Assembly: GCA_028281535.1 (NCBI GenBank)
Contig: JANQJS010000038.1
Coordinates: forward strand, 124,001 to 188,000
Source: Sedimentisphaerales bacterium
GTDB taxonomy: Bacteria > Planctomycetota > Phycisphaerae > Sedimentisphaerales > SM23-30
Direction: 5' to 3'
DNA: 64,000 nt
Part shown: piece by piece, positions 1-64,000 of the stretch
Layout: every line of letters begins with the position of its first letter
Numbering within the stretch: the first letter of the stretch is position 1
Made by a program: the position numbers and the translations under genes
The notes under the pieces: model-generated
Seen by the model: the letters and a program-made list of their open reading frames with translations, nothing else
Databases searched by the model: none
What the model was told of the DNA's origin: nothing

Positions 1-837
1 GTGGGTGGGAAAAATGATTTGGAAAAAGGGATCATTCGCGCTATTGGCCATGCTGATGATCGCTTTGCTGAAGATCATCTTCGCATGTTAAGAGCAATAC
101 GTTTTTCATGTCGATTTGATTTTGATATTGACGATTCAACGCTAGAGGCAATTAAAAAACATGCTCACAAAATAAGCCGAGTGAGTGTTGAAAGAATATT
201 AGTTGAATTACAAGCGATTCTAATGCACCCAAATCGTTCGATGGGGCTAAAGCTTTCGAAAGAGACAGGACTATTAAAAGCCATCTTTCCGAAAATCGAT
301 GACACCATAATGGGATTAGGGCTTGAAACCATTCAGTATTTACCTAAAGAGTGCAGTAGTGCATTATCGCTGTCTACTTTGCTGGTTGGGTGCCAGCCAG
401 ATCAAATTAAAAAGATTGCACGTGAATTAAAAACCAGTAATGACTTACGGAAACAAATGATATGGTTGAGTGAAAACCGTCTCGCACTTGTTGAAAGCTT
501 GCCACTGACAAAAGGACGTTTAAAGCAATGGCTTAATGAACCATTATTTGAATCCTTAATGAGTTTGCTTACAGCCTATTACAAGGCATGTGATATCGGT
601 CTGAAACCAATTAAGCAGCTTAAAACGCAAATTATGGATTTGGGAAATGAATCAATATGTCCAGAACGATTATTAGATGGTCGTGATCTTCTTGCGTTGG
701 GGGCCGTTGCAGGACCGATGGTAGGCCAGCTGAAAGAAGAGATATATCTTGCGCAATTAGAGAATCAAGTAAAATCAAAAGAACAAGCTGAAGCGTGGGC
801 CCGAGATTGGTTGGAAAAGAATAAACTTAAAGAATGA
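1..837 (+). CDS. cca: CCA tRNA nucleotidyltransferase / poly(A) polymerase family, C-terminal part (cut by window edge)
   Basis: The frame is open from base 1, so the gene begins upstream of the window and the nucleotidyltransferase catalytic head is missing. The visible 278 residues start in the conserved segment after the catalytic domain. The block RAIGHADDRFAEDHLRMLRA (about residues 14-33), followed by IRFSCRF, is the family signature of the linker and RNA-binding helical region. The rest is helical. Family members add or repair the 3' CCA end of tRNA, or add poly(A); sequence alone does not separate the two well, and CCA addition is the likelier role in a planctomycete. It converges with priA, leaving 12 bases between stop codons. 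The family call is firm; the exact activity is inferred. Confidence 0.85.
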   Translation: MGGKNDLEKGIIRAIGHADDRFAEDHLRMLRAIRFSCRFDFDIDDSTLEAIKKHAHKISRVSVERILVELQAILMHPNRSMGLKLSKETGLLKAIFPKIDDTIMGLGLETIQYLPKECSSALSLSTLLVGCQPDQIKKIARELKTSNDLRKQMIWLSENRLALVESLPLTKGRLKQWLNEPLFESLMSLLTAYYKACDIGLKPIKQLKTQIMDLGNESICPERLLDGRDLLALGAVAGPMVGQLKEEIYLAQLENQVKSKEQAEAWARDWLEKNKLKE

Positions 838-849
838 GATTTTCTTAAG

Positions 850-3261
850 TTACATTAAGTAAATTGGATCGACATCAACCAAGATTTGAACATTCATTCG
901 ACTGAAATATTGCCGACGAATAATTGAGAGTATCGTTTGCATCTCTGTAGCAGAATCCGCAAATAATAAGATTTGGTAGCGATGAATATTTTCCATCCGA
1001 GCAATTTGGGCTGGCATCGGACCTCTTAATTGAATCGTTAGTTCTTTACTTTCGAGAACTTGTTGGATATTTTCTGCTAGTTGCCTGCTGACATCATCTA
1101 ATTTTTGGAGTTTATGATCTTTTAGGAGAATTCTTGCCATGCGCCGATAAGGCGGCATTTGACATCGTTCTCGCCCTTTTAATTCCATATTCGCAAATGT
1201 TGTATAATCATGACGACAGGCCAATTGGATCGATGGATCATGAGGCTCAAAGCTCTGAACGATGACTTTTCCACTGTCCACGGCTCTTCCGCAACGTCCG
1301 GCCACTTGGGTGATTAATTGGAAAGTGCGTTCACTGCTACGAAAATCAGGGATCGAAAGTGACATATCTGCGTTTAACACGCCTACCAGATCTACATTGG
1401 GAAAATCAAGCCCTTTAGCAATCATTTGTGTGCCAAGTAAGATGTCGGTATGTCCTTGAGCGAAATTCTCCAGAACTTCCTGGTATTCATCTGAAGATAA
1501 AGCGTCACTATCCATTCTTTGGATTTTGGCATTAGGGAATTTTTCATGTAATTCTTCTTGAGCTTTTTGTGTGCCTGGTCCAATCAATATTAATTTTTTA
1601 CTGCAGACAGGACACTGCTTAGGAATCATACTTGCATGTAAACAATGATGGCACATTACCCAGGTAGGTTTATCGCTATTCAGCGTGTCAGAAAGATTTT
1701 TCTTGTGGCAGGTTAAGCTTACATCACAATTAGGGCAAGTGACAGAAAATTTGCATGAAGGGCAAAAGATATAAGAGCTATAGCCGCGACGATTTAACAT
1801 TAGAATAATTTGACGCTTTTGATTCAGGCATCGATCCATTTCTTTTGCAAGCGTTTGACCTATAAGGGGTTCTCCTTTAACTCTTGATAGTTCATCTCGC
1901 ATGTTGACGATATTAACTTTTGGAAGCGGTAAATCTAAAACGCGTTCTTTAAGTTCTAAAAGCTGAAAATGATCTCGCGTCAAGCTGTTGTGATAGCTTT
2001 CCAGGCTAGGGGTTGCTGACCCTAAAATAATAGATATTTTACGTAAGTGAGCTATTTTAATGGCGACATCACGAGCGTGGTATCGTGGCTTGGTGTCTTG
2101 TTTATAAGAAGGTTCGTGTTCTTCATCCACGACAATTAGACCTAAAGATTTTAGCGGAGCAAATATGGCAGAGCGTGCACCTACAACCACATTGACTTTT
2201 CCTTCAGCGATTAAAGACCATTGTTGATGCCGTTGAACGTTGCTTAAACCTGAGTGTAATACCGCTACTTTTTTAAATCGATTTACAAATCGCTGTGCCG
2301 TTTGCGAGGTTAATGCGATTTCAGGGACAAGAACAAGTGCTTGTTTATTGAGTTGGATAACTTTCTCAATCGCATGCATGTAGACTTCTGTTTTTCCACT
2401 ACCTGTTACGCCATGAAGTAGAAAAGCATTAAATTGATCGTCATCAAGTTTGGGACTGATTTGGTCAATGACTCGTTGTTGCGATGGGTTTAAAATAATG
2501 TTTATATCTGAGGATCTATTTTGCGACGATGATGGTAAGTCCACTTCAGGTAAATATTGTTTTTGGTGAATGTCTATGAGGTTTAATTTCTGCAATGTTT
2601 TTACTGGTGCCTGGCTGCATTCGGCTAATGTGAGAATTTCTGGAATGGTTATCGAAGGGCCCTGATGACTGTTTATTATATTTAGGATTTTTTGGCCTGT
2701 TTTACTGATACGAATTTTATCTAAAGAGCCTTCAAAATATAATTTAGCTGTCTCGGTGAGTGTTGCATACTTTACCGTTTTTAATCCAATTTGTTTTTTT
2801 ACTGCAGCGGGTACCATCGCAGACAGAGTTGTTCCCAAGGGGCAGCAGTAGTAATCAGAGATCCAATTGGCAAGTTCAATCATGTTCTGATCGAGAAGAG
2901 GGGCGTCATCAATGATTTGCGTAATCGGTTTGACATAGTCAATGTCGGTTTTCTTAGGTAATCCAACACAAAATCCAACCTGTAATCGATTACTTCGTCC
3001 CAAAGGAACTTTAACGCGATGGCCGATTTGTATCTGATTGATTTGTTCCTGAGAGGCAGCGTAGTCAAAGCACTGGTCGCTTCCGCTGTCAAAGGCTAGT
3101 CGAACTAAATGCGCCTCTGAAGATTTAATTAGTCCAGCTTTAGCAACACTAGCAGGGCTAGATTTTCTAGAAGATAATTTATCAAAAGCGGATTTGTCAC
3201 TTTTCTTCGAAGTGGTTTCAATTGGGCCAAATAAACCCATTTCTGGTTCTGTCTTTGACAT
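850..3261 (-). CDS. priA: Primosomal protein N' (PriA), replication restart helicase
   Basis: PriA is the 3'-5' superfamily 2 DNA helicase that reloads the replisome at stalled forks. Counted from the chosen start (803 residues), Walker A GVTGSGKTE lies at about 284-292 and the DEEH box near 377. A zinc-binding cysteine cluster (CPSC, CPNC, CHHC, CPVC) spans about 498-551, where PriA folds its two zinc sites. The N-terminal DNA-binding domain starts near residue 50 (HLVRLAF). The frame is open up to an ATG at 3357, but the extra 32 residues look unlike protein and would leave only 45 bp to the divergent gene at 3403. I therefore prefer the ATG at 3261, although no clear ribosome binding site precedes either. 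The product is somewhat longer than the usual ~730 residues because of a Ser/Lys-rich N-terminal extension. Confidence 0.93.
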   Translation of the reverse strand: MSKTEPEMGLFGPIETTSKKSDKSAFDKLSSRKSSPASVAKAGLIKSSEAHLVRLAFDSGSDQCFDYAASQEQINQIQIGHRVKVPLGRSNRLQVGFCVGLPKKTDIDYVKPITQIIDDAPLLDQNMIELANWISDYYCCPLGTTLSAMVPAAVKKQIGLKTVKYATLTETAKLYFEGSLDKIRISKTGQKILNIINSHQGPSITIPEILTLAECSQAPVKTLQKLNLIDIHQKQYLPEVDLPSSSQNRSSDINIILNPSQQRVIDQISPKLDDDQFNAFLLHGVTGSGKTEVYMHAIEKVIQLNKQALVLVPEIALTSQTAQRFVNRFKKVAVLHSGLSNVQRHQQWSLIAEGKVNVVVGARSAIFAPLKSLGLIVVDEEHEPSYKQDTKPRYHARDVAIKIAHLRKISIILGSATPSLESYHNSLTRDHFQLLELKERVLDLPLPKVNIVNMRDELSRVKGEPLIGQTLAKEMDRCLNQKRQIILMLNRRGYSSYIFCPSCKFSVTCPNCDVSLTCHKKNLSDTLNSDKPTWVMCHHCLHASMIPKQCPVCSKKLILIGPGTQKAQEELHEKFPNAKIQRMDSDALSSDEYQEVLENFAQGHTDILLGTQMIAKGLDFPNVDLVGVLNADMSLSIPDFRSSERTFQLITQVAGRCGRAVDSGKVIVQSFEPHDPSIQLACRHDYTTFANMELKGRERCQMPPYRRMARILLKDHKLQKLDDVSRQLAENIQQVLESKELTIQLRGPMPAQIARMENIHRYQILLFADSATEMQTILSIIRRQYFSRMNVQILVDVDPIYLM

Positions 3262-3402
3262 AGTTAATGTAGGTCTTTTATAATAATATTTAATCTTTGC
3301 TAGGGGCAGTGTAACAAATTTCGATTCATATTGAAAACAATATAATCGGGTTTGCATCAGGATCTGCTTGACCTTAAATCTTATTTCAGATACAGTTAGC
3401 GT

Positions 3403-4365
3403 ATGGAAAATCAGTTAATCATTAAATTAAAAATCGCCAGTATTGCCCTGGTTGGCCTGATGATGGGGTATGTGACTTACCCATTAATTAAGCCAGTCAT
3501 TGCGGATGATGTTATTTCAATTGTCATGCATGATCGATCGGTACTGATCTTCATTGTTGGGTTAATTTTGTCTGTAATTTCTGGTGGAATAGCAGGTTTT
3601 ATTAGCAAAATGCATGGCAGAAATTATGCATTACTAGCTGTGCCTCTCTTTTTAATATGTTGGGCATATCATTCAGGATCAATTGAGGGGCCTGTTCGAT
3701 TGTTAGAATCCCCAGAACAAAAGGCTGGTTTGTTTTATAAATTACTCTTTGATACGATTCTTTGGAGTTTAATGCTGGCTAGTGGCTACCTCATCGCTTG
3801 TATCATCAACAAGCATCAGCCAGAATCAGGTTTAAAGGATAATTCTGCAAAAAGCAATTCAGATAAAGGGACCAAAAACTCTAATTCCACGCTAATCAAT
3901 AATGGAATTTGCGTAGGGTTGTCAGCGATTATAGCTGTTTTTATTATCAGGTTTTTATGCCAGTCCAATGTTGGTTGGATACAAGGTTTGCAGGGGATGC
4001 CAGAGTATGAAGTCAAGACCGTACCTGCAATCGCTCAGGGCGTATCATCTGTTTTTCTCGCTTTTTTCATTAGCTCATATGTGATTAAGCAATTTGCGCT
4101 CAAATTTTTTAGGGGGATTTCAGTCGAATATTTATTGATAACGCCATTGGTTGTTGGGGTTATATTATACGCGTACGGTGCGTTTCAGGTGGTTCCTGGT
4201 GAGATTCTCAACCAGTCTCCTGGATTTGTTTTATCCTCACACGCCTTTTATTACATCCTTCCAGTACACTTAATATCGATCGGTTCAATAGCTGTTATTG
4301 CTGGTTATTATTCCTTTATTCCTGAAGAGCTGCTTGAAACAGGCGCTGTATCCTACAACAAGTAA
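3403..4365 (+). CDS. Hypothetical polytopic membrane protein
   Basis: A 320-residue protein with about eight hydrophobic segments, near residues 4-30, 46-70, 75-92, 112-136, 168-186, 209-236, 241-262 and 280-306. A polar loop rich in Asn, Ser and Lys (about 138-166) separates two groups of four. I do not recognise a family and see no catalytic motif. It is divergent from priA and no downstream gene is close, so it appears monocistronic. The hydrophobic pattern shows it is an inner-membrane protein; any function would be a guess. Confidence 0.7.
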   Translation: MENQLIIKLKIASIALVGLMMGYVTYPLIKPVIADDVISIVMHDRSVLIFIVGLILSVISGGIAGFISKMHGRNYALLAVPLFLICWAYHSGSIEGPVRLLESPEQKAGLFYKLLFDTILWSLMLASGYLIACIINKHQPESGLKDNSAKSNSDKGTKNSNSTLINNGICVGLSAIIAVFIIRFLCQSNVGWIQGLQGMPEYEVKTVPAIAQGVSSVFLAFFISSYVIKQFALKFFRGISVEYLLITPLVVGVILYAYGAFQVVPGEILNQSPGFVLSSHAFYYILPVHLISIGSIAVIAGYYSFIPEELLETGAVSYNK

Positions 4366-4406
4366 TTAAAAAATTACATTTTCATGCCTTGTGTTCAAAT
4401 ATGTTG

Positions 4407-4412
4407 TATAAT
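4407..4412 (+). promoter_or_regulatory. Possible -10 element upstream of the small Cys-rich gene
   Basis: TATAAT matches the sigma-70 -10 consensus exactly and lies 63 bp before the ATG at 4476. No good -35 hexamer sits 16-18 bp upstream, so the call rests on the -10 alone. Confidence 0.35.
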
Positions 4413-4475
4413 TAATTTATAGGACCAAGAGCGTTATTGTTGTCTATGTACCTATAATATTTAGGAAGTAGTCAA

Positions 4476-4724
4476 ATGGTTTCAAGAGAGAGAATCAAGA
4501 ACGCTGCGGTTGAGATGGCCATTGAAACAGGTTATATGCCAGAATGTGAACATATCTGGTCTGTCCAGGAACATGATAATCATCCCGCTTGTTTTGGCCA
4601 GGGCACCGAATGTGATAATCGGTTGTGTCGATGGCGAATACAGTGCAATGCCATAAATCAATATGCGACCCGGAACAATAAATCCGGGTATTTGTTATTG
4701 AATCTTGATAGTACACTCTCGTAG
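4476..4724 (+). CDS. Small cysteine-rich hypothetical protein (possible metal-binding)
   Basis: The product has 82 residues. AGGAAG lies about 8 bases before the ATG, a good ribosome binding site. The centre holds cysteines and histidines in a pattern that could bind metal: PECEHIW near residue 22, HPACFG near 36, then C-x4-C and C-x5-C within ECDNRLCRWRIQC. I cannot name a family. Hairpins form inside the 3' end of the gene (CCCGGA/TCCGGG, 4669-4688) and across its stop codon (4716-4739). This makes it possible that the last 15 residues are shaped by RNA structure, or that the whole stretch is a structured RNA. Amino-acid composition favours a real protein. Confidence 0.55.
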   Translation: MVSRERIKNAAVEMAIETGYMPECEHIWSVQEHDNHPACFGQGTECDNRLCRWRIQCNAINQYATRNNKSGYLLLNLDSTLS

Positions 4725-4739
4725 GCATATCTACGAGAG
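4716..4739 (+). other. Perfect 9-bp hairpin spanning the stop codon of the small Cys-rich gene
   Basis: CTCTCGTAG (4716-4724) pairs perfectly with CTACGAGAG (4731-4739) across the loop GCATAT. The TAG stop of the preceding gene is the last three bases of the 5' arm. No T-run follows, so it is not a standard intrinsic terminator. It may stabilise the mRNA end or be the first element of the structured region that follows. Confidence 0.6.
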
Positions 4740-4740
4740 G

Positions 4741-4937
4741 TTGTCATTTAAAATTTAACGAATCCTTCGTTGGTCGTACTGTGGCAACGGCAAGAATTTT
4801 ACGGTGCCAGGTGTGCCGTTTTTGTCATCAATAAAATGGCAATGACAAGTCTTGATCCATTTGCGATCCTACGGCAAACGCTTAAAGGCTCTGCAAATCG
4901 ACAGCTAACCTGTGCGGTTCAGAGCCTTTATTTCTTT
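4741..4937 (+). ncRNA. Candidate structured non-coding RNA or 5' leader
   Basis: This non-coding stretch between the small Cys-rich gene and the lipoprotein gene is dense in complementary pairs. TTGTCATT (4741-4748) pairs with AATGACAA (4841-4848) and encloses a 108-base domain. Inside it are AACGAA-TCC-TTCGTT (4757-4771) and AACGGCA/TGCCGTT (4786-4792 with 4814-4820), with TGGCA/TGCCA as a competing pair. A 10-bp hairpin with an inner stem follows (4884-4929) and ends in a T-rich tract. It could be a free small RNA, the 3' end of the upstream transcript, or a leader of the gene at 5179. I recognise no known family: there are no SRP, tmRNA, RNase P or riboswitch signature bases. Confidence 0.35.
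4884..4937 (+). terminator. Intrinsic terminator
   Basis: AAAGGCTCTG (4884-4893) and CAGAGCCTTT (4920-4929) form a perfect 10-bp stem. An inner ACAG/CTGT pair sits in the loop, and the T-rich TTTATTTCTTT overlaps and follows the 3' arm. It would end the transcript carrying the small Cys-rich gene and the structured region. Confidence 0.6.
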
Positions 4938-5031
4938 CATAAACTCTTATTTTATATTCATTTGTCTAAAAAAATGATATTGACTTAATCGCAATTTCAG
5001 TCTATAATTTAGTTCGTAATTTCAGCTGAGA

Positions 5032-5053
5032 AGAGTACCCTGCTATGTACTCT
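5032..5053. repeat. Inverted repeat in the leader of the lipoprotein gene
   Basis: AGAGTAC (5032-5038) and GTACTCT (5047-5053) are perfect inverted copies around a 8-base loop, 126 bp upstream of the ATG at 5179. It could be a protein-binding site or an mRNA hairpin. The rest of 4938-5178 shows nothing else I can support. Confidence 0.35.
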
Positions 5054-5178
5054 AAGTGACTGGTGTTAATGTGCTTATATGTGCCGTGCTGCTGGGCTGG
5101 AATGATTTCATTGGTTATAATTAAAGTGAATAGGGGGCTATGTTTGCTGAATGTCAACTTTATGTGGAAAGGTGATCC

Positions 5179-6930
5179 ATGGATTTGTATGTGATTCATC
5201 CAAAAAAGAGAATATTAACAGGCTTTTCGTTATTAATTTTAATTCTGTTATCAATCAATTTGTCAGGTTGCGGTGATACTGCTGGAGCAGATTCCGGTAA
5301 GAAATCCACCGCATTGTTGGACCAGGCACAGAGGCAGATTTTAGCCTCACGACAGGAAATTAATCTTAAAGATTCTGAAATTAGTCAAGCCGGTTCCAGC
5401 CGAAATAGTAAATCGCTTGGTGCGAGATTTGCAACTCGAATTGAAGGCGATGCCGGGTTGACTGAATTTGATCAAAACTTTGAGAGTTTGGTTACTGAAA
5501 TGAGTCAGGTTAGCCCTCAGGATGATCAAGCAAATAACGCAATTACGTATCAATTGGTTGCTTTAACGAATGAATTTTTGGGTAGTCATGGCCAATTTGT
5601 CATGTCGACTAAGGAAGATAGACAGCAAACAGAAAAAACACTAAATCAAGCTGTGAGTGCAGCTAAAGCAAGTGGTAGCAAAAAAGGGATTGCGAATGCC
5701 TATTTAATGCTTGGGATTAATTTTCTTAAAAATGCTCGTGAATCACGTGAAGAATTATTTAGTTATGCTTTTGCAATTAAAGCTCGACAATTAGATTTGA
5801 GCAACACCATCTTTTCACTAAAGAAACAAAGGGCTTACTATTCCAGTTTAGATTATTACTTTCCATCTGATAAAATGATATCGCAGTTAAAAAATCGAAT
5901 CGATGGTCAGCCTGAACAGGCAAGTGGGCCGGCAAATTACGAAGAACAGTTGCAGGAAACGATAGGCATTATTGCTGGACTGGAAGAAAAGCTAGAAGGG
6001 CTTGAAGAAAAGCTTAAAAATGACATGGGGATGGCAAAACAGCTTGATCGGGAATATTTCAGTATTATTGAACAGGCTGAGCAAACAAAGGGTGATCAGT
6101 ATTATGATCTCAATTATGAAGCATTGAAAATTAGAAACTCTCAAGATCAGGATGACATTATTAAGTATGCCACCAGCATTGAGAAGCTTGAAAATGAAAT
6201 TAATGTTTTGAGTACGCAATTGAACTACCAGATAAAACGTCGTGATCAGTTACAAAAAGAGATCGATGATATTAACAGAGGTGTTGAGGAAATCAAAAAA
6301 TCCGAATTGCATGGGATTATGCAAGACGCTATTGATGTTAGTGGGAAAAAGAAAGATGATTTGATTAGAATGGTTCAGGCTGGTTTAGATGAATTAGCTG
6401 AAATGGAAAAAACCTACGCTGCTATCCGTGTAGAATCAATTGAGTCTTATCGCAAATCTCAAAACGCTTTTTCGCAGGCTGCCTCTGCTGATCGATTAGA
6501 TCGTCATATGTCGAATTATGTAAGCCATATGGGTAATCTCATCAATAACGAATTAGTTGCCGGGGCTGAGCAGTTGCTAGATGATGAATCGGATATTGAT
6601 GAAGATGAATTTGATCCAGCTGAAGAGCTAGAAATGTTTGGCGAGGAAGAAGAAGAGGGGGACGAGCTCGAAGGCGAGGAAGAATTGGGGGAAGACGATG
6701 AAGATGTTGGCGAGGATGATTTTGAAGGTAGTTTTATAGGTCAGGTGTTGCAAGATAAATTGGGTGTTTGGGCAATTGATATTATGCATTATACGAGTAA
6801 TATTCGTTTCTTGTCGTATATTAATGATATTGCTGAACTTCAAGATGTTGCCGCAGAGATGCTTGTAAATTATGAAGGTCAAATTGGACAGGCAAGCAAT
6901 AGTGTCGCAGAAATACAGCAGTTAAACTAG
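5179..6930 (+). CDS. Coiled-coil lipoprotein with an acidic tract, function unknown
   Basis: The 583-residue protein starts with a lipoprotein signal. A hydrophobic core at about 12-27 is followed by the lipobox LSGC with Cys31, so it is probably anchored to a membrane on the outer face. AGGTGAT just before the ATG supports the start. Residues about 250-300 and 330-390 are heptad-like, charged coiled coils. Residues about 470-515 form an extremely acidic run of Asp and Glu. A helical C-terminal part follows. No enzyme motif is visible. It precedes miaA by 53 bp on the same strand but has no obvious link to it. A structural or scaffold role at the envelope is plausible but unproven. Confidence 0.7.
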   Translation: MDLYVIHPKKRILTGFSLLILILLSINLSGCGDTAGADSGKKSTALLDQAQRQILASRQEINLKDSEISQAGSSRNSKSLGARFATRIEGDAGLTEFDQNFESLVTEMSQVSPQDDQANNAITYQLVALTNEFLGSHGQFVMSTKEDRQQTEKTLNQAVSAAKASGSKKGIANAYLMLGINFLKNARESREELFSYAFAIKARQLDLSNTIFSLKKQRAYYSSLDYYFPSDKMISQLKNRIDGQPEQASGPANYEEQLQETIGIIAGLEEKLEGLEEKLKNDMGMAKQLDREYFSIIEQAEQTKGDQYYDLNYEALKIRNSQDQDDIIKYATSIEKLENEINVLSTQLNYQIKRRDQLQKEIDDINRGVEEIKKSELHGIMQDAIDVSGKKKDDLIRMVQAGLDELAEMEKTYAAIRVESIESYRKSQNAFSQAASADRLDRHMSNYVSHMGNLINNELVAGAEQLLDDESDIDEDEFDPAEELEMFGEEEEEGDELEGEEELGEDDEDVGEDDFEGSFIGQVLQDKLGVWAIDIMHYTSNIRFLSYINDIAELQDVAAEMLVNYEGQIGQASNSVAEIQQLN

Positions 6931-6983
6931 TCTGAATGTCATTTCTTGAAATTTATCTGAATATATAAAAGGGCTGTTGTGAA

Positions 6984-7922
6984 ATGAAGTCATCAGCTGT
7001 CCCAATGATCTTGATTATGGGCTGTACGGCTAGCGGTAAAAGTAAGTTGGCCTTTGAAATGGCTAAGCGACTAAATGGGGAAATTCTCAGTATTGATTCC
7101 ATGAAAGTCTATCGTAGTATGGATATCGGTACAGCTAAGCCGGGAAAATTGGCAAGATCAGAAGTAAGGCACCATTTGGTTGATGTAGTGGATGCTAGTG
7201 AGAAATTCAGTCTTGGGACTTATTTTGATTTAGCGACTGAAGCAATTAGCAGTATTTCAAGCAATAATAGACCGATAATCGCCGCAGGAGGAACAGGGAT
7301 GTATATCAAGGCCTTGATTGAAGGAATATTTGATGGGCCGCCAGCTGATCCAGCGGTAAGAGATGAAATTCAAAGTGATATTACAAATAATGGGAGTCAT
7401 GTTGTACATGCTGAGCTTGTGAAAGTTGATCCTGTGTCTGGGGAAAAAATACATCCTAATGATGCGAAAAGAATCATCCGGGCAATGGAAGTCTATCGAT
7501 TGACTGGTAAGCCGATATCGGAATATCAGACTCAGTTTGGCAGTGGCGAAAAAATATATCCGTGGATCTTGATTGAATTGGCAAGAGACAAAGAAGATGG
7601 AAATCATCGAATTAATATGCGTGTCAAGAAAATGGTTCAGGATGGGCTGGTTGATGAAGTGAAATCTTTGTTAGATTCGAGCATTAGTGATCAGGCAGCC
7701 CAGGCTGTTGGTTACGCAGAAATAATTAGTTATCTGCGTGGGGATATCAAATTGGATGAAGCCATTGAGAAAATTAAAATTAACACTAGAAGGCTGGCTA
7801 AAAGTCAACGGACATGGTTTAGGAGTTTTCTACAGGCCAAGCGGGTTGAATGCCGTCCAGATGATACTGTTGAGTTCGTGGCAGATAAGCTTGAATCGTA
7901 TCTTGAGACAGCGTTGGATTAA
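6984..7922 (+). CDS. miaA: tRNA dimethylallyltransferase (MiaA)
   Basis: MiaA transfers the dimethylallyl group from DMAPP to N6 of A37 in tRNAs that read codons beginning with U. The 312 residues match the usual family length. The P-loop GCTASGKSK lies at about 12-20. It is followed by the substrate segment SIDSMKVYRSMDIGTAKP (about 38-55), where the conserved Asp and Thr act, and by AAGGTGMYIKAL near 93-104. The C-terminal TRRLAKSQRTWFR stretch is the usual tRNA-binding end. It lies upstream of a set of genes that also includes RNA-modification enzymes, but a promoter at 7929-7958 probably separates it from asnB. Confidence 0.96.
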   Translation: MKSSAVPMILIMGCTASGKSKLAFEMAKRLNGEILSIDSMKVYRSMDIGTAKPGKLARSEVRHHLVDVVDASEKFSLGTYFDLATEAISSISSNNRPIIAAGGTGMYIKALIEGIFDGPPADPAVRDEIQSDITNNGSHVVHAELVKVDPVSGEKIHPNDAKRIIRAMEVYRLTGKPISEYQTQFGSGEKIYPWILIELARDKEDGNHRINMRVKKMVQDGLVDEVKSLLDSSISDQAAQAVGYAEIISYLRGDIKLDEAIEKIKINTRRLAKSQRTWFRSFLQAKRVECRPDDTVEFVADKLESYLETALD

Positions 7923-7928
7923 TAAGTG

Positions 7929-7958
7929 TTGATTTAAGGCTAAGTAGCGATTTATAAT
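7929..7958 (+). promoter_or_regulatory. Sigma-70-like promoter for the asnB operon
   Basis: TTGATT (7929-7934) and TATAAT (7953-7958) are separated by 18 bp, immediately after the miaA stop codon. The predicted transcript start is near 7965, giving a leader of about 70 bases before asnB. Confidence 0.5.
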
Positions 7959-7995
7959 AGAATTAGTTAATTTTTAGCTACAATCGTGAATGAAA

Positions 7996-8023
7996 CATAA
8001 TATATATTATGGGACCTTAAGGT
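7996..8023. promoter_or_regulatory. Two adjacent palindromes in the asnB leader
   Basis: CATAATATATATTATG (7996-8011) is a perfect 16-bp palindrome, followed two bases later by the perfect 10-bp palindrome ACCTTAAGGT (8014-8023). They lie between the predicted promoter and the ATG at 8034, where an operator or an RNA hairpin could control expression. The first is AT-only apart from its ends, so chance is possible. Confidence 0.35.
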
Positions 8024-8033
8024 TAGGTAGAAT

Positions 8034-9986
8034 ATGTGCGGTATATTTGGTGTTTTAGAGCATTCTGATCATGCTTCTGATATTAGTAAAGATAAACTCA
8101 GGCAAGCTGCACAGTCACTTAGCCATCGAGGCCCCGACTATCAGGGAATATATTCTGGTCAAGGTGTTGGGTTTGCTCATGCTAGATTGTCCCTTTTGGA
8201 TTTAAATAGCCGTAGTAACCAACCTTTTTGGGATTCTGGAAGAAACCACTGTCTTATTTATAATGGTGAGATATATAACTATATTCAGTTGCGAGATGAA
8301 TTAGTTAATAAAGGGGTGGTGTTCAATACGACAAGCGATACTGAAGTTCTTTTAGAGCTTATTAAGGCGGTAGGTCTTGATTGTGCACTGGATAAGTTGG
8401 AAGGGATGTATGCATTTGCTTTATGGTCCCCTGCTGATAATAAATTGCAGCTGGTTCGTGACCCCTTAGGGATTAAACCGTTATTTATCCATGAGAACAC
8501 AAATCAATTTCTATTCTCATCAGAAATTATGCCCTTTCAGGACTGGATGGATTTTCAGCCTGACATGTTGTCGATTTTATCGTATCTCCAGGGATTTGGT
8601 GGGCCTTCGAAGGGATTTACATTTTATAAAGATGTTAAAATAGTAGCACCAGGCACAATAATGGAAATCAAAAAAGGTGAATCGTCAAAAACTCGCCGAT
8701 TTTATAATTTAGCCCGCTCTTGGGAGGAAGACCAATTTCGGCAATACGATTCGATGTCCACGACACAATTGATCAATAAGTTAGATGAGATGTTGTACAA
8801 CAGTGTCAATCAAATGTTAATTGCAGATGTGCCCGTTGGAGCCTTATGTAGTGGCGGACTGGACTCTTCTATTATTACCGCGATGGCATCAAAAGAGCAT
8901 AAAAATTTAGCGATATTTCATGCAAATGTTACAGGGCCAGAAAGTGAATTTGATGCGGCCAATCGGTTAGCTAAACATCTGAATTTAGATATGGTAAGCG
9001 TTGATTCAACTCATGATAATTATTTATTAGAACTCGCAAAAGTTACATATCATTATGGACATCCCATTGCACGGCACCCTAATTCAGTTCCATTTTACCT
9101 TGTTGCTAAATTGATAAATGAAAATAAAATTAAAGCTGTTTTATCTGGTGAAGGTGCAGACGAATGCTTTATGGGGTACGGTCATTTGTCTTTTGATCTC
9201 AGATCTTATTTAAAGCAATTTCCAAAACAGTCTATATATAAATTTGCTCGTGAATCGATTAGGACGTTGTTGGGGAAAAAAAAGAATAGAATGGATTGGT
9301 CGTTCTCCCCTATTGGATTTGATCGACGATACTTCTCTAGAAGAACGGATTACACAAACCTAGATTTTGGTGACTTAGGTGTTAATCTTGGCAATCGTTT
9401 TGAATATTCAATTGATATTGAAGACGCAACAAATACATTGCTAGGTCATAAAAATGAAAATATCACCGAAAAAGATATTATAACTTTTAATATGCTAGCG
9501 TATCATCTGCGAACTTTACTTCATAGAAATGATTGTTTAGGGATGGCCGCTAGTGTTGAGTCTCGTTTTCCATTTTTGCATTCGGATATTATTAATTATG
9601 CTATTCATTTACCGTATAGGCATAAGTCCAAATTTAACTTATTTGGTGGTCAGAGACAACATTGGTTTTTTACGGATAAATGGATCTTGCGGCAAGTGGC
9701 AAAACGTTATTTGCCAGAAGACCTTTCTGGTCGTAAAAAAATAGGGTTTCCAGCTTCAGGTATTTTTGAAAAAATGAAAATAACAAGAGAGTTTTATCGT
9801 GATTCTTTTATAAAACATCAATTTCAATTATCAAATCGTGAATTAGATTATTTGCTAGATCGATCTTCACCTTCGACAAAAATAGGTCGAAAGTTATTAT
9901 CTCTAGAAGTATGGGCTCATGTATGTTTAGGAATCTCAGATCAAAGTGCAATAACCCAAAAAATGCAAAAGTATATAACGATATAG
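8034..9986 (+). CDS. asnB: Asparagine synthase (glutamine-hydrolysing), AsnB type
   Basis: A class II glutamine amidotransferase fused to an asparagine synthetase domain; it makes asparagine, or amidates a related carboxylate, using ATP and glutamine. Cys2 after the initiator Met (MCGIFG) is the glutaminase nucleophile. RGPD, NGEIYNY and the SDTEVLLE stretch line the glutaminase pocket. The synthetase P-loop SGGLDSS lies at about 279-285. At 650 residues the length fits the longer AsnB subgroup, often found in polysaccharide or peptide loci. TTAGGT precedes the ATG. It starts a run of closely spaced genes (gaps of 37, 9 and 3 bp, then an overlap) with manA, a pseudouridine synthase, a SIS protein and a glycosyltransferase. 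Confidence 0.93.
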   Translation: MCGIFGVLEHSDHASDISKDKLRQAAQSLSHRGPDYQGIYSGQGVGFAHARLSLLDLNSRSNQPFWDSGRNHCLIYNGEIYNYIQLRDELVNKGVVFNTTSDTEVLLELIKAVGLDCALDKLEGMYAFALWSPADNKLQLVRDPLGIKPLFIHENTNQFLFSSEIMPFQDWMDFQPDMLSILSYLQGFGGPSKGFTFYKDVKIVAPGTIMEIKKGESSKTRRFYNLARSWEEDQFRQYDSMSTTQLINKLDEMLYNSVNQMLIADVPVGALCSGGLDSSIITAMASKEHKNLAIFHANVTGPESEFDAANRLAKHLNLDMVSVDSTHDNYLLELAKVTYHYGHPIARHPNSVPFYLVAKLINENKIKAVLSGEGADECFMGYGHLSFDLRSYLKQFPKQSIYKFARESIRTLLGKKKNRMDWSFSPIGFDRRYFSRRTDYTNLDFGDLGVNLGNRFEYSIDIEDATNTLLGHKNENITEKDIITFNMLAYHLRTLLHRNDCLGMAASVESRFPFLHSDIINYAIHLPYRHKSKFNLFGGQRQHWFFTDKWILRQVAKRYLPEDLSGRKKIGFPASGIFEKMKITREFYRDSFIKHQFQLSNRELDYLLDRSSPSTKIGRKLLSLEVWAHVCLGISDQSAITQKMQKYITI

Positions 9987-10023
9987 CTTGTTGTTAGTTT
10001 AAGCACGCATTGGGAATATAAAA

Positions 10024-11046
10024 ATGAAACCTTTAAAGTTTAATCCGGTTTTCAAAGAAAGATTATGGGGCTCTTCACGTTTGAAAGAGGTCTTTAATAA
10101 ATCAATTCCGTTAGATATTCCAATAGGTGAAAGTTGGGAATGTGCTGATTTGCCAGAAGGATGTTCTCTGGTTGAAATTGAAGATGGCCAGAAGATTTCT
10201 TTTAGTGAGTTTATTGATAACTATGGTAAAAGCTATGGATTGGCTGAAAAACAATGTCATCACCCTTTCGGTCTTCTTATTAAGTTTTTAGACGCGAATC
10301 AGGTTTTAAGTGTTCAGGTTCATCCTGATGTTAATGCCTGCAAAATTCTGCCTGGCGCAAGAGTAAAAACGGAATGCTGGTATGTTTTAGATGCAGCCCC
10401 TGATGCTTATATCTATAAAGGATTCACAGGGAATGTATCGCAAAAAGAATTAGAAGAATCAATTAATAATAATAGTGTTGATAAGATATTAAATAAAATA
10501 ATGGTTAATAAAGGTGATTTTTTCTTTCTGCCAGCAGGAACAATCCATGCGATTGGGCCAGGTTTGTTGATAGCAGAAATCCAAACACCTTCAGACACTA
10601 CATACCGTGTATATGATTGGGATCGTATAGGAGCAGATGGCAAATCTCGGCAATTGCATATTCAAGAATCTTTGGTTAGCTGCCATTATACAAATACCCC
10701 CCCTATAGATTTTTCAGTATATGAGAATTTGGAGAATCCATCCCATGAAGTGCTATATACCGTAGGAAAAGCCATGGGGAATTATAGACACCTAGCCGAT
10801 TGTGAATATTTCAGTGTCGCATATGCTGCTGCAAAGGCAGGAGATTCATGTGAAATTGATGTAAATCTCCCATTTGTATTTATCGCTCTGGAAGGCAATG
10901 GCAAAATAACTGACCAGTCAGATAATACGCAATGTACATTTACCAGAGGGGATACTATACTAGTCCCTGCTTCAAACAATATATGTATTAAAACAGAAAA
11001 CGTGACTGAAGCGTTATTAACTTGTCTTGGTCCAGGAAAGAAATAA
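10024..11046 (+). CDS. manA: Mannose-6-phosphate isomerase, class I
   Basis: It interconverts fructose-6-phosphate and mannose-6-phosphate, the entry to GDP-mannose. The cupin metal site is visible: VQVHPD at about residues 97-102, a conserved Glu in KTECWYVLDA (about 116-125), and LPAGTIHAIG near 170-179 with the further metal His. The EIQTPSDTTYRVYDWDR segment near 187-203 is typical of the short bacterial class. The length of 340 residues is usual. Gene order with a GDP-mannose-type glycosyltransferase five genes on suggests it may feed that enzyme. Confidence 0.93.
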   Translation: MKPLKFNPVFKERLWGSSRLKEVFNKSIPLDIPIGESWECADLPEGCSLVEIEDGQKISFSEFIDNYGKSYGLAEKQCHHPFGLLIKFLDANQVLSVQVHPDVNACKILPGARVKTECWYVLDAAPDAYIYKGFTGNVSQKELEESINNNSVDKILNKIMVNKGDFFFLPAGTIHAIGPGLLIAEIQTPSDTTYRVYDWDRIGADGKSRQLHIQESLVSCHYTNTPPIDFSVYENLENPSHEVLYTVGKAMGNYRHLADCEYFSVAYAAAKAGDSCEIDVNLPFVFIALEGNGKITDQSDNTQCTFTRGDTILVPASNNICIKTENVTEALLTCLGPGKK

Positions 11047-11055
11047 ACTAATTCA

Positions 11056-11922
11056 ATGGCAAAAGAACGATTACAGAAAGTTATGGCTGAAGCTGGTATT
11101 GCCAGTCGACGTCAATGTGAAGAAATTATTTTAGATGGATTGGTCAGCGTCAATCGGAAGGTGGTTGATTCGCTCCCCTGCCTGGTTGATATTCAAGTAG
11201 ATAAAATTACTGTGGATGGCAAACGCCTGAAATTTGAAGAAAAGGTATATTTTCTTTTACATAAACCCAAGAAAGTTGTTTGCACAAACAGCGATCCTGA
11301 AGGTCGAGTTAGAGCGGTTGATTTGTTACGCAAAGTCAAACAGAGAGTCTATCCCGTTGGTCGCTTGGATGCAGACACCAAAGGGTTGATCATCATGACG
11401 AATGATGGAAATTTTGCTAATGAATTAACTCACCCAAAATATGGTGTGCCAAAAACATATGAAGCTGTGGTTAAAGGAGCTGTTCATGGCGATAATATTG
11501 AAAAGCTCAAAAAAGGTGTCTGGCTAGATAAGCAAAAAGCGACGATTGAGAAGGTTAAAATCTTACAAAGAGGTCCCAGGACATCACTTCTTGAAATTAC
11601 TTTGCGAGAAGGTCGTAATCGTCAAATTAGACGTATGCTTGCTCGAGTGGGTCACCCTGTTCAGCAATTAACTCGGACTAAAATCGGAACGATTTCTATT
11701 AAAGGATTAGGCCCTAAGAAATTTAGGCCGTTAACTGAAAAGGAAATTGTATCACTTAGAAAGTCCGCCAAGCCAAAACCACTAAAAACAACTAAGAAAA
11801 AAAATGCTACTAAGAGTTCGAAAAAAACGACGAAGAAAACTACAAAAAAAGAAAATGTAAAGCAAGCAAAGAAAACTCCTGAGACAAAACGAACGCGTCG
11901 TACTGTATTGAAAATGGATTAA
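11056..11922 (+). CDS. rluB: 23S/16S rRNA pseudouridine synthase, RsuA/RluB family
   Basis: The N-terminal S4 RNA-binding domain (about residues 4-60; RLQKVMAEAGIASRRQCEEI) is followed by the pseudouridine synthase domain. The catalytic Asp is in GRLDADTKGL (about 97-106). LREGRNRQIRRMLA (about 193-206) is the conserved C-terminal motif. It most resembles RluB, which acts on helix 89 of 23S rRNA, though RluE or RsuA specificity cannot be excluded. An unusual Lys/Thr-rich basic tail fills about residues 235-288 and probably adds RNA affinity. The gene starts 9 bp after manA without a clear ribosome binding site. Confidence 0.9.
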   Translation: MAKERLQKVMAEAGIASRRQCEEIILDGLVSVNRKVVDSLPCLVDIQVDKITVDGKRLKFEEKVYFLLHKPKKVVCTNSDPEGRVRAVDLLRKVKQRVYPVGRLDADTKGLIIMTNDGNFANELTHPKYGVPKTYEAVVKGAVHGDNIEKLKKGVWLDKQKATIEKVKILQRGPRTSLLEITLREGRNRQIRRMLARVGHPVQQLTRTKIGTISIKGLGPKKFRPLTEKEIVSLRKSAKPKPLKTTKKKNATKSSKKTTKKTTKKENVKQAKKTPETKRTRRTVLKMD

Positions 11923-11925
11923 TAT

Positions 11926-12606
11926 ATGAAAGACAAAATGGACTTAAATGAACTGCCAGAGATGGTTCAGGAAATAGTTTTAAATTTAAAGGAAAGATAT
12001 CCTGTTCTTGATGGGTGCTGTGATGCACTAATACAAAGTTATTTAGCGATTGTTAATAATTTTGATCAAAAGGGAATATTATATCTCTGTGGAAATGGTG
12101 GCAGCTTTGCAGATGCAGTGCACATTAAAGGCGAATTAGCAAAAAGTTTTGAAGCAAATCGCCCTCTTCGTGATCCAGAAATAATTCAGAAGCTACAATC
12201 CAGTGAGGTTGGCCAGAAATTAATTGAAGAGCTCGAAATGGGATTTCCTGTTGTTGTCCTTGGAGAATCGCATGCCCTACGAAGTGCGTATGAAAATGAC
12301 CGGGATGCCACATTTCACTATGCCCAGGAATTAAGTGCATTTGTTCAACATCTTCAGCCTGGCATCTTGTTTGGTATCAGCACAAGTGGTAATGCCGAGA
12401 ATGTGGTTGCCGCGATGACGTTGGCAAAAGCATATGGCATCAAAACGATCAGTTTTACAGGGCCAAAAGGTGGTCAATTGGCACAATTATCTGATATTGA
12501 TTGGCGCGTTCCTGATGGTGATTGCCCCTGGAAGGTTCAAGAATTGCAATTACCACTTTATCATGCTCTTTGCTTAATGATTGAATCACATTATTTTGGC
12601 AAATGA
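11926..12606 (+). CDS. SIS-domain phosphosugar isomerase, GmhA/DiaA-like
   Basis: A 226-residue sugar isomerase (SIS) domain protein. CGNGGSFADAVHIKGELAKS (about 46-65) and GISTSGNAENVVAA (about 145-158) are the phosphosugar-binding loops shared by GmhA (sedoheptulose-7-phosphate isomerase) and DiaA. KVQELQLPLYHALCLMIE near the end corresponds to the GmhA C-terminal helix with its catalytic-site Gln and His. A longer insertion (about residues 68-105, rich in Glu and Arg) separates the two halves. It lies 3 bp after the pseudouridine synthase gene and overlaps the next gene by four bases (ATGA), so the three are co-translated. The substrate is uncertain; a sugar phosphate near mannose or heptose metabolism is likely. 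Confidence 0.85.
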   Translation: MKDKMDLNELPEMVQEIVLNLKERYPVLDGCCDALIQSYLAIVNNFDQKGILYLCGNGGSFADAVHIKGELAKSFEANRPLRDPEIIQKLQSSEVGQKLIEELEMGFPVVVLGESHALRSAYENDRDATFHYAQELSAFVQHLQPGILFGISTSGNAENVVAAMTLAKAYGIKTISFTGPKGGQLAQLSDIDWRVPDGDCPWKVQELQLPLYHALCLMIESHYFGK

Positions 12607-13715
12607 AAAATGATTCGTTACATATCCTGGCCTTAGAAAGTTACGATGGGGGTAGCCATCAACAATTTCTTGATGGATTAATCAAGCATAGCCAGCATCA
12701 ATTTACCCGCTTAAGTATGCCCGCAAGGAAATGGAAATGGCGTATGCGTGGAGCAGCGATCCACTTTGCGCAACAACTCGAAAAAATAACATCACTAGAA
12801 ACTATTGATCTGATTTTCACATCATCCATGACAGCGGTTTCAGATTTAAAATCTTTACTCCCCCCCGTTTTACAAAATAGACCAATCGTGTGTTATTTTC
12901 ATGAAAACCAACTAACCTATCCAGTGGAAGATGAAACTCAAAGAGATTATCAATATGCTTTTACTCAAATTATGAGTTGCTTGGCGTCAGATCGAGTTTG
13001 GTTTAATTCGGCATATCATCAAGATGATTTTCTAAATGCTCTGGATCTTCTGCTCAAAAAAATGCCTGATTTTATTCCAGAGAGAATTCGCGAAAAAATC
13101 AAAAGCAAATCTCAAATACTTCCGCTTGGTTTGAATCCTGATTGCTTTGTTGGCTCTAAAGCATCTGACATAGATGTTCCTGTATTTGTCTGGAATCATC
13201 GTTGGGAATATGACAAAAATCCTGATTTATTTTTTGAGACCATGATCGATTTGGATAAAGCTGATTTTGCCTTTAAGCTCATTATCCTGGGAGAACAATT
13301 TAGAACAGCCCCTCCGGTTTTTGGTGCGACACAAAAAATCCTCAAAGATAAAATTATTCATTTTGGATATGCAAAAAATCGCTCAGATTACATCAGGCAT
13401 CTCCAAGCTGGTACGATATCTATATCGACCTCTATCCATGAATTCTTTGGCCTGGCCGTTCTTGAGGCGATTGCAGCAGGAAATGTACCACTATTGCCCT
13501 ACCGGTTGAGCTATCCAGAATTGATTCCACGTGAATGTCACTCCCAGGTATTTTATCATAGTGAAAATGAATTTAAGGAAAAGGTTCGAGGTTGCCTTGC
13601 TTCTCCCCCAGGTTTCTCGCCTGTACTGTTACAACATGTAAAAAAATACTCGTGGGAACATTTAATTCAGCGTTATGATCAGGAATTTGAGAACTTAGTT
13701 AAAATAGAAAATTAA
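12603..13715 (+). CDS. Glycosyltransferase, tRNA-queuosine alpha-mannosyltransferase (QTMAN/GTDC1, DUF3524) homologue
   Basis: A GT-B glycosyltransferase of 370 residues. It matches the vertebrate GTDC1/QTMAN pattern throughout: LALESYDGGSHQQFLD (about 9-24), LSMPARKWKWRMRGAA (about 37-52), CYFHENQLTYPVE (about 97-109), RDYQYAFTQIMSCLASD (about 114-130), WNHRWEYDKNPDLFF (about 197-211) and HEFFGLAVLEA (about 279-289). In animals this enzyme puts mannose on queuosine in tRNA-Asp. Bacterial homologues carry the same DUF3524 N-terminal domain. The link to tRNA modification is inferred from homology and from neighbours (manA and an RNA pseudouridine synthase in the same operon, miaA just upstream). 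It overlaps the SIS gene by four bases. Confidence 0.87.
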   Translation: MKNDSLHILALESYDGGSHQQFLDGLIKHSQHQFTRLSMPARKWKWRMRGAAIHFAQQLEKITSLETIDLIFTSSMTAVSDLKSLLPPVLQNRPIVCYFHENQLTYPVEDETQRDYQYAFTQIMSCLASDRVWFNSAYHQDDFLNALDLLLKKMPDFIPERIREKIKSKSQILPLGLNPDCFVGSKASDIDVPVFVWNHRWEYDKNPDLFFETMIDLDKADFAFKLIILGEQFRTAPPVFGATQKILKDKIIHFGYAKNRSDYIRHLQAGTISISTSIHEFFGLAVLEAIAAGNVPLLPYRLSYPELIPRECHSQVFYHSENEFKEKVRGCLASPPGFSPVLLQHVKKYSWEHLIQRYDQEFENLVKIEN

Positions 13716-13789
13716 CTATTTCAACATATACAAAAAATAAGGAAATGTATTAAAAAATGTGGAAAAACCAATCAACATCCCAGTTTTGA

Positions 13790-13809
13790 AAAACGCCCTG
13801 ATTAAGGCG
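13790..13809 (-). terminator. Short intrinsic terminator (minus strand)
   Basis: Read on the minus strand, CGCC and GGCG (13809-13806 with 13797-13794) form a 4-bp GC stem followed directly by TTTTTC. It lies 27 bp after the end of the pseudopilin gene and would end that transcript. The stem is short, so confidence is moderate. Confidence 0.4.
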
Positions 13810-13836
13810 GGGGGCATAAATTCTAACCTTACTGCC

Positions 13837-14808
13837 CTATCGACGTATCCCCGATTCGGGTATAAAAACTAAACCTGGAGTGAGTTCACCAAGAGTGTAA
13901 AGTTCTTCATGCTTGATTCCATTATAATTATATTCAAGTTCAATAAGTCGTAATGTATAAAATTGATCCGCTGTAAATTTTTCAACATGCCCGTCAGTAT
14001 ACCCTGCGGTAAACTCATTTTTTAATTCACTTAAATCTAGCTCACCTTCAAGACTTTGCCAGACAGCAGAGGAAAAATTATCGTTAGTAGCTACTGTTTC
14101 TCTTTTGGGTATTTTCTCACAACTATTAAAATGGTCAGTTTCTGGAGGATTTTTAAAAGTGTCATTGCCATATCCGATATAGTCACTCACGAGCAAAGTG
14201 CTTTCATACCTACCTCCTGACATGGATTTCGGACCATGAAAATAACGTTTTTTACCTATATCCTCAGGATCATTAGATTGATAATAATCATATAATGACT
14301 CGTCTATGACAGCTTTATAATTCCAATAAAAAGAATAAGAATAACCAAAAATCGGGCTTTCAGAGAAATTAGGGTGTTTCCATCTGTCACCAGCATTCCA
14401 GGATTCCTCGGCATAATCATATTTTTTGGGAATGTTTGGACACAAATAATTATCCACATTTGAATAAGAATTTAAATATTCCCCCATTGTCCGGTTATAC
14501 TTAGGGTCCGCTAAAGATTCTGATATCGCTATAGCTGTAGGTAACATCCACGATCTAGTTCCAGCACTATGAAGATTCCGAGCAACTGTTTGTGGGTATT
14601 TATCATTATTATCAAATCCAAAAAAATTATTGAATTCGACAATTTTTCCCTGCTGTTTGGAGTTGATGACTGCCCGGGCTTGTTGGCGCGCACGACCAAG
14701 AACTGGTAATAATATTCCAGTGAGAATGGCAATCACGCTCATGGTGACCATGAGTTCGACTAAGGTAAATCCGCTTCTTACCCTGCCCAAAACTTTCCTC
14801 ACATGCAC
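13837..14808 (-). CDS. Type II secretion pseudopilin-like protein with N-terminal methylation site (planctomycete H-x9-DG type)
   Basis: The N-terminus has a short basic leader, then the prepilin peptidase site G/FTLVE (RSGFTLVELMV, about residues 11-21) and a hydrophobic helix to about residue 35. The helix is followed by GRARQQARAV, as in pseudopilins. The C-terminal half ends with the motif TAGYTDGHVEKF near 275, the DG-H signature of the large family of planctomycete pseudopilin-like proteins. These are exported and embedded by their N-terminal helix; individual roles are mostly unknown. GTG at 14808 starts the longest frame, but a TTG at 14790 with AGGA about six bases ahead would give a shorter leader and is equally likely. 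It lies 148 bp downstream of two FG-GAP protein genes on the same strand. Confidence 0.85.
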   Translation of the reverse strand: MHVRKVLGRVRSGFTLVELMVTMSVIAILTGILLPVLGRARQQARAVINSKQQGKIVEFNNFFGFDNNDKYPQTVARNLHSAGTRSWMLPTAIAISESLADPKYNRTMGEYLNSYSNVDNYLCPNIPKKYDYAEESWNAGDRWKHPNFSESPIFGYSYSFYWNYKAVIDESLYDYYQSNDPEDIGKKRYFHGPKSMSGGRYESTLLVSDYIGYGNDTFKNPPETDHFNSCEKIPKRETVATNDNFSSAVWQSLEGELDLSELKNEFTAGYTDGHVEKFTADQFYTLRLIELEYNYNGIKHEELYTLGELTPGLVFIPESGIRR

Positions 14809-14956
14809 TTTTAGTGAAAAACTAATCTATAAACTAACCAGTTACCTAGATTAATATTTTACTCAATAAGTCAGGGAGAAGCTATAATAAAGCTCGCAAT
14901 TTGCCTAATTGATTGATAATTGTAAAGTATTACCTTTCATGTAGATATAAGAGTAG

Positions 14957-17152
14957 CTATGGGGTCCAGGGCAGTATTTGGAGCCAATCATCTAAAAATA
15001 AGCTTAAATCTATTAAATCAACTATGCCATCTTGATTAAAATCGGCCGCGAGTCCGGGCGGACTGAGGCTGGCAGAGCTGGAATTTCCAAACGCCCCTAT
15101 ATTTACTCGCAATCCATTTGGCGATCTTTCGTTAGAAAAATCATCATTTGGATCTCCAGCATCAATATAGGGGCTGGTAACTGGATCATCGAACGTCCAG
15201 AGTCCTTCAACTTCAGGTGGATTGTTGGGATCCGTACCTAATATCCCAATAAAACGACCATGTTCTGATTGTAAATGGAAGTCCCCCGCATTTGGATCCA
15301 CCATGAGTGATTCTTCAAAGTAGATATTGTTGATATCTATCACACGTGTACCGAGATCGATAATATCGTTGCCATCTACAAATCCACAATATTCGGTTGT
15401 AATAATTGCTGGGGTGCTTGAAACAACGTCATTGAGATTTTTTTCAAATAGGCAATTCTCTACCAAGGGGGTAGATCCCAGTAAGGCAAAAATACCTGTT
15501 TTGTTGTTATAAAAAGTGATGTTTCGAATAGTGGGTGATGCCGCAAGTACAAAGCAGCCAAGATTAGCTGCATCACGAATCACGAAATTTTCTAATACGG
15601 TATTAGGATCTTCATTTGAAAGAAAAGTAAACGCATTATTAAATTCTGGTTGAATAATTGCTGGATCAGCTGCACTTTTTACAGTAATCGATTTGCCTTT
15701 AAAGTCGACATCTTCTGTATATACGCCTGGCCAAACTAAAACTTGGTCACCATCCATCGCTGTATCAATGCCCTGTTGGATGGTTGAAAAAGCTGTCAAT
15801 CGTGTTGTGCCATCATTTGAGTCATCCCCTAGTATAGTATCCACATGCCAGCTTGTAGGATGGGACAGGTTTAAAAACCAACCGGCCCCTGCATCTACAG
15901 AGCCATCATCATCTTTTGATGCATGGACTAATAAATTCGTTCTGCCATCATTTTCAATATCATCAAGCAGATGCAGTCTATGTGCGAATCGATCTTCAGG
16001 ATCCAGGTCTCCAGTGAAACCATTGAGATTTTCTTCAATTCTTGTGTGTGATTTAATGGTACCGTCTCGATTGAGATTTAGTATCCAGAATTTTCCAGTT
16101 CCTGTATTTGCCCCTTGGTTTGCACCAACGGCCATGTCTTGGATACCATCCAAATTCAAGTCACCTAGCCCAGCTAAAGAAACCCCAAATAGGTCGTTGT
16201 CTTGAAGGGTTTCATTAAATCCTCCATCAGATTCACTGATTTTTTGATGTGATTTGACTGTGCCATCAGTATTCAAGAATAAAATATAGAATGCACCATG
16301 TTGTGTTCCATTTTCTGAATCATAGTGGCTTGATGCTGCAATATCGTCAACACCATCGTTATCTAAATCACCTAGATTTGCCATCGTTGCGCCAAAATGG
16401 CCCTCATCGTATAATGTAGCAGTAAATCCCCCTTCAGTATCACTGATTTTTTGGTATGATTTGACTGTGCCGTTTGAATTCATGAAGAGAATCCAAATTG
16501 CACCTCGGTTTAATCCTCCATCATCATCAAGTCGCGCACCTACTGCGAGTTCAGTAACCCCATCACCGTCCATATCATCCAGGGCTACAATTGAAAATCC
16601 AAATTGATCACTAATGTCTAGCGTTTCGTTAAAACCATTTGTATTACTGGTTATAGTGGTATAATTTTTAACTGTGCCATTGGAGTTTAAAAATAGCACC
16701 CATATAAAACCATGGCCACCTGTACCATAAAATTTTCCTCCAACAGCTATGTCTGGAACTCCATCATTATCTAAATCACCAAGCGGTCCAATTGTCCAGC
16801 CAAATTGGTCATAATTACTAAAAACATAACTAAAATTCCCATATGAATCGCTGATTCTTTGTTGTGAATTAACCGTACTATTATTGTTCATAAATAGTAT
16901 CCATAATCCTCCGCGATTATTTCCGCCATCATGCGATAAAGGATTACTTGATGCTAAATCTTCAATGCCATCTCCGTTGACATCACCGATCGGAACCGGG
17001 GCAAATGATGGCGTACCTGGGCTGTAGTTGAATCCACCTTGGGTAATACTGATTTTAGAAAAAGCATCAACGGACACCTGTTGCGCATTGGTTGAGTTAA
17101 GCATGTTAAAGATGCTTAAAATATGCAGTAATAATGTTATTAGCTTTTTCAT
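14957..17152 (-). CDS. Secreted six-repeat FG-GAP/beta-propeller protein with beta-helix region and dockerin-like tail
   Basis: 731 residues. A signal peptide covers about 1-23 (ends NSTNAQQ). Residues about 28-435 hold six tandem repeats of about 68 residues, each with a Ca-binding loop such as GDLDNDGVPD and an aromatic strand such as WILFMNSNGT. These are FG-GAP/integrin-alpha type propeller repeats. HVDTILGDD at about 436 opens a right-handed beta-helix-like region (PGVYTEDVDFKGKSITVKSA). The last 35 residues contain an EF-hand/dockerin-like element, DFNQDGIVDLIDLSLFLDDW. It lies 33 bp after a longer paralogue (17186-20581). The probable location is extracellular or at the cell surface; adhesion or polysaccharide binding is a guess. 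No ribosome binding site is evident before the ATG. Confidence 0.85.
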   Translation of the reverse strand: MKKLITLLLHILSIFNMLNSTNAQQVSVDAFSKISITQGGFNYSPGTPSFAPVPIGDVNGDGIEDLASSNPLSHDGGNNRGGLWILFMNNNSTVNSQQRISDSYGNFSYVFSNYDQFGWTIGPLGDLDNDGVPDIAVGGKFYGTGGHGFIWVLFLNSNGTVKNYTTITSNTNGFNETLDISDQFGFSIVALDDMDGDGVTELAVGARLDDDGGLNRGAIWILFMNSNGTVKSYQKISDTEGGFTATLYDEGHFGATMANLGDLDNDGVDDIAASSHYDSENGTQHGAFYILFLNTDGTVKSHQKISESDGGFNETLQDNDLFGVSLAGLGDLNLDGIQDMAVGANQGANTGTGKFWILNLNRDGTIKSHTRIEENLNGFTGDLDPEDRFAHRLHLLDDIENDGRTNLLVHASKDDDGSVDAGAGWFLNLSHPTSWHVDTILGDDSNDGTTRLTAFSTIQQGIDTAMDGDQVLVWPGVYTEDVDFKGKSITVKSAADPAIIQPEFNNAFTFLSNEDPNTVLENFVIRDAANLGCFVLAASPTIRNITFYNNKTGIFALLGSTPLVENCLFEKNLNDVVSSTPAIITTEYCGFVDGNDIIDLGTRVIDINNIYFEESLMVDPNAGDFHLQSEHGRFIGILGTDPNNPPEVEGLWTFDDPVTSPYIDAGDPNDDFSNERSPNGLRVNIGAFGNSSSASLSPPGLAADFNQDGIVDLIDLSLFLDDWLQILPWTP
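15846..17071 (-). repeat. Six tandem ~204-bp coding repeats (FG-GAP units)
   Basis: Six successive units encode about 68 residues each. The most conserved DNA, seen on the plus strand as the complement of GGTGATTTAGATAATGATGG-like Ca-loops and ATTTTATTCATGAACTC-like strands, recurs with about 200-bp spacing. The units are diverged enough for each to be distinguished. Confidence 0.8.
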
Positions 17153-17185
17153 TTAGTATAATTCAAAAAGTCACGACCTAGAGAT

Positions 17186-20100
17186 TTAGGGGAAAATAGC
17201 CATTAACCATTGTGATGAGAAAATCGAAAAATCAACCATATTTACCCGTCCATCGAAATTTAAATCTGCATTAAATGGCCAGGGACTCATGCTGGCAAAT
17301 TGAGTGTTTGCATGCGCTCCGATATTAATTCTTCCCCCATTAGGCATTCGTTCGTTTGTTGGAGTTATCGATGGATCTCCTGCATCTAGACACGGACTTG
17401 TTGTTGTGCCGTCGAGGAACCATGCACCTCCAGGAAAGCTCGTAATGTCTAATGGATAAAATCGACCTGTTTGCGATACTATATGATAATCTCCATTTGA
17501 GGTATCCGCAAATAATGGATCTACGTTTAGATTTCCTGTACCTAATCCAAGAAAACCCGCTTGCGTAAAGTTACAATAATTTGCTTGTTCAGTTACGGAT
17601 ACACCATTAACCATATCATTTGTATTATCCCAGAATATAGAATTTTCGATATTTAGGTTTGAAGTTCCTGATGCAGAAATACCTATAGTATTATTTGTAA
17701 TAGTTAAAAAGCGAGTTGTAGGAGATGCACTATCAATTAACATACCTATTTGAGAATTATGTATTATAAAGTTCTCGATAATGGTATTAGGCTCTTCTGA
17801 GTTCGTACAAGAAATTGTAGCAAAGGAGGGTGATTCTAAAATTGCTGCATCTGCTGCACTTTTCAGCGTAATTGCTTTTCCAGACAAATCAATATTTTCA
17901 TTATAAACACCTGGCCACACTAAAACCGTTTGTCCATTAATTGCCTCATCAATCCCTTTTTGAATGGTTTCATATGCATCTTCGCGTGATCCTCCCCCAT
18001 TAAAATCATCTCCTAAATTTGTGTCAACATGTATATCCGTAATGTAATCTAAATATAAAATCCAAGTTGCACCGCGATTGTTTCCGCCATCGTCATCACC
18101 GGCGCTGGCAATAAGTAAATCAAGTCTTCCATCTTTATCAATATCGCTACTAACATTATGGTTGGCACCGAAACTGTCACCAATATCTAACATGCCAGCA
18201 AAACCTGAGTTTTCAGCGGAGAAAATTTGTTGCGATTTAACGGTCCCGTCAGAATTCAAAAATAACAAGTATACAGCGCCTGTTTGCTTATTATTTTCTA
18301 CGTGTCTTCGAACACCAACGGTGATTTCGGGTATACCGTCGAAGTCTAGATCACCTGTCGATTTTACAGAGCTTCCGAAATTACTTCCATCATACATAGG
18401 GTAAGTCAAACCACCAGTTGTATCACTTATCTTTTGATGAGATTTAACAGTGCCATTTGAATTCATAAAAAGAATCCAAACAGCTCCTTTATCTGTTCCT
18501 CCATCATCATCATTCCATGCACCTACTGCAATGTCAATAATGCCATCGCCATCGATGTCTCCAATCGGACTAGCTCCATTGCCAAATTGATCAACGGTGT
18601 CAAGTGTTCCAGTAAAATTTCCCTGTGTAGCGCTAATTTTTTGATGCGATTTAACTGTTCCATTTGTATTCATATATAGGAGCCATATTGCTCCTGCATC
18701 CTGAACGCCATCGTCATCACCGCGAGCAGTTACAATCAGGTCATTGATTCCATCATTGTTAAAATCGCCTAAATTCGCAATATGAATTCCAAATTGATCG
18801 CCTATATCAAGATCACCTGTAAATCCCCCCACGCCCTCGGTTATTTTTTGATGCGATTTAACCGTTCCATTTGAATTTAAAAATAAGATCCATACATTTC
18901 CCCCATCTCCGAATCTGGCACCAGCTGCAACATCATTATTACCATCGCCATCCAAGTCTCCGATATTTTCTAACCCAATCCCAAATCGATTCCCATTAAC
19001 TAAGGTGCCAGTGAACCCTCCTTGAGTGTCGCTAATTTTTTGATGCGATTTGACGGTGCCGTCACTATTTAAAAACATAACCCAAAGGGCTCCACGTGTA
19101 GAGCCGCCATCATCATCACCGTCTGCACCAGCAATGATATCATTGTTACCATCGCCATCCAAATCACCAATAGGTATAGGTGATTTTAGAGTGTCGCCAT
19201 CCGTTAATATTCCAGAAAAGCCACCTTGTGTATCACTGATTTTTTGAAAGGATTTTACTTGTACCGGTAAGTCGGGTTGTGGGTAATCCATAAATAATAC
19301 CCATACTGCGCCACGCGCATCTCCTCCATCATCATCGCCAGAGCTGCCTAGCACAAAATCTAAAAAACCATCTTGGTTTACATCTACCATGCCTGACATT
19401 GCGGCTCCGATAGAGTCCCAAGGGGACATCGTTGCAGGAAATTCTGGTGTGTCCGGTAGCATTTTTTGATGGCTTTTAACTGTTCCATCAGCGTTTAAAT
19501 ATAAAAACCAAAAAGCTCCCACGGTTGTACCAGCTGTATCATCCCCAGAAGCACCAACGAGGAGGTCGACAACACCATCATTATCAATGTCGCCCAGATT
19601 TCTAAAGCCATGTCCAAAGTTATCATTATCTAATAAGACTCCAGTGAAGTTCCCTTCTAAATCACTAATTTTTTGATGTGATTTTACTGTACCGTTTGAA
19701 TTTAAATAGAGAATCCATATCGCTCCTCTGTTGGGACCTCCATCATCATTTAGGGCTCCAGATGCAACGATGTCGACGACACCATCACCATCCAAATCAC
19801 CTATGGTTTCAGTTCTTGAGCCGAATAAGTCATTGTCAGCTAGAATTCCAGTAAAGCCTCCTTGTGTATCACTAATTTTTTGATGTGATTTAACCGTACC
19901 ATTAGAATTCATAAACAAAATCCAAATGGCTCCACGGTCGGTTCCTCCATCATCATCTTTACCTGCACTAACTGCTATATCTATTACACCGTCTCCATCA
20001 AGGTCACCAAGGCTGTTTGGAAAAGCAAACCAATCTCCCGTATCGAGTTGGCCTGTAAAGCCGCCATTAAAGCCATTAATTTTTTGATGTGATTTAACTG

Positions 20101-20581
20101 TACCATTTGAATTCATAAATAGAATCCAAACCGCTCCATGCGGCCCATCATGATCTTGAAATGCGCCGACAGCTAAATCTATGACACCATCATTATCAAG
20201 ATCACCGAGATTCTCAATTCCTGTTCCAAATGAATCCCAATTTTGTAGCGTTCCAGTAAATCCACCTTGCGTATCACTGATTTTTTGATGAGATTTTACG
20301 GTCCCGTCACTATTTAAGAAGAGGATCCATACCGCACCTCTTCCGCTGCCACCATCATCATCATTTTGCGCTCCAACAGCTATATCAATAATTCCATCAC
20401 CGTCGAGATCACCTAGAGAGCAAGGATAGCTACCGAATTTATCAGTATCATCTAAGATTCCAGTGAAATTACCTTGTGTGTCACTTATTTTCTGAAATGA
20501 TGTAATTATAATATTTTGCGCAATGGTAGGTGAATAGATACTAAGCAATGTTAATAATAAAAATTTCTTTATATTTATCAT
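17186..20581 (-). CDS. Secreted twelve-repeat FG-GAP/beta-propeller protein with beta-helix region and dockerin-like tail
   Basis: 1131 residues with a signal peptide at about 1-21. Residues about 27-848 carry twelve repeats of about 68 residues (VKSHQKISDTQGGFTG..., GDLDGDGVIDIAVGA, RGAVWILFMNSNGT). They divide into two sets of six. Repeats 1 and 7 start with SFQKISDTQG instead of SHQKI, and repeats 6 and 12 end in a Asp-Tyr variant (FMDY, YLDY) instead of NSNGT. The 731-residue neighbour has exactly one such set. A beta-helix-like part follows (IHVDTNLGDD, PGVYNENIDLSGKAITLKSA, about 849-1090), then a dockerin-like end (DLNFDGRVNMVDFSIF). The gene begins 18 bp after the sigma-fusion gene, so the two are likely co-transcribed. 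Confidence 0.87.
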   Translation of the reverse strand: MINIKKFLLLTLLSIYSPTIAQNIIITSFQKISDTQGNFTGILDDTDKFGSYPCSLGDLDGDGIIDIAVGAQNDDDGGSGRGAVWILFLNSDGTVKSHQKISDTQGGFTGTLQNWDSFGTGIENLGDLDNDGVIDLAVGAFQDHDGPHGAVWILFMNSNGTVKSHQKINGFNGGFTGQLDTGDWFAFPNSLGDLDGDGVIDIAVSAGKDDDGGTDRGAIWILFMNSNGTVKSHQKISDTQGGFTGILADNDLFGSRTETIGDLDGDGVVDIVASGALNDDGGPNRGAIWILYLNSNGTVKSHQKISDLEGNFTGVLLDNDNFGHGFRNLGDIDNDGVVDLLVGASGDDTAGTTVGAFWFLYLNADGTVKSHQKMLPDTPEFPATMSPWDSIGAAMSGMVDVNQDGFLDFVLGSSGDDDGGDARGAVWVLFMDYPQPDLPVQVKSFQKISDTQGGFSGILTDGDTLKSPIPIGDLDGDGNNDIIAGADGDDDGGSTRGALWVMFLNSDGTVKSHQKISDTQGGFTGTLVNGNRFGIGLENIGDLDGDGNNDVAAGARFGDGGNVWILFLNSNGTVKSHQKITEGVGGFTGDLDIGDQFGIHIANLGDFNNDGINDLIVTARGDDDGVQDAGAIWLLYMNTNGTVKSHQKISATQGNFTGTLDTVDQFGNGASPIGDIDGDGIIDIAVGAWNDDDGGTDKGAVWILFMNSNGTVKSHQKISDTTGGLTYPMYDGSNFGSSVKSTGDLDFDGIPEITVGVRRHVENNKQTGAVYLLFLNSDGTVKSQQIFSAENSGFAGMLDIGDSFGANHNVSSDIDKDGRLDLLIASAGDDDGGNNRGATWILYLDYITDIHVDTNLGDDFNGGGSREDAYETIQKGIDEAINGQTVLVWPGVYNENIDLSGKAITLKSAADAAILESPSFATISCTNSEEPNTIIENFIIHNSQIGMLIDSASPTTRFLTITNNTIGISASGTSNLNIENSIFWDNTNDMVNGVSVTEQANYCNFTQAGFLGLGTGNLNVDPLFADTSNGDYHIVSQTGRFYPLDITSFPGGAWFLDGTTTSPCLDAGDPSITPTNERMPNGGRINIGAHANTQFASMSPWPFNADLNFDGRVNMVDFSIFSSQWLMAIFP
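18036..20503 (-). repeat. Twelve tandem ~205-bp coding repeats arranged as two blocks of six
   Basis: The DNA repeats encode the FG-GAP units. The boundary between the two blocks lies near 19275-19290, where the repeat linker is replaced by a Pro-rich linker (PQPDLPVQ). Near-identical short words such as ATTTTTTGATG (complement of the HQKI codons) recur about every 205 bp. Confidence 0.85.
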
Positions 20582-20599
20582 AGCTAAAAATACTAACGA

Positions 20600-22480
20600 T
20601 TAGTAAGCAATATTCATTGAGTCAGCCAAGCTTATAATTATTTGTGATTCAGACTCCTTATAATTAGCTTGTTTATAATGAATGAAACTATCATTATAAA
20701 ATTTCTCAATATGTTCATTTGTATAATTAAAATTCAGTTGTCCCTCTTTCTTCCATCCCAGGTTGCTGTTTTTCTCAAATACTATTTGATTCAGCCAGTC
20801 TTTTTCCATGTTAATATAGTAGTGAATTCGCCATTCGGATTTATTGATCTTTGTTTCAGCAGTCACAATGACACTGTTGTCTTTATTGATTTTACTTGTA
20901 TTAAAATCAATGAAATCAGTCGCCAGGTCGCGTCGAACGACATCCAATGTATGTAGCCCTTGCCACGGTCTTGGCATATATTTGAATGCGGCATAGGATT
21001 TTAGTTTTGATTTTGTTTCTGTACTCTTGTCGACTAAAAAGGATGTTTGATGGTTGCCCAATATTTTATAATTTTCGCCAACTGCTATTTGAATAACTGG
21101 ATCGATTTTTTGATAGTCTGCGTAGGTAAAAGGTATTGTTGCCTGCCCTGTGATTTTTTCTCCAGAGAGATATCCACTTACAGTCATAGCTGTCCAGCCT
21201 TGCTTATGTAAATCGTCTCGTAAATCAACTATCGTGGCGTTGTGTGGACGATTAAACCGAACAATTTTTTCGTCAAGCATATGATGCCGCTGCTGAATTG
21301 TTGAAGTGAAGTCATATTCGTTTGCCGCTCTTTGTCCGATGATTAATATATTACTATTATCATTATGTTTTAATTCCATTGAATCATATTTATCCTCAAC
21401 TTGGTTAAGGAACTTATGTAAATCATACGAATCTGACGGTAGACGAAATACAGACAAATCTGGTTGGCACATTCGATAATTGTTATAATAAATGATGCTA
21501 TTTTCATAATCGTATTTTAAGTTTTTGTCCTTGTAGTTTTGCCACTGACATTGTGTGTTGTCCCCTTTATTGTTTTGTATCATGACCGGCCCGTTGGTGC
21601 CTTCTGGATAAAAATAGAACATATTCTCGACTTGTTCTATTGGATTGCTTTGAGCTAACTGGAACGTAGGCGCTGTATCACTAATAGCAGGAGAAGTGCT
21701 TTTATTAGTATGATAAGTAGCCGTTCCTACAGCTAAGACGCCAACCATGCTCATCGTAAACAAGGTTGATTTTGTTGTTGCTGTTGCTGCTAATGCTGGC
21801 AATGGTGCCGTTTTTAGCGTTGCTGCTGTTATAGTCATATTTGTTGCCGCTGAAACACTGTCAGCTGTTGAATGACCAAAAATAATAATCGCTGTGAGTA
21901 ATGCTGATTTTTTTAGCCCTTGCTTTGAGAGTTGTTTTTCGAGGGCTTTTTTTGCGCGATGGAATAATACATGTGTACGAAATTCTGACATATCCAAAAC
22001 GCTAGCAATTTCAGAATATGGCATTTCTTCGTAGCATCGCAAAGATAATACTTCTCGATAGCTTGGTTTGAGATTCATCATGGCAGCGTGAACAAGTGAT
22101 TGTAGTTCGTTTGAGATGAGATTTTTTAAGCCATCATGTTGTGCTTTGTAGTCATTTTTTTGGCGATAATTTATACCCACATTTGCCGCGGCATCCTTAC
22201 GGGTTTTTGCGTAGCGGTGGTTTTGCTTGAGTTTGTTGACAGCAATTCCACGTAGCCACGGCCAAAATCGGTCTTTTTTGTCTAGTTTTCCCAGTACCTT
22301 AAACATTTCTAGTATCGTCTCCTGTGTAATATCATCCGCTAAATCAGACTGGAGTGTAATGCGATAAATAAAGCTATGCAGCTGCGCACTGTATTTCTCC
22401 GCAAGCGCGTTGCGGCATTGCTCATCTCCCCCTTGAGCTTTTTCAATCAACATTATTTCATCAGTAATTCCAGTTACCAT
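20600..22480 (-). CDS. ECF sigma factor fused to transmembrane and large C-terminal domain
   Basis: 626 residues. Region sigma-2 lies at about 10-85 (DDITQETILEMFKVLGKL, then FWPWLRGIAVNKLK) and sigma-4 at about 130-190 (LKPSYREVLSLRCYEEMPYS, EIASVLDMSEFRTHVLFHRA). This gives a complete ECF-type sigma factor. Hydrophobic segments follow at about 190-205 and 237-255, joined by an Ala/Thr-rich linker, and then a 370-residue domain of alternating polar strands. Its end (HYYINMEKDWLNQIVFEK...GQLNFNYT) looks like a LolA/RseB-type beta sheet; that fold is my inference. Two membrane passes would return the domain to the cytoplasm, one would put it outside; which applies is unclear. It heads a minus-strand cluster with two FG-GAP proteins (18- and 33-bp gaps). 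Such fusions are expected to sense through their own tail. Confidence 0.85.
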   Translation of the reverse strand: MVTGITDEIMLIEKAQGGDEQCRNALAEKYSAQLHSFIYRITLQSDLADDITQETILEMFKVLGKLDKKDRFWPWLRGIAVNKLKQNHRYAKTRKDAAANVGINYRQKNDYKAQHDGLKNLISNELQSLVHAAMMNLKPSYREVLSLRCYEEMPYSEIASVLDMSEFRTHVLFHRAKKALEKQLSKQGLKKSALLTAIIIFGHSTADSVSAATNMTITAATLKTAPLPALAATATTKSTLFTMSMVGVLAVGTATYHTNKSTSPAISDTAPTFQLAQSNPIEQVENMFYFYPEGTNGPVMIQNNKGDNTQCQWQNYKDKNLKYDYENSIIYYNNYRMCQPDLSVFRLPSDSYDLHKFLNQVEDKYDSMELKHNDNSNILIIGQRAANEYDFTSTIQQRHHMLDEKIVRFNRPHNATIVDLRDDLHKQGWTAMTVSGYLSGEKITGQATIPFTYADYQKIDPVIQIAVGENYKILGNHQTSFLVDKSTETKSKLKSYAAFKYMPRPWQGLHTLDVVRRDLATDFIDFNTSKINKDNSVIVTAETKINKSEWRIHYYINMEKDWLNQIVFEKNSNLGWKKEGQLNFNYTNEHIEKFYNDSFIHYKQANYKESESQIIISLADSMNIAY

Positions 22481-22862
22481 TTATTATATAGTGACCTGAC
22501 TTGCGAAATTCTTACACTTAATTATTATATATTTTTCGACTTTTTTTGAGGGGCAATTGACTACATAACTGTTTAATTTACATAGAATTAAAGCGAGCTC
22601 TGCGTTGCAGGTAATACGCGTCTTTGATCATTTGTTAGTAATACATGTAACTGACAGTTATTAAATAGTTTATGGCATAATAAGCTTTTTGCTCAGTCAA
22701 TGGTATTATTATCACCATTAATTGGAGTACTTTATTTATCTGATGTACCTAAAGGATTGCAATTTCTTGTTTCGCTAGATAAAATAAAAAGATTGTATTA
22801 ATATAATTATAGATATTTCAAAAGATTATATTCCGCTGGCTGAATGACGGGCCTTTATCATC
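22481..22862. other. Divergent intergenic region between the sigma-fusion gene and metX-metW
   Basis: A 382-bp AT-rich region with no coding frame I can support. It must carry promoters for both sides. One plausible plus-strand promoter lies at 22757-22785. I looked for SAM- or SAH-riboswitch core bases ahead of metX and saw none. A weak inverted repeat around ATGGT/ACCAT (near 22700-22720) is the only other structure. Confidence 0.5.
22757..22785 (+). promoter_or_regulatory. Sigma-70-like promoter for metX-metW
   Basis: TTGCAA (22757-22762) and TAAAAT (22780-22785) are spaced by 17 bp. The predicted start near 22792 leaves a leader of about 70 bases. Confidence 0.42.
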
Positions 22863-24662
22863 ATGATTGTTGAGACGCAACATATTGAATTATTCTCACA
22901 AAACTCAAAGCTTGAGCTGGAGTCTGGTCAGATTTTAGGGCCCATTCAAGTTGCATATGAAACATATGGGCAACTGAATTCAGCCAAGGATAACGTCATT
23001 TTGATAACGCACGCGCTATCAGGCGATGCACATGCCGCGGGTAAACATTCTGAATCAGATAAAAAAACTGGCTGGTGGGATCTTCTTATCGGGCCAGGAA
23101 AAGCATTTGATACGAACAAGTATTATATTATTTCTACGAATGCTCTTGGTGGTTGCATGGGAACCACAGGGCCGAGCAGCATCAATCCGGAAACCAATGA
23201 GCCGTATGGATTGACGTTTCCAATGTTCACGATTGGGGACATGGTTACACTTCAAAAACATTTGATGGATCATTTGGGAATTACAAAATTGCTAGCGGTT
23301 GCTGGTGGCAGTATGGGTGGCATGCAAGCACTTAAGTGGGCGGTAAAATATCCTGAATTTGTACAAGCTGTCATACCGATCGCGACAACCACAAAATTGA
23401 GTGCTCAGAGTATTGCGTTTGATGCCGTGGGCCGCAATGCAATTTTACGAGATGAGAATTTTAATGGTGGTAAGTATTATCAGAAAAATATTTATCCTAG
23501 TTCTGGCTTAGCGATTGCTCGGATGGTTGGCCATATTACGTATTTGTCAGAAGAGGCAATGCATGAAAAGTTTGGGCGACGCCTGCAAAATGCTGATGAT
23601 TATAGTTATGATTTTGAAAGTGAATTTAGTGTCGAAACGTATTTAGATTATCAGGGTGGTCGTTTTGTCGATCGATTTGATGCGAATACCTACTTATATT
23701 TTACGAAGGCGATGGATTATTTTGATTTGGCACGATCTTTTGATTCATTAGCTGATGCTTTAAATCAAACGCAATCTCAGTTTTTGATTATTAGTTTTGA
23801 CTCAGATTGGTTATTTCCTCCAAACCAAAGTCAAGACCTAGTCAACGCATTGATTCAGTCAGGCAAAGATGTTAGCTATTGCAATATACATTGTCCGTAT
23901 GGACATGATTCCTTTTTGCTGGAATCTAAGGTGCAAGGTGCATTAATCTCTGGTTTCTTAGAGCAAGTTTATAAAAAACATGAGTCCGGAAATGCCATAG
24001 AAAAATCATTACCCTCCCCCACTACTTCTGATGACAAAAAGTCTGGGAGTATTTTTGAGGGTGAACGAATTGATCATCGACAAATTGAACGATTGATCAA
24101 GCCGAATAGTACTGTGCTCGATTTAGGTTGTGGTGATGGTGAATTGATGCAGCATTTACAAAATCACAAAAATATTCATGGCATGGGTGTTACGCTCCAA
24201 GAACAAGATGTTGTTGGGAGTTGCCAGCGTGGGGTCAATGTTGTTCAGTTTGACTTAGATGAATATCTATGGCATTTTGGTGGCCAGAGTTACGATTATG
24301 CGGTTTTGAGTCAGACGTTGCAAGTTGTGCGTAGGCCAGAATTTGTATTGAAAGAAATGCTACGAATTGGCCGGCAGGTTATTGTGAGTTTCCCTAATTT
24401 TGCTTATTGGTCGTATCGCATTCAGATTTTGTTTAGTGGGCGTGCTCCTATTGGTAAAGCCTTGCCTCATACATGGTTTGATAAAGAGTCTGTGAACTAT
24501 TTATCGATCAAGGATTTTGAAGAATTTGTAGAGAGCCGATTAAATGCTCATATCATTGAACGCATTCCTCTATTGAGTCGTAGTGGTAAACAGCGAAGTT
24601 TTATGCCGAATTTGTTTGCAGATGAAGCTATTTTTGTGATTTCACAACAAAAAAGGACATGA
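22863..24662 (+). CDS. metX: Fused homoserine O-acetyltransferase (MetX) and methionine biosynthesis protein MetW
   Basis: 599 residues in two parts. The N-terminal 370 residues are an alpha/beta-hydrolase of the MetX family, which acylates homoserine with acetyl-CoA (some members use succinyl-CoA). The nucleophile elbow AGGSMGGMQ has Ser150, the acid Asp is near 315 (SFDSDWLFP), and the catalytic His is near 347 (YGHDSF). After a Ser/Thr/Lys linker (about 372-398), residues about 400-599 are a MetW-type methyltransferase-like domain. It has the SAM-loop VLDLGCGDGELM (about 418-429) and SQTLQVVRRPEFVLKEMLRI (about 488-507). MetX and MetW are usually separate adjacent genes; here they are one polypeptide. 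The ATG of larE overlaps its stop by four bases. Confidence 0.95.
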   Translation: MIVETQHIELFSQNSKLELESGQILGPIQVAYETYGQLNSAKDNVILITHALSGDAHAAGKHSESDKKTGWWDLLIGPGKAFDTNKYYIISTNALGGCMGTTGPSSINPETNEPYGLTFPMFTIGDMVTLQKHLMDHLGITKLLAVAGGSMGGMQALKWAVKYPEFVQAVIPIATTTKLSAQSIAFDAVGRNAILRDENFNGGKYYQKNIYPSSGLAIARMVGHITYLSEEAMHEKFGRRLQNADDYSYDFESEFSVETYLDYQGGRFVDRFDANTYLYFTKAMDYFDLARSFDSLADALNQTQSQFLIISFDSDWLFPPNQSQDLVNALIQSGKDVSYCNIHCPYGHDSFLLESKVQGALISGFLEQVYKKHESGNAIEKSLPSPTTSDDKKSGSIFEGERIDHRQIERLIKPNSTVLDLGCGDGELMQHLQNHKNIHGMGVTLQEQDVVGSCQRGVNVVQFDLDEYLWHFGGQSYDYAVLSQTLQVVRRPEFVLKEMLRIGRQVIVSFPNFAYWSYRIQILFSGRAPIGKALPHTWFDKESVNYLSIKDFEEFVESRLNAHIIERIPLLSRSGKQRSFMPNLFADEAIFVISQQKRT

Positions 24663-25489
24663 TAATGCAGCAAGACATTGACTCTAAATATCAAATGCTT
24701 AAAGACATTATTAGTCAATACTCAAAAGTGATTGTTGCTTATTCTGGTGGTGTGGATAGTTCGTTCTTGCTTAAAGTGTCGATAGATATTTTGGGAACAG
24801 AAAATGTTTTGTGCTGCATTGGCAAAAGTGATTCATTAGCGACATCAGAATATGAACTGGCGGTTGAGTTAGCAAAATCGCTTGGTGCGAATCTACGTGA
24901 AGTATTCCCGAACGAAATGGCAAATCCAAATTATTTGGCAAACCCAAATAATCGATGTTATTATTGCAAAACAGAATTATACTCAACTTTAACCAAGATT
25001 GTGCAAGAAGAGCACTATGATGTTATTTTTAGCGGGACGAATGAGGATGATTTGGATGATTACCGTCCTGGTTTAAAAGCCGCTAGTGAACATGCTATTG
25101 TGAGTCCTTTGGCTGCGGCAAAATTGTCTAAACAAGATATTCGTGAGCTAAGTGCTGAATTAGGATTACCTACTGCGAGCAAGCCCGCGCAACCATGTTT
25201 GTCGAGTCGAGTAGCCTATGGCTTGGACATTACTCCTGAGCGATTAAAGCAGGTCGATAAGGCTGAAGCATTTTTGCGTGAATTGGGCTTCAAGGAATTG
25301 CGGGTGCGTCATCATGATACTCTAGCTCGCATTGAGGTACCTATTGACCAAATTCAAAAATTGGCAGAACCTGAACTTCGAAACAAGGTGACAGCCTATT
25401 TTAAAGAACTTGGATTTAACTATATCAGCCTTGATCTCGATGGTTTTCGTAGCGGCAGCGGAAATGAATTATTGCAAATAAAGAAATGA
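24659..25489 (+). CDS. larE: ATP-dependent sacrificial sulfur transferase LarE
   Basis: A 276-residue PP-loop ATP pyrophosphatase of the LarE family, which adds sulfur to the pyridinium-type precursor of the nickel-pincer cofactor. The PP-loop VIVAYSGGVDSSF lies at about 24-36. Cys100 and Cys103 (NRCYYCKTELY) and Cys180 (PCLSSR) are visible. Cys180 corresponds to the cysteine sacrificed in single-turnover LarE. The extra CxxC makes a three-cysteine, possibly Fe-S-dependent, catalytic form likely; this is inference. No larB, larC or lactate racemase gene is in the window. It is translationally coupled to metX-metW by an ATGA overlap, suggesting a sulfur-metabolism context. Confidence 0.9.
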   Translation: MIMQQDIDSKYQMLKDIISQYSKVIVAYSGGVDSSFLLKVSIDILGTENVLCCIGKSDSLATSEYELAVELAKSLGANLREVFPNEMANPNYLANPNNRCYYCKTELYSTLTKIVQEEHYDVIFSGTNEDDLDDYRPGLKAASEHAIVSPLAAAKLSKQDIRELSAELGLPTASKPAQPCLSSRVAYGLDITPERLKQVDKAEAFLRELGFKELRVRHHDTLARIEVPIDQIQKLAEPELRNKVTAYFKELGFNYISLDLDGFRSGSGNELLQIKK

Positions 25490-25609
25490 ACGAAACCTCC
25501 CCTATTTTATTTCTATTAAAATTTGTAGCAAGTAAACTTAGATTTGTCTTTTTGAGCCAGTCAGTAAGTCGCGATACCAAAAGTGCGATTCATTGCTTGA
25601 ATTAATACA

Positions 25610-28600
25610 TTATGGCAAGGTCAAGCATGGCCCTGAATTATCAGGTTGATTATTTAGTATGTCAGCTAGTTTTATTAAATCATTTAGGTCAATAATCCCA
25701 TCAGGCTTAAGTTCTTTAGAATCATTTGCTATATCTGCACAAGAAAGTTCTGGCGTGACAGGTGACATGCTGAAATTGGTTGGTGCTATTCTTAATAGAA
25801 TATAATTAATATCTTCCTCTGTAATGAGACCATCGGTATTTGGAACCATTTGTTTGTTGGCAACATCACCAAAGCACTCACATTCTGTTGGTGTTCTTCC
25901 AGCGGTATAAAGGGTTAATATTTCTGTGTTGGATAAGGCGCGGCCATATAGTCTAACATCATCTATCATTCCTTCAAAATGTTGGTCCCGCGTGGCTGAA
26001 TAGTTTCCGATTTCTACATTTGCAGCACTAGCTGTATCAATAGCAAATGAGTCACCTGGAATGATGGAATTTGTACTGTAGTATTCTATTTTTGTTGGAT
26101 GGCCATCAATGAATAATTTGATATCTTGTAATGTGGCTGAATCGTTTTTGTCTTCAAATTTATCAAAAGTGACTGCGACATGATGCCATTGATTATCACG
26201 TAGATCATTTTGAGTATCTATGACAAACGTATTAAGGATTTGTAATTTGAGTGAGCCAGGGTGCAATTCATTTGAAATACGCAGCCGCCAGTTTTGTTTA
26301 TTTAGCGTTTTGCTCCCCCAGGAAATTATATCTCCCCCCTTACTTGCTGTGTCGATTTTAATCCATGTTGCACAGCTTCTTGCTTTGGAAGAAATAACGC
26401 CTCTATAATTGTTTACTTCTATATAATCGTTGATTCCATCAAAAGACATTGCGCCATTTATTATACCGTCTTTTATGAAAGCTTGAAATGCGTCTGTGAC
26501 ACCTTGAATAGTGCCATGATGATGATTAAAACTGTTTGTAGCAATTTGGTTTTTTAGATTGTCAAATGTCCATAAATTGTCATAGTTTGCAAGGGAAACA
26601 GCTTTGATTTTTGCGTTTTTAGATTTGAATGTGACTTCGCCATTAATTACAGTCGAATCCCATTCTTCCAAAGTTATTGAGTCTGAAGAACTCAGTGAGA
26701 TATCTTTATTAATGTTAAGATTTTCCGTATAGACTCCCGGATGTATAACAATTGTGTCTTTGGTGGACGATTCATTAATCGCTTGCTGTATGCTATTATT
26801 TTTTAATCTTTTCCTTTTGTTATCCCAACCGGTATACCAGACGTCGTCTTTTTCATTTTTGGTACCTTTGTTGTTGACAATGCCTTGTGGGATTTCAGCG
26901 TTAACATATTTAAGCCAGTTGTATAACGTGTTTTTCATGGTTGTTGCTTTGCGTGGCATTTGGTCAATTAAGTTATGATTTTCGTAAATCTGACCATAAT
27001 TGTTTGGGTAATCTCTCTTGTTCGTATAAGCTTTATATACTGAATTCAAATCTTTATATTTTTTGATTAATTGAACAGGGTCAAACAGTTCATATAACTG
27101 ATATTGATAAAGATTGCCACATGGTGTACCACCACTACTAGTTTTAATGTCTGATAGAACGCTATCGGTCTCATACAATTTCATGAATTTGTAGCCGTTT
27201 TGTATGATGAGACTGTAAGGGGCAAGGACAAAGTAATGTGGTGAATGTATGAATATGGCACCATCATCACTTTTAGTCTCAGGGTCATTTATGCGAAGAA
27301 AATCAGAGGCATCATTGTCAAGAAGAGGTACGATGCTTTCCCCATCGATATCCTTATGTTTTGTCTTATTGCCAGCTAGTTCAAGAATGGTTGGAAAAAT
27401 ATCTGTTCCCACAATAGATTCTTTACATGTACTGTTGTGAGCGACAAGAGATTCATTGTTGGAATAGACAATGAAAGGTACACGTATTCCCCCTTCAAAT
27501 GCATAAGATTTTTGGTGTCGCAGTGGCGCATTAGATGTCCACATTTTTTTTCCCAATTCGGATTTACTCATGCCACCATTGTCGGATGTGAAAATGATAA
27601 TCGTGTTATTTGAAATATTATGATGCTCTAAACGTGCCATTATATAACCAAGGCTATTGTCTACAGATTTTGTCATTGCAGCATAATCAGGAGATTGGTG
27701 AATATTTTCAATTTTATTTCCATTATTTTTAAAGTAGTTGACATCTTGCTTTTTAGCTTGAATAGGTGAATGGACACCATAATGTGCCATGTATAAGAAA
27801 AATGGTTTTTTGCCTGGGTTCACATCAGAGTTTTGTGACATATCTATAAATTCTAATGCCCTGTGTGATAATGCATCGGTAAGATATGTTTTTTCAATGA
27901 ATTTGGTGATGCCATTGAAATTATAATCTGAATTATTATGAATCCATTCAGGATAATTTGCTGCAGGGTTTTCAAGATTTGGATAAATGGGTTTCCCGTA
28001 TAGTTGATGTTCGTCCCAGTTATTCAGGTTCCAATTTTTTTTACAACCGAGTTGGCCTTTAATACAGTTACCGTTTCGCCAATAATTGCGCCTTATTAAT
28101 CCATCTAACGTTCCACCAATTAGGTAGTCAAACCCAAGGGATGCGCCATCGTGGACGTGTAATTTACCAATCGAGCATTTTAAATACTCTTCTCCTAAAG
28201 CATCTGCTATCGTTGTTTCCTCTGAGGGTAAAAGTTGCCATGTTTGCCAGTCTGGTTCTGTGAAATGTTGTATCGGTAGGGATTTTTTGCGTTCTGCTTG
28301 ATTATATGTATTTGGGTTTAACGTTATCCCCAATCTTGCCGGGTATTTTCCTGTTAGAATCGAAGCTCTTGATGGTCCACAAAAAGGATAAGCGGAATAG
28401 GCATTGGTGAACCTCATGCCTTTTTGCCTCAGTTTAGCGATATTTGGTGTTTCATAGTAGGTGCTATCAAATAATTCCGCATCTGTAGGGCTGACTCTTT
28501 TTCCATTTACAAGTTTATATTTAGTCGGGTCGTCAGGATTTAATTCATGGCAACTAATTCCAGTCCAGCCCATATCATCAACAAGAAAAACAATGATATT

Positions 28601-28720
28601 AGGTGTTGAGGGGTGTTGTGCATGAATTTTTGCTGCTGCTGATAATAATAGAAACGCAAAAATGATATTTATCATCTTATTTTTATAGATGTACTTATCT
28701 GAATATGGATAGCCTAGCAT
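25610..28720 (-). CDS. Secreted sulfatase with beta-helix fragment, LamG domain and dockerin-like C-terminus
   Basis: 1036 residues. The hydrophobic signal lies at about 16-34 (ends AKIHAQ). AAGGTG five bases before the ATG at 28720 supports the longer start over Met16. The type I sulfatase core (about 38-620) has the metal Asp pair in FLVDDMGW (about 46-53) and the formylglycine motif CGPSR with Cys114, so it needs a maturase encoded elsewhere. Other sulfatase blocks are GKLHVHDGA, MAHYGVHSPI and FTSDNGG. Residues about 650-710 match the opening of the beta-helix module seen in the FG-GAP proteins (HPGVYTENLNI). A LamG-like domain follows (FDGINDYIEV, WIKIDTA, GMIDDVRLYGRAL; about 715-920), then two EF-hand/dockerin-like loops (NTDGLITEEDINYIL, KPDGIIDLNDLIKL). 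The likely target is a sulfated polysaccharide. Confidence 0.92.
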   Translation of the reverse strand: MLGYPYSDKYIYKNKMINIIFAFLLLSAAAKIHAQHPSTPNIIVFLVDDMGWTGISCHELNPDDPTKYKLVNGKRVSPTDAELFDSTYYETPNIAKLRQKGMRFTNAYSAYPFCGPSRASILTGKYPARLGITLNPNTYNQAERKKSLPIQHFTEPDWQTWQLLPSEETTIADALGEEYLKCSIGKLHVHDGASLGFDYLIGGTLDGLIRRNYWRNGNCIKGQLGCKKNWNLNNWDEHQLYGKPIYPNLENPAANYPEWIHNNSDYNFNGITKFIEKTYLTDALSHRALEFIDMSQNSDVNPGKKPFFLYMAHYGVHSPIQAKKQDVNYFKNNGNKIENIHQSPDYAAMTKSVDNSLGYIMARLEHHNISNNTIIIFTSDNGGMSKSELGKKMWTSNAPLRHQKSYAFEGGIRVPFIVYSNNESLVAHNSTCKESIVGTDIFPTILELAGNKTKHKDIDGESIVPLLDNDASDFLRINDPETKSDDGAIFIHSPHYFVLAPYSLIIQNGYKFMKLYETDSVLSDIKTSSGGTPCGNLYQYQLYELFDPVQLIKKYKDLNSVYKAYTNKRDYPNNYGQIYENHNLIDQMPRKATTMKNTLYNWLKYVNAEIPQGIVNNKGTKNEKDDVWYTGWDNKRKRLKNNSIQQAINESSTKDTIVIHPGVYTENLNINKDISLSSSDSITLEEWDSTVINGEVTFKSKNAKIKAVSLANYDNLWTFDNLKNQIATNSFNHHHGTIQGVTDAFQAFIKDGIINGAMSFDGINDYIEVNNYRGVISSKARSCATWIKIDTASKGGDIISWGSKTLNKQNWRLRISNELHPGSLKLQILNTFVIDTQNDLRDNQWHHVAVTFDKFEDKNDSATLQDIKLFIDGHPTKIEYYSTNSIIPGDSFAIDTASAANVEIGNYSATRDQHFEGMIDDVRLYGRALSNTEILTLYTAGRTPTECECFGDVANKQMVPNTDGLITEEDINYILLRIAPTNFSMSPVTPELSCADIANDSKELKPDGIIDLNDLIKLADILNNQPDNSGPCLTLP

Positions 28721-29205
28721 GATGGCACCTTAGTGATAATCGTTAAGCGAAATTTTAATTAGTATAATATGATAGGGTAAAAATTATAGTTCATACGATC
28801 AAATATGCGTTTTGAAAATTACACGTTCTTATAATAATTGTGAAATTGTCACGTCGGGATGGATATAATTATGCCTTACCAATTATCTCTGAAACTTGAT
28901 GTAATAAATATATCTTATTATAAATGCCTATGTTATGTCAAGGCTATTCATGTGATAGATGGTGGTTGGTACAGGGGGTGTTGTTGGGTGTCTTATTGTG
29001 CTACGTTTGTGAAAGCTAACTCTGTTCATGATGAAGGAATCATCATGGATTCACGCAGTAATTTCAGGGAAGTTTACTATAACGTCAAAAGCAGATAGTT
29101 TGGAGTTAAGATTAATGAAGTTATTGGTAATAACACGTGAGCCACATGATTTAGGTTAGCGTTTTTGAAACTTTAACTATCTATAAATCAGGTGTGAAAA
29201 TAATT

Positions 29206-29237
29206 TCTCAAACTGTAAAGAATATTTCATGTTGAGA
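29206..29237. promoter_or_regulatory. Inverted repeat, possible activator site (distal)
   Basis: TCTCAA (29206-29211) and TTGAGA (29232-29237) form an inverted repeat about 230-260 bp upstream of the predicted sigma-54 start. This is where enhancer-binding proteins commonly bind. Related half-sites recur at 29288-29339. Confidence 0.4.
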
Positions 29238-29255
29238 TTTTCTGCAGATTTTTAG

Positions 29256-29273
29256 ACAAAAGAGCTCTTTTGT
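29256..29273. promoter_or_regulatory. Perfect 18-bp palindrome, possible activator site
   Basis: ACAAAAGAGCTCTTTTGT is its own reverse complement over all 18 bases. It lies about 190-208 bp upstream of the predicted sigma-54 transcript start and is not near any gene end, so a dimeric regulator site is more likely than a terminator. Confidence 0.5.
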
Positions 29274-29287
29274 GGTTATTGAAAGCG

Positions 29288-29339
29288 GTTGAGTAGAGTT
29301 GTGGGAAAAATATTTCTCAACTAATAAAGATCTGTTGAA
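29288..29339. promoter_or_regulatory. Repeated GTTGAG/CTCAAC half-sites, possible activator sites (proximal)
   Basis: GTTGAG (29288-29293), CTCAAC (29316-29321) and GTTGAA (29334-29339) repeat the words of the distal site. The block AAATATTTCTCAACTAATAA resembles the distal AAATAATTTCTCAAACTGTA, as a diverged direct repeat would. The position, about 125-175 bp upstream of the start, fits an NtrC-type activator. Confidence 0.4.
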
Positions 29340-29437
29340 GTAATACTATAGATGTGTTTTGCCTGCGAGTTTTGTAAGTGTTTGATATATATGGTGATAC
29401 AAGTAAATAAAAAATGTTTTAAAAAGTGTGTTTCTTT

Positions 29438-29452
29438 TGGCACGCCCGTTGC
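29438..29452 (+). promoter_or_regulatory. Near-perfect sigma-54 (RpoN) promoter
   Basis: TGGCACGCCCGTTGC matches the -24/-12 consensus TGGCACG-N4-TTGC at every defined base, with the invariant GG at 29439-29440 and GC at 29451-29452. The predicted start is near 29464, 35 bases before the small gene at 29499. It requires RpoN and an AAA+ activator encoded elsewhere. Confidence 0.85.
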
Positions 29453-29498
29453 TTAATAGTAATACCGTGTGGTTAAAAAATTTAGGAGACTCAGGAAA

Positions 29499-29759
29499 AT
29501 GTATTGTACGAATTTAGGGACTGGGACGCAAGTTCGTTTCAGACTCGGTAATGTAGTATGTCCGGATACGGATCAGCTATTTAACAATATAATAAATGAT
29601 TTTGAACTGGATGGTAAAATTGTATACTTCAGCGATTCAGGAGAGGCAAAAGATTATTATGCGATCGTTGAAGTGAAAGGTGTTACGATGCCTTTGGTTA
29701 TACCAGTACAACAGTTAGAAATTGGAATGGAGAAAATGACGGATTTAAAACATCCGTAA
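29499..29759 (+). CDS. Small hypothetical protein under sigma-54 control
   Basis: I chose the ATG at 29499 (86 residues) because CAGGAAA and AGGAGA precede it directly; an upstream in-frame GTG at 29469 would add ten basic residues. The sequence is strand-rich (GTQVRFRLGNVVCPDTDQLF, then GKIVYFSDSGEAKDYYAIVE and PLVIPVQQLEIG), like a small single-domain beta barrel. There is no signal peptide or membrane segment, so it is cytoplasmic. The two cysteines (C3, C22 of the chosen form) do not form an obvious metal site. I cannot assign a family. It has its own sigma-54 promoter and strong terminator, so it is a dedicated regulated transcript. Its neighbours are a sulfatase and a PEP-CTERM protein. 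Confidence 0.75.
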   Translation: MYCTNLGTGTQVRFRLGNVVCPDTDQLFNNIINDFELDGKIVYFSDSGEAKDYYAIVEVKGVTMPLVIPVQQLEIGMEKMTDLKHP

Positions 29760-29792
29760 TACATAAGCTTTTTATTTGCTCTCTCTCTCCCT

Positions 29793-29844
29793 CCCAGGTC
29801 GGTTGATTCACCTTGCTTTGAATTCAACCGCCTGGGTATTTTTT
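29793..29844 (+). terminator. Strong intrinsic terminator
   Basis: CCCAGG (29793-29798) pairs with CCTGGG (29831-29836). After a one-base bulge, CGGTTGA (29800-29806) pairs with TCAACCG (29824-29830), and an inner TTCA/TGAA extends the stem. TATTTTTTT follows. It ends the small sigma-54-driven transcript. Confidence 0.85.
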
Positions 29845-29951
29845 TAGCTAGAGATTGCATAAAGTAAATAACATCATTTTCTGTTGTCATTTATGTCGTA
29901 ACGTTTTTAAAAATTTGATTACAAATAAACATTATGGGGTTCAAATACATA

Positions 29952-30245
29952 ATGAATAGATTGAAATACTGCTTTATGATCGTTCTTGCTTTTGTAGCAT
30001 TACCGCATATAGATAATACAGCAACCTATGGCGATATGCAGCAAGCAAGGATTGCTGGTGTCAGTTTAGGAACTGATTCGCAAGTATTTGGCGGTTCTTT
30101 ATCAAAAGAGCCTCAAGTTTTACGTGCTGGATTTGTATACCCTCATTTTTCAACTATTCTTCTATTGTCGGTGGCATCTGTAGGAGCTATCATTTTTCGT
30201 CGTCGATTGACTGTGAAAAATGTTTTTAGTTATGTGAGGCGTTAG
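29952..30245 (+). CDS. Small exported or membrane protein of unknown function
   Basis: Read from the ATG at 29952 it has 97 residues; an ATG at 29934 would add six. A signal-like hydrophobic stretch (about 6-17) and a second one near the C-terminus (about 68-85, STILLLSVASVGAIIF) followed by RRR flank a short polar middle. The C-terminal helix plus basic end resembles a PEP-CTERM or LPXTG-like sorting end, but the PEP triplet is absent. The next gene (30282) encodes a clear PEP-CTERM protein 36 bp on, so the two may be functionally linked. No family is recognised. Confidence 0.6.
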   Translation: MNRLKYCFMIVLAFVALPHIDNTATYGDMQQARIAGVSLGTDSQVFGGSLSKEPQVLRAGFVYPHFSTILLLSVASVGAIIFRRRLTVKNVFSYVRR

Positions 30246-30281
30246 CCGATAATTCATGTAGATACTGAAGGGAAAATCTAT

Positions 30282-31088
30282 ATGAATCTTTTAAAAAACG
30301 ATCGTCAATCATTTCAACTTATTATTTTATATATTCTCCTAATCTGCAGCGATCTGGCTCAAGCGGCATTGTCAGATACTTTTCAAGATAATACCCCCCT
30401 GCCTCACTGGCAAATCATTGAAGATAATGGTTCACAATTAGGTATATCTGAGTCAAATCAACACGTTGAAATTATCAGCACCGGTGCAAGTAGCCCAATT
30501 GATGATGCTCTATTTCTGAGCAATGGCCCTGCGGGATTTACATTATCAACCAATGCTGATTTTAAATTCGAGATAGAACTTACGCTTTTGGCCTTCAATT
30601 CTGTAGGTGGGTTTGGCGACTCATTGGCCTTTGTTTTAGGGGTTGGTGAAGATCTTGATGGGCAAAATTCTGCTGCGATTGGTTTTGCGTTAGGTAATAC
30701 TGGCTTGGGAACATCAATGAATTTTGTTAGTTCATTTCGTGTGTCTGATACGCCAACAGTGTCAAATCTGTTGGAGGTTGCAGATCCATGGTCCGCTTCT
30801 AGTTTGAAGATGATGGTTGAGTATGATCAATCGCTTGACCATTTAACTTTGATTGTGCCTGAACTGGCCATTAGTGACACGTTAAACGGGCTTGTATTGG
30901 GCCAATGGAATGCTTCAGAATTAATGGTTTCTTTTGGTGCTCGCGGATCCGGATTCGCACTTGCCTCTGGCGATGCTGTATTTGATAATTTTAACATTTT
31001 ATTTGGAAATATTATACCAGAGCCAGCGACCATTTCATTGATAGGCTTGGGGGCTTTCGTTATGGTGAGACGTCGAACCGTTTGTTGA
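30282..31088 (+). CDS. PEP-CTERM sorting domain protein with lectin-like fold
   Basis: 268 residues. The N-terminal signal ends near residue 28 (DLAQAAL). The middle is strand-rich with a concanavalin/L-type-lectin-like rhythm (FKFEIELTLLAFNSVGG, LAFVLGVGEDLDG, AAIGFALG). The last 24 residues are a typical PEP-CTERM tail: PEPATISLIG, a hydrophobic helix, then RRR. Such tails are recognised by an exosortase (EpsH/XrtA), which must be encoded elsewhere. The protein is thus surface-displayed or incorporated in an exopolysaccharide matrix. AAGGGA precedes the ATG. Binding of a sugar is plausible but inferred. Confidence 0.85.
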   Translation: MNLLKNDRQSFQLIILYILLICSDLAQAALSDTFQDNTPLPHWQIIEDNGSQLGISESNQHVEIISTGASSPIDDALFLSNGPAGFTLSTNADFKFEIELTLLAFNSVGGFGDSLAFVLGVGEDLDGQNSAAIGFALGNTGLGTSMNFVSSFRVSDTPTVSNLLEVADPWSASSLKMMVEYDQSLDHLTLIVPELAISDTLNGLVLGQWNASELMVSFGARGSGFALASGDAVFDNFNILFGNIIPEPATISLIGLGAFVMVRRRTVC

Positions 31089-31114
31089 ATTAAGTTCGTC
31101 AAGTAAATAGTAAT

Positions 31115-31146
31115 CACACCGGACAGAACAGGTCCTGCCCGATGTG
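31115..31146. other. Imperfect hairpin between convergent genes, possible bidirectional terminator
   Basis: CACA-CGG-CAG pairs with CTG-CCG-TGTG, giving ten pairs interrupted by two single mismatches, around an 8-base loop. It sits midway between the PEP-CTERM gene and sodN, which converge. No strong T-run flanks it on either side. Confidence 0.35.
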
Positions 31147-31163
31147 AAGATGGCAATTCTTAG

Positions 31164-31643
31164 TTAGTAATGTGACCCCAGGGCGTCTATGGCACTTTTT
31201 AATGCCACGACGTAGGCGAGATCTGTATTTTGCTTGGTTTTCATCGCAGCAGACATGACGGCATGGTGGTCAGCTAATTTGCTCAAGTAGGTATCATATC
31301 CTTCTGAATCTTTTGCAACGGGTTTGATTTTTTGTGTTAGAAAATACTCTGCAACCACTGTAATGACATTTGATGCATGCTGCTCCTTGGCATGAATCCA
31401 TCGTGTTACTTGGTTGATAGATTTTGCATCATGTTTGCCACCTAATTCATTGATTAGTTTCATGGCTTTTTCAATGGTTGCAGCATCTTCTTTTAATCCG
31501 TTGATGCGGGCAGGATCATCGTAAATACCGCAGGGAACCTGACAATGGGCATCTGCAACGTTTGCGTCATTAGCAGATAAAAACATAATCCCAAGAGCGG
31601 TCAAAAGGCACATTGAAATGGTTGTAATAACGGAATTTTTCAT
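31164..31643 (-). CDS. sodN: Nickel superoxide dismutase with Sec signal peptide
   Basis: The protein disproportionates superoxide using a Ni centre bound by the N-terminal hook. It has 159 residues. The first 32 form a signal peptide ending ...VADA; residues 33-41 are HCQVPCGIY, the Ni-hook HCxxPCGxY with Cys34 and Cys38 as thiolate ligands and His33 as the required free N-terminus. The A-D-A/H boundary is an AxA-type signal peptidase site, so export cleavage would itself expose His33. The four-helix body (ITVVAEYFLTQKIKPV...HAVMSAAMKTKQ) fits the family. GGAG lies 7 bases before the ATG. It is divergent from bcp, another oxidative-stress gene; a TTGACA on the minus strand at 31725-31730 may be its -35. 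No separate SodX-type maturation protease gene is beside it. Confidence 0.95.
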   Translation of the reverse strand: MKNSVITTISMCLLTALGIMFLSANDANVADAHCQVPCGIYDDPARINGLKEDAATIEKAMKLINELGGKHDAKSINQVTRWIHAKEQHASNVITVVAEYFLTQKIKPVAKDSEGYDTYLSKLADHHAVMSAAMKTKQNTDLAYVVALKSAIDALGSHY

Positions 31644-31793
31644 TCTATTTCTCCTAACAGATTAATTGTATTCGTTAATAATTATTAAAGACACTGTAAA
31701 AGAAGTACCTTGCTACTGATTAGGTGTCAAGTCTTTTTAGGTGGACACTTTCCTCGATTGTTTTTCCGAAATTACGCTCGAACAAAAAAAATC

Positions 31794-31822
31794 TTGTCCC
31801 GTATTTTTATATGCACTATAAA
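31794..31822 (+). promoter_or_regulatory. Sigma-70-like promoter for bcp
   Basis: TTGTCC (31794-31799) and TATAAA (31817-31822) are 17 bp apart; the predicted start is near 31829, 23 bases before the ATG. Upstream, GTGTC/GACAC (31724-31748) with two AGGTG words might be a shared operator for the divergent sodN and bcp genes. Confidence 0.45.
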
Positions 31823-31851
31823 GCTATAAACAAATGAAAGGAAACTAATTC

Positions 31852-32328
31852 ATGGCTGAATCAAAAATTGAAATCGGTAAAAAACCACCAGCATTTACCT
31901 TAGTTAATCAAGACAACGAGAAAGTTAAATTGTCAGATTATACAGGACAATGGTTAGTGTTATATTTCTATCCGAAAGATGATACGCCGGGTTGCACTAC
32001 GCAGGCGTGTGAATTTACCGCGGGAATCAAAAAATTCGAAAAATTGTCAGCAACAGTTTTGGGAATTAGTCCAGATAGCCCAGAAGATCATCAAAAATTT
32101 ATCAAAAAACATCATCTCAAAGTGGATTTACTTTGCGATCCTAGCCATAAGACCATGGAAAAATATGGTGCCTGGGGCGAAAAAAACATGTATGGTAAAA
32201 TTTCTGTCGGTGTGATTCGTTCAACTGTACTTGTTGGACCAGACGGCAAAGTTGCCCATCATTGGAAACGCGCTAAATCTGCAGGACACGCTGAATCGGT
32301 ACAGAAGAAGATCTCTGAATTACAGTAA
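31852..32328 (+). CDS. bcp: Thiol peroxidase Bcp/PrxQ (peroxiredoxin)
   Basis: A 158-residue peroxiredoxin that reduces hydrogen peroxide and organic peroxides with thioredoxin. The peroxidatic Cys48 and resolving Cys53 are in PKDDTPGCTTQACEFT, the CxxxxC arrangement of the PrxQ/Bcp class. Arg and Pro of the active site are present further on (GVIRSTVLVGPDG, about 121-133). AAGGAAA precedes the ATG. It is divergent from sodN; together they would remove superoxide (periplasm or exterior) and peroxide (cytoplasm). Confidence 0.95.
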   Translation: MAESKIEIGKKPPAFTLVNQDNEKVKLSDYTGQWLVLYFYPKDDTPGCTTQACEFTAGIKKFEKLSATVLGISPDSPEDHQKFIKKHHLKVDLLCDPSHKTMEKYGAWGEKNMYGKISVGVIRSTVLVGPDGKVAHHWKRAKSAGHAESVQKKISELQ

Positions 32329-32385
32329 CCCCTTCTGCAGCCCCTATCCTCTTTTCTGAAAAAGGTTTATGTCTTAAAAATAGTG

Positions 32386-32414
32386 TTGATCCCATTATTA
32401 AATCCTTTTATAAT
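32386..32414 (+). promoter_or_regulatory. Sigma-70-like promoter for the arg operon
   Basis: TTGATC (32386-32391) and TATAAT (32409-32414) are separated by 17 bp. The predicted start near 32421 leaves a leader of only about 24 bases that contains GGAG. Confidence 0.55.
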
Positions 32415-32444
32415 GGACGATTCGCTATTTATGGAGACAGCCCT

Positions 32445-33323
32445 TTGGACGAAGCTATTACAAAATCTCGGGCCTTGATTGAGGCACTCAGTTACATTCG
32501 ACAATTTAAAAACCGAATTGTGGTTGTTAAATTGGGTGGATCGCTTATGGAAACCGATCACACGCAAAAGGAACTATTGCGTGATGTGGCTTTCATGGCG
32601 ACCGTTGGCATTCAACCTATTTTAGTCCATGGCGGTGGTAAAAGTATCAGTGCAGAAATGGCTAAAGCAGGAATCGAGCCGCAATTTATCCAGGGCTTTC
32701 GTTATACAGATGAGCAAACTCTAACGATTGCTGAACATGTCTTAGTAAATCAAATTAATAAAACCATTGTTGAGACATTGAATGACTTAGGATGCCAAGC
32801 GATGGGCCTGCATTCATTAAGCAGTTGTATTCTTTTTGCTGAACAAACACGACTTGATACCGAAGATGGTCGTAAATTAGATATTGGTTTGGTGGGAAAA
32901 ATTAATGAAGTGAATGGTGAGCTTTTAAATGTGTTATGCAAAGCTGGAACTATTCCAGTGGTTGCTCCTATTGCTCGAGATCGAGCCGGTGGAAAATTAA
33001 ATGTGAATGCAGATACTGCCGCAGGACAAATTGCCGCAGCGGTCAAGGCAGATAAACTTGTAATGATGAGCGATACACATGGTATTATGGCTGACCAGAA
33101 CGACCCTGATTCACATATCTCGAAGCTAAACGAGATGGAAGTTCAAAAGCACATTGATGAAGGCGTTATTACTGGCGGTATGCTTCCGAAAGTGAATGCC
33201 TGTTTGGGAGCACTTCAGGGAGGCGTTGGTCGAACTCATATTATTGATGGTAGTTTTATGCATTCACTCCTATTGGAAATTTATACAGACAAAGGCATTG
33301 GCACCTTAATTACTAAAGAATAA
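32445..33323 (+). CDS. argB: Acetylglutamate kinase
   Basis: It phosphorylates N-acetylglutamate, the second step of arginine synthesis. The start is a TTG: GGAG lies 8 bases ahead, and no in-frame ATG exists between the promoter and it. The amino-acid kinase fold shows VVVKLGGS (about 25-32), VHGGGKSIS (about 65-73) and the RDRAGGKLNVNADTAAGQIA block (about 184-203). The N-terminal helix (ALIEALSYIRQF) is the feature of arginine-inhibited, hexameric enzymes; feedback control by arginine is therefore likely. It is followed after 3 bp by argD. Confidence 0.95.
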   Translation: MDEAITKSRALIEALSYIRQFKNRIVVVKLGGSLMETDHTQKELLRDVAFMATVGIQPILVHGGGKSISAEMAKAGIEPQFIQGFRYTDEQTLTIAEHVLVNQINKTIVETLNDLGCQAMGLHSLSSCILFAEQTRLDTEDGRKLDIGLVGKINEVNGELLNVLCKAGTIPVVAPIARDRAGGKLNVNADTAAGQIAAAVKADKLVMMSDTHGIMADQNDPDSHISKLNEMEVQKHIDEGVITGGMLPKVNACLGALQGGVGRTHIIDGSFMHSLLLEIYTDKGIGTLITKE

Positions 33324-33326
33324 ATT

Positions 33327-34529
33327 ATGAATACTTCAGAAGTCATTGAACAATTTAATCAATATGTGATATCAAATTATGGACGATTGCCATCGGTTAT
33401 TGTCAAAGGACAGGGAAGCTATATCTATGATGCGGATGGACGTAAATATTTAGATATGTTTCCGGGTTGGGCTGTTAGTGGGATTGGTCACTGCCATCCT
33501 AAAGTGGTTAAGGCACTACAGGATCAAGCTGGACAACTGATTCACATGGATAATACGTTTTATAATGTTCCACAGGGGCAATTGGCTCAATTGCTTAGTG
33601 AACGAGCTTTTGGCGGCCAATGTTTTTTTTGTAACAGTGGCGCAGAAGCTGTAGAAGCTTCAATAAAACTTGCCAGATTGGCAACGGAAAAACAAAAATA
33701 TAAAATTATCACCGCAACGGGTGGTTTTCATGGGCGAACATTGGGTGCGATAACAGCAACAGCTCAGCCAAAGTATCATCAAGGTTTTCTTCCTTTGGTA
33801 CCAGGTTTTGAGTATGTGCCATTTAATGATATTGCTGCGATTGAAAGTGTCTTTGATGATGAAGTGGCTGGCGTACTCATTGAACCGATTCAAGGTGAAG
33901 GTGGCATTCAAATGGCAAGCCAGGAATATATGGATGCCATTCGAAGGCTTTGTGATAATTATGGAGCCTTGGCAATTTGGGATGAAGTGCAAACAGGTAT
34001 GGGACGAACCGGTAAATGGTTTGGCTATCAGCACTACAACGTTGAACCGGATATTATGACCATGGCAAAATCTCTGGGAGGTGGAGTTGCCGTTGGTGGT
34101 ATCATGGCAAAACCTGAGGTTGCTAATTTTCTGGTTCCTGGAACACATGCATCTACGTTTGGTGGAAATCCATTGGCTTGCGTGGCCGCATCTGCTGTTA
34201 TTGAAGCCATTGAGCAGGAAAACTTACTTGAAAACACACAAACGCTAGGGCTTTATGCTGCTGAAGCTTTAAATAATCTTAAAGAGAAGCATGCATGCAT
34301 TGATCATGTTCGCGGATATGGTTTAATGCTTGGCATCCAATTAAATGAACCTGGTGGCCAAATCGTGAGTACCTGCTGGGAGAATGGTCTTCGTATTAAT
34401 TGCACGCAAGATACCGTTTTGCGATTTATGCCTGCAATGACTGTCAGTAAAAATGAAATAGATGAAGCGATTGAGATTTTAGACCGATCCATATCGCATG
34501 TGTATAATGGAGTGGGAAGTCATGGCTAA
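33327..34529 (+). CDS. argD: Acetylornithine aminotransferase
   Basis: A class III PLP aminotransferase of 400 residues, making N-acetylornithine with glutamate as donor. FPGWAVSGIGHCHPKVV (about 46-62), FFCNSGAEAVEASIKLAR (about 95-112), WDEVQTGMGRTGKW (about 218-231) and the PLP-binding Lys in MTMAKSLGGGVAVG (about 243-256) are visible. It lies between argB and argF; its end overlaps argF by eight bases. Confidence 0.95.
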   Translation: MNTSEVIEQFNQYVISNYGRLPSVIVKGQGSYIYDADGRKYLDMFPGWAVSGIGHCHPKVVKALQDQAGQLIHMDNTFYNVPQGQLAQLLSERAFGGQCFFCNSGAEAVEASIKLARLATEKQKYKIITATGGFHGRTLGAITATAQPKYHQGFLPLVPGFEYVPFNDIAAIESVFDDEVAGVLIEPIQGEGGIQMASQEYMDAIRRLCDNYGALAIWDEVQTGMGRTGKWFGYQHYNVEPDIMTMAKSLGGGVAVGGIMAKPEVANFLVPGTHASTFGGNPLACVAASAVIEAIEQENLLENTQTLGLYAAEALNNLKEKHACIDHVRGYGLMLGIQLNEPGGQIVSTCWENGLRINCTQDTVLRFMPAMTVSKNEIDEAIEILDRSISHVYNGVGSHG

Positions 34530-35436
34530 ACATTTTCTATCACTACATGATTTTACGCGTCAAGAATTGATCGATTTGCTAGATTTGTCAACAGAGTTGA
34601 AACAACTCTATCGGTCTGGTGGACAGGACAATTGTTTGACGGGAAAAACGATGACGCTTTTATTTGAAAAACCAAGTAGTCGAACGCGTATTAGTTTTGA
34701 AGTCGCAATGAACCAGTTAGGCGGCAGCCCCATCTATTGCCGGCCAGATGATGTTGGCGGTTTGGGCAAGCGTGAGCCGATTAAAGATCTCGCACGAATA
34801 TTAAGTGGCTATGTGGATCTGATTGTTGTGCGAACATTTTCACATGACCATATTGTCGAATTGGCAAAATATTCAACGGTCCCTGTTATCAATGCATTGA
34901 CGGATTTTTCTCACCCATGTCAGGCAATGGCAGACATGATGACAATTCGTGAGCATATTAAAAATTTAGAAGGTGGCAAAGTGACTTTTGTCGGCGATGG
35001 CAATAATGTCGCTCGTTCCGTAGCTGTGGCATGTGCTAAATTAGGTGTCAACTTTTCACTGGCAGCCCCTGCAGATTATTCCTTTGATAATGATTTCAAA
35101 GAATTGCTCAATAATATTTCAGATACAACCATCGAATGCACTACTGATGTAAAGAAGGCTGCTGAATCGGCAGATGTTTTATATACAGATACATGGATTA
35201 GCATGGGCCAGGAAGATGAAAAGCAGCAACGGATCGAAGTTTTTTCCGATTACAAAATTGATCAGAATTTAATGAAACTAGCCAAACCAGATGTGAAAAT
35301 CATGCATTGCTTGCCTGCCTATCGTGGCATGGAAATTACAGATGACGCAATTGAGTCGGAAAATAGTATTGTGTTTGATCAAGCACAAAATCGCCTTCAT
35401 TTTCAGCGTGCGTTATTAAAATATTTATGTAGTTAG
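34522..35436 (+). CDS. argF: Ornithine carbamoyltransferase
   Basis: It makes citrulline from ornithine and carbamoyl phosphate. I set the start at 34522 (MAKHFLSL): the length (304) then equals the family norm, and GGAG lies nine bases ahead. An in-frame ATG at 34498 would add eight residues. Motifs are SSRTRISFE (carbamoyl-phosphate loop, about 49-57), the HPCQAMAD loop (about 132-139) and HCLPAYRGMEI (about 259-269) with the ornithine-site Cys. The gene begins inside the end of argD, so translation is coupled. Confidence 0.95.
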   Translation: MAKHFLSLHDFTRQELIDLLDLSTELKQLYRSGGQDNCLTGKTMTLLFEKPSSRTRISFEVAMNQLGGSPIYCRPDDVGGLGKREPIKDLARILSGYVDLIVVRTFSHDHIVELAKYSTVPVINALTDFSHPCQAMADMMTIREHIKNLEGGKVTFVGDGNNVARSVAVACAKLGVNFSLAAPADYSFDNDFKELLNNISDTTIECTTDVKKAAESADVLYTDTWISMGQEDEKQQRIEVFSDYKIDQNLMKLAKPDVKIMHCLPAYRGMEITDDAIESENSIVFDQAQNRLHFQRALLKYLCS

Positions 35437-35446
35437 AAAGAGATTC

Positions 35447-36178
35447 ATGTCTAAAAAACGACCCGCAAAACAATGCCGACCATTGCGCATCACACGAAAG
35501 TTTACTGACACCCCTGCTGGTTCTGTTTTAATCGAAATGGGACAAACCAGAGTTTTGTGTACCGCAAGCCTGGAGCCCTCTGTTCCCAAATGGCGGGAAG
35601 GATCGGGCTTAGGTTGGGTAACCGCTGAATATAATATGCTTCCGGGGTCAACGTCGCCTCGTAAACCAAGGCCTAAAACAGGGATCACGGATTCGCGGGG
35701 TACTGAGATCCAGCGATTAGTCGGTAGGAGTTTACGCAGTGCGGTTGATTTAAAAAAGTTGGGTGAAGTGAGTATTGTGATTGATTGTGATGTTCTGCAA
35801 GCAGATGGTGGGACGCGAACAGCGGCGATCAATGGTGGTTTTATTGCCTTGATGGATGCAATTAAATATGGCAAAAAACAAAAATTTATTCAGGACGACC
35901 CCATTCTTCATCATATAGGTGCCATGAGCGTTGGTATTGTGCATGGCAAAGTCTGCGTGGATCTGGATTATGAGCTTGATAGTCAGGCCGACGTGGATTT
36001 CAATGTTGTTATGACAGAGTCTGGTCAATATATTGAATTGCAGGGAACTGGGGAAGAAACGACCTTTAGCCCTGATCAGCTTAATGATTTGCTTTTGGCG
36101 GCAAAGCGTGCTATAAGACAAATGGTTAAATACCAAAAGGTCTCATTAACAAAAAAATCTACTCTATTTGAGAAGTAA
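35447..36178 (+). CDS. rph: Ribonuclease PH
   Basis: A phosphate-dependent 3'-5' exoribonuclease that trims tRNA 3' ends. Its 243 residues are the normal length. The opening RPLRITRKFTDTPAGSVLIE, the GWVTAEYNMLPGST segment with RGTEIQRLVGRSLR (about 85-98), and CDVLQADGGTRTAAI (about 116-130) with the phosphate-binding Gly-Gly-Thr-Arg are present. It follows argF by 10 bp. Confidence 0.96.
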   Translation: MSKKRPAKQCRPLRITRKFTDTPAGSVLIEMGQTRVLCTASLEPSVPKWREGSGLGWVTAEYNMLPGSTSPRKPRPKTGITDSRGTEIQRLVGRSLRSAVDLKKLGEVSIVIDCDVLQADGGTRTAAINGGFIALMDAIKYGKKQKFIQDDPILHHIGAMSVGIVHGKVCVDLDYELDSQADVDFNVVMTESGQYIELQGTGEETTFSPDQLNDLLLAAKRAIRQMVKYQKVSLTKKSTLFEK

Positions 36179-36182
36179 ACCA

Positions 36183-36986
36183 TTGAATAAGTTTATAAAA
36201 TTTCTGATCTGTTTGGTTTTCTTTTCTGGTTGCGAACAAACCGTCACGAAAGAAACCTATACTTCAGGGGGAAGCTTTTACGGATTAATGAATCCGACAA
36301 CCTCTGGAAATCAACATTTACATCTTGGAGAGCCCTTTTCTATTTCATTAGCAGTTTATCAGCAAGACGACCAACAAATGATGGCTGTTGGCTTACAACA
36401 AAGAGCCAAGCAATTATTAAATGACCCTAAAAATGAAATATGGATCGAACAAGTTCCTGGAGGGTTGTCAGTTAATTATGGGCATTATAAAACTAAAAAA
36501 TCAGCTCAAAAACAGCTAGGTAAACTTAAGAACGTCTATCAAACTATGCAGCCTGGTGCTTACCAGTTTGCGGTTGTTAAATTGATTCCCATGCCTGATC
36601 CTCCTGAGCATCCAGAATGGAATTTAGCGAGCCAAAATTGCGGTTATTCGCTTTTGATCGCATCATACTATAATGTGCCTGAAAAAAAGTATTTATCTCG
36701 AAAAAAAGATGCTGTTGATGCTGTAAGTCACTTAAGGCAGCAAGGCGAACAGGCGTTTTATTTTCATGGGTATCATGAATCATTAATTTTTATTGGTTGT
36801 ATGCCAAAAAATGTGGCCCCGATGGTAAAGTCATTGTTACATAAAAAACACAACCACTACTATGAAAATAGTCAAAAAGTCTATACGGTCTATCCCAGTA
36901 ATAAAGATGGCAATGTAAAACTTCCAAACCTCTCCTATTTTGTCGACTTGGAAGAATTTAAAGCACAGAACAATATTTCGAAATAA
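36183..36986 (+). CDS. Putative lipoprotein with SPOR-like segment, unknown function
   Basis: About 267 residues. The start is probably TTG at 36183, with GAGAAG seven bases ahead, four bases after the rph stop; a TTG at 36168 inside rph is possible. A hydrophobic signal ending FFSGC gives lipidation at Cys16. The middle (GLSVNYGHYKTKKSAQKQLG, about 97-116, and a second similar part near 175-200) has the rhythm of an SPOR peptidoglycan-binding fold, but the match is weak. It sits in the arg-rph-rdgB run, overlapping rdgB by one base, yet has no evident tie to those functions. Confidence 0.6.
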   Translation: MNKFIKFLICLVFFSGCEQTVTKETYTSGGSFYGLMNPTTSGNQHLHLGEPFSISLAVYQQDDQQMMAVGLQQRAKQLLNDPKNEIWIEQVPGGLSVNYGHYKTKKSAQKQLGKLKNVYQTMQPGAYQFAVVKLIPMPDPPEHPEWNLASQNCGYSLLIASYYNVPEKKYLSRKKDAVDAVSHLRQQGEQAFYFHGYHESLIFIGCMPKNVAPMVKSLLHKKHNHYYENSQKVYTVYPSNKDGNVKLPNLSYFVDLEEFKAQNNISK

Positions 36987-37627
36987 TGAATATGAAATTG
37001 TCCTTGCCTCATCAACTTGTACTCGCAACCAAAAACGCTGGCAAATTAGCTGAACTCAAATCTCTCTTTCAAGATTATCCAATTGAAATCAAAGGTTTAG
37101 ATGATTTTGGTGATATCCCTGACGCCATTGAAGATAAGGATACTTTAGCTGGTAACGCTCACAAAAAGGCTCAGCATTATAGTCAGATTATAAAAAAATG
37201 GGTGGTTGCAGATGATTCAGGACTGGAAATAGATGCTCTAAATAAGGCTCCAGGGGTTTATTCTGCCCGATATGGACGTGAAGACATTGGTTATAATGAG
37301 AATCCTAATCAGACAAACTGCCAGAAGGTATTACGAGAACTTGGTGAACTTCCGATATCACAGCGAACAGCTCGTTTTAAATGTGCTCTTTGCATGAGCG
37401 ATCATTTAGGTAATCCAATCATTGAAGTTGAGGGAACTCTGGAAGGGAGCATCGGTACTGACATGGTTGGCAACAATGGTTTTGGTTATGATCCCATTTT
37501 TATCATTCCAGAATTAGATAAATCGGTTGCTCAATTATCGCCCAGCGAGAAAAATAAGCGATCGCACAGAGCTAAAGCTTTTGAGGCTCTTGTTGAGGTA
37601 CTAAAGCAAAAGTATAATTTTGCTTAA
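36986..37627 (+). CDS. rdgB: XTP/dITP diphosphatase (RdgB/HAM1)
   Basis: It hydrolyses non-canonical purine triphosphates (XTP, dITP) and so keeps them out of nucleic acids. Family marks are LATKNAGKLAEL (about 12-23), VVADDSGLEIDAL (about 73-85) with the catalytic Asp pair, GVYSARYGRE, and the end segment GFGYDPIFIIPE (about 166-177). The length of 213 residues fits. The ATG shares one base with the previous stop; ATG at 36992 is an alternative two codons on. It converges with the response regulator gene. Confidence 0.95.
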   Translation: MNMKLSLPHQLVLATKNAGKLAELKSLFQDYPIEIKGLDDFGDIPDAIEDKDTLAGNAHKKAQHYSQIIKKWVVADDSGLEIDALNKAPGVYSARYGREDIGYNENPNQTNCQKVLRELGELPISQRTARFKCALCMSDHLGNPIIEVEGTLEGSIGTDMVGNNGFGYDPIFIIPELDKSVAQLSPSEKNKRSHRAKAFEALVEVLKQKYNFA

Positions 37628-37633
37628 ATCGGC

Positions 37634-38326
37634 TCACTCGAGATTTCCATCTGGTATGAATTTATAGCCAATTTCTCGAATTGTATGAATAAATTGAGGG
37701 CAATGGGGATTACTTTCAATTTTGCTTCTCAGTGTTGTGACGAAACGATCAATTGTTCGGGGTGTTACAAAGACATCATATCCCCAGGCGGCATTAAGTA
37801 TTTCGTCACGTGTTAATGCACGATGAGGTTTACTTGCGAATAAGTGTAGCAATTTAAATTCCTTTGGCGACAACTTAATCGTTTCTTGATTTTTTGTTAA
37901 TGTTTGTGATGTAATATCCAGACAATATTCGCCAAATTCATATTTTTCGATATGCTTTGATCGTATTCGTCTTAAAAAAGCATTCGCCCTTGCTAATAAC
38001 TCACGAATACTAAAGGGTTTTGTAATATAATCATCCGCCCCAAGGTTTAATCCTAAAATAATATCAGATTCCTGCCCTTTTGCTGTCAGCATGATGATTG
38101 GCATTTCCAGATTTTCTTCCCTTACTAGACGACATATTTCATAGCCGTTGATTTTAGGGAGCATAATATCCAAAATGATTAAATCTGGATGTTCATTAAG
38201 TGCTTTATTTAAGCCGCATTCGCCCTCTTCGGAAGTAATTACTTGATAATCTTTGTATTCAAAATTGTCTTTTAAACCCCGAAGTAATGTGGGATCATCT
38301 TCAATGATTAATATCTTTTCTTTCAT
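37634..38326 (-). CDS. OmpR/PhoB-family response regulator
   Basis: The receiver domain (about 1-120) has Asp10-Asp11, phosphoacceptor Asp53 (LIILDIMLP), Thr81 and Lys103. The winged-helix DNA-binding domain (about 130-225) has LSPKEFKLLHLF and the TIDRFVTTLRSKIE recognition region. I take the ATG at 38326 (230 residues) over a TTG one codon earlier. It starts 13 bp after the histidine kinase gene, so the two form a pair. The target is unknown, though the secreted protein at 40530 is an obvious candidate partner. Confidence 0.93.
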   Translation of the reverse strand: MKEKILIIEDDPTLLRGLKDNFEYKDYQVITSEEGECGLNKALNEHPDLIILDIMLPKINGYEICRLVREENLEMPIIMLTAKGQESDIILGLNLGADDYITKPFSIRELLARANAFLRRIRSKHIEKYEFGEYCLDITSQTLTKNQETIKLSPKEFKLLHLFASKPHRALTRDEILNAAWGYDVFVTPRTIDRFVTTLRSKIESNPHCPQFIHTIREIGYKFIPDGNLE

Positions 38327-38339
38327 CAAAAATCGGTTC

Positions 38340-40424
38340 CTAAATTATTTTACGTTTGTCGATAGGAATTGAGACGATAAACCTGCTGCCTTGATCTGGG
38401 GTGCTTTCAACCTCGATTTTTCCCTTATGTGCTTGAACGATATACTGAACAATACTAAGGCCCAAACCAGCACCTGAGCTGTGCCTTGAAAGCGTTTGGT
38501 CCACTTGGTAGAAGCGATCAAATATTTTCTTTTGATTACGTTTTGAAATACCCATGCCCTGATCTATTACAATAAATTGCAAATACTTGCCATTTGGTCG
38601 TATCTCTAATTGAATCTTTTTGTTTTCCCCAGAATATTTACAGGCATTATCCAGAAGATTAATAAGAACGCGAATCAGTGCTTGATGATCGGCAAGGATT
38701 AATGGATACTGATCTGGTATATTGACTTTTATTTGACAGGTATGATTCTTGAACTGTGCCTGCGTTGCTTGCAGGGCTTCTTGAATAATCTCATTTGGAT
38801 CCGTTGGAATTAGCTCGAATGTTTGTTTGTTTCGTTCCATTCTAGAAAATGTTAAGAAATTATCGATAAGTTGACTCAGTCGTTTGTTTTCTTTTGATAC
38901 CATTTCCAGGTATTCAGTTTTTTGGGTTTCATCAGATATTCGCCCTTCTGTGAGTGTATCAATAAGCAGTCTAATTGAGGCAATTGGTGTTTTTAGTTCA
39001 TGGCTTACTGTTGCAACAAAATCATTTTTTAATTTATTAAGTTTGATTTGTTTTGTAATACTTCGGATGACGAGGTAGCTTAAAATAGCAAGTACGATAA
39101 TCATTAAGGTCGCCATCCAGATATAAATTAATATTTGTTTTTCAGCTGTTTTTTCAAATAATGTACTGTCAATCAGATTAAGTTCGATTTGCCAGCCCTT
39201 GAAATATGTTTCTGGCGAATGATCAGAAAAAGATACACGCAAAAAGGGCGTTTTTTGCAGTGGAGTTAAATGAGAATTTATGCCAAATACAGGTGATTTT
39301 GTCTCGTCTAAGATTGATAAATCAAAATGTTTATGTGTGAGCCCAAGTGTTTTGGCATAGTTTTCAGTATCCTGTAGTAATGTGTTTAGTTTTATAAACG
39401 CACAGTGTTTTATGCTCTTCTCTTCAAGGACAAGGACAACTTGATTATTAATTTGTTTAATACTGTTACCAGGTAGTTTGTCGATAATATTAGATAATGT
39501 TGGTTCGTATTGGTTGGCAATTTGAGCCATGTTTGTATGGGTATTTATAATAGCCTCAACTGAAATAAAAATATTATCCAGGATCTCTACTTTTCTGCCT
39601 TGAGATAGAGTGTTCAGTTTCTTTAGAATAAATAGTTTTTGATTGTTTGTGAAATTAAATGATTTATTGCTGCTTGCGATAATGGAAAGAATATATTCGA
39701 TATATCGCGGTACTATGTGTGAATATCCTTTATGCTTTGAGGTGATATTATGTTTTTGACCAATTTCAATTAAATATAGATGCGCTTGGATAAAGTAGAA
39801 TGCTGTTTGTGTTGACATATTTGTTGTATTAAATGAATGGATAAAATCCCGAATCGTATCCATGGCTTTTTTTGCCTGATTTAGTTTAATTAAACAGCGT
39901 GCATGGCCGATCACTGAGAGACAAATTGTTTCGTTAGTACTTTCGGGGCCCTGAATGGATAAAAGGTATGAGTGAATTGCCTTTTGGTAATGTTGACCGT
40001 ATTCAAATGATTGGGCTTGAATAAACTCAGGGTGACTATTGCCCACTGTATAACTATTTGAAATTGGATTAGGTGTTATGACTTGATTGTTATGATCGAA
40101 GCTGAGAATAGCTTCAATCCCTCCATTATAATTCGGATTTAAAATAATATGATTAATCCACTTTTTTGGAGGTTCTTGTGTTAACGACTCTCGAAGTTGC
40201 CTGACGCTTTTGTTTAGTTGTTGGTCATAATAGTCGCATAATTTGAGTATTTGCTGTGTGTAGATGTCTGTTAGTTTTTGCCGTACAATGATGCGTTCAT
40301 TTTGAATGGTGTGATTCATAAACCATAATAAACAAGTAGTGGGTAGTATCACTATCATACTGATAATGATAACCACCCACCTTATTTGTCGACTCTGTTC
40401 GTTTTCTTTAAAATAATTAGGCAA
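38340..40424 (-). CDS. Sensor histidine kinase with large extracytoplasmic domain
   Basis: 694 residues, start TTG at 40424 with AAGGG eight bases ahead. Membrane helices lie near 15-35 and 434-456, framing a ~400-residue outer domain. That domain contains a TPR-like stretch (YQKAIHSYLLSI, about 136-150; ARCLIKLNQAKKAMDTI, about 167-183). The HisKA box FVATVSHELKTPIAS (about 470-484) has the phosphorylated His; the ATPase domain shows LLDNACKY, DQGMGIS and GAGLGLSIV (N, G1 and G2 boxes, about 595-680). It is followed at once by its regulator and preceded by a secreted TPR/LamG gene. The signal is unknown. Confidence 0.93.
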   Translation of the reverse strand: MPNYFKENEQSRQIRWVVIIISMIVILPTTCLLWFMNHTIQNERIIVRQKLTDIYTQQILKLCDYYDQQLNKSVRQLRESLTQEPPKKWINHIILNPNYNGGIEAILSFDHNNQVITPNPISNSYTVGNSHPEFIQAQSFEYGQHYQKAIHSYLLSIQGPESTNETICLSVIGHARCLIKLNQAKKAMDTIRDFIHSFNTTNMSTQTAFYFIQAHLYLIEIGQKHNITSKHKGYSHIVPRYIEYILSIIASSNKSFNFTNNQKLFILKKLNTLSQGRKVEILDNIFISVEAIINTHTNMAQIANQYEPTLSNIIDKLPGNSIKQINNQVVLVLEEKSIKHCAFIKLNTLLQDTENYAKTLGLTHKHFDLSILDETKSPVFGINSHLTPLQKTPFLRVSFSDHSPETYFKGWQIELNLIDSTLFEKTAEKQILIYIWMATLMIIVLAILSYLVIRSITKQIKLNKLKNDFVATVSHELKTPIASIRLLIDTLTEGRISDETQKTEYLEMVSKENKRLSQLIDNFLTFSRMERNKQTFELIPTDPNEIIQEALQATQAQFKNHTCQIKVNIPDQYPLILADHQALIRVLINLLDNACKYSGENKKIQLEIRPNGKYLQFIVIDQGMGISKRNQKKIFDRFYQVDQTLSRHSSGAGLGLSIVQYIVQAHKGKIEVESTPDQGSRFIVSIPIDKRKII

Positions 40425-40529
40425 ATAATCGCCCTTTTTTATCTTAACGATATTTGATTATTAATAATATATTACAACGTATTAATTAAAATAAGCTTCT
40501 CACAATTAGTAAAATAATGTCGCCTCGGC

Positions 40530-43421
40530 TTATTGTATATCGCCTTTGATATTATTGGTTGTAAATAAGCCATGAATTTCTTGAGCATTTAAAGGGTAAT
40601 TAAAAATTTGGATTTCATCCATATAGCCATGGAATGGTCGTTGTGTGATGTCATGGCCACCAATTCGAAGATCGCCAAATAGTGCCGGTGTAGGTTTCGT
40701 GTACTTTGTTTGTTTATCTAATTTTCCATTAATGTAAATTTCAAGTTCTTGATAATTATGATAAACAAAGACAATATGTGACCATTGATTCATTTCGATT
40801 GAGGACGTTGAATCAATATCATCTATATTATCAAGCATTTCAGCATTTCGAATCGAATGCGCCACACTACCATCTTTATTCAATATTAAATGGACAACGC
40901 CATGATGCCAGCCATCTCCATGTAAGATTGCTGTTTCTGTATTTGGTATGCTTAATGGTTTTACCCAAAGCGAGTAGGTCATAGATGCATAGTTAGCTTC
41001 TTGGTTCATATTGATATCAATGTAATCGTTTTTTCCATCAAAGAATAACGCACCTCCAAATTTACCACCTTGTGGTGTCCAGGTTTTTGTTCCATAAAGA
41101 AATCCATTATGTTGATGCCTGTTATCTGTCGAAAGTGAACCATGGCTTTCATCGAGTGACCAGTGCACTAATTTTTCGGTATTAGTTGTAAAATGCCAAA
41201 TATCGCCTTGGAACACATTTTCGTCAGAAGCGAAATGTTCATCTAATCGCCAATAATAGCTTGTATTCTTTTCCAGTTTAGGTAATTGATCAAAATATGA
41301 CTGGGGTGTTTGGCCGACGAGTTTTAAATCATCAGGTGACTGGCCGAAATAGATCGAATACATTGAAGGAGAATCATCAACATCCCAATAGAGACGGTCG
41401 ATGTCATGTCTGACAATGGAGTTATTGGCAGGGTAAAAATAGATCTCGTCGTTATATTCCTCTTCTTCGGTAATGTCGTTTGTCGTATTTATGTCCTTCA
41501 TCATTTTATCTAATGCCATTAATGGCGGGATAATTTCTTTCATTGGAGGCATGTTTGTTAGCTTTATACGTAACGAGAATTGGTTTTTCGTTTCACTTGT
41601 ATACGTATATATATTTGTTTTGTCCAATGATTTTACGAGGGTATCCATCTGAAGAATGATATTGGGGTCATTCATTTCTTCTGATGCATTCATCACTCCT
41701 TTTGAAATATTTAAAGCGCCTCCAATATTCAAAGCGACCAATTTACTTGTAGATCGAGGGAGTGTTTTAATCTTCTCTTCAAACACATTTGAAGACATAT
41801 TGAGTTGTCTGATATCAAATGGCTTATTAAGTGTCAAAATAATGCCATTATCCATTTTGGCTATATAGGCATATAAAGGCTCACCTTTATCGTCTGAGAT
41901 TAAATATTTATTTTGTGGCGTATCTTCTGTGAGGCTGTCGCTATTTAAAGAAAATGATTGATCGATTTTTCTCAGGATGGTGTCAGCAACTTGATATGTT
42001 TTATCAGAGTTGTTGCTATAGATCTTTAAACCGATACTATCAAGAGTTGGTAATAGTTTATTCAACACCGATTTTGGTTTTTCATCATTAGTGCTTGTAT
42101 GTGTCACGAAAAGTGTTAATTGATTAATATTACTAAAGAACTCACGTCCTATGTCAAGGCCTGTGAAATCATTGACTTTTTGATTTAATTGAGACATTTG
42201 TTGGGTATTTGCCTCATTCAAGGCGACACTTCCGAGTAAAAATGCGTTTGATGGGATTTCGTTAATGTATTCTTGATTTAAGTTTTGTGTATGGATGAGT
42301 TTGTAAAGCAGGCAGTCATGGTTGTCTTTAAAGTGGACCGCTGTGGCAATCGTTATTTCATCAGACTTAAAATTGATGAATGCGGTTAAATCATCAATAT
42401 TTTGTGAATCAAGAAATAAGTCTGCCATCGCAAAATCGGTAGAGGTTAGCCCCATTTTATCCAGCATGCCATGAATTTTATCAATATCTGCCCATAGAGT
42501 AATGAGGTTTTCAGCTCTTTTTTTACGAGGCAATTTAATAAAAGATTGATTTTCAGTTAATAAGCTTTTGCTAGGTAAATTCGATTTGTATTTAGATACA
42601 GCTTGTTCAATATGACGCTTTTCTTTGCCAATAATAAAAATGGAATTATCATATGCGGTATATACGCCTGGTCCAACAATCGTTTCCATTTCTTGCATTG
42701 TTGGGCCTGGTTGCCCTGTCATACCAAGTCCTGTGAGAATTAAGCCTTTGAGGATATCACTTTTTCCCGGTTGAATAATAAGTAGCACATTATCATCATC
42801 AGGTGATTCATTTACAATATCAATGACACCAAAAGCAATACCTCGTACTTTTTTAAATTCTGTCAGCATACTGGGGTTAAATAATGCGTTGATGATGTTT
42901 CCCGGATTCATTTGTTGAGTTGAAGGGTCTTGCGCCCCCCCCAATACCGCAAGTGGGTTTTCAAACGGTGTATCTTTGAACATTTTGACGAGCGTTTCAA
43001 TTTGATCACCCGGTCGGCCCAACTCAACATAGGCAATAGTATTGGGTGGCATCAATTCAGCTGGATCAAAGATATATGAGCTGTCATACAACAATTGAGC
43101 ATTATTGACGATTTCTATTTGTTCTGGGAAACTGTTAATCAATTTTGCAAACGTTTGCTGGGCTAGTTGTTCTTGACCTTGTTTGCTGTAACACAGTCCC
43201 AGTCGATACATCGCCTGGGCGGTTGTTGCTTTTTGTGTTTCATTCGATTTGGAGATGATTTCCTTATAAATTGAAATCGCTTTGGTGAGATCCCCTTCTA
43301 TTTCTTCACTATACAATCCTTCTTGCATGCTAACCTGCAGAGATTGTGCTTGTAAAAATGGTTGGGGTGTTATTATGGTAAGGATAAGAGTGATTAAAAT
43401 ACAGCGACCATTTTGTTTCAT
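40530..43421 (-). CDS. Secreted TPR, DUF3352-like and LamG protein
   Basis: 963 residues with signal peptide (about 1-26), supported by GGAG seven bases before the ATG. The mature start (LQVSMQEGLYSEEIEGDL, then KAISIYKEII...AMYRLGLCY, about 30-90) is the TPR-like segment typical of planctomycete proteins linked to sigma-factor loci. Residues about 115-690 resemble DUF3352-like proteins (PPNTIAYVELG). An FN3-like part (about 700-790; YYWRLDEHF) and a C-terminal LamG domain (LFFDGKNDYIDI, MTYSLWVKPL, GYMDEIQIFNYPL; about 790-955) follow. It lies 105 bp upstream of the histidine kinase on the same strand; a sensing or matrix role is possible, not shown. Confidence 0.75.
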   Translation of the reverse strand: MKQNGRCILITLILTIITPQPFLQAQSLQVSMQEGLYSEEIEGDLTKAISIYKEIISKSNETQKATTAQAMYRLGLCYSKQGQEQLAQQTFAKLINSFPEQIEIVNNAQLLYDSSYIFDPAELMPPNTIAYVELGRPGDQIETLVKMFKDTPFENPLAVLGGAQDPSTQQMNPGNIINALFNPSMLTEFKKVRGIAFGVIDIVNESPDDDNVLLIIQPGKSDILKGLILTGLGMTGQPGPTMQEMETIVGPGVYTAYDNSIFIIGKEKRHIEQAVSKYKSNLPSKSLLTENQSFIKLPRKKRAENLITLWADIDKIHGMLDKMGLTSTDFAMADLFLDSQNIDDLTAFINFKSDEITIATAVHFKDNHDCLLYKLIHTQNLNQEYINEIPSNAFLLGSVALNEANTQQMSQLNQKVNDFTGLDIGREFFSNINQLTLFVTHTSTNDEKPKSVLNKLLPTLDSIGLKIYSNNSDKTYQVADTILRKIDQSFSLNSDSLTEDTPQNKYLISDDKGEPLYAYIAKMDNGIILTLNKPFDIRQLNMSSNVFEEKIKTLPRSTSKLVALNIGGALNISKGVMNASEEMNDPNIILQMDTLVKSLDKTNIYTYTSETKNQFSLRIKLTNMPPMKEIIPPLMALDKMMKDINTTNDITEEEEYNDEIYFYPANNSIVRHDIDRLYWDVDDSPSMYSIYFGQSPDDLKLVGQTPQSYFDQLPKLEKNTSYYWRLDEHFASDENVFQGDIWHFTTNTEKLVHWSLDESHGSLSTDNRHQHNGFLYGTKTWTPQGGKFGGALFFDGKNDYIDINMNQEANYASMTYSLWVKPLSIPNTETAILHGDGWHHGVVHLILNKDGSVAHSIRNAEMLDNIDDIDSTSSIEMNQWSHIVFVYHNYQELEIYINGKLDKQTKYTKPTPALFGDLRIGGHDITQRPFHGYMDEIQIFNYPLNAQEIHGLFTTNNIKGDIQ

Positions 43422-43568
43422 TTATATTCTCCTTCAGTGTGTTAGAATGTATATCATTAACTGAAGAGTATTATCCCGCTAAATGTCACCGTTTTGTTAC
43501 CGTTTACAGCCCCAAACAATATTTTTAGAAAAAATACCATCAATATTGACTTGATGATTAAATATAGA

Positions 43569-44846
43569 CTATTTTTCGTGCGAAATGAGGTCTTCGTAGG
43601 TCTCGCGGCGACGGATGATATTGACATCTTTATCATCAATTAGCACTTCTGCAGCACGAGGTCTGGCATTGTATTGACTGCTCATGACGAATCCATATGC
43701 GCCAGCAGTAAAGACGGCTAACAAATCCCCTCGTTTTAATGGAGGTAACGCCCTGTTTTTGGCTAAAAAGTCAACGCTTTCGCAAATGGGGCCGACAACA
43801 TCAACCGTCTGTGTGCCTTCAATCGCAATATCCTGGCTGCGATGATCGATCTCGAATTTTTTATCAACGCTAACTGGCCAAATAAAATGATATCCATCAT
43901 AAAATGCAGGACGGATTAAATCATTCATTGCAGCATCAACAATGACCATCTTTTTATCGCCCGCTTGTTTTGTGTAAAGCACTTTTGTGATCAAAACGCC
44001 AGCATTACCAGCGATGCTTCTGCCTGGCTCTAAGATAAGCTTAAGATTTTTATTTTGGATCAGTGGAACGATTTCTTTGGCATAATCTGCGGCACTGGGA
44101 GATTGACCTGTAAGATAATCGGCACCAAAACCTCCACCAATAATAAATGAAGAAATGGTGAAATCTTGCTTGCGTAACGTGTCAATGAGTTCCAGCGTTT
44201 TAGTGATCGCAGAGACATAAGGATCGACAGTATAAACAGGAGAGCCTATGTGGATATGTATGCAACTAAGTTTGACCCAGTCATTATTGCCATAATCTTT
44301 GAATACTTTTTGGGCACGTTCAATATCAACACCAAATTTGTTCCCACGCTTACCTGTGGTTGTATGGCGGTGGGTTTTTGGGTCGACATCAGGATTAACT
44401 CGCAATGCACCATGGACTTGCTTATTGACACTTTGAGAAAGCCGGATCAGGTTTTCCAATTCGGCTTCTGATTCAATATTAAAAAATGCAATTCCGGCTT
44501 CAATGGCTTGAAGAAGTTCTGCATCGGTTTTGCCAACACCTGCATAAACAACTTTCGAACTATCTCCTCCGCCCTGCTGGACGCGAAACAGTTCACCACC
44601 ACTAACAACGTCAAATCCACTGCCCATTTCAGATAACATTTTGATGATATTAATGTTACCACAGGCTTTTACAGAATAGCAAATTAATGGATCAAGAGGC
44701 GCAAAGGCCTTCTGGAATCCCTCATAATGATGCTTAAAAGTATTAGCACTATAAATATACGAAGGCGTATCGACTTTTTCGACGATTTCTTTAATTGAAA
44801 GGTTTTCGCAAAAAAGCTGTTGGTCTTTGTAATTAAAATGATCCAT
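43569..44846 (-). CDS. lysA: Diaminopimelate decarboxylase
   Basis: The last step of lysine synthesis, meso-diaminopimelate to lysine. 425 residues with the alanine-racemase-like barrel: YSVKACGNINIIKML holds the PLP Lys60; GSGFDVVSGGE, HIHIGSP and GGGFGADY are the next blocks. LEPGRSIAGNAG (about 268-279) binds the PLP phosphate. CESVDFLAKNR (about 353) carries the substrate-site Cys-Glu from the partner subunit. The gene follows pfp by 11 bp at the end of the minus-strand pepP-acc-pfp-lysA run. Confidence 0.96.
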   Translation of the reverse strand: MDHFNYKDQQLFCENLSIKEIVEKVDTPSYIYSANTFKHHYEGFQKAFAPLDPLICYSVKACGNINIIKMLSEMGSGFDVVSGGELFRVQQGGGDSSKVVYAGVGKTDAELLQAIEAGIAFFNIESEAELENLIRLSQSVNKQVHGALRVNPDVDPKTHRHTTTGKRGNKFGVDIERAQKVFKDYGNNDWVKLSCIHIHIGSPVYTVDPYVSAITKTLELIDTLRKQDFTISSFIIGGGFGADYLTGQSPSAADYAKEIVPLIQNKNLKLILEPGRSIAGNAGVLITKVLYTKQAGDKKMVIVDAAMNDLIRPAFYDGYHFIWPVSVDKKFEIDHRSQDIAIEGTQTVDVVGPICESVDFLAKNRALPPLKRGDLLAVFTAGAYGFVMSSQYNARPRAAEVLIDDKDVNIIRRRETYEDLISHEK

Positions 44847-44857
44847 GTCTCTTTGCC

Positions 44858-46060
44858 CTATTGCTTTGGAATGAAACGAACCGGAGGCAAAGGCCCTACC
44901 AACGGAGATACATATTCATGGAAGGATGGTAGGATATTATTACCTTCTTCATTGATGTATTCATCTGGCAATGATTTCGTTTTGACAGCAACAGAAGCCA
45001 ATGTGGTCATGAAGGTGTCGATGCGATATCGGTCACCTTTACCAAAACGTTGCATGCCAACACTTGCAGCGGAGTTTGGACCAACGGCGTAATAAACGGC
45101 CATGCGACCACAATAGCGGGCTTCAGCAGCGTCCACGGGACTGATTAAGCCAGGGAAGCTACGTTGTAAGTAACCAAAAGTATCGGCGCGAACACGGCTG
45201 ATTTTCAGTTCTTCTTTCAGGGTATTTGATAAGAAGTCAGCCAAAGCTCCAGTACCTGAAAGCTGGACGTTACCGTGGGCATCTTCATCCAGGTTTTCTT
45301 GAATTTTCTTGGTCCATGGAGTGTGGTCTACGTCACTGATACCTTCACTGACAACCACCATGCAGCGACCTAAGCGGTCATAAACTTTCTGCACATCGTT
45401 GCAAATTTGTTCTTTTGAAACAGGTCGTTCTGGGATATAGATCAAATGGGGACCATCATCTTCATTGCGACGAGCCAGCATGGATGCCGCAGTCAAGAAA
45501 CCAGCATGGCGCCCCATGACAATATCCAATTTGATACCTGGGATGGCTCTGTTGTCTAGATCGTCACCAATTACCGCCTGAGCAACAAATGTCGCCGCCG
45601 TGCCATAACCAGGGCAGTGGTCTGTTACCAATAAATCGTTATCGATGGTTTTAGGTACATGAAATACTTTCAGATCGTATCCAGCTTCTTGTGCCATGAT
45701 GTTAATAATATGGGCGGTACTGGCTGAATCATTACCACCAATGTAAAAGAAGTAACGAATATCATGTTTTTTAAAAATTTCAAAAATACGTGAGCAGTAT
45801 TCCTGGTCAGGTTTGTCACGGGTTGACCCTAATGCTGCAGATGGTGTCATGGCAATTTCGTCGAGTTCGCGACGGGATAATTTTTTCAAGTCGTAGAAAT
45901 CTTCATTCACAATCCCTTGCACTCCATGATGCGCCCCATAGAGGTTCTTGATGCAATCGTGTTCGCAAACTTCTTCGATAACCCCAACAAGTGATTGATT
46001 AATAACTCCAGTAGGTCCACCAGATTGACCTACAACCGCATTACCTACAACTTTTGTCAT
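44858..46060 (-). CDS. pfp: 6-phosphofructokinase, pyrophosphate-dependent type
   Basis: 400 residues. GQSGGPTGVINQSL (about 10-23) is the phosphoryl-donor loop. The motif at about 108-112 reads GGNDS rather than the ATP-type GGDGS, and PKTIDND (about 136-142) has Lys where ATP enzymes have Gly. Both marks point to pyrophosphate as donor, which makes the reaction reversible. MGRHAGFL (about 180-187) contacts the sugar phosphate. GGND instead of the more common GGDD is a minor variant. It sits between accC and lysA, 49 and 11 bp from them. Confidence 0.9.
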   Translation of the reverse strand: MTKVVGNAVVGQSGGPTGVINQSLVGVIEEVCEHDCIKNLYGAHHGVQGIVNEDFYDLKKLSRRELDEIAMTPSAALGSTRDKPDQEYCSRIFEIFKKHDIRYFFYIGGNDSASTAHIINIMAQEAGYDLKVFHVPKTIDNDLLVTDHCPGYGTAATFVAQAVIGDDLDNRAIPGIKLDIVMGRHAGFLTAASMLARRNEDDGPHLIYIPERPVSKEQICNDVQKVYDRLGRCMVVVSEGISDVDHTPWTKKIQENLDEDAHGNVQLSGTGALADFLSNTLKEELKISRVRADTFGYLQRSFPGLISPVDAAEARYCGRMAVYYAVGPNSAASVGMQRFGKGDRYRIDTFMTTLASVAVKTKSLPDEYINEEGNNILPSFHEYVSPLVGPLPPVRFIPKQ

Positions 46061-46109
46061 GACTAAACTCTCTTAATTCTTTGGATGTTTTCTTCCCAAG
46101 TTAAATTTG

Positions 46110-47447
46110 TTAAAAAGTACGTTCTATAAATCCAGTATCAACATTACCCTTGATAAATTGTGGGTGTGATAATAAATCCAAGCTCAAAGGTATGGTTGTT
46201 TTAATCGGACCAATTTTGAATTCTTCCAACGCTGTCTTCATGCATTGTATGGCTTCTGCACGATTTCGTTTATGAACAATAAGTTTGCCAATCATTGAAT
46301 CATAATAAGGTGAAATTGTATAACCTTGGTAAACATGCGAATCCAAACGGACACCAAAGCCCCCTGGCGGAATGTAGGTTTCTACTTTACCTGGGCAAGG
46401 TGTGAAATTCTTTGCGGGGTCTTCAGCATTGATGCGACATTCGATTGCAGCACCATTTTGATTAATATCTTTTTGGCGAAGTTTTAGTCGTTCACCTGCT
46501 GCGATTCGTAATTGCCATTTGATCAAGTCAATCCCTGTGACCATTTCTGTGACAGGGTGTTCAACCTGAATTCTTGTATTGACTTCGCCAAAGTAAAAAT
46601 GATTATTTTGATCAACCAGAAATTCAACCGTTCCTGCATTGACATATTTGGCGGCCTTGACGATTCGAAGTGCGGCTTTGCAAATTTCATTACGCAGTTC
46701 GTTATCAATATGCGGACTGGGTGTTTCTTCAATGACTTTCTGGTATCGCCGTTGCAAGCTGCAATCGCGTTCGTATAAATGTACAGCATGTCCATGTTCG
46801 TCAGCTAGAATTTGAACTTCGACATGGCGGGCTTTTTCTAAATATTTTTCGATAAAAATTTCGGGATTATTAAATGCCGCCGCGGCTTCTGCGGTTGCAC
46901 TGTGAAATGCGGCACGAAGACTCATTTCATTATGAGCAATTCGCATTCCTCGTCCCCCACCACCTGCAGAAGCTTTTAGCATCACAGGATAACCCATTTT
47001 TTCTGCAACCTTTGCCGCTTCATTTTCATCGGGTACTGGATCTTCAGTACCTGGTACGACATGAACCTTTGCACTAATTGCAAGGTTTCTGGCTTGCACT
47101 TTATTACCTAAAAGGTGAATCGCTTCAGGATCTGGGCCAATAAACTTAATTTTGCAATCGCGGCATACTTCGGCAAAGTGAGCATTCTCCGCTAGAAAAC
47201 CATATCCTGGATGAATGGCCTCTACGTTCGAAATTTCAGCTGCGCTGACGATCCTAGCAATGTTTAAGTAGCTTTCAGCCGCTTCCTTCGGGCCGATGCA
47301 TATGGTTTCATCTGCCATAGCAAGGTAGCTGGCATTCTTATCGGCTTCAGAGTAGACCGCAACTGTTTGAACACCCATTTCACGACAGGCGCGAATGATC
47401 CGTAATGCGATTTCCCCACGATTAGCTATTAATATTCTTGAAAACAT
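46110..47447 (-). CDS. accC: Biotin carboxylase subunit of acetyl-CoA carboxylase
   Basis: An ATP-grasp enzyme that carboxylates biotin on AccB. 445 residues, near the usual 450. Family marks are [16 protein letters not shown] (about 5-20), the Gly-rich ATP lid [13 protein letters not shown] (about 158-170), [14 protein letters not shown], and [14 protein letters not shown] (about 281-294) with the metal and catalytic residues. It lies 79 bp after accB; accA and accD are not in the window. Confidence 0.96.
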
Positions 47448-47526
47448 AATTCTCTTGCTGAATGAGTTAAAAACTTAGGTTCAGGCTAAAATACGTCCCC
47501 CGCGATTTTATTAAAATCAGGACTTA

Positions 47527-48000
47527 TCAGTCTGGTTCGACCAGAAAGAGTGGTTGGCCAAATTCCACGGCCGTACCGTTGCTAACCAATACTTTCTTTA
47601 TGGTACCTTTGATTTCACTATTGATTTCATTCATAACTTTCATGGCTTCGACAATGCAGACGACAGTATCTTCGCCGACACTATCTCCGACATCAACGAA
47701 CGCATCCGCATTGGGGCTAGGTGCCGCATAAAATGTTCCCACAATTGGTGAAACAATTTCTTTAAGATTAGAATCTGCTGATTCTGCTGCGGGCGTTTCT
47801 GTAGCTGTTGCAGGGGCTGGAGCAGCAGCCGGTGGTGCGATATTAGCTGGGCTGCTTGCTGGGACAGCATACATCTGAGGTGCATCTGATCCATTGCCTC
47901 TTTTTAGAATGATTCGCGTTTGGCCATCAACGATTTCCAATTCGCTTAAATCATTTTCTTTCATTAAATCGATTAATTCTTTTACGCGTTCAACATCCAT
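47527..48000 (-). CDS. accB: Biotin carboxyl carrier protein of acetyl-CoA carboxylase
   Basis: 157 residues. The N-terminal helix ([18 protein letters not shown]) is followed by an Ala/Pro/Thr-rich linker (about 48-80) and the biotinyl domain. The biotinylated Lys121 is in [13 protein letters not shown] precedes the ATG. It is 15 bp after the peptidase gene and feeds AccC. Confidence 0.96.
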
Positions 48001-48015
48001 GAGGTTACCTATTCA

Positions 48016-49134
48016 TTAAAGTTTTAAGGATTCGACATCCTTCGGAATTCGGCTTAAGACCTTTTTTCCTTTGGCTGTAACCAGGACATCATCTTCTATC
48101 CGGATTCCAAATTTTCCCGGAATATAGACTCCTGGCTCGATGGTGACAACCATCCCTTCTTGCAATACATCCTTACTTTTTGGGTTCAATGATGGATTTT
48201 CGTGGATATCCAGCCCGATGCCATGACCTGTGCCATGGCCAAAAATCGGCAAACGACTCTTTTTCATCACGTCGCGAGCAGCTTTATCAACTTCGCTGAT
48301 GGCGACTCCAGGCTTAACTGCATTAATAGCAGAGAGTTGCGATTCGAGTACCCACTTGTAGGCATCAATAAAAACAGAGGGAATTCTACCGGCCACGAAG
48401 CACCGTGTCAAGTCACTTCTGTAGCCGTTAATCGTGGCGCCCCAATCAAATAAAATCGTTTGGTTCTTGCCAAGACGCTTTTTTTCTGGTCGTGCGTGAG
48501 GTTCTGCGGCATGAACTCCATAGGCAACGATTGTCCCAAAGGCTGCTGGGCCCCCTCCGCGTTTAGCCATTTGGTATTCAAGGTAGGCACAGGTTTCTAT
48601 TTCACTGGCTCCAGTTCGGAGCCAGTCTAATGTTTCGGTTAAGGATGCTTCTGCAACACGAACCGCTTTTTGAATATTGGCTATTTCTTCTTCATCTTTG
48701 ATTAAACGTAATTCAGATGCTAAAGAATCCGTTTTTTTGAGACTGGATCCTATTGCTTTTTTATAGCGTGAAAATTCATTAAGGGTTACAGCATCAGATT
48801 CAATACCAATGAATAATTTTTTCTTGGTTTTTCCAATGAGTCCCCATTTGCCAAGAACTTCGGATGCTGCCTGAGACATACTCCCTTTTCGAATAAATAA
48901 GGGCAACCCAGGGCATTCATGCTTCAGTTGTTCGGTAAAACGGCTGTCAGTGATCAGTATTTTACGTTTTGCAGACAGGACAAAGACGCTGTCTTCGCCG
49001 CTAAAGCCGGTAAAGTATCGAACATCTTGTGGTAACACGACGATTAACGTATCGATCCTTCGCTCTGCCATGGCATCGCGGCATCGTTTAATACGTTTAT
49101 TGATGAATGATTTTATCTTGGCTATATTTGACAT
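48016..49134 (-). CDS. pepP: Xaa-Pro aminopeptidase (M24B family)
   Basis: A 372-residue metallopeptidase removing N-terminal residues before proline. The creatinase-like N-terminal domain is followed by the pita-bread fold with its metal ligands: Asp in LFDWGATINGYRSDLTR (two Asp, about 227-243), His in GHGTGHGIGLDIHE (about 296-309), Glu in TIEPGVYIPG (about 331-340) and Glu in IRIEDDVLV. A peptidase of this type directly before accB-accC is a gene order also seen in other bacteria. Confidence 0.92.
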   Translation of the reverse strand: MSNIAKIKSFINKRIKRCRDAMAERRIDTLIVVLPQDVRYFTGFSGEDSVFVLSAKRKILITDSRFTEQLKHECPGLPLFIRKGSMSQAASEVLGKWGLIGKTKKKLFIGIESDAVTLNEFSRYKKAIGSSLKKTDSLASELRLIKDEEEIANIQKAVRVAEASLTETLDWLRTGASEIETCAYLEYQMAKRGGGPAAFGTIVAYGVHAAEPHARPEKKRLGKNQTILFDWGATINGYRSDLTRCFVAGRIPSVFIDAYKWVLESQLSAINAVKPGVAISEVDKAARDVMKKSRLPIFGHGTGHGIGLDIHENPSLNPKSKDVLQEGMVVTIEPGVYIPGKFGIRIEDDVLVTAKGKKVLSRIPKDVESLKL

Positions 49135-49230
49135 AACTTATTGTAATCAATGATATTGGATTCAAGATAAATTGCAAGGCTTCATTTGAATAATGTGCTA
49201 GAAATCTTTGTATTTGTCATGGAAAATTTG

Positions 49231-49260
49231 TTGTCATTTTAGTCATAAGTTTATTAGAAT
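49231..49260 (+). promoter_or_regulatory. Sigma-70-like promoter for the secreted protein gene at 49342
   Basis: TTGTCA (49231-49236) and TAGAAT (49255-49260) are 18 bp apart, about 80 bp before the chosen ATG. Confidence 0.4.
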
Positions 49261-49341
49261 AGAACTTAAATCGGTGTAGGAAATTTATGGTCGAAATATT
49301 CCATTCCTGCGATGACTTCACAAAAAATACTTGGAGGTAGT

Positions 49342-50871
49342 ATGTATAAAATCGCTTTATCTTGTGTGTTCATTTTCGTTGTGATTTGTCATTCTTCATT
49401 GCAAGCTACGGTTTGTTTTCCCTATACCAGTAAGGTTTATTGGTATTTAAATCATCACGTATTTGATCCTGTCATTGAGGGAGATGTAGAAGCTGAGTAT
49501 GGCGCAGAGTGTTGTTTTTCCCCCCTGCCTGATCAATTCGCATCTGGAATTGATGTTCATAGCTCTGGTCGAATCGGCTATCAAAGTGATGGTAGTGCAA
49601 GGTTGACAATCACAAATTTAGCTCAGCCAGATGATGATGTTCTGATTACGATTGACATGATTGTTAATACGGAGCCAAATCAATTTTACACCTCGATTGA
49701 GGTCTTAGATGGTGCGACAGTGGAGTCACCTGCCATTACAGACATTTGTGAATTTGTGGGCGGAGAAGATGTTCAAATTATCAGTAATGTTGATTTGGGT
49801 GATGGCTTTAAAGAGGTGAGGTTACAGGCTGGATTTGCCGGAGTCGATTTGTCAGATTGTGACAATATTCATATTGTATTTGATGATTTATATGCCTTTG
49901 TTGATCAGGTGTTTGTTGAAATGACCTATTTTGAAAACGGTATAACACCTATTCAGTATTGTACACCTGGACCACCTGCGCCGTTTTTACATATAGAGGG
50001 TTTTGCTAGTGTGTCAGAATATTTCGTGGGCTCATCGGATACTTTTTACGTAAGTTTAATATCTCCCCCTGATTTTGGTAATGTAAATAACACTGTTGCG
50101 GTCAATATTGAACCCGTATTGAATGGCCCGGGGCCTGATATTACATTAACACAATACTTTACTAATTTACCAATGCCATTGACTTTTGATGGGACAAATT
50201 GGGACATACCACAAGAAGTTGTCGTTACAGCTCTAGACGACATTCTAGAAGAAGATTGTATTGAATATCTCGAATTACAATTTGATGTTGAGGTCAGTAA
50301 CCCTTTTGCTACACCCCTACATGGATATAGTTTACTAAAAAGTGATTTGGTTCAAGTGAAAGATAATGATATGGCATGTGTGTTTGTCAATACAGGTGAT
50401 GGTGTTAGTGTTAATGAATTAGATCCTGTTGGAAGTTCAGATGACTATACCATTGTATTAAATCGAGCCCCACTAGGTGGCAGTACGAACATTACATTAT
50501 TTTCAGAGGATTTTACAGTTCAATTTACGCCCGGCTTTTTGTACTTTTCCAGTTTTGACTGGGATGTGCCGAAAACGGTCACTGTTTCTGCCATTCAGGA
50601 TGATGTATTTACGAATATTGATCCTGTTATTACGGCTATTTCAAGTGGTGAATTCAATAATCCCAGTGCTTTTAACCCAATTGAAAACGTCGTTGTACAA
50701 CTTATCGAGGATGAATGCGGAGAATTTGGACTACCACCCTACGATCTAAATGGTGATTGTCGTACGGATCTTGATGATTTTTCTTTACTGGGGATTTCGC
50801 AAGTTGACTATGAGCTATTTGTGACGGACTGGCTAAATTGTACGCATCCAGATCCAGCTTTTTGCAATTGA
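49342..50871 (+). CDS. Secreted protein with Calx-beta-like repeats and dockerin-like tail
   Basis: I chose the ATG at 49342 (509 residues), which has GGAGG just ahead and leads straight into a signal peptide (ends SLQAT, about 22); an in-frame ATG at 49312 would add ten residues. Residues about 30-210 form a strand-rich domain with several Cys. Two Calx-beta-like segments follow (about 230-345 and 355-450), marked by WDIPQEVVVTALDD and WDVPKTVTVSAIQDD. The C-terminus has a Ca-loop DLNGDCRTDLDDFS and ends in FVTDWLNC. It is divergent from pepP and converges with lepA. It is exported; function is unknown. Confidence 0.78.
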   Translation: MYKIALSCVFIFVVICHSSLQATVCFPYTSKVYWYLNHHVFDPVIEGDVEAEYGAECCFSPLPDQFASGIDVHSSGRIGYQSDGSARLTITNLAQPDDDVLITIDMIVNTEPNQFYTSIEVLDGATVESPAITDICEFVGGEDVQIISNVDLGDGFKEVRLQAGFAGVDLSDCDNIHIVFDDLYAFVDQVFVEMTYFENGITPIQYCTPGPPAPFLHIEGFASVSEYFVGSSDTFYVSLISPPDFGNVNNTVAVNIEPVLNGPGPDITLTQYFTNLPMPLTFDGTNWDIPQEVVVTALDDILEEDCIEYLELQFDVEVSNPFATPLHGYSLLKSDLVQVKDNDMACVFVNTGDGVSVNELDPVGSSDDYTIVLNRAPLGGSTNITLFSEDFTVQFTPGFLYFSSFDWDVPKTVTVSAIQDDVFTNIDPVITAISSGEFNNPSAFNPIENVVVQLIEDECGEFGLPPYDLNGDCRTDLDDFSLLGISQVDYELFVTDWLNCTHPDPAFCN

Positions 50872-50881
50872 TTGAATTGAT

Positions 50882-52690
50882 TTAATCTGAATTGTCCAAA
50901 ATACTCATGAAGGCTTCTTGAGGTATATTTACAGAACCAACGCTTTTCATGCGTTTTTTGCCTTCTTTTTGCTTTTTCAGTACTTTCATTTTACGTGTAA
51001 CATCACCGCCATAGAGTTTTGCGGTTACATCCTTACGGAATGCTTTGATGGTTTCCCTTGCAATGATTTTACCGCCAATGGCTGCCTGCAGAGGAATTTC
51101 AAATTGATGTTTTGGGATAACTTTGCGTAGCCGCTCTAATAGCTTGCGACCACGTGACTCTGAAATGGATCTATGCACAATAACTGACAATGCATCTACG
51201 GCAACTTTATTAACGAGAATATCCATTTTGACCAGATTACTTTTCTCAAAGTGCCTGAATTCGTAATCGAGAGTCGCATAGCCTCGGCTTGCCCCTTTGA
51301 GGATATCATAAAAATCATAAACGATTTCAGCTAGGGGCGCCTGGTATTCCATCATGACACGCGTTTGGCTGAGGTAGTCTGTTTTAATTAAAATGCAGCG
51401 GCGTTGGTCTGCCAGTTTCATGATTGCGCCAATGTATTCACTAGGCGTAATAATTTCCATACGAACGATGGGTTCACGTAATTCTGCAATGACTGATGGA
51501 TCTGGCATCTGGCTTGGAGAATCGATGCGAAGCACTTCGCCATCTGTCGTCAGAATTTGATAACTAACAGTAGGAGCAGTCTGTACAACATCAACATCAT
51601 TTTCACGCTCTAAGCGTTCCTGAATGATCTCCATATGCAATAAACCAAGGAAACCACAACGGAACCCAAATCCTAAAGCCGGTGAACTTTGAGGTTCAAA
51701 GGTAAAGCTTGCGTCATTGATTTGCAATTTATCAAATGCCTGTCGCAATTTTGTATAGTCGGTGTCGCTGCCAGGATAGAAGTCAGAGAAAACCATTTGC
51801 ACAGGTGGATCGTAACCAGGAAGTGGCTCGTCTGTAGGGTCAAGTTCATCTGTAATCGTATCGCCAATCATCACATCAGATAATTTACGAATACTTGCAA
51901 TCACATAGCCTACTTCCCCCACACCCAGTTCTTTTACGCGAGTCATTTTCGGCATGAATTTGCCCAGTTCAGTGATAACGTAACTGGTTCGCTTGCCCAT
52001 CATCAGGATTTTCTGGCCAACTTCCAATTTACCAGAAACAACGCGTACATAACAAATCACGCCCCGATATTCATCATAGTGACTATCGAATATCAATGCA
52101 GAAACTTTTTTGTCTTTATGTTCTTCTGGAGCAGGTAGAAACGTAATCACCGCTTCGAGAAGTTCTTCAACGCCAACTCCGGTCTTGGCACTGATGCCGA
52201 AGCATTCTTCTTTTTTGATGCCAACAATATGTTCAATTTCTTCTGCGGTCATATCTTCCTGGGCGGCTGGGAGATCTACCTTGTTGATGACAGGGATGAT
52301 TTCCAAACCTGCGTCAACCGCCAGGTAGGCATTGGCGACTGTTTGAGCCTCGACGCCTTGGGTGCAGTCGACAACGAGCAATGCCCCTTCGCAGGCAGCC
52401 ATAGCACGAGATACTTCATAATGAAAATCAACGTGACCAGGCGTATCAATCAGATTGAGCATGTACGTGTCGCCGCCGAATTGATATTCCATTGTAACGG
52501 CTGAGGCTTTGATCGTGATTCCACGTTCTCGTTCCAAGTCCATACTGTCTAGCAATTGATCCTGAAATTCTCGATCGCTGACAGCGCCTGTCGATTGCAA
52601 GATTCGGTCAGCTAGCGTACTTTTGCCATGGTCAATATGGGCTACGATTGAAAAATTACGAATATATTTTGGATCTATTTTCTTGGTCAT
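50882..52690 (-). CDS. lepA: Elongation factor 4 (LepA), ribosomal back-translocase GTPase
   Basis: 602 residues, the usual length. G1 AHIDHGKSTL (about 16-25), switch RERGITIKASAVTM (about 54-67), G3 DTPGHVDF (about 82-89), G4 NKVD (about 136-139). The LepA-specific C-terminal domain is complete (LYGGDVTRKMKVLKKQKEGK, about 559-578). It remodels stalled or mis-translocated ribosomes and acts in ribosome assembly. It follows hemW by 179 bp, a common pairing in bacteria. Confidence 0.97.
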   Translation of the reverse strand: MTKKIDPKYIRNFSIVAHIDHGKSTLADRILQSTGAVSDREFQDQLLDSMDLERERGITIKASAVTMEYQFGGDTYMLNLIDTPGHVDFHYEVSRAMAACEGALLVVDCTQGVEAQTVANAYLAVDAGLEIIPVINKVDLPAAQEDMTAEEIEHIVGIKKEECFGISAKTGVGVEELLEAVITFLPAPEEHKDKKVSALIFDSHYDEYRGVICYVRVVSGKLEVGQKILMMGKRTSYVITELGKFMPKMTRVKELGVGEVGYVIASIRKLSDVMIGDTITDELDPTDEPLPGYDPPVQMVFSDFYPGSDTDYTKLRQAFDKLQINDASFTFEPQSSPALGFGFRCGFLGLLHMEIIQERLERENDVDVVQTAPTVSYQILTTDGEVLRIDSPSQMPDPSVIAELREPIVRMEIITPSEYIGAIMKLADQRRCILIKTDYLSQTRVMMEYQAPLAEIVYDFYDILKGASRGYATLDYEFRHFEKSNLVKMDILVNKVAVDALSVIVHRSISESRGRKLLERLRKVIPKHQFEIPLQAAIGGKIIARETIKAFRKDVTAKLYGGDVTRKMKVLKKQKEGKKRMKSVGSVNIPQEAFMSILDNSD

Positions 52691-52869
52691 TTACGCGTCC
52701 GCGTGGCTATCTTTCTAAAAAATATGTCGGAAAGCCCGACTAATTGCCATATTAAATCGAGGTTTGGTGTTAGACCTAACCCTCTATTTAAAAGAAAGTT
52801 ATTGTACACAAAGCCAGGCTTTCACGCAAATGTTCTTTTTGGAATTGCCATGAGGGCTAATTTAAGTAT

Positions 52870-54045
52870 TCAGGGTGTTTTATAGGGTTTTTTGTGATGG
52901 GATCGAAGGTGTGAAATATCTCTGGGCTCGATTTCAGAAAATTCACATAAAACGGAATTGGCAATTGGGCGAGCGTTTCTGGTGAGTCGGATATTTCCAT
53001 TATTTTTCTCAAGGAGATCTTGTTGGATTAGGTCCAAAATGACATGGTTAAATAACTCAAACAGGTCGAAATCTGTTTTACTTTTATATAATTTCGTATT
53101 GATTCCTTTTGTTGTTCTCAACATTAAAATCGCTGTTTCGCAGGCATATTCAATGTTGCTTAGTTTTCGTGCTTCTTCAATGACGCTTTTATTTGCTTTT
53201 ATATTTTCGATAAAGGGGCGAATGCCGATGATATTGTTTCTTCTTGTTTTATCAATGCTGCTATGGGCGCTCGGGCCAATACCAATATATGAATGATTAT
53301 GCCAATAACCTAAATTATGTTGGCATTCATATCCCGGTTTAGCAAAATTCGAAATTTCATATTGTCGTATATTATGCTTCTCAAGTTGGTCGATAGTTAT
53401 TTCATACATCTGTCGATCAATCTCTTCACTAAGCATGTTCACTTGACCGTAGTTTGCTTCTTTGAACAGCTTTGTGCCCTTTTCATAAGTCAGGCTGTAG
53501 GCTGATATGTGTTCAACGTTACACTCAATTGCTTTGGTTAAATTGTATTGCCAGTCACTTATGGTAGAATCTGGTAATGCAAATATCAGGTCAAGGCTAA
53601 GGTTTTTGAAGCCTGCAGATCGGGCATGTTCTATTGTTGTGTAAATTTGTTGACTTTTGTACGTGCGATTCATCCATTTAAGCTCATCATCTCGGAACGA
53701 TTGAGCCCCTATTGACAAGCGGTTTACACCTAATTGAAATAATCGTTTTAATGTTTCTTTGTTAACTTGGTCGGGGTTCACTTCGATTGAAAACTCGACA
53801 CTTTGATCTAAACGCATGTTGATCGATTCAATCAGTCGATACAATTCTTTTGGTGGCAAATGGCTGGGGCTGCCGCCACCAAAGTATATACTCGTAATTG
53901 GGTGGTCTAATTCAATGTCAGATATCTGGTTTATCATGGCATCAACTAGACGGACTGTTTCTTGATGTTGGCCGGGAACCATATAAAAATTACAAAAGCG
54001 ACATTTGACATCGCAAAATGGTATATGTAGATACACACCTAACAT
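52870..54045 (-). CDS. hemW: Radical SAM heme chaperone HemW (HemN-like)
   Basis: 391 residues. The radical SAM cluster motif CDVKCRFC (CxxxCxxC, about residues 11-18) lies in YLHIPFCDVKCRFCNFY. SIYFGGGSPSHL (about 56-67), EVNPDQV and RLSIGAQSF (about 109-117) with DLIFALPDS are HemW/HemN blocks. It has the short HemW form, which binds heme, and lacks the N-terminal extension of true coproporphyrinogen oxidase HemN. AGGTCC lies about 8 bases before the ATG. A 179-bp gap separates it from lepA. Confidence 0.93.
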   Translation of the reverse strand: MLGVYLHIPFCDVKCRFCNFYMVPGQHQETVRLVDAMINQISDIELDHPITSIYFGGGSPSHLPPKELYRLIESINMRLDQSVEFSIEVNPDQVNKETLKRLFQLGVNRLSIGAQSFRDDELKWMNRTYKSQQIYTTIEHARSAGFKNLSLDLIFALPDSTISDWQYNLTKAIECNVEHISAYSLTYEKGTKLFKEANYGQVNMLSEEIDRQMYEITIDQLEKHNIRQYEISNFAKPGYECQHNLGYWHNHSYIGIGPSAHSSIDKTRRNNIIGIRPFIENIKANKSVIEEARKLSNIEYACETAILMLRTTKGINTKLYKSKTDFDLFELFNHVILDLIQQDLLEKNNGNIRLTRNARPIANSVLCEFSEIEPRDISHLRSHHKKPYKTP

Positions 54046-54093
54046 CTAAAAGGACCTGTAGTTAAAATAATTTTAGAATATTAAAAATTGCCA

Positions 54094-54123
54094 TTGCTAA
54101 ATTAAATTCAAGCTAGATATAAT
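54094..54123 (+). promoter_or_regulatory. Sigma-70-like promoter for the secreted gene at 54171
   Basis: TTGCTA (54094-54099) and TATAAT (54118-54123) are 18 bp apart. The predicted start near 54130 is 41 bases before the start codon. Confidence 0.5.
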
Positions 54124-54170
54124 GTAGCCATGGTCATTATATTCATAAATTAGCCGAGGTGCAAATCGGT

Positions 54171-56294
54171 TTGGGAAGTACACATTTTATAAAATATTTG
54201 TTATTCGTATTTATAATTAATATTTCTGTTGCATATGCAAACGAGATGCGTGTGTCTGGAGAGTTGCAATTTGGTGGCATCCCAATGTCTTCATTATCAT
54301 CTATCCAGCCCGAGATTGAGTGTCGTTACGTAAGTAATAGTCAACCTTATACCGGATTTTCATGGGACTATAATCCACAAACAAGTGAATATACAATTGC
54401 TGATCTACCCGCTGAGAAAATGGGACTCATGATTTCCTTTCCTATTAGTGGAGATGATATCACGACGCCGACAAATTTTCGAACCTGGCATATGGTTGAT
54501 TTCGAAAATAACCGTGATCCTCTAACTGATTATCATATTCAAATGCAGCAAATTATGCATTTGACTGCACCTTGGGATAATTTTGACTATTACGGCAAGC
54601 AGAAAATTCGTCATTATCATACCTATCAGAATCCGATCTATTTTCAATGGGATCCCGTTTGGCAAGCAACTCGTTATGAGCTTCTTGTTTCAATTTTCAA
54701 AGATGACTATCATCCAGATGGTCACAGTTATGTTGTGTATTTAAATTATCCCATGGTTGAAGAAACGTATTATTGGGCAGAATTACCCCCATCAAATGTT
54801 GGCGAGCATTATGAAGTATCCATCAAGGCATTTAATGATGAAGATCAAATCGTGGGATATTATCTCACCTCTTTCACAAATGGCCATCGTTGGGAATATC
54901 CATTTAAAGTATCAAACGGTATGCCATTCGATTCTGATCCAGTGCCCAGTATTATGCAAGAGCTAGATAGCAGTGAAGAACCTAATAATCCATATTATAA
55001 TCTTGGGCATTTTCAATTATCTGGCAAAGTCTTATTTAATAATATTCCATTATCAGAGTATACAAAATCTACGCCCGCAATTTGGGCGAGAAGTCGCTTG
55101 ACGGGAGATTTTATACACGAATTAGATTTTACCTATGATCCCAATAATGCAGAATACGCAATAAAAGGATTGCCCTATGAAAAAATAGGCCTTGGAATTC
55201 GTTACCATCTTACAGGTATCGCGGATACGCTGCCTGGAAATATGGAGCGAGGTTATAATTTTGATATCTCTGGCATGGATGAAAAGCGTCGAACGACTTT
55301 TGATTTGAATTTAGTTAAGATAATGCGTTTAGTACAACCCTTTGATACAAGTGATCCAGCTCCTTATGCTGGAAGTTATATTGCACCATATCACTCTCCT
55401 TTATTATTTGAATGGCAACCATTGACTGAAGCAAAATCATATCAAGTCGTTATCGATGCATATCGAGACCCAAATCATGCTGATGGTTGGGGATATCATG
55501 CCCCCATATTAAATCACACCATCGACCAGAATTGGTATGATGTAGAGTTACCTGTGTCAAAACCTCATGAATATTACCGCTTAAAAGTTTATGCCATCAG
55601 TGACATTGGTCAGCGTATCGGCTATAACATGTCAACCTATACTTATCCTAATGGTTTGGGGCATGGGTGGGACTATCGGTTTAAAATTATTGATAGTGGA
55701 ATTCCTACAGCTGTTATGCCACAATTAAAGAAGAAAATCGAACCAACGATTGAAAGTTCACAAACTGTCAATCAAGAGTTGATAGTAACTGTTTCAGATA
55801 AGACGTTGTTGGAACAATTATGTATGACATTAGATGATGATGTTGTCAGATTGAATGCCTTAAGCAATTTAGAGACATTGAACGCTCCCAATCTTAATAT
55901 TGATAATATTTCAGGGTTAGGATATGCAGAAAATTTAGTTAATGTTGATTTAAGTGGTAACAGGATCCACCATCTGGGACCATTGACTTGGTTGAATAAT
56001 ATCCAATCCTTAAATTTAAAGGGTAACCCATTAAATACGCCATCCTATTGTAACTATTTACCTCAAATCATTGAAAATAATCCAGGGATGATTTTGCAAG
56101 TAAACCCTAACCCGAATCCTGTTACAAATGATTGTCGGTTGGAACTTGAGGAACTCATTTCCTTCTTTGATCATTGGCTGGAAACAGATTGTCATATTGG
56201 TAATAATTGGTGCAATGGAGCTGATGCGTTGCATAAAGGTGTTGTTGATATGCAAAATTTGTCTACTCTGATATATTATTGGGATCCGGACTGA
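54171..56294 (+). CDS. Secreted protein with two paralogous modules, LRR segment and dockerin-like tail
   Basis: About 707 residues. The likely start is TTG at 54171, nine bases after GAGGTG, leading into a signal peptide (ends VAYANEM); a GTG at 54159 adds four residues. Two copies of a ~240-residue module follow: LSGKVLFNNIP in the second (about 278-515) mirrors VSGELQFGGIP in the first (about 29-265). Both have a W-or-F-E-W...YQVVI/YELLV fibronectin-like half. Residues about 540-640 are leucine-rich repeats (LETLNAPNLNIDNISGLG, VNVDLSGNRIHHLG). The tail has EELISFFDHWLETDC and GVVDMQNLSTLIYYW, a dockerin-like end. It is exported; the binding partner is unknown. Confidence 0.75.
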   Translation: MGSTHFIKYLLFVFIINISVAYANEMRVSGELQFGGIPMSSLSSIQPEIECRYVSNSQPYTGFSWDYNPQTSEYTIADLPAEKMGLMISFPISGDDITTPTNFRTWHMVDFENNRDPLTDYHIQMQQIMHLTAPWDNFDYYGKQKIRHYHTYQNPIYFQWDPVWQATRYELLVSIFKDDYHPDGHSYVVYLNYPMVEETYYWAELPPSNVGEHYEVSIKAFNDEDQIVGYYLTSFTNGHRWEYPFKVSNGMPFDSDPVPSIMQELDSSEEPNNPYYNLGHFQLSGKVLFNNIPLSEYTKSTPAIWARSRLTGDFIHELDFTYDPNNAEYAIKGLPYEKIGLGIRYHLTGIADTLPGNMERGYNFDISGMDEKRRTTFDLNLVKIMRLVQPFDTSDPAPYAGSYIAPYHSPLLFEWQPLTEAKSYQVVIDAYRDPNHADGWGYHAPILNHTIDQNWYDVELPVSKPHEYYRLKVYAISDIGQRIGYNMSTYTYPNGLGHGWDYRFKIIDSGIPTAVMPQLKKKIEPTIESSQTVNQELIVTVSDKTLLEQLCMTLDDDVVRLNALSNLETLNAPNLNIDNISGLGYAENLVNVDLSGNRIHHLGPLTWLNNIQSLNLKGNPLNTPSYCNYLPQIIENNPGMILQVNPNPNPVTNDCRLELEELISFFDHWLETDCHIGNNWCNGADALHKGVVDMQNLSTLIYYWDPD

Positions 56295-56346
56295 TTCTCA
56301 GACATATCATAAGGATATACGAAAGCCACATTGGCAAGCCAGCTAA

Positions 56347-58545
56347 CTATCGCATCGGTATATTTAATGTATTTAATTTTTGTTTGGGTTTTTTAGGTTT
56401 CTGTGCTACTTTTTGTAAGGCTTTCATGCTCAAGGCGATTCGTTTGCGATCTATATCAATTTCCATCACTTTGACTTTTACTTTCTGCTGAACAGAAACC
56501 ACTTCGGCAGGATCTTTGATAAATTTATTTGCCATTTCGCTGATATGAACTAACCCATCCTGGTGAACACCAATATCAACAAATGCACCAAAAGCGGTAA
56601 TATTGGTGACAATACCTGGTAGTTCCATGCCGACACTGAGATCGCTCATTTCATTTACCCCGTCTGCGAACTTAAATTGCTCAAATGTTTCTCTGGGATC
56701 TCTTCCGGGTTTGCCTAATTCTTCTTTGATGTCAGTAAGAGTAGGCAGGCCAATGGTATCGGTGACATAATTATTTAATTTGATATTATTACGCAATGCG
56801 GGATCTGCCATCAGATCATTAATTTTGCAGTCCAAGTCACGGCAAATTTGATCGACTATTTTGTAGCTTTCCGGGTGCACCGCGCTGGCATCTAATGCAT
56901 TTTCGCCATCCCGGATGCGTAAGAAACCAGCACATTGCTCAAACGTTTTCTCACCAAGTCCGGAAACGTCTTTTAGCTCTTTTCGTGTTTTAAATGGCCC
57001 GTGGGTGTCCCGGTGTTTAATCACTTTTTCGGCCAGTTGCGGGCCCATGCCGGACACATACGTAAGTAATTGTTTGCTGGCGGTATTGAGTTCCACACCG
57101 ACGTGGTTTACTGAGTGAACAACGGTATCGTCCAGACTGTTTTTGAGCTGCGTTTGATCCACATCATGTTGATATTGGCCAACGCCGATCGACTTAGGAT
57201 CGATTTTGACCAGCTCAGCTAAAGGATCCATAAGGCGCCGCCCGATAGAGACTGCACCACGAACGGTTAAATCCAGATCTGGAAATTCTTCTCGGGCCGC
57301 TTCAGAAGCCGAGTAAACAGATGCCCCGCTTTCATTCACCATGATCACCATGACATTGCCAGGCAAACCACAGTTTCGCAAAAAGGTTTCGGTTTCACGA
57401 CCTGCTGTGCCGTTGCCAACGGCAATTGCTTCAATCTGATGTTTTTCACATAAAGTCAGGACCAGATTTTTTGCTTTCTCTTCCATTTGTTGGCCGTTAT
57501 GTGGGTAAATTGTGTCGTTATGAACTAATTTACCTTGGGCATCTAAACAGACTAATTTGCAGCCTGTGCGAAAGCCTGGATCAAGTGCCATGACACGTTT
57601 TTGGCCTAATGGTGAACTTAAGAGTAACTGCTTTAGATTATCAACAAAGACCTTAATCGCTTCTTCGTCAGCTTTTTTCTTGGTTTCTAAACGAATATCT
57701 GTTTCCATGGATAGTGATAATAATCGTTTGAAACTATCGGTGATGGCTTTTTTGACTTCGAGGCTGGCTGGTGAATTATTTTTGACAAATAAAGACTCTA
57801 GTTTATTAGTTGCAATGTCCTGTGGAGCTATAATCCGTAGCGAAAGGAGTTTTTCACGAGACCCTCGGCGCAGGGCTAGAATTCGATGCGACGGTGCTGA
57901 ACTAACAGGCTCTGTCCAGTCGAAATAATCTTTATATTTGATAGCCTCTTCTTCTTTGTCAGGTAATACTTTTGAAACAAATTCACCATGATCCCAATAT
58001 AATTCTCGCAGCGTTTCTCTGGCAGTGGTATCTTCGCTGATCCATTCTGCAATAATATCGCGAGCACCAGACAATGCTTCTTCAGGCGTGTTAACTTCTT
58101 TTTCCATGTTGATATATTTTTGGGCTTCAGTGACTAGGTCAAATTCTTCTTGCTCAAAGAGTAAATTGGCAAGTGGTTCTAACCCTTTTTCTTTAGCAAT
58201 GGTTGCTCGAGTGCGTCGTTTGGGTTTATAGGGTAAATACAAATCTTCAAGCTGAACCATGGTTGCTGCATCGTTAATTTTCTTTTGCAAATCGTCAGTT
58301 AATTTCCCTTGAGATGCAATTGATTCCAAAATAGATTCACGTCGCTTGTCTAGTTCTTTCAGTTGATCTAGCCTATCTCGAATAACTGTTATTTGTACTT
58401 CATCCAGCGAGCCGGTAGCTTCTTTTCGATATCTTGCAATAAAAGGAACGGAGCCTCCTTCTTCCAATAGCGTGGCACAGGCTGCTATCTGTTTTGTTGT
58501 TAATGCCAATTCCGTGGCGATGAGATCTACGTGGTGTGTTTCCAT
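56347..58545 (-). CDS. tex: Tex-family transcription accessory protein (S1 RNA-binding)
   Basis: About 732 residues from the ATG at 58545; a TTG at 58557 would add four but leaves no room for a ribosome binding site. The Tex N-terminal helix bundle with VPFIARYRKEATGSLDE (about 33-49), the YqgF-like nuclease-fold core (VMALDPGFRTGCKLVCLDA, about 313-331), helix-hairpin-helix motifs (YVSGMGPQLAEKVI, DVSGLGEKTFEQCAGFLRI) and the S1 domain at the end (GIVTNITAFGAFVDIGVHQD, about 642-661) are all present. It binds nucleic acid and influences transcription. It is 61 bp after nadE on the same strand. Confidence 0.95.
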   Translation of the reverse strand: METHHVDLIATELALTTKQIAACATLLEEGGSVPFIARYRKEATGSLDEVQITVIRDRLDQLKELDKRRESILESIASQGKLTDDLQKKINDAATMVQLEDLYLPYKPKRRTRATIAKEKGLEPLANLLFEQEEFDLVTEAQKYINMEKEVNTPEEALSGARDIIAEWISEDTTARETLRELYWDHGEFVSKVLPDKEEEAIKYKDYFDWTEPVSSAPSHRILALRRGSREKLLSLRIIAPQDIATNKLESLFVKNNSPASLEVKKAITDSFKRLLSLSMETDIRLETKKKADEEAIKVFVDNLKQLLLSSPLGQKRVMALDPGFRTGCKLVCLDAQGKLVHNDTIYPHNGQQMEEKAKNLVLTLCEKHQIEAIAVGNGTAGRETETFLRNCGLPGNVMVIMVNESGASVYSASEAAREEFPDLDLTVRGAVSIGRRLMDPLAELVKIDPKSIGVGQYQHDVDQTQLKNSLDDTVVHSVNHVGVELNTASKQLLTYVSGMGPQLAEKVIKHRDTHGPFKTRKELKDVSGLGEKTFEQCAGFLRIRDGENALDASAVHPESYKIVDQICRDLDCKINDLMADPALRNNIKLNNYVTDTIGLPTLTDIKEELGKPGRDPRETFEQFKFADGVNEMSDLSVGMELPGIVTNITAFGAFVDIGVHQDGLVHISEMANKFIKDPAEVVSVQQKVKVKVMEIDIDRKRIALSMKALQKVAQKPKKPKQKLNTLNIPMR

Positions 58546-58606
58546 TAATACTGTCAATCCTTTAGTTCGAACATGATATGATCAATTGTGTGATTTACAA
58601 ATATGC

Positions 58607-60244
58607 TTATGTTTGACGATAACGTTGAGCGATGGGCATGCGTCTACCAACACCAAATGCTCTACTGGTTACTTTTAACCCGGGAGCTGCTTGTTTACGC
58701 TTATATTCATTGCGGTCAACCAGCGAAACGATTCTTCGTACCGTTTCTTCTTCAAAGCCCGACTCAACAATTTCGGTTATGGGGGTTTCTTTTTCAACGT
58801 ACAACTGCAATATGTCATCTAGAATTTCGTATGGCGGCAAAGAGTCCTGGTCCGTCTGGTCTGGCTTTAACTCTGCGGAGGGTGGTTTGGTAATGGTATT
58901 ATTGGGTATAATTTCGTTATCCCTGTTTATATATCTGGCAAGATCATAGACAAGCATTTTCGGTACGTCGCTGATCACCGCAAGCCCCCCTGCCATGTCA
59001 CCATACATAGTACAATACCCAACAGCCAATTCACTTTTGTTTCCTGTGGTAAGTAGGAGAGAACCGAATTTATTGCTTAATGACATAAGGATGTTACCAC
59101 GCAATCTTGCCTGGATATTTTCTTCAGCAATGCCTTCGTGCGTGTCGGTGAATTGATGACGTAAACACTGCTCCATTGCTTTATGTGGAGCTTCTATAGG
59201 AATAACATCGAATGAGATACCGAGATTCTCTGCCAAGCCTTTGGCATCATCAATACTGCCTTGACTGGAATAGCGACTTGGCATGGCTACGCCCATCACA
59301 TGGTCCTTGCCTAAAGCTGTGACAGCTAATGCTGCGGTTACTGCAGAATCTATCCCTCCTGATAAACCTAAAAGCACTGATTTAAATCCACATTTTCGTA
59401 CATAATCACGTAAACCTAAAACAAGTGCATCATGAATGGCTGCAATGCCATTATGTATCTGATGAATATCTGATGTAGAGCTTTCCAGGTCGATAACGAT
59501 AAAATCTTCTTCAAAATCTTTTGCTTGAGCAATGATTTGGCCCTGGCTATTCACACAGCAGCTACTGCCATCAAAAACCAATTCATCGTTGCCCCCTACC
59601 TGATTTACGTAAATAAGAGGCAATTGATATTTTTTGCATTGCTGTGTAAATAATTTAAGCCGAAAATCATGCTTATCCATTTCAAATGGGGAGGCTGACA
59701 TGTTTATCACACAGTCTATGTTTTGTTCCGCTAATTTTTTGATGGGGTTTATATCATAAAGTGTGCGATCATGATGATTATTGGTTCGCCAGATATCTTC
59801 ACATATGGTTAAGCCCAATCGTTGACCATTTAATTCGATAACTGATTGAGATGCCGCTGGTTCAAAATAACGTGTTTCATCAAAAACATCATAGGTTGGC
59901 AATAATTGTTTGATATAAGTTGATTTGACTATACCTTGATTTAATAATGCCGCTGAATTGTGGAGGTGCCTGCCAGTTTCATTTTCATTGATGCTGACAT
60001 ATCCAACAAGTGCCGCAATTGAATCGCAGTGTTCAGCAATCGATTTCAAAGCGGATAATTGATCTTCAATAAATTGAGGTTTTAGCAGTAGATCTTTAGG
60101 CGGGTAACCGATGAGGGATAACTCGCCAAAAACCACAAGGTCAACGCCTTGTGGTTTGGCGAGATGAATAGCATCTATAATTTTCTGGCTATTGCCCTGA
60201 ATGTCACCCACAGTGGGGTTTAATTGTGCGGCAGCGATTTTCAT
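58607..60244 (-). CDS. nadE: Glutamine-dependent NAD+ synthetase
   Basis: 545 residues from ATG at 60244 (MKIAAAQLNP), seven bases after the mdh stop; the frame stays open to 60280 inside mdh. The N-terminal nitrilase-type glutaminase has GELSLIGYPPKDLL with Glu, the Lys near 111 and nucleophile Cys148 (LTICEDIW). The C-terminal synthetase has the P-loop LSGGIDSA (about 293-300), TTGNKSELAVGY and DVPKMLVYDLARY. It converts deamido-NAD+ to NAD+ with ATP and glutamine. Its pairing with NAD-dependent mdh may place both under the same leader. Confidence 0.96.
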   Translation of the reverse strand: MKIAAAQLNPTVGDIQGNSQKIIDAIHLAKPQGVDLVVFGELSLIGYPPKDLLLKPQFIEDQLSALKSIAEHCDSIAALVGYVSINENETGRHLHNSAALLNQGIVKSTYIKQLLPTYDVFDETRYFEPAASQSVIELNGQRLGLTICEDIWRTNNHHDRTLYDINPIKKLAEQNIDCVINMSASPFEMDKHDFRLKLFTQQCKKYQLPLIYVNQVGGNDELVFDGSSCCVNSQGQIIAQAKDFEEDFIVIDLESSTSDIHQIHNGIAAIHDALVLGLRDYVRKCGFKSVLLGLSGGIDSAVTAALAVTALGKDHVMGVAMPSRYSSQGSIDDAKGLAENLGISFDVIPIEAPHKAMEQCLRHQFTDTHEGIAEENIQARLRGNILMSLSNKFGSLLLTTGNKSELAVGYCTMYGDMAGGLAVISDVPKMLVYDLARYINRDNEIIPNNTITKPPSAELKPDQTDQDSLPPYEILDDILQLYVEKETPITEIVESGFEEETVRRIVSLVDRNEYKRKQAAPGLKVTSRAFGVGRRMPIAQRYRQT

Positions 60245-60251
60245 ACAAGGT

Positions 60252-61190
60252 TTATACCCCGATGGCATCGACCTGGCCAATCAATTCTTTGACATGATTG
60301 ACGGATTCATCCAGAAGGGCTTTTTCGTCAGCGTTTAGATCCAGTTCGATCACTTTCTCTACACCATTTTCACCCAGAATGATTGGCAGGCCAACAAAGT
60401 AGCCTCCAATGCCATATTCTTTATCTGCATAAACACAGCAAGGCAACACGCGTTTTTTGTCCTTTAAGATGGCTTCAGCCATTTCAGCAGCACCTGCGCC
60501 TGGAGCGTAAAATGCACTGCCGGTTTTTAATAGGTTCACAATTTCAATACCACCTTTTCTTGCACGATCTACAATGGCATCGAGCTTATCAGTCGGTAGT
60601 AATTCAGTGACAGGTATACCTGAAACGGTTGTATATCGTGGCAATGGAACCATGTCGTCACCATGACCACCTAATAAAAGTGCTTGAATGTCTGTAACTG
60701 AAATGTTCAATGCTTCAGCGATAAAACTGCGATAACGTGCAGTGTCTAGAATGCCAGCCATGCCTAATACCTTGGTGTGATCAAAGCCAGACGCTTTGTA
60801 AGCGGCGTACACCATCGCATCCAATGGGTTGCTGACGACAATCAGGATAGCATTGGGGCTATGTTCTACAACAGATTTGGTGACACTGGATACGATTTCC
60901 AGATTCTTTTTAAGTAGGTCATCACGACTCATACCTGGCTTACGTGCTAAGCCGGAAGTAATAATGACGACATCACTATTTGCGGTCTCCACATAATCTG
61001 TGGTTCCAGTTAATTTAACATCATAGCCTTCCACTGGACTCGCTTCGAACATATCCAATGCTTTGCCAGCTGCCAGACCATCGACGATATCGACTAAAAC
61101 GATATCTGCGATTTCTTTTTTGACCAGCCAATGAGCACATGTTGCACCAACGTTACCTGCACCAATGATAGAAATTTTATTGCGTGCCAT
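60252..61190 (-). CDS. mdh: Malate dehydrogenase (LDH-like type)
   Basis: 312 residues. The NAD fold GAGNVGA (about 10-16) is followed by [22 protein letters not shown] (about 81-94) has Arg rather than Gln at the specificity position, so malate/oxaloacetate is the substrate, not lactate. [10 protein letters not shown] and catalytic His in [13 protein letters not shown] (about 169-181) are present. GGAAGGAT lies 11 bases ahead of the ATG. Its 5' region contains a hairpin plus T-run, see 61232-61464. nadE follows after 7 bp. Confidence 0.96.
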
Positions 61191-61231
61191 TTCGTATTGA
61201 AATCCTTCCTTATAAAATAAGGTTTGAAATT

Positions 61232-61259
61232 AAAAAATAAAAAGTCGAGCATCGCTCGA
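61232..61259 (-). terminator. Intrinsic terminator in the mdh leader
   Basis: A 6-bp perfect GC-containing stem (TCGAGC/GCTCGA, triloop) is followed on the minus strand by a run of eleven T within thirteen bases. No minus-strand protein gene lies upstream for it to end. Confidence 0.6.
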
Positions 61260-61464
61260 TCCACTCGTCTAAAACCTGAAGCTATGTCCTAAGGACAATT
61301 CTTAGCGATACATGGTGTCGAAATCTTTCATGTAATGCCAGCAAAAGTCCAGTCTGAAGCGACATTATGGCAACGTATTGCCTGTAGGCCCTTACTAAAT
61401 GGACCATCATATCCATTTGATTGTGGCTGGGAAAGTAAAAAATCGTGAATTCCCCGATTCCGGT
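61232..61464 (-). ncRNA. Candidate structured leader or small RNA upstream of mdh-nadE
   Basis: The stretch 61191-61566 has no gene. Read on the minus strand, TATAAT (61474-61469) with a weak TTAGCG 17 bp upstream could start a transcript near 61462. It would contain hairpins AAATGGA/TCCATTT (61418-61397) and TGTCCT-A-AGGACA (61297-61285). It ends in TCGAGC-GAT-GCTCGA followed by CTTTTTATTTTTT (61259-61232), a good intrinsic terminator 42 bases before mdh. CGAG at 61267-61264 could pair with the CTCG of the terminator stem instead, which is an anti-terminator option. It may be an attenuator or riboswitch for mdh-nadE or a separate small RNA. I recognise no known class. Confidence 0.38.
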
Positions 61465-61531
61465 TAGAATTATATTCAGGTCAGGCCTTAACGCTAACAG
61501 AAGATTAACAAGAACTTACGTGATACATTAA

Positions 61532-61560
61532 TTGACAGCCATGCATTCTAGTAGTACACT
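61532..61560 (+). promoter_or_regulatory. Sigma-70 promoter placing the transcript start at the HAD gene's ATG
   Basis: TTGACA (61532-61537), a perfect -35, and TACACT (61555-61560) are 17 bp apart. The start would fall at about 61566-61568, on the ATG at 61567, predicting a leaderless mRNA. Confidence 0.55.
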
Positions 61561-61566
61561 GAGGGC

Positions 61567-62556
61567 ATGAAACGCTTTTTTGATTTTTTGCCTGCTACGT
61601 TAGACTATTTTCATCAGGTTGATGAACGATTTAATAACCCCCCTCAAGCGGATTCTATGCCCGGCAATGTGCCTGAAAAGCATGCGAGAATAGAAGGAAT
61701 CAAGGCTGTCGTTTGGGACATTTATGGAACCATGTGTGGTTCCCAGGTGGGCGACCTGGAGGATTCCGTAAATTCAGCTGCCAAGGCTTTGGGTGCAACA
61801 AAAGCAACACTCTCAGAGTTTCGTCTTCATGATGATTTTACAGGTCAGTTAGCAGGTAAACTGCTTGAGGAGTTGCTCCTTGAGACCTATTCTCAAAGGA
61901 TAATTGAATCTCACCAGCATTCAAAAGATCAAGGAATTGAATTTCCTGAAGTCTATATCAATAGAATATGGGATGACCTACTCAGAAAGTATTTTGGTAA
62001 AAACGATGCTGATCTAACATCTAAGCAAATAGGTTATCAGGTTGGATATTTCTATGATCATGCATTGCAGGCCATGTCGCTATATCCTGGTATCGCTGAA
62101 TGTTTGATCTCCGTTAAGCAGGCAAAGCTGGAACAAGGCATTATTTCCAATGCACAGTTTTACACCCCTTTGCGATTACGACGGCTATTGAGATTATCGC
62201 TTACGAATCCTAATATGGAATTAGATGAGCTGTTTGATGATTCGGTTGTATTTTTCTCATTTGAAATGGGATTTAGTAAGCCCAATCCTTTAACATTTGA
62301 TAAATGTCTTCATGCTTTGAAAAGTAAAAATATCAAAACTCACGAAGTTGTATTTATCGGGAATGATATGCGAAATGACATGATGGCTGCCAGCCGTGCT
62401 GGTTGTAAAACTATCTTATTTGCCGGGGATATAAGTCAGGTCAAAATGCGTCAGGAGCACCCAGATTGTAGCAATATAAAACCTGATGCTATTGTTCATA
62501 GTGCATTAACAATACTTAAATGTCTTGGGATACCACATGCCACCAACACTCAATGA
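61567..62556 (+). CDS. HAD-superfamily hydrolase (haloacid-dehalogenase-type motif)
   Basis: 329 residues. Motif I is WDIYGT with nucleophile Asp51. The residue two after it is Tyr, as in 2-haloacid dehalogenases, rather than the Asp of typical HAD phosphatases. Motif II is in GIISNAQF (about 195), motif III has Lys in GFSKPNPLTF (about 237-246), motif IV is IGNDMRNDMMAA (about 267-278). A helical cap fills about 65-180. The first 40 residues are an extra N-terminal part; GAGGG lies too close to the ATG to act normally, in line with a leaderless transcript. The next gene overlaps its end by 20 bases and encodes a glycosyltransferase, so a phosphorylated or glycosylated small molecule is a likely substrate; dehalogenation is less likely. 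Confidence 0.83.
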   Translation: MKRFFDFLPATLDYFHQVDERFNNPPQADSMPGNVPEKHARIEGIKAVVWDIYGTMCGSQVGDLEDSVNSAAKALGATKATLSEFRLHDDFTGQLAGKLLEELLLETYSQRIIESHQHSKDQGIEFPEVYINRIWDDLLRKYFGKNDADLTSKQIGYQVGYFYDHALQAMSLYPGIAECLISVKQAKLEQGIISNAQFYTPLRLRRLLRLSLTNPNMELDELFDDSVVFFSFEMGFSKPNPLTFDKCLHALKSKNIKTHEVVFIGNDMRNDMMAASRAGCKTILFAGDISQVKMRQEHPDCSNIKPDAIVHSALTILKCLGIPHATNTQ

Positions 62557-64000
62557 GAAATTAACCCTTGGTATTTTGCACTATCATTGGCGCAAAGGCG
62601 GTGTTTATACCGTTGTGCTCAATACACTAAAAGCTCTATTGTCACAAGAAATATCAAAAGCAATCCATGTTGATTTAATTTCTTGTGATGCTAAACAAGA
62701 TACAGGTGTTTCATTAATACATGACTTGACGGCGTATGCGCAGCAGTGCAGCAGGTTAGAATTTACCACGAAACAAATTGCAATCCCACAATTGGGCTAT
62801 CAAGATAAGCCACATTTTGATCGAACGTCATTTGTCGACGAAGCTGAGACGTTACGTGATAGTATTTTGAGACAAATAACTCTTAATGATTCGTCGTTAA
62901 ATAATCCTTATGTGCTTTACGCCCATAATGCCAACCTAGGAAAAAACCCTTGCTTGACTTATGCTTTAAAGGAAATAGCTGTTGCTTTTCAAGAGAACAA
63001 TCATCCTGCATGGATTTTAAATCAAATGCATGACTTTCCCGAAGATCATCGCCCTGCATGCTGGGCGGCATTAACGCATTGCACTGGACGACAAGATACG
63101 ACGCATGCTATTGAAATGATGTACCCAAATCATTCGCGACTTAGATGGGCGACGATTAATTCTGCTGATAAAGATAAGCTGGAATTGATCGGATTGCCAC
63201 AATCCCATTTAACCGTTTTGCCGAATTCCGTGGAAAGCGAAATTTTTAAAAGACCTGCAGTGACCTCGCTTAGCATGCAAGAACTGAAAGAAACTGAGAT
63301 TAATATTGAAAAGCCTAAGCAATTGCTTTTAGATCGAATTGATCATTTTGCAAAAAACAATGGTTTTCAATTTTGTCAGAATCGAAAGATTATTCTATCC
63401 CCAGTGAAAATGATTCGTAGAAAAAATATTATCGAGTCAATTCTTTATCTCCTAAAACTGAATGAACAAAAAGATCAATATCAATTAATAATTACTCTGG
63501 GGGCAAATAGTCCGCAAGATCGCGATTATTGTGATAGCATCACTCAATTTGTTAAAGAACATCAATTACCCATAGTGATTGGGTTTGGTGAGAAGATTGG
63601 TGGTTTTCATGCGAAAATTAATGATGGCAAGATACATTCCTTTGGCCTCCTCGAGTTGTTTGACATAAGTGAATTTATATTAACAACATCCATCCAGGAA
63701 GGATTTGGATACGTTTTTCACGAACCATGGCTGGCGGGTAAAATGGTCTTGGGTCGTAATATTGAAATGGTCACTCGAGATTTTCGACACGAAGGATTGA
63801 TTTTAGATTTATATGAACAGTGCCTGATTCCCCAGGATTGGATCGAATCGCAATGGAGTAGTTTATGCAAGGCCTATTGCGAAAAAATAGATTTAATGCG
63901 ACAGGAGGCAGGGCTTGATCCTTGGCATGAAGAGAAGCTAAGTGCTCAGGTCGAATCGGCAAAGTGCGTTGTTCTCGACCAGGTGCGCTATGTCGATTTT
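62537..64000 (+). CDS. GT-B glycosyltransferase, 3' end beyond the window
   Basis: An open frame runs from ATG 62537 to the last base (488 codons, no stop), so the gene is cut by the right edge. The N-terminus LGILHYHWRKGGVYTVVLN (about 10-28) is a nucleotide-sugar GT-B opening with its Gly-Gly-Val loop. ILNQMHDFPEDHRP (about 158-171), HLTVLPNSVE (about 227-236) and KIILSPVKMIRRKNI (about 285-299) follow. TSIQEGFGYVFHEPWLAG (about 385-402) is the C-terminal donor-site block with the two Glu spaced as in GT4-like retaining enzymes. It overlaps the HAD gene by 20 bases. The acceptor is unknown; a glycosyl-phosphate synthase/phosphatase pair, as in glucosylglycerate-type osmolyte synthesis, is one possibility. 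Confidence 0.8.
   Translation, partial: MPPTLNEKLTLGILHYHWRKGGVYTVVLNTLKALLSQEISKAIHVDLISCDAKQDTGVSLIHDLTAYAQQCSRLEFTTKQIAIPQLGYQDKPHFDRTSFVDEAETLRDSILRQITLNDSSLNNPYVLYAHNANLGKNPCLTYALKEIAVAFQENNHPAWILNQMHDFPEDHRPACWAALTHCTGRQDTTHAIEMMYPNHSRLRWATINSADKDKLELIGLPQSHLTVLPNSVESEIFKRPAVTSLSMQELKETEINIEKPKQLLLDRIDHFAKNNGFQFCQNRKIILSPVKMIRRKNIIESILYLLKLNEQKDQYQLIITLGANSPQDRDYCDSITQFVKEHQLPIVIGFGEKIGGFHAKINDGKIHSFGLLELFDISEFILTTSIQEGFGYVFHEPWLAGKMVLGRNIEMVTRDFRHEGLILDLYEQCLIPQDWIESQWSSLCKAYCEKIDLMRQEAGLDPWHEEKLSAQVESAKCVVLDQVRYVDF

Follow-up and report, generated by a model that had tools for sequence, protein, structure and literature searches.

A sigma-54-type locus of Planctomycetota encoding a small protein and a CU-rich RNA unit complementary to PEP-CTERM leaders

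Results

The locus and its sigma-54-type promoter

The window, that is, the whole 64-kb stretch of DNA analysed here, contains a compact locus in which a small-protein gene is preceded by a sigma-54-type site and followed by a hairpin with a T-run (Table 1). A sequence-only reading of the locus had reported a near-perfect sigma-54 site in front of an 86-residue ORF. The site, TGGCACGCCCGTTGC, proved to be an exact consensus match. It conforms to the pattern TGGCAC-N5-TTGC with the invariant GG and GC 10 nt apart, and 46 nt separate its end from the ATG at 29499. No other exact match was found in the window, where the number of matches with up to two mismatches was at the chance level (13 versus 13.1). 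Throughout the 4.44-Mb genome, the exact pattern was found seven times, as against once for the reversed pattern. The genome also contains rpoN, the absence of which would, according to the earlier reading, have refuted its proposal. We infer a transcript start at about 29464.

Exact sites were also located just 5' of genes for Hsp20, DnaK/Hsp70 and ClpB-like (Clp_N) proteins in the same genome (L001, L004 and L005, at C20:67673, C25:88721 and C45:85851). These positions suggest a sigma-54 heat-shock (stress) regulon in this planctomycete genome, and the inducing signal may be protein-folding stress.

Table 1. Positions of the features of the locus and of the neighbouring genes in the window
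Feature	Position	Strand	Basis or remark
Sigma-54 (-24/-12) promoter TGGCACGCCCGTTGC	29438-29452	+	exact consensus, site kept in relatives, rpoN in genome
Ribosome-binding site AGGAGA	29484-29489	+	sequence
86-aa small-protein ORF	29499-29759	+	
Conserved CU tract GCTCTCTCTCTCCCTCCCAGG, predicted RNA pairing region	29778-29798	+	
Stem 1, the covarying hairpin of the RNA unit	29793-29836	+	
Terminator T-run, probable transcript 3' end	29839-29845	+	sequence
103-aa ORF with signal-peptide-like start, C-terminal hydrophobic segment and Arg cluster	29934-30245	+	no Pfam match
PEP-CTERM protein gene; own leader without GA tract	30282-31088	+	
Large secreted sulfatase with laminin-G-like domain and dockerin-like end	25610-28720	-	
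Nickel superoxide dismutase	31164-31643	-	

The small protein

The 86-aa protein had no match in Pfam, NCBIfam or the PDB sequences, in agreement with its earlier description as unrecognised. A single-protein scan of the named genomes with this sequence gave no match, and DUF1127 matched none of the 36 small proteins collected in this study. The conserved pattern of the family is V-F-L..CP(D/E)..G..SD.G..(F/Y)A(I/V)V.V.G(I/L)..P(L/I)(I/V)VP. The predicted fold (mean pLDDT of 76) would be a small beta-barrel, an assignment to which we attach low-to-moderate confidence. SH3/Tudor/KOW-like barrels were considered as relatives on the basis of a Foldseek search and were set aside, since the best E-value was 0.065 and no structural match was confident.

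The RNA unit downstream of the small-protein gene

The earlier reading had treated the gene as a unit closed by its own strong terminator. The hairpin and the T-run are indeed strong (-25.1 kcal/mol, z -5.3), but the 3' part of the transcript is better described as a conserved and often tandem RNA unit. What the earlier reading had missed is a 21-nt CU tract in front of the hairpin, which is conserved across genera and begins about 19 nt 3' of the stop codon. The supposed terminator belongs to an undescribed RNA, each unit of which has an unpaired tract, GCUCUCUCUCUCCCUCCCAGG, followed by a covarying hairpin; the CCCAGG at the 3' end of the CU tract doubles as the 5' arm of that hairpin. Five genera of the family share the 21-nt tract without a change, others have a nearly identical one, and the reversed control gave no match. 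For most units, the predicted fold keeps the CU tract single-stranded, with the long hairpin after it.

In the training set, 92.6% of the cells of stem 1 were paired and seven of the ten pairs showed double changes, and none of 500 shuffles equalled the stem on the covariation score. In a retest with 61 matches at loci that the training set did not include, the corresponding values were 87.2% and 7/10, in an alignment that was fitted to the RNA model and is therefore biased to its structure; the signal was lost when the columns were slid by 1-3 positions. No covariance model of Rfam 15 matched the RNA unit at its gathering score. The weak sub-threshold matches, to NsiR1 (17.5 bits) and to miRNA and snoRNA families, were judged to be due to chance.

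The window contains a single RNA unit, and its relatives contain one to five. Two tandem units were found in each of G007 and G011 and five, one of them degenerate, in G005; the MAGs OFTM371 and IP29b_bin.25 have four and five, respectively.

Distribution and co-conservation

The named relatives found with the 21-mer are MAGs labelled Sedimentisphaerales, Phycisphaerae or Phycisphaerales. Two separate searches of 397 genomes belonging to the class were made, one with an RNA covariance model built from 20 units and the other with a protein profile built from eight sequences. The RNA model, the E-values of which are rough, matched 64 genomes, and the protein profile identified 34 loci in 32 genomes; 30 genomes were common to both. 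The two protein-bearing genomes outside the RNA matches have weaker units at the expected place. Conversely, an RNA unit without a detected small protein was found in 34 genomes.

Together with the loci of G011 and G012, the 34 profile loci give 36 small-protein loci in Phycisphaerae-related Planctomycetota. All 36 have one or more CU units downstream, and 35 have a sigma-54-type site upstream. Under the strict pattern, 25 of 32 loci had a site in the 300 nt upstream, compared with 0/32 for each of the reverse-complement, reversed and complement controls and a mean of 0.1 for shuffled sequences. Six of the seven loci that failed the strict pattern differ from it only in the T before GG, and the four further loci beyond these 32 have a sigma-54-type site too. 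The RpoN control proposed earlier for the small-protein gene is supported by the relatives and by the composition controls. The exception, L123, is the second member of a paralogous pair in G244; some 2 kb separates the two genes, which are placed around the units of one array. The two small-protein paralogues seen at L126 (G244:C30) have RNA units between them and after both.

Another family, f11, has a stand-alone single unit with a T-run and no detected protein in many genomes. As a side observation, the f11 unit AATCTTGCTCTCTCTCTCCCTCCCCAGGCTGGCG...CGCCAGCCTGGTTTTTT (L090-L094, L097 and L138) is almost invariant between genera and has, by eye, a sigma-70-like promoter. In the search of 13 genomes of the same family as the window, the Hfq model gave no match.

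Outside the class, one of the sampled genomes of the phylum has the small protein and a sigma-54-like site, and no CU unit. This small-protein relative (L147) is preceded by the site AGGCACGGCGCTTGC and followed by a different repeat, AGATCTCCTGAGC...GCCAGA, which contains CUCCU.

Complementarity to orthologous PEP-CTERM leaders

Near-matches to the 21-mer outside the arrays, within the family, were mostly antisense to the leaders of genes for exported (PEP-CTERM) proteins. Such antisense matches were found in G000 C10 (ending in PEPVTMTLLGLGGLGILSRRKKI), G011, G006, G008 and G007. The targets in the last four genomes belong to one orthologous PEP-CTERM family, the gene in G008 running off its contig at the 3' end. 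Among three more orthologues of the target, the GA tract is present in G001 and G005 and absent in G010; G010 is also a genome in which no small protein was detected. Two matches to the 21-mer in G007 do not follow the PEP-CTERM pattern and were rejected, one lying within a coding frame (C47) and the other 368 nt 5' of a transporter permease gene (C137).

The CU tracts and leaders form computed duplexes of -22 to -47 kcal/mol; in G006, G008 and G011, runs of 19-21 contiguous pairs were seen. For the leaders of G001 and G011, the best predicted partner is the variant unit of the same genome. In most of the orthologous targets, about 180-230 nt separate the longest site from the start 3' of it, and in several target leaders the GA tract is placed in the loop or the upper stem of a predicted hairpin. 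A conserved unpaired tract is complementary to conserved target sites, as in a base-pairing sRNA.

The earlier reading had also connected the locus with PEP-CTERM genes, by way of a promoter shared under PrsK/PrsR and RpoN. These genes do appear as the predicted target, through complementarity between the RNA and their leaders. The shared promoter seems less likely as the mechanism: with a permissive pattern and in raw counts, only 2 of the 30 best-scoring PEP-CTERM genes of the genome had a sigma-54-like match upstream. By the same permissive pattern and raw counts, sigma-54-like sites were found 250-570 nt 5' of the target gene in six of the seven orthologues (for example L184, TGGCATGCCCATTGC in G005), so that the target and the RNA may be co-induced.

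GA tracts across PEP-CTERM leaders

The enrichment of GA tracts was analysed in the genome of the window, with 42 PEP-CTERM genes that scored above the Pfam cut-off and for which a start could be chosen. The sequence GAGAGAGA was found within 250 nt upstream of 20 of these 42 genes, the starts of which were picked by a simple rule, and of none of 262 other genes, drawn from about one tenth of the genome (p = 5e-20). The antisense control gave one PEP-CTERM gene and no other gene. Genome-wide, a 13-nt GA pattern showed no enrichment over its control.

Twelve PEP-CTERM leaders are intrinsic terminators with a hairpin whose 5' arm contains the GA tract, as in ACCCAGCT-AGAGAGAGA...TCTAGCTGGGT-TTTTTTT; a single comparable element was found in 928,000 strand-bases of other sequence. 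Leader attenuators with a GA tract in this genome, such as L213, L215, L220, L223, L249, L254 and L257, might constitute a new class of cis-element. For isolated attenuators, the hairpin (-22 to -29) is more stable than the CU duplex (-15 to -18), and pairing would therefore need to win co-transcriptionally. In some leaders, the GA tract lies at the Shine-Dalgarno sequence.

Of three PEP-CTERM leaders sampled in the distant genome G222, the array of which has five units, two carry the GA tract, one of them as a GA terminator; among other genes the count was 0/211. In G005 and G007, GA tracts occur mainly at the orthologous target and in few of the other sampled PEP-CTERM leaders (1/7 each for GAGAGAGA), which suggests that the size of the regulon differs between lineages. 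One PEP-CTERM gene was sampled for co-occurrence of the GA tract in G009, where no array was found.

Discussion

The features described above are, in our view, likely to represent a sigma-54-controlled operon that encodes a small protein together with 3'UTR-derived, Hfq-independent sRNAs pairing with PEP-CTERM leaders. A sigma-54-dependent transcript would encode the small protein and hold one pairing-RNA unit in its 3'UTR, or up to five in relatives. Each unit, an unpaired CU tract beside a stable hairpin, would probably be cut from the mRNA, and its CU tract would then pair in the cell with the GA tracts that PEP-CTERM mRNAs, which encode exported proteins, have in their 5' leaders. If such a tract is the 5' arm of a leader terminator, pairing would prevent the terminator from forming and turn the gene on. 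If it coincides with the Shine-Dalgarno sequence, translation would be blocked by the pairing. The two kinds of site are predicted to have opposite signs, that is, antitermination at GA terminators and repression at GA ribosome-binding sites. The small protein is probably an RNA partner, possibly in processing or annealing, because it is encoded with the RNA in all protein-bearing loci. With such targets, the RNA would probably govern the surface make-up of these bacteria.

It may be that the system extends over the whole class. A sigma-54 stress regulon would then produce tandem CU RNAs from the 3'UTR of the small-protein mRNA. Acting in trans, these RNAs would prevent termination at GA-hairpin attenuators, would block GA ribosome-binding sites and would in this way govern the surface proteome of the PEP-CTERM type; the small protein would serve as their partner, independently of Hfq. 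This broad proposal is tentative, and we give it somewhat less than an even chance. It is also conceivable that the GA tracts could be bound by a protein instead.

There is another possible interpretation of the complementarity. The CU units may be a generic anti-Shine-Dalgarno RNA that lowers the translation of mRNAs with purine-rich ribosome-binding sites during sigma-54 stress, like CcsR/cuckoo or LhrC, so that the PEP-CTERM matches are merely its most visible part. CCUCCC and CUCUCC are complementary to Shine-Dalgarno sequences, some leaders do have the GA tract there, and the exact sites at the hsp20, dnaK and clpB-like genes suggest a stress regulon. A generic RNA would not, however, account for GAGAGAGA in 20/42 PEP-CTERM leaders and 0/262 others, for complementarity that extends past the Shine-Dalgarno sequence to 21 nt, or for a longest site that lies far 5' of the start in most orthologous targets. 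We consider this interpretation unlikely.

The repeats could also act as a sponge that takes up a CU-binding protein, perhaps the small protein of the locus itself, according to the logic of CsrB/CsrA, with the GA tracts of the leaders unrelated. The tandem single-stranded CU tracts adjoining hairpins, the same small protein in all protein-bearing loci and its predicted small beta-barrel would all be in keeping with a sponge. Nevertheless, it leaves unexplained both the 19-21 bp of complementarity to orthologous PEP-CTERM leaders and the GA enrichment, and the 34 genomes with a unit and no detected protein also argue against it; we regard it as improbable. That the 3' element is a mere conserved terminator or stability element for the mRNA that encodes the small protein, and perhaps pairs with the ribosome-binding site of that mRNA, agrees with its position just past the stop codon in the window and its terminal T-run, but is very improbable in view of the up to five tandem units, the stand-alone units without a detected protein in f11, the near-invariant CU tract and its complementarity to other mRNAs.

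A comparable arrangement is known from Rhodobacter and other alphaproteobacteria, in which the ccaF1-CcsR1-4 operon (CIN1 locus, cuckoo RNA family) has a small protein co-transcribed with tandem homologous sRNAs, an alternative-sigma promoter and a terminator (PMC10253847). Common to both are the tandem homologous RNA units 3' of a small-protein gene, although the window itself has a single unit. The promoter of ccaF1-CcsR1-4 is of the RpoHI/HII type, whereas a sigma-54-type site was found here. CcaF1 is a DUF1127 protein, unlike the small protein described here. The CcsR RNAs carry a C/U-rich motif, as do the present units; these differ from CcsR in that the CU tract lies 5' of the stem and that no Rfam model matched. 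Further differences are the predicted targets (PEP-CTERM leaders), the host (Planctomycetota) and the lack of a detected Hfq in the family. The layout is equal, and no part is homologous by the tests run on sequence (sigma factor, DUF1127 and Rfam). The locus would therefore be the second case, unrelated to the first, in which a small protein and tandem CU-rich RNAs are encoded together, and this suggests convergence.

The multicopy CU-rich sRNAs LhrC1-5 of Listeria are another parallel (PMC4132741). They resemble the present units in their several copies and CU-rich pairing regions, and they regulate mRNAs of surface proteins, but they have no common sequence with the RNA unit as judged by Rfam. 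To our knowledge, LhrC1-5 have no small-protein partner, have another promoter and do not form a tandem operon with a conserved protein gene.

Sigma-54 and PEP-CTERM proteins have been found in one regulatory circuit before, in PEP-CTERM genes under RpoN/PrsK/PrsR control (PMC1569441) and in pepA of Aquincola, a PEP-CTERM gene with an RpoN promoter (PMC9850573). In those cases the PEP-CTERM genes have their own RpoN promoters, whereas the link proposed here is mainly a sigma-54-driven RNA complementary to the leaders. Our literature search for PEP-CTERM and sRNA in planctomycetes returned nothing on the topic and no pairing RNA for PEP-CTERM genes. Trans-acting sRNAs of Planctomycetota are hardly described, and none for this group was found in the literature searched. 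What the present analysis adds is an RNA family defined by a covariance model, together with its promoter class, its predicted regulon and, in genomes in which Hfq was not detected, a conserved small protein as its putative partner. How PEP-CTERM surface proteins are controlled, which until now has been tied to RpoN only via PrsK/PrsR, thereby becomes directly testable.

It is worth noting that, in the array of G005, a tiny PEP-CTERM gene lies between the RNA units (L042:6811-7053). In the window, the short signal-peptide ORF and the PEP-CTERM gene likewise lie 3' of the RNA unit.
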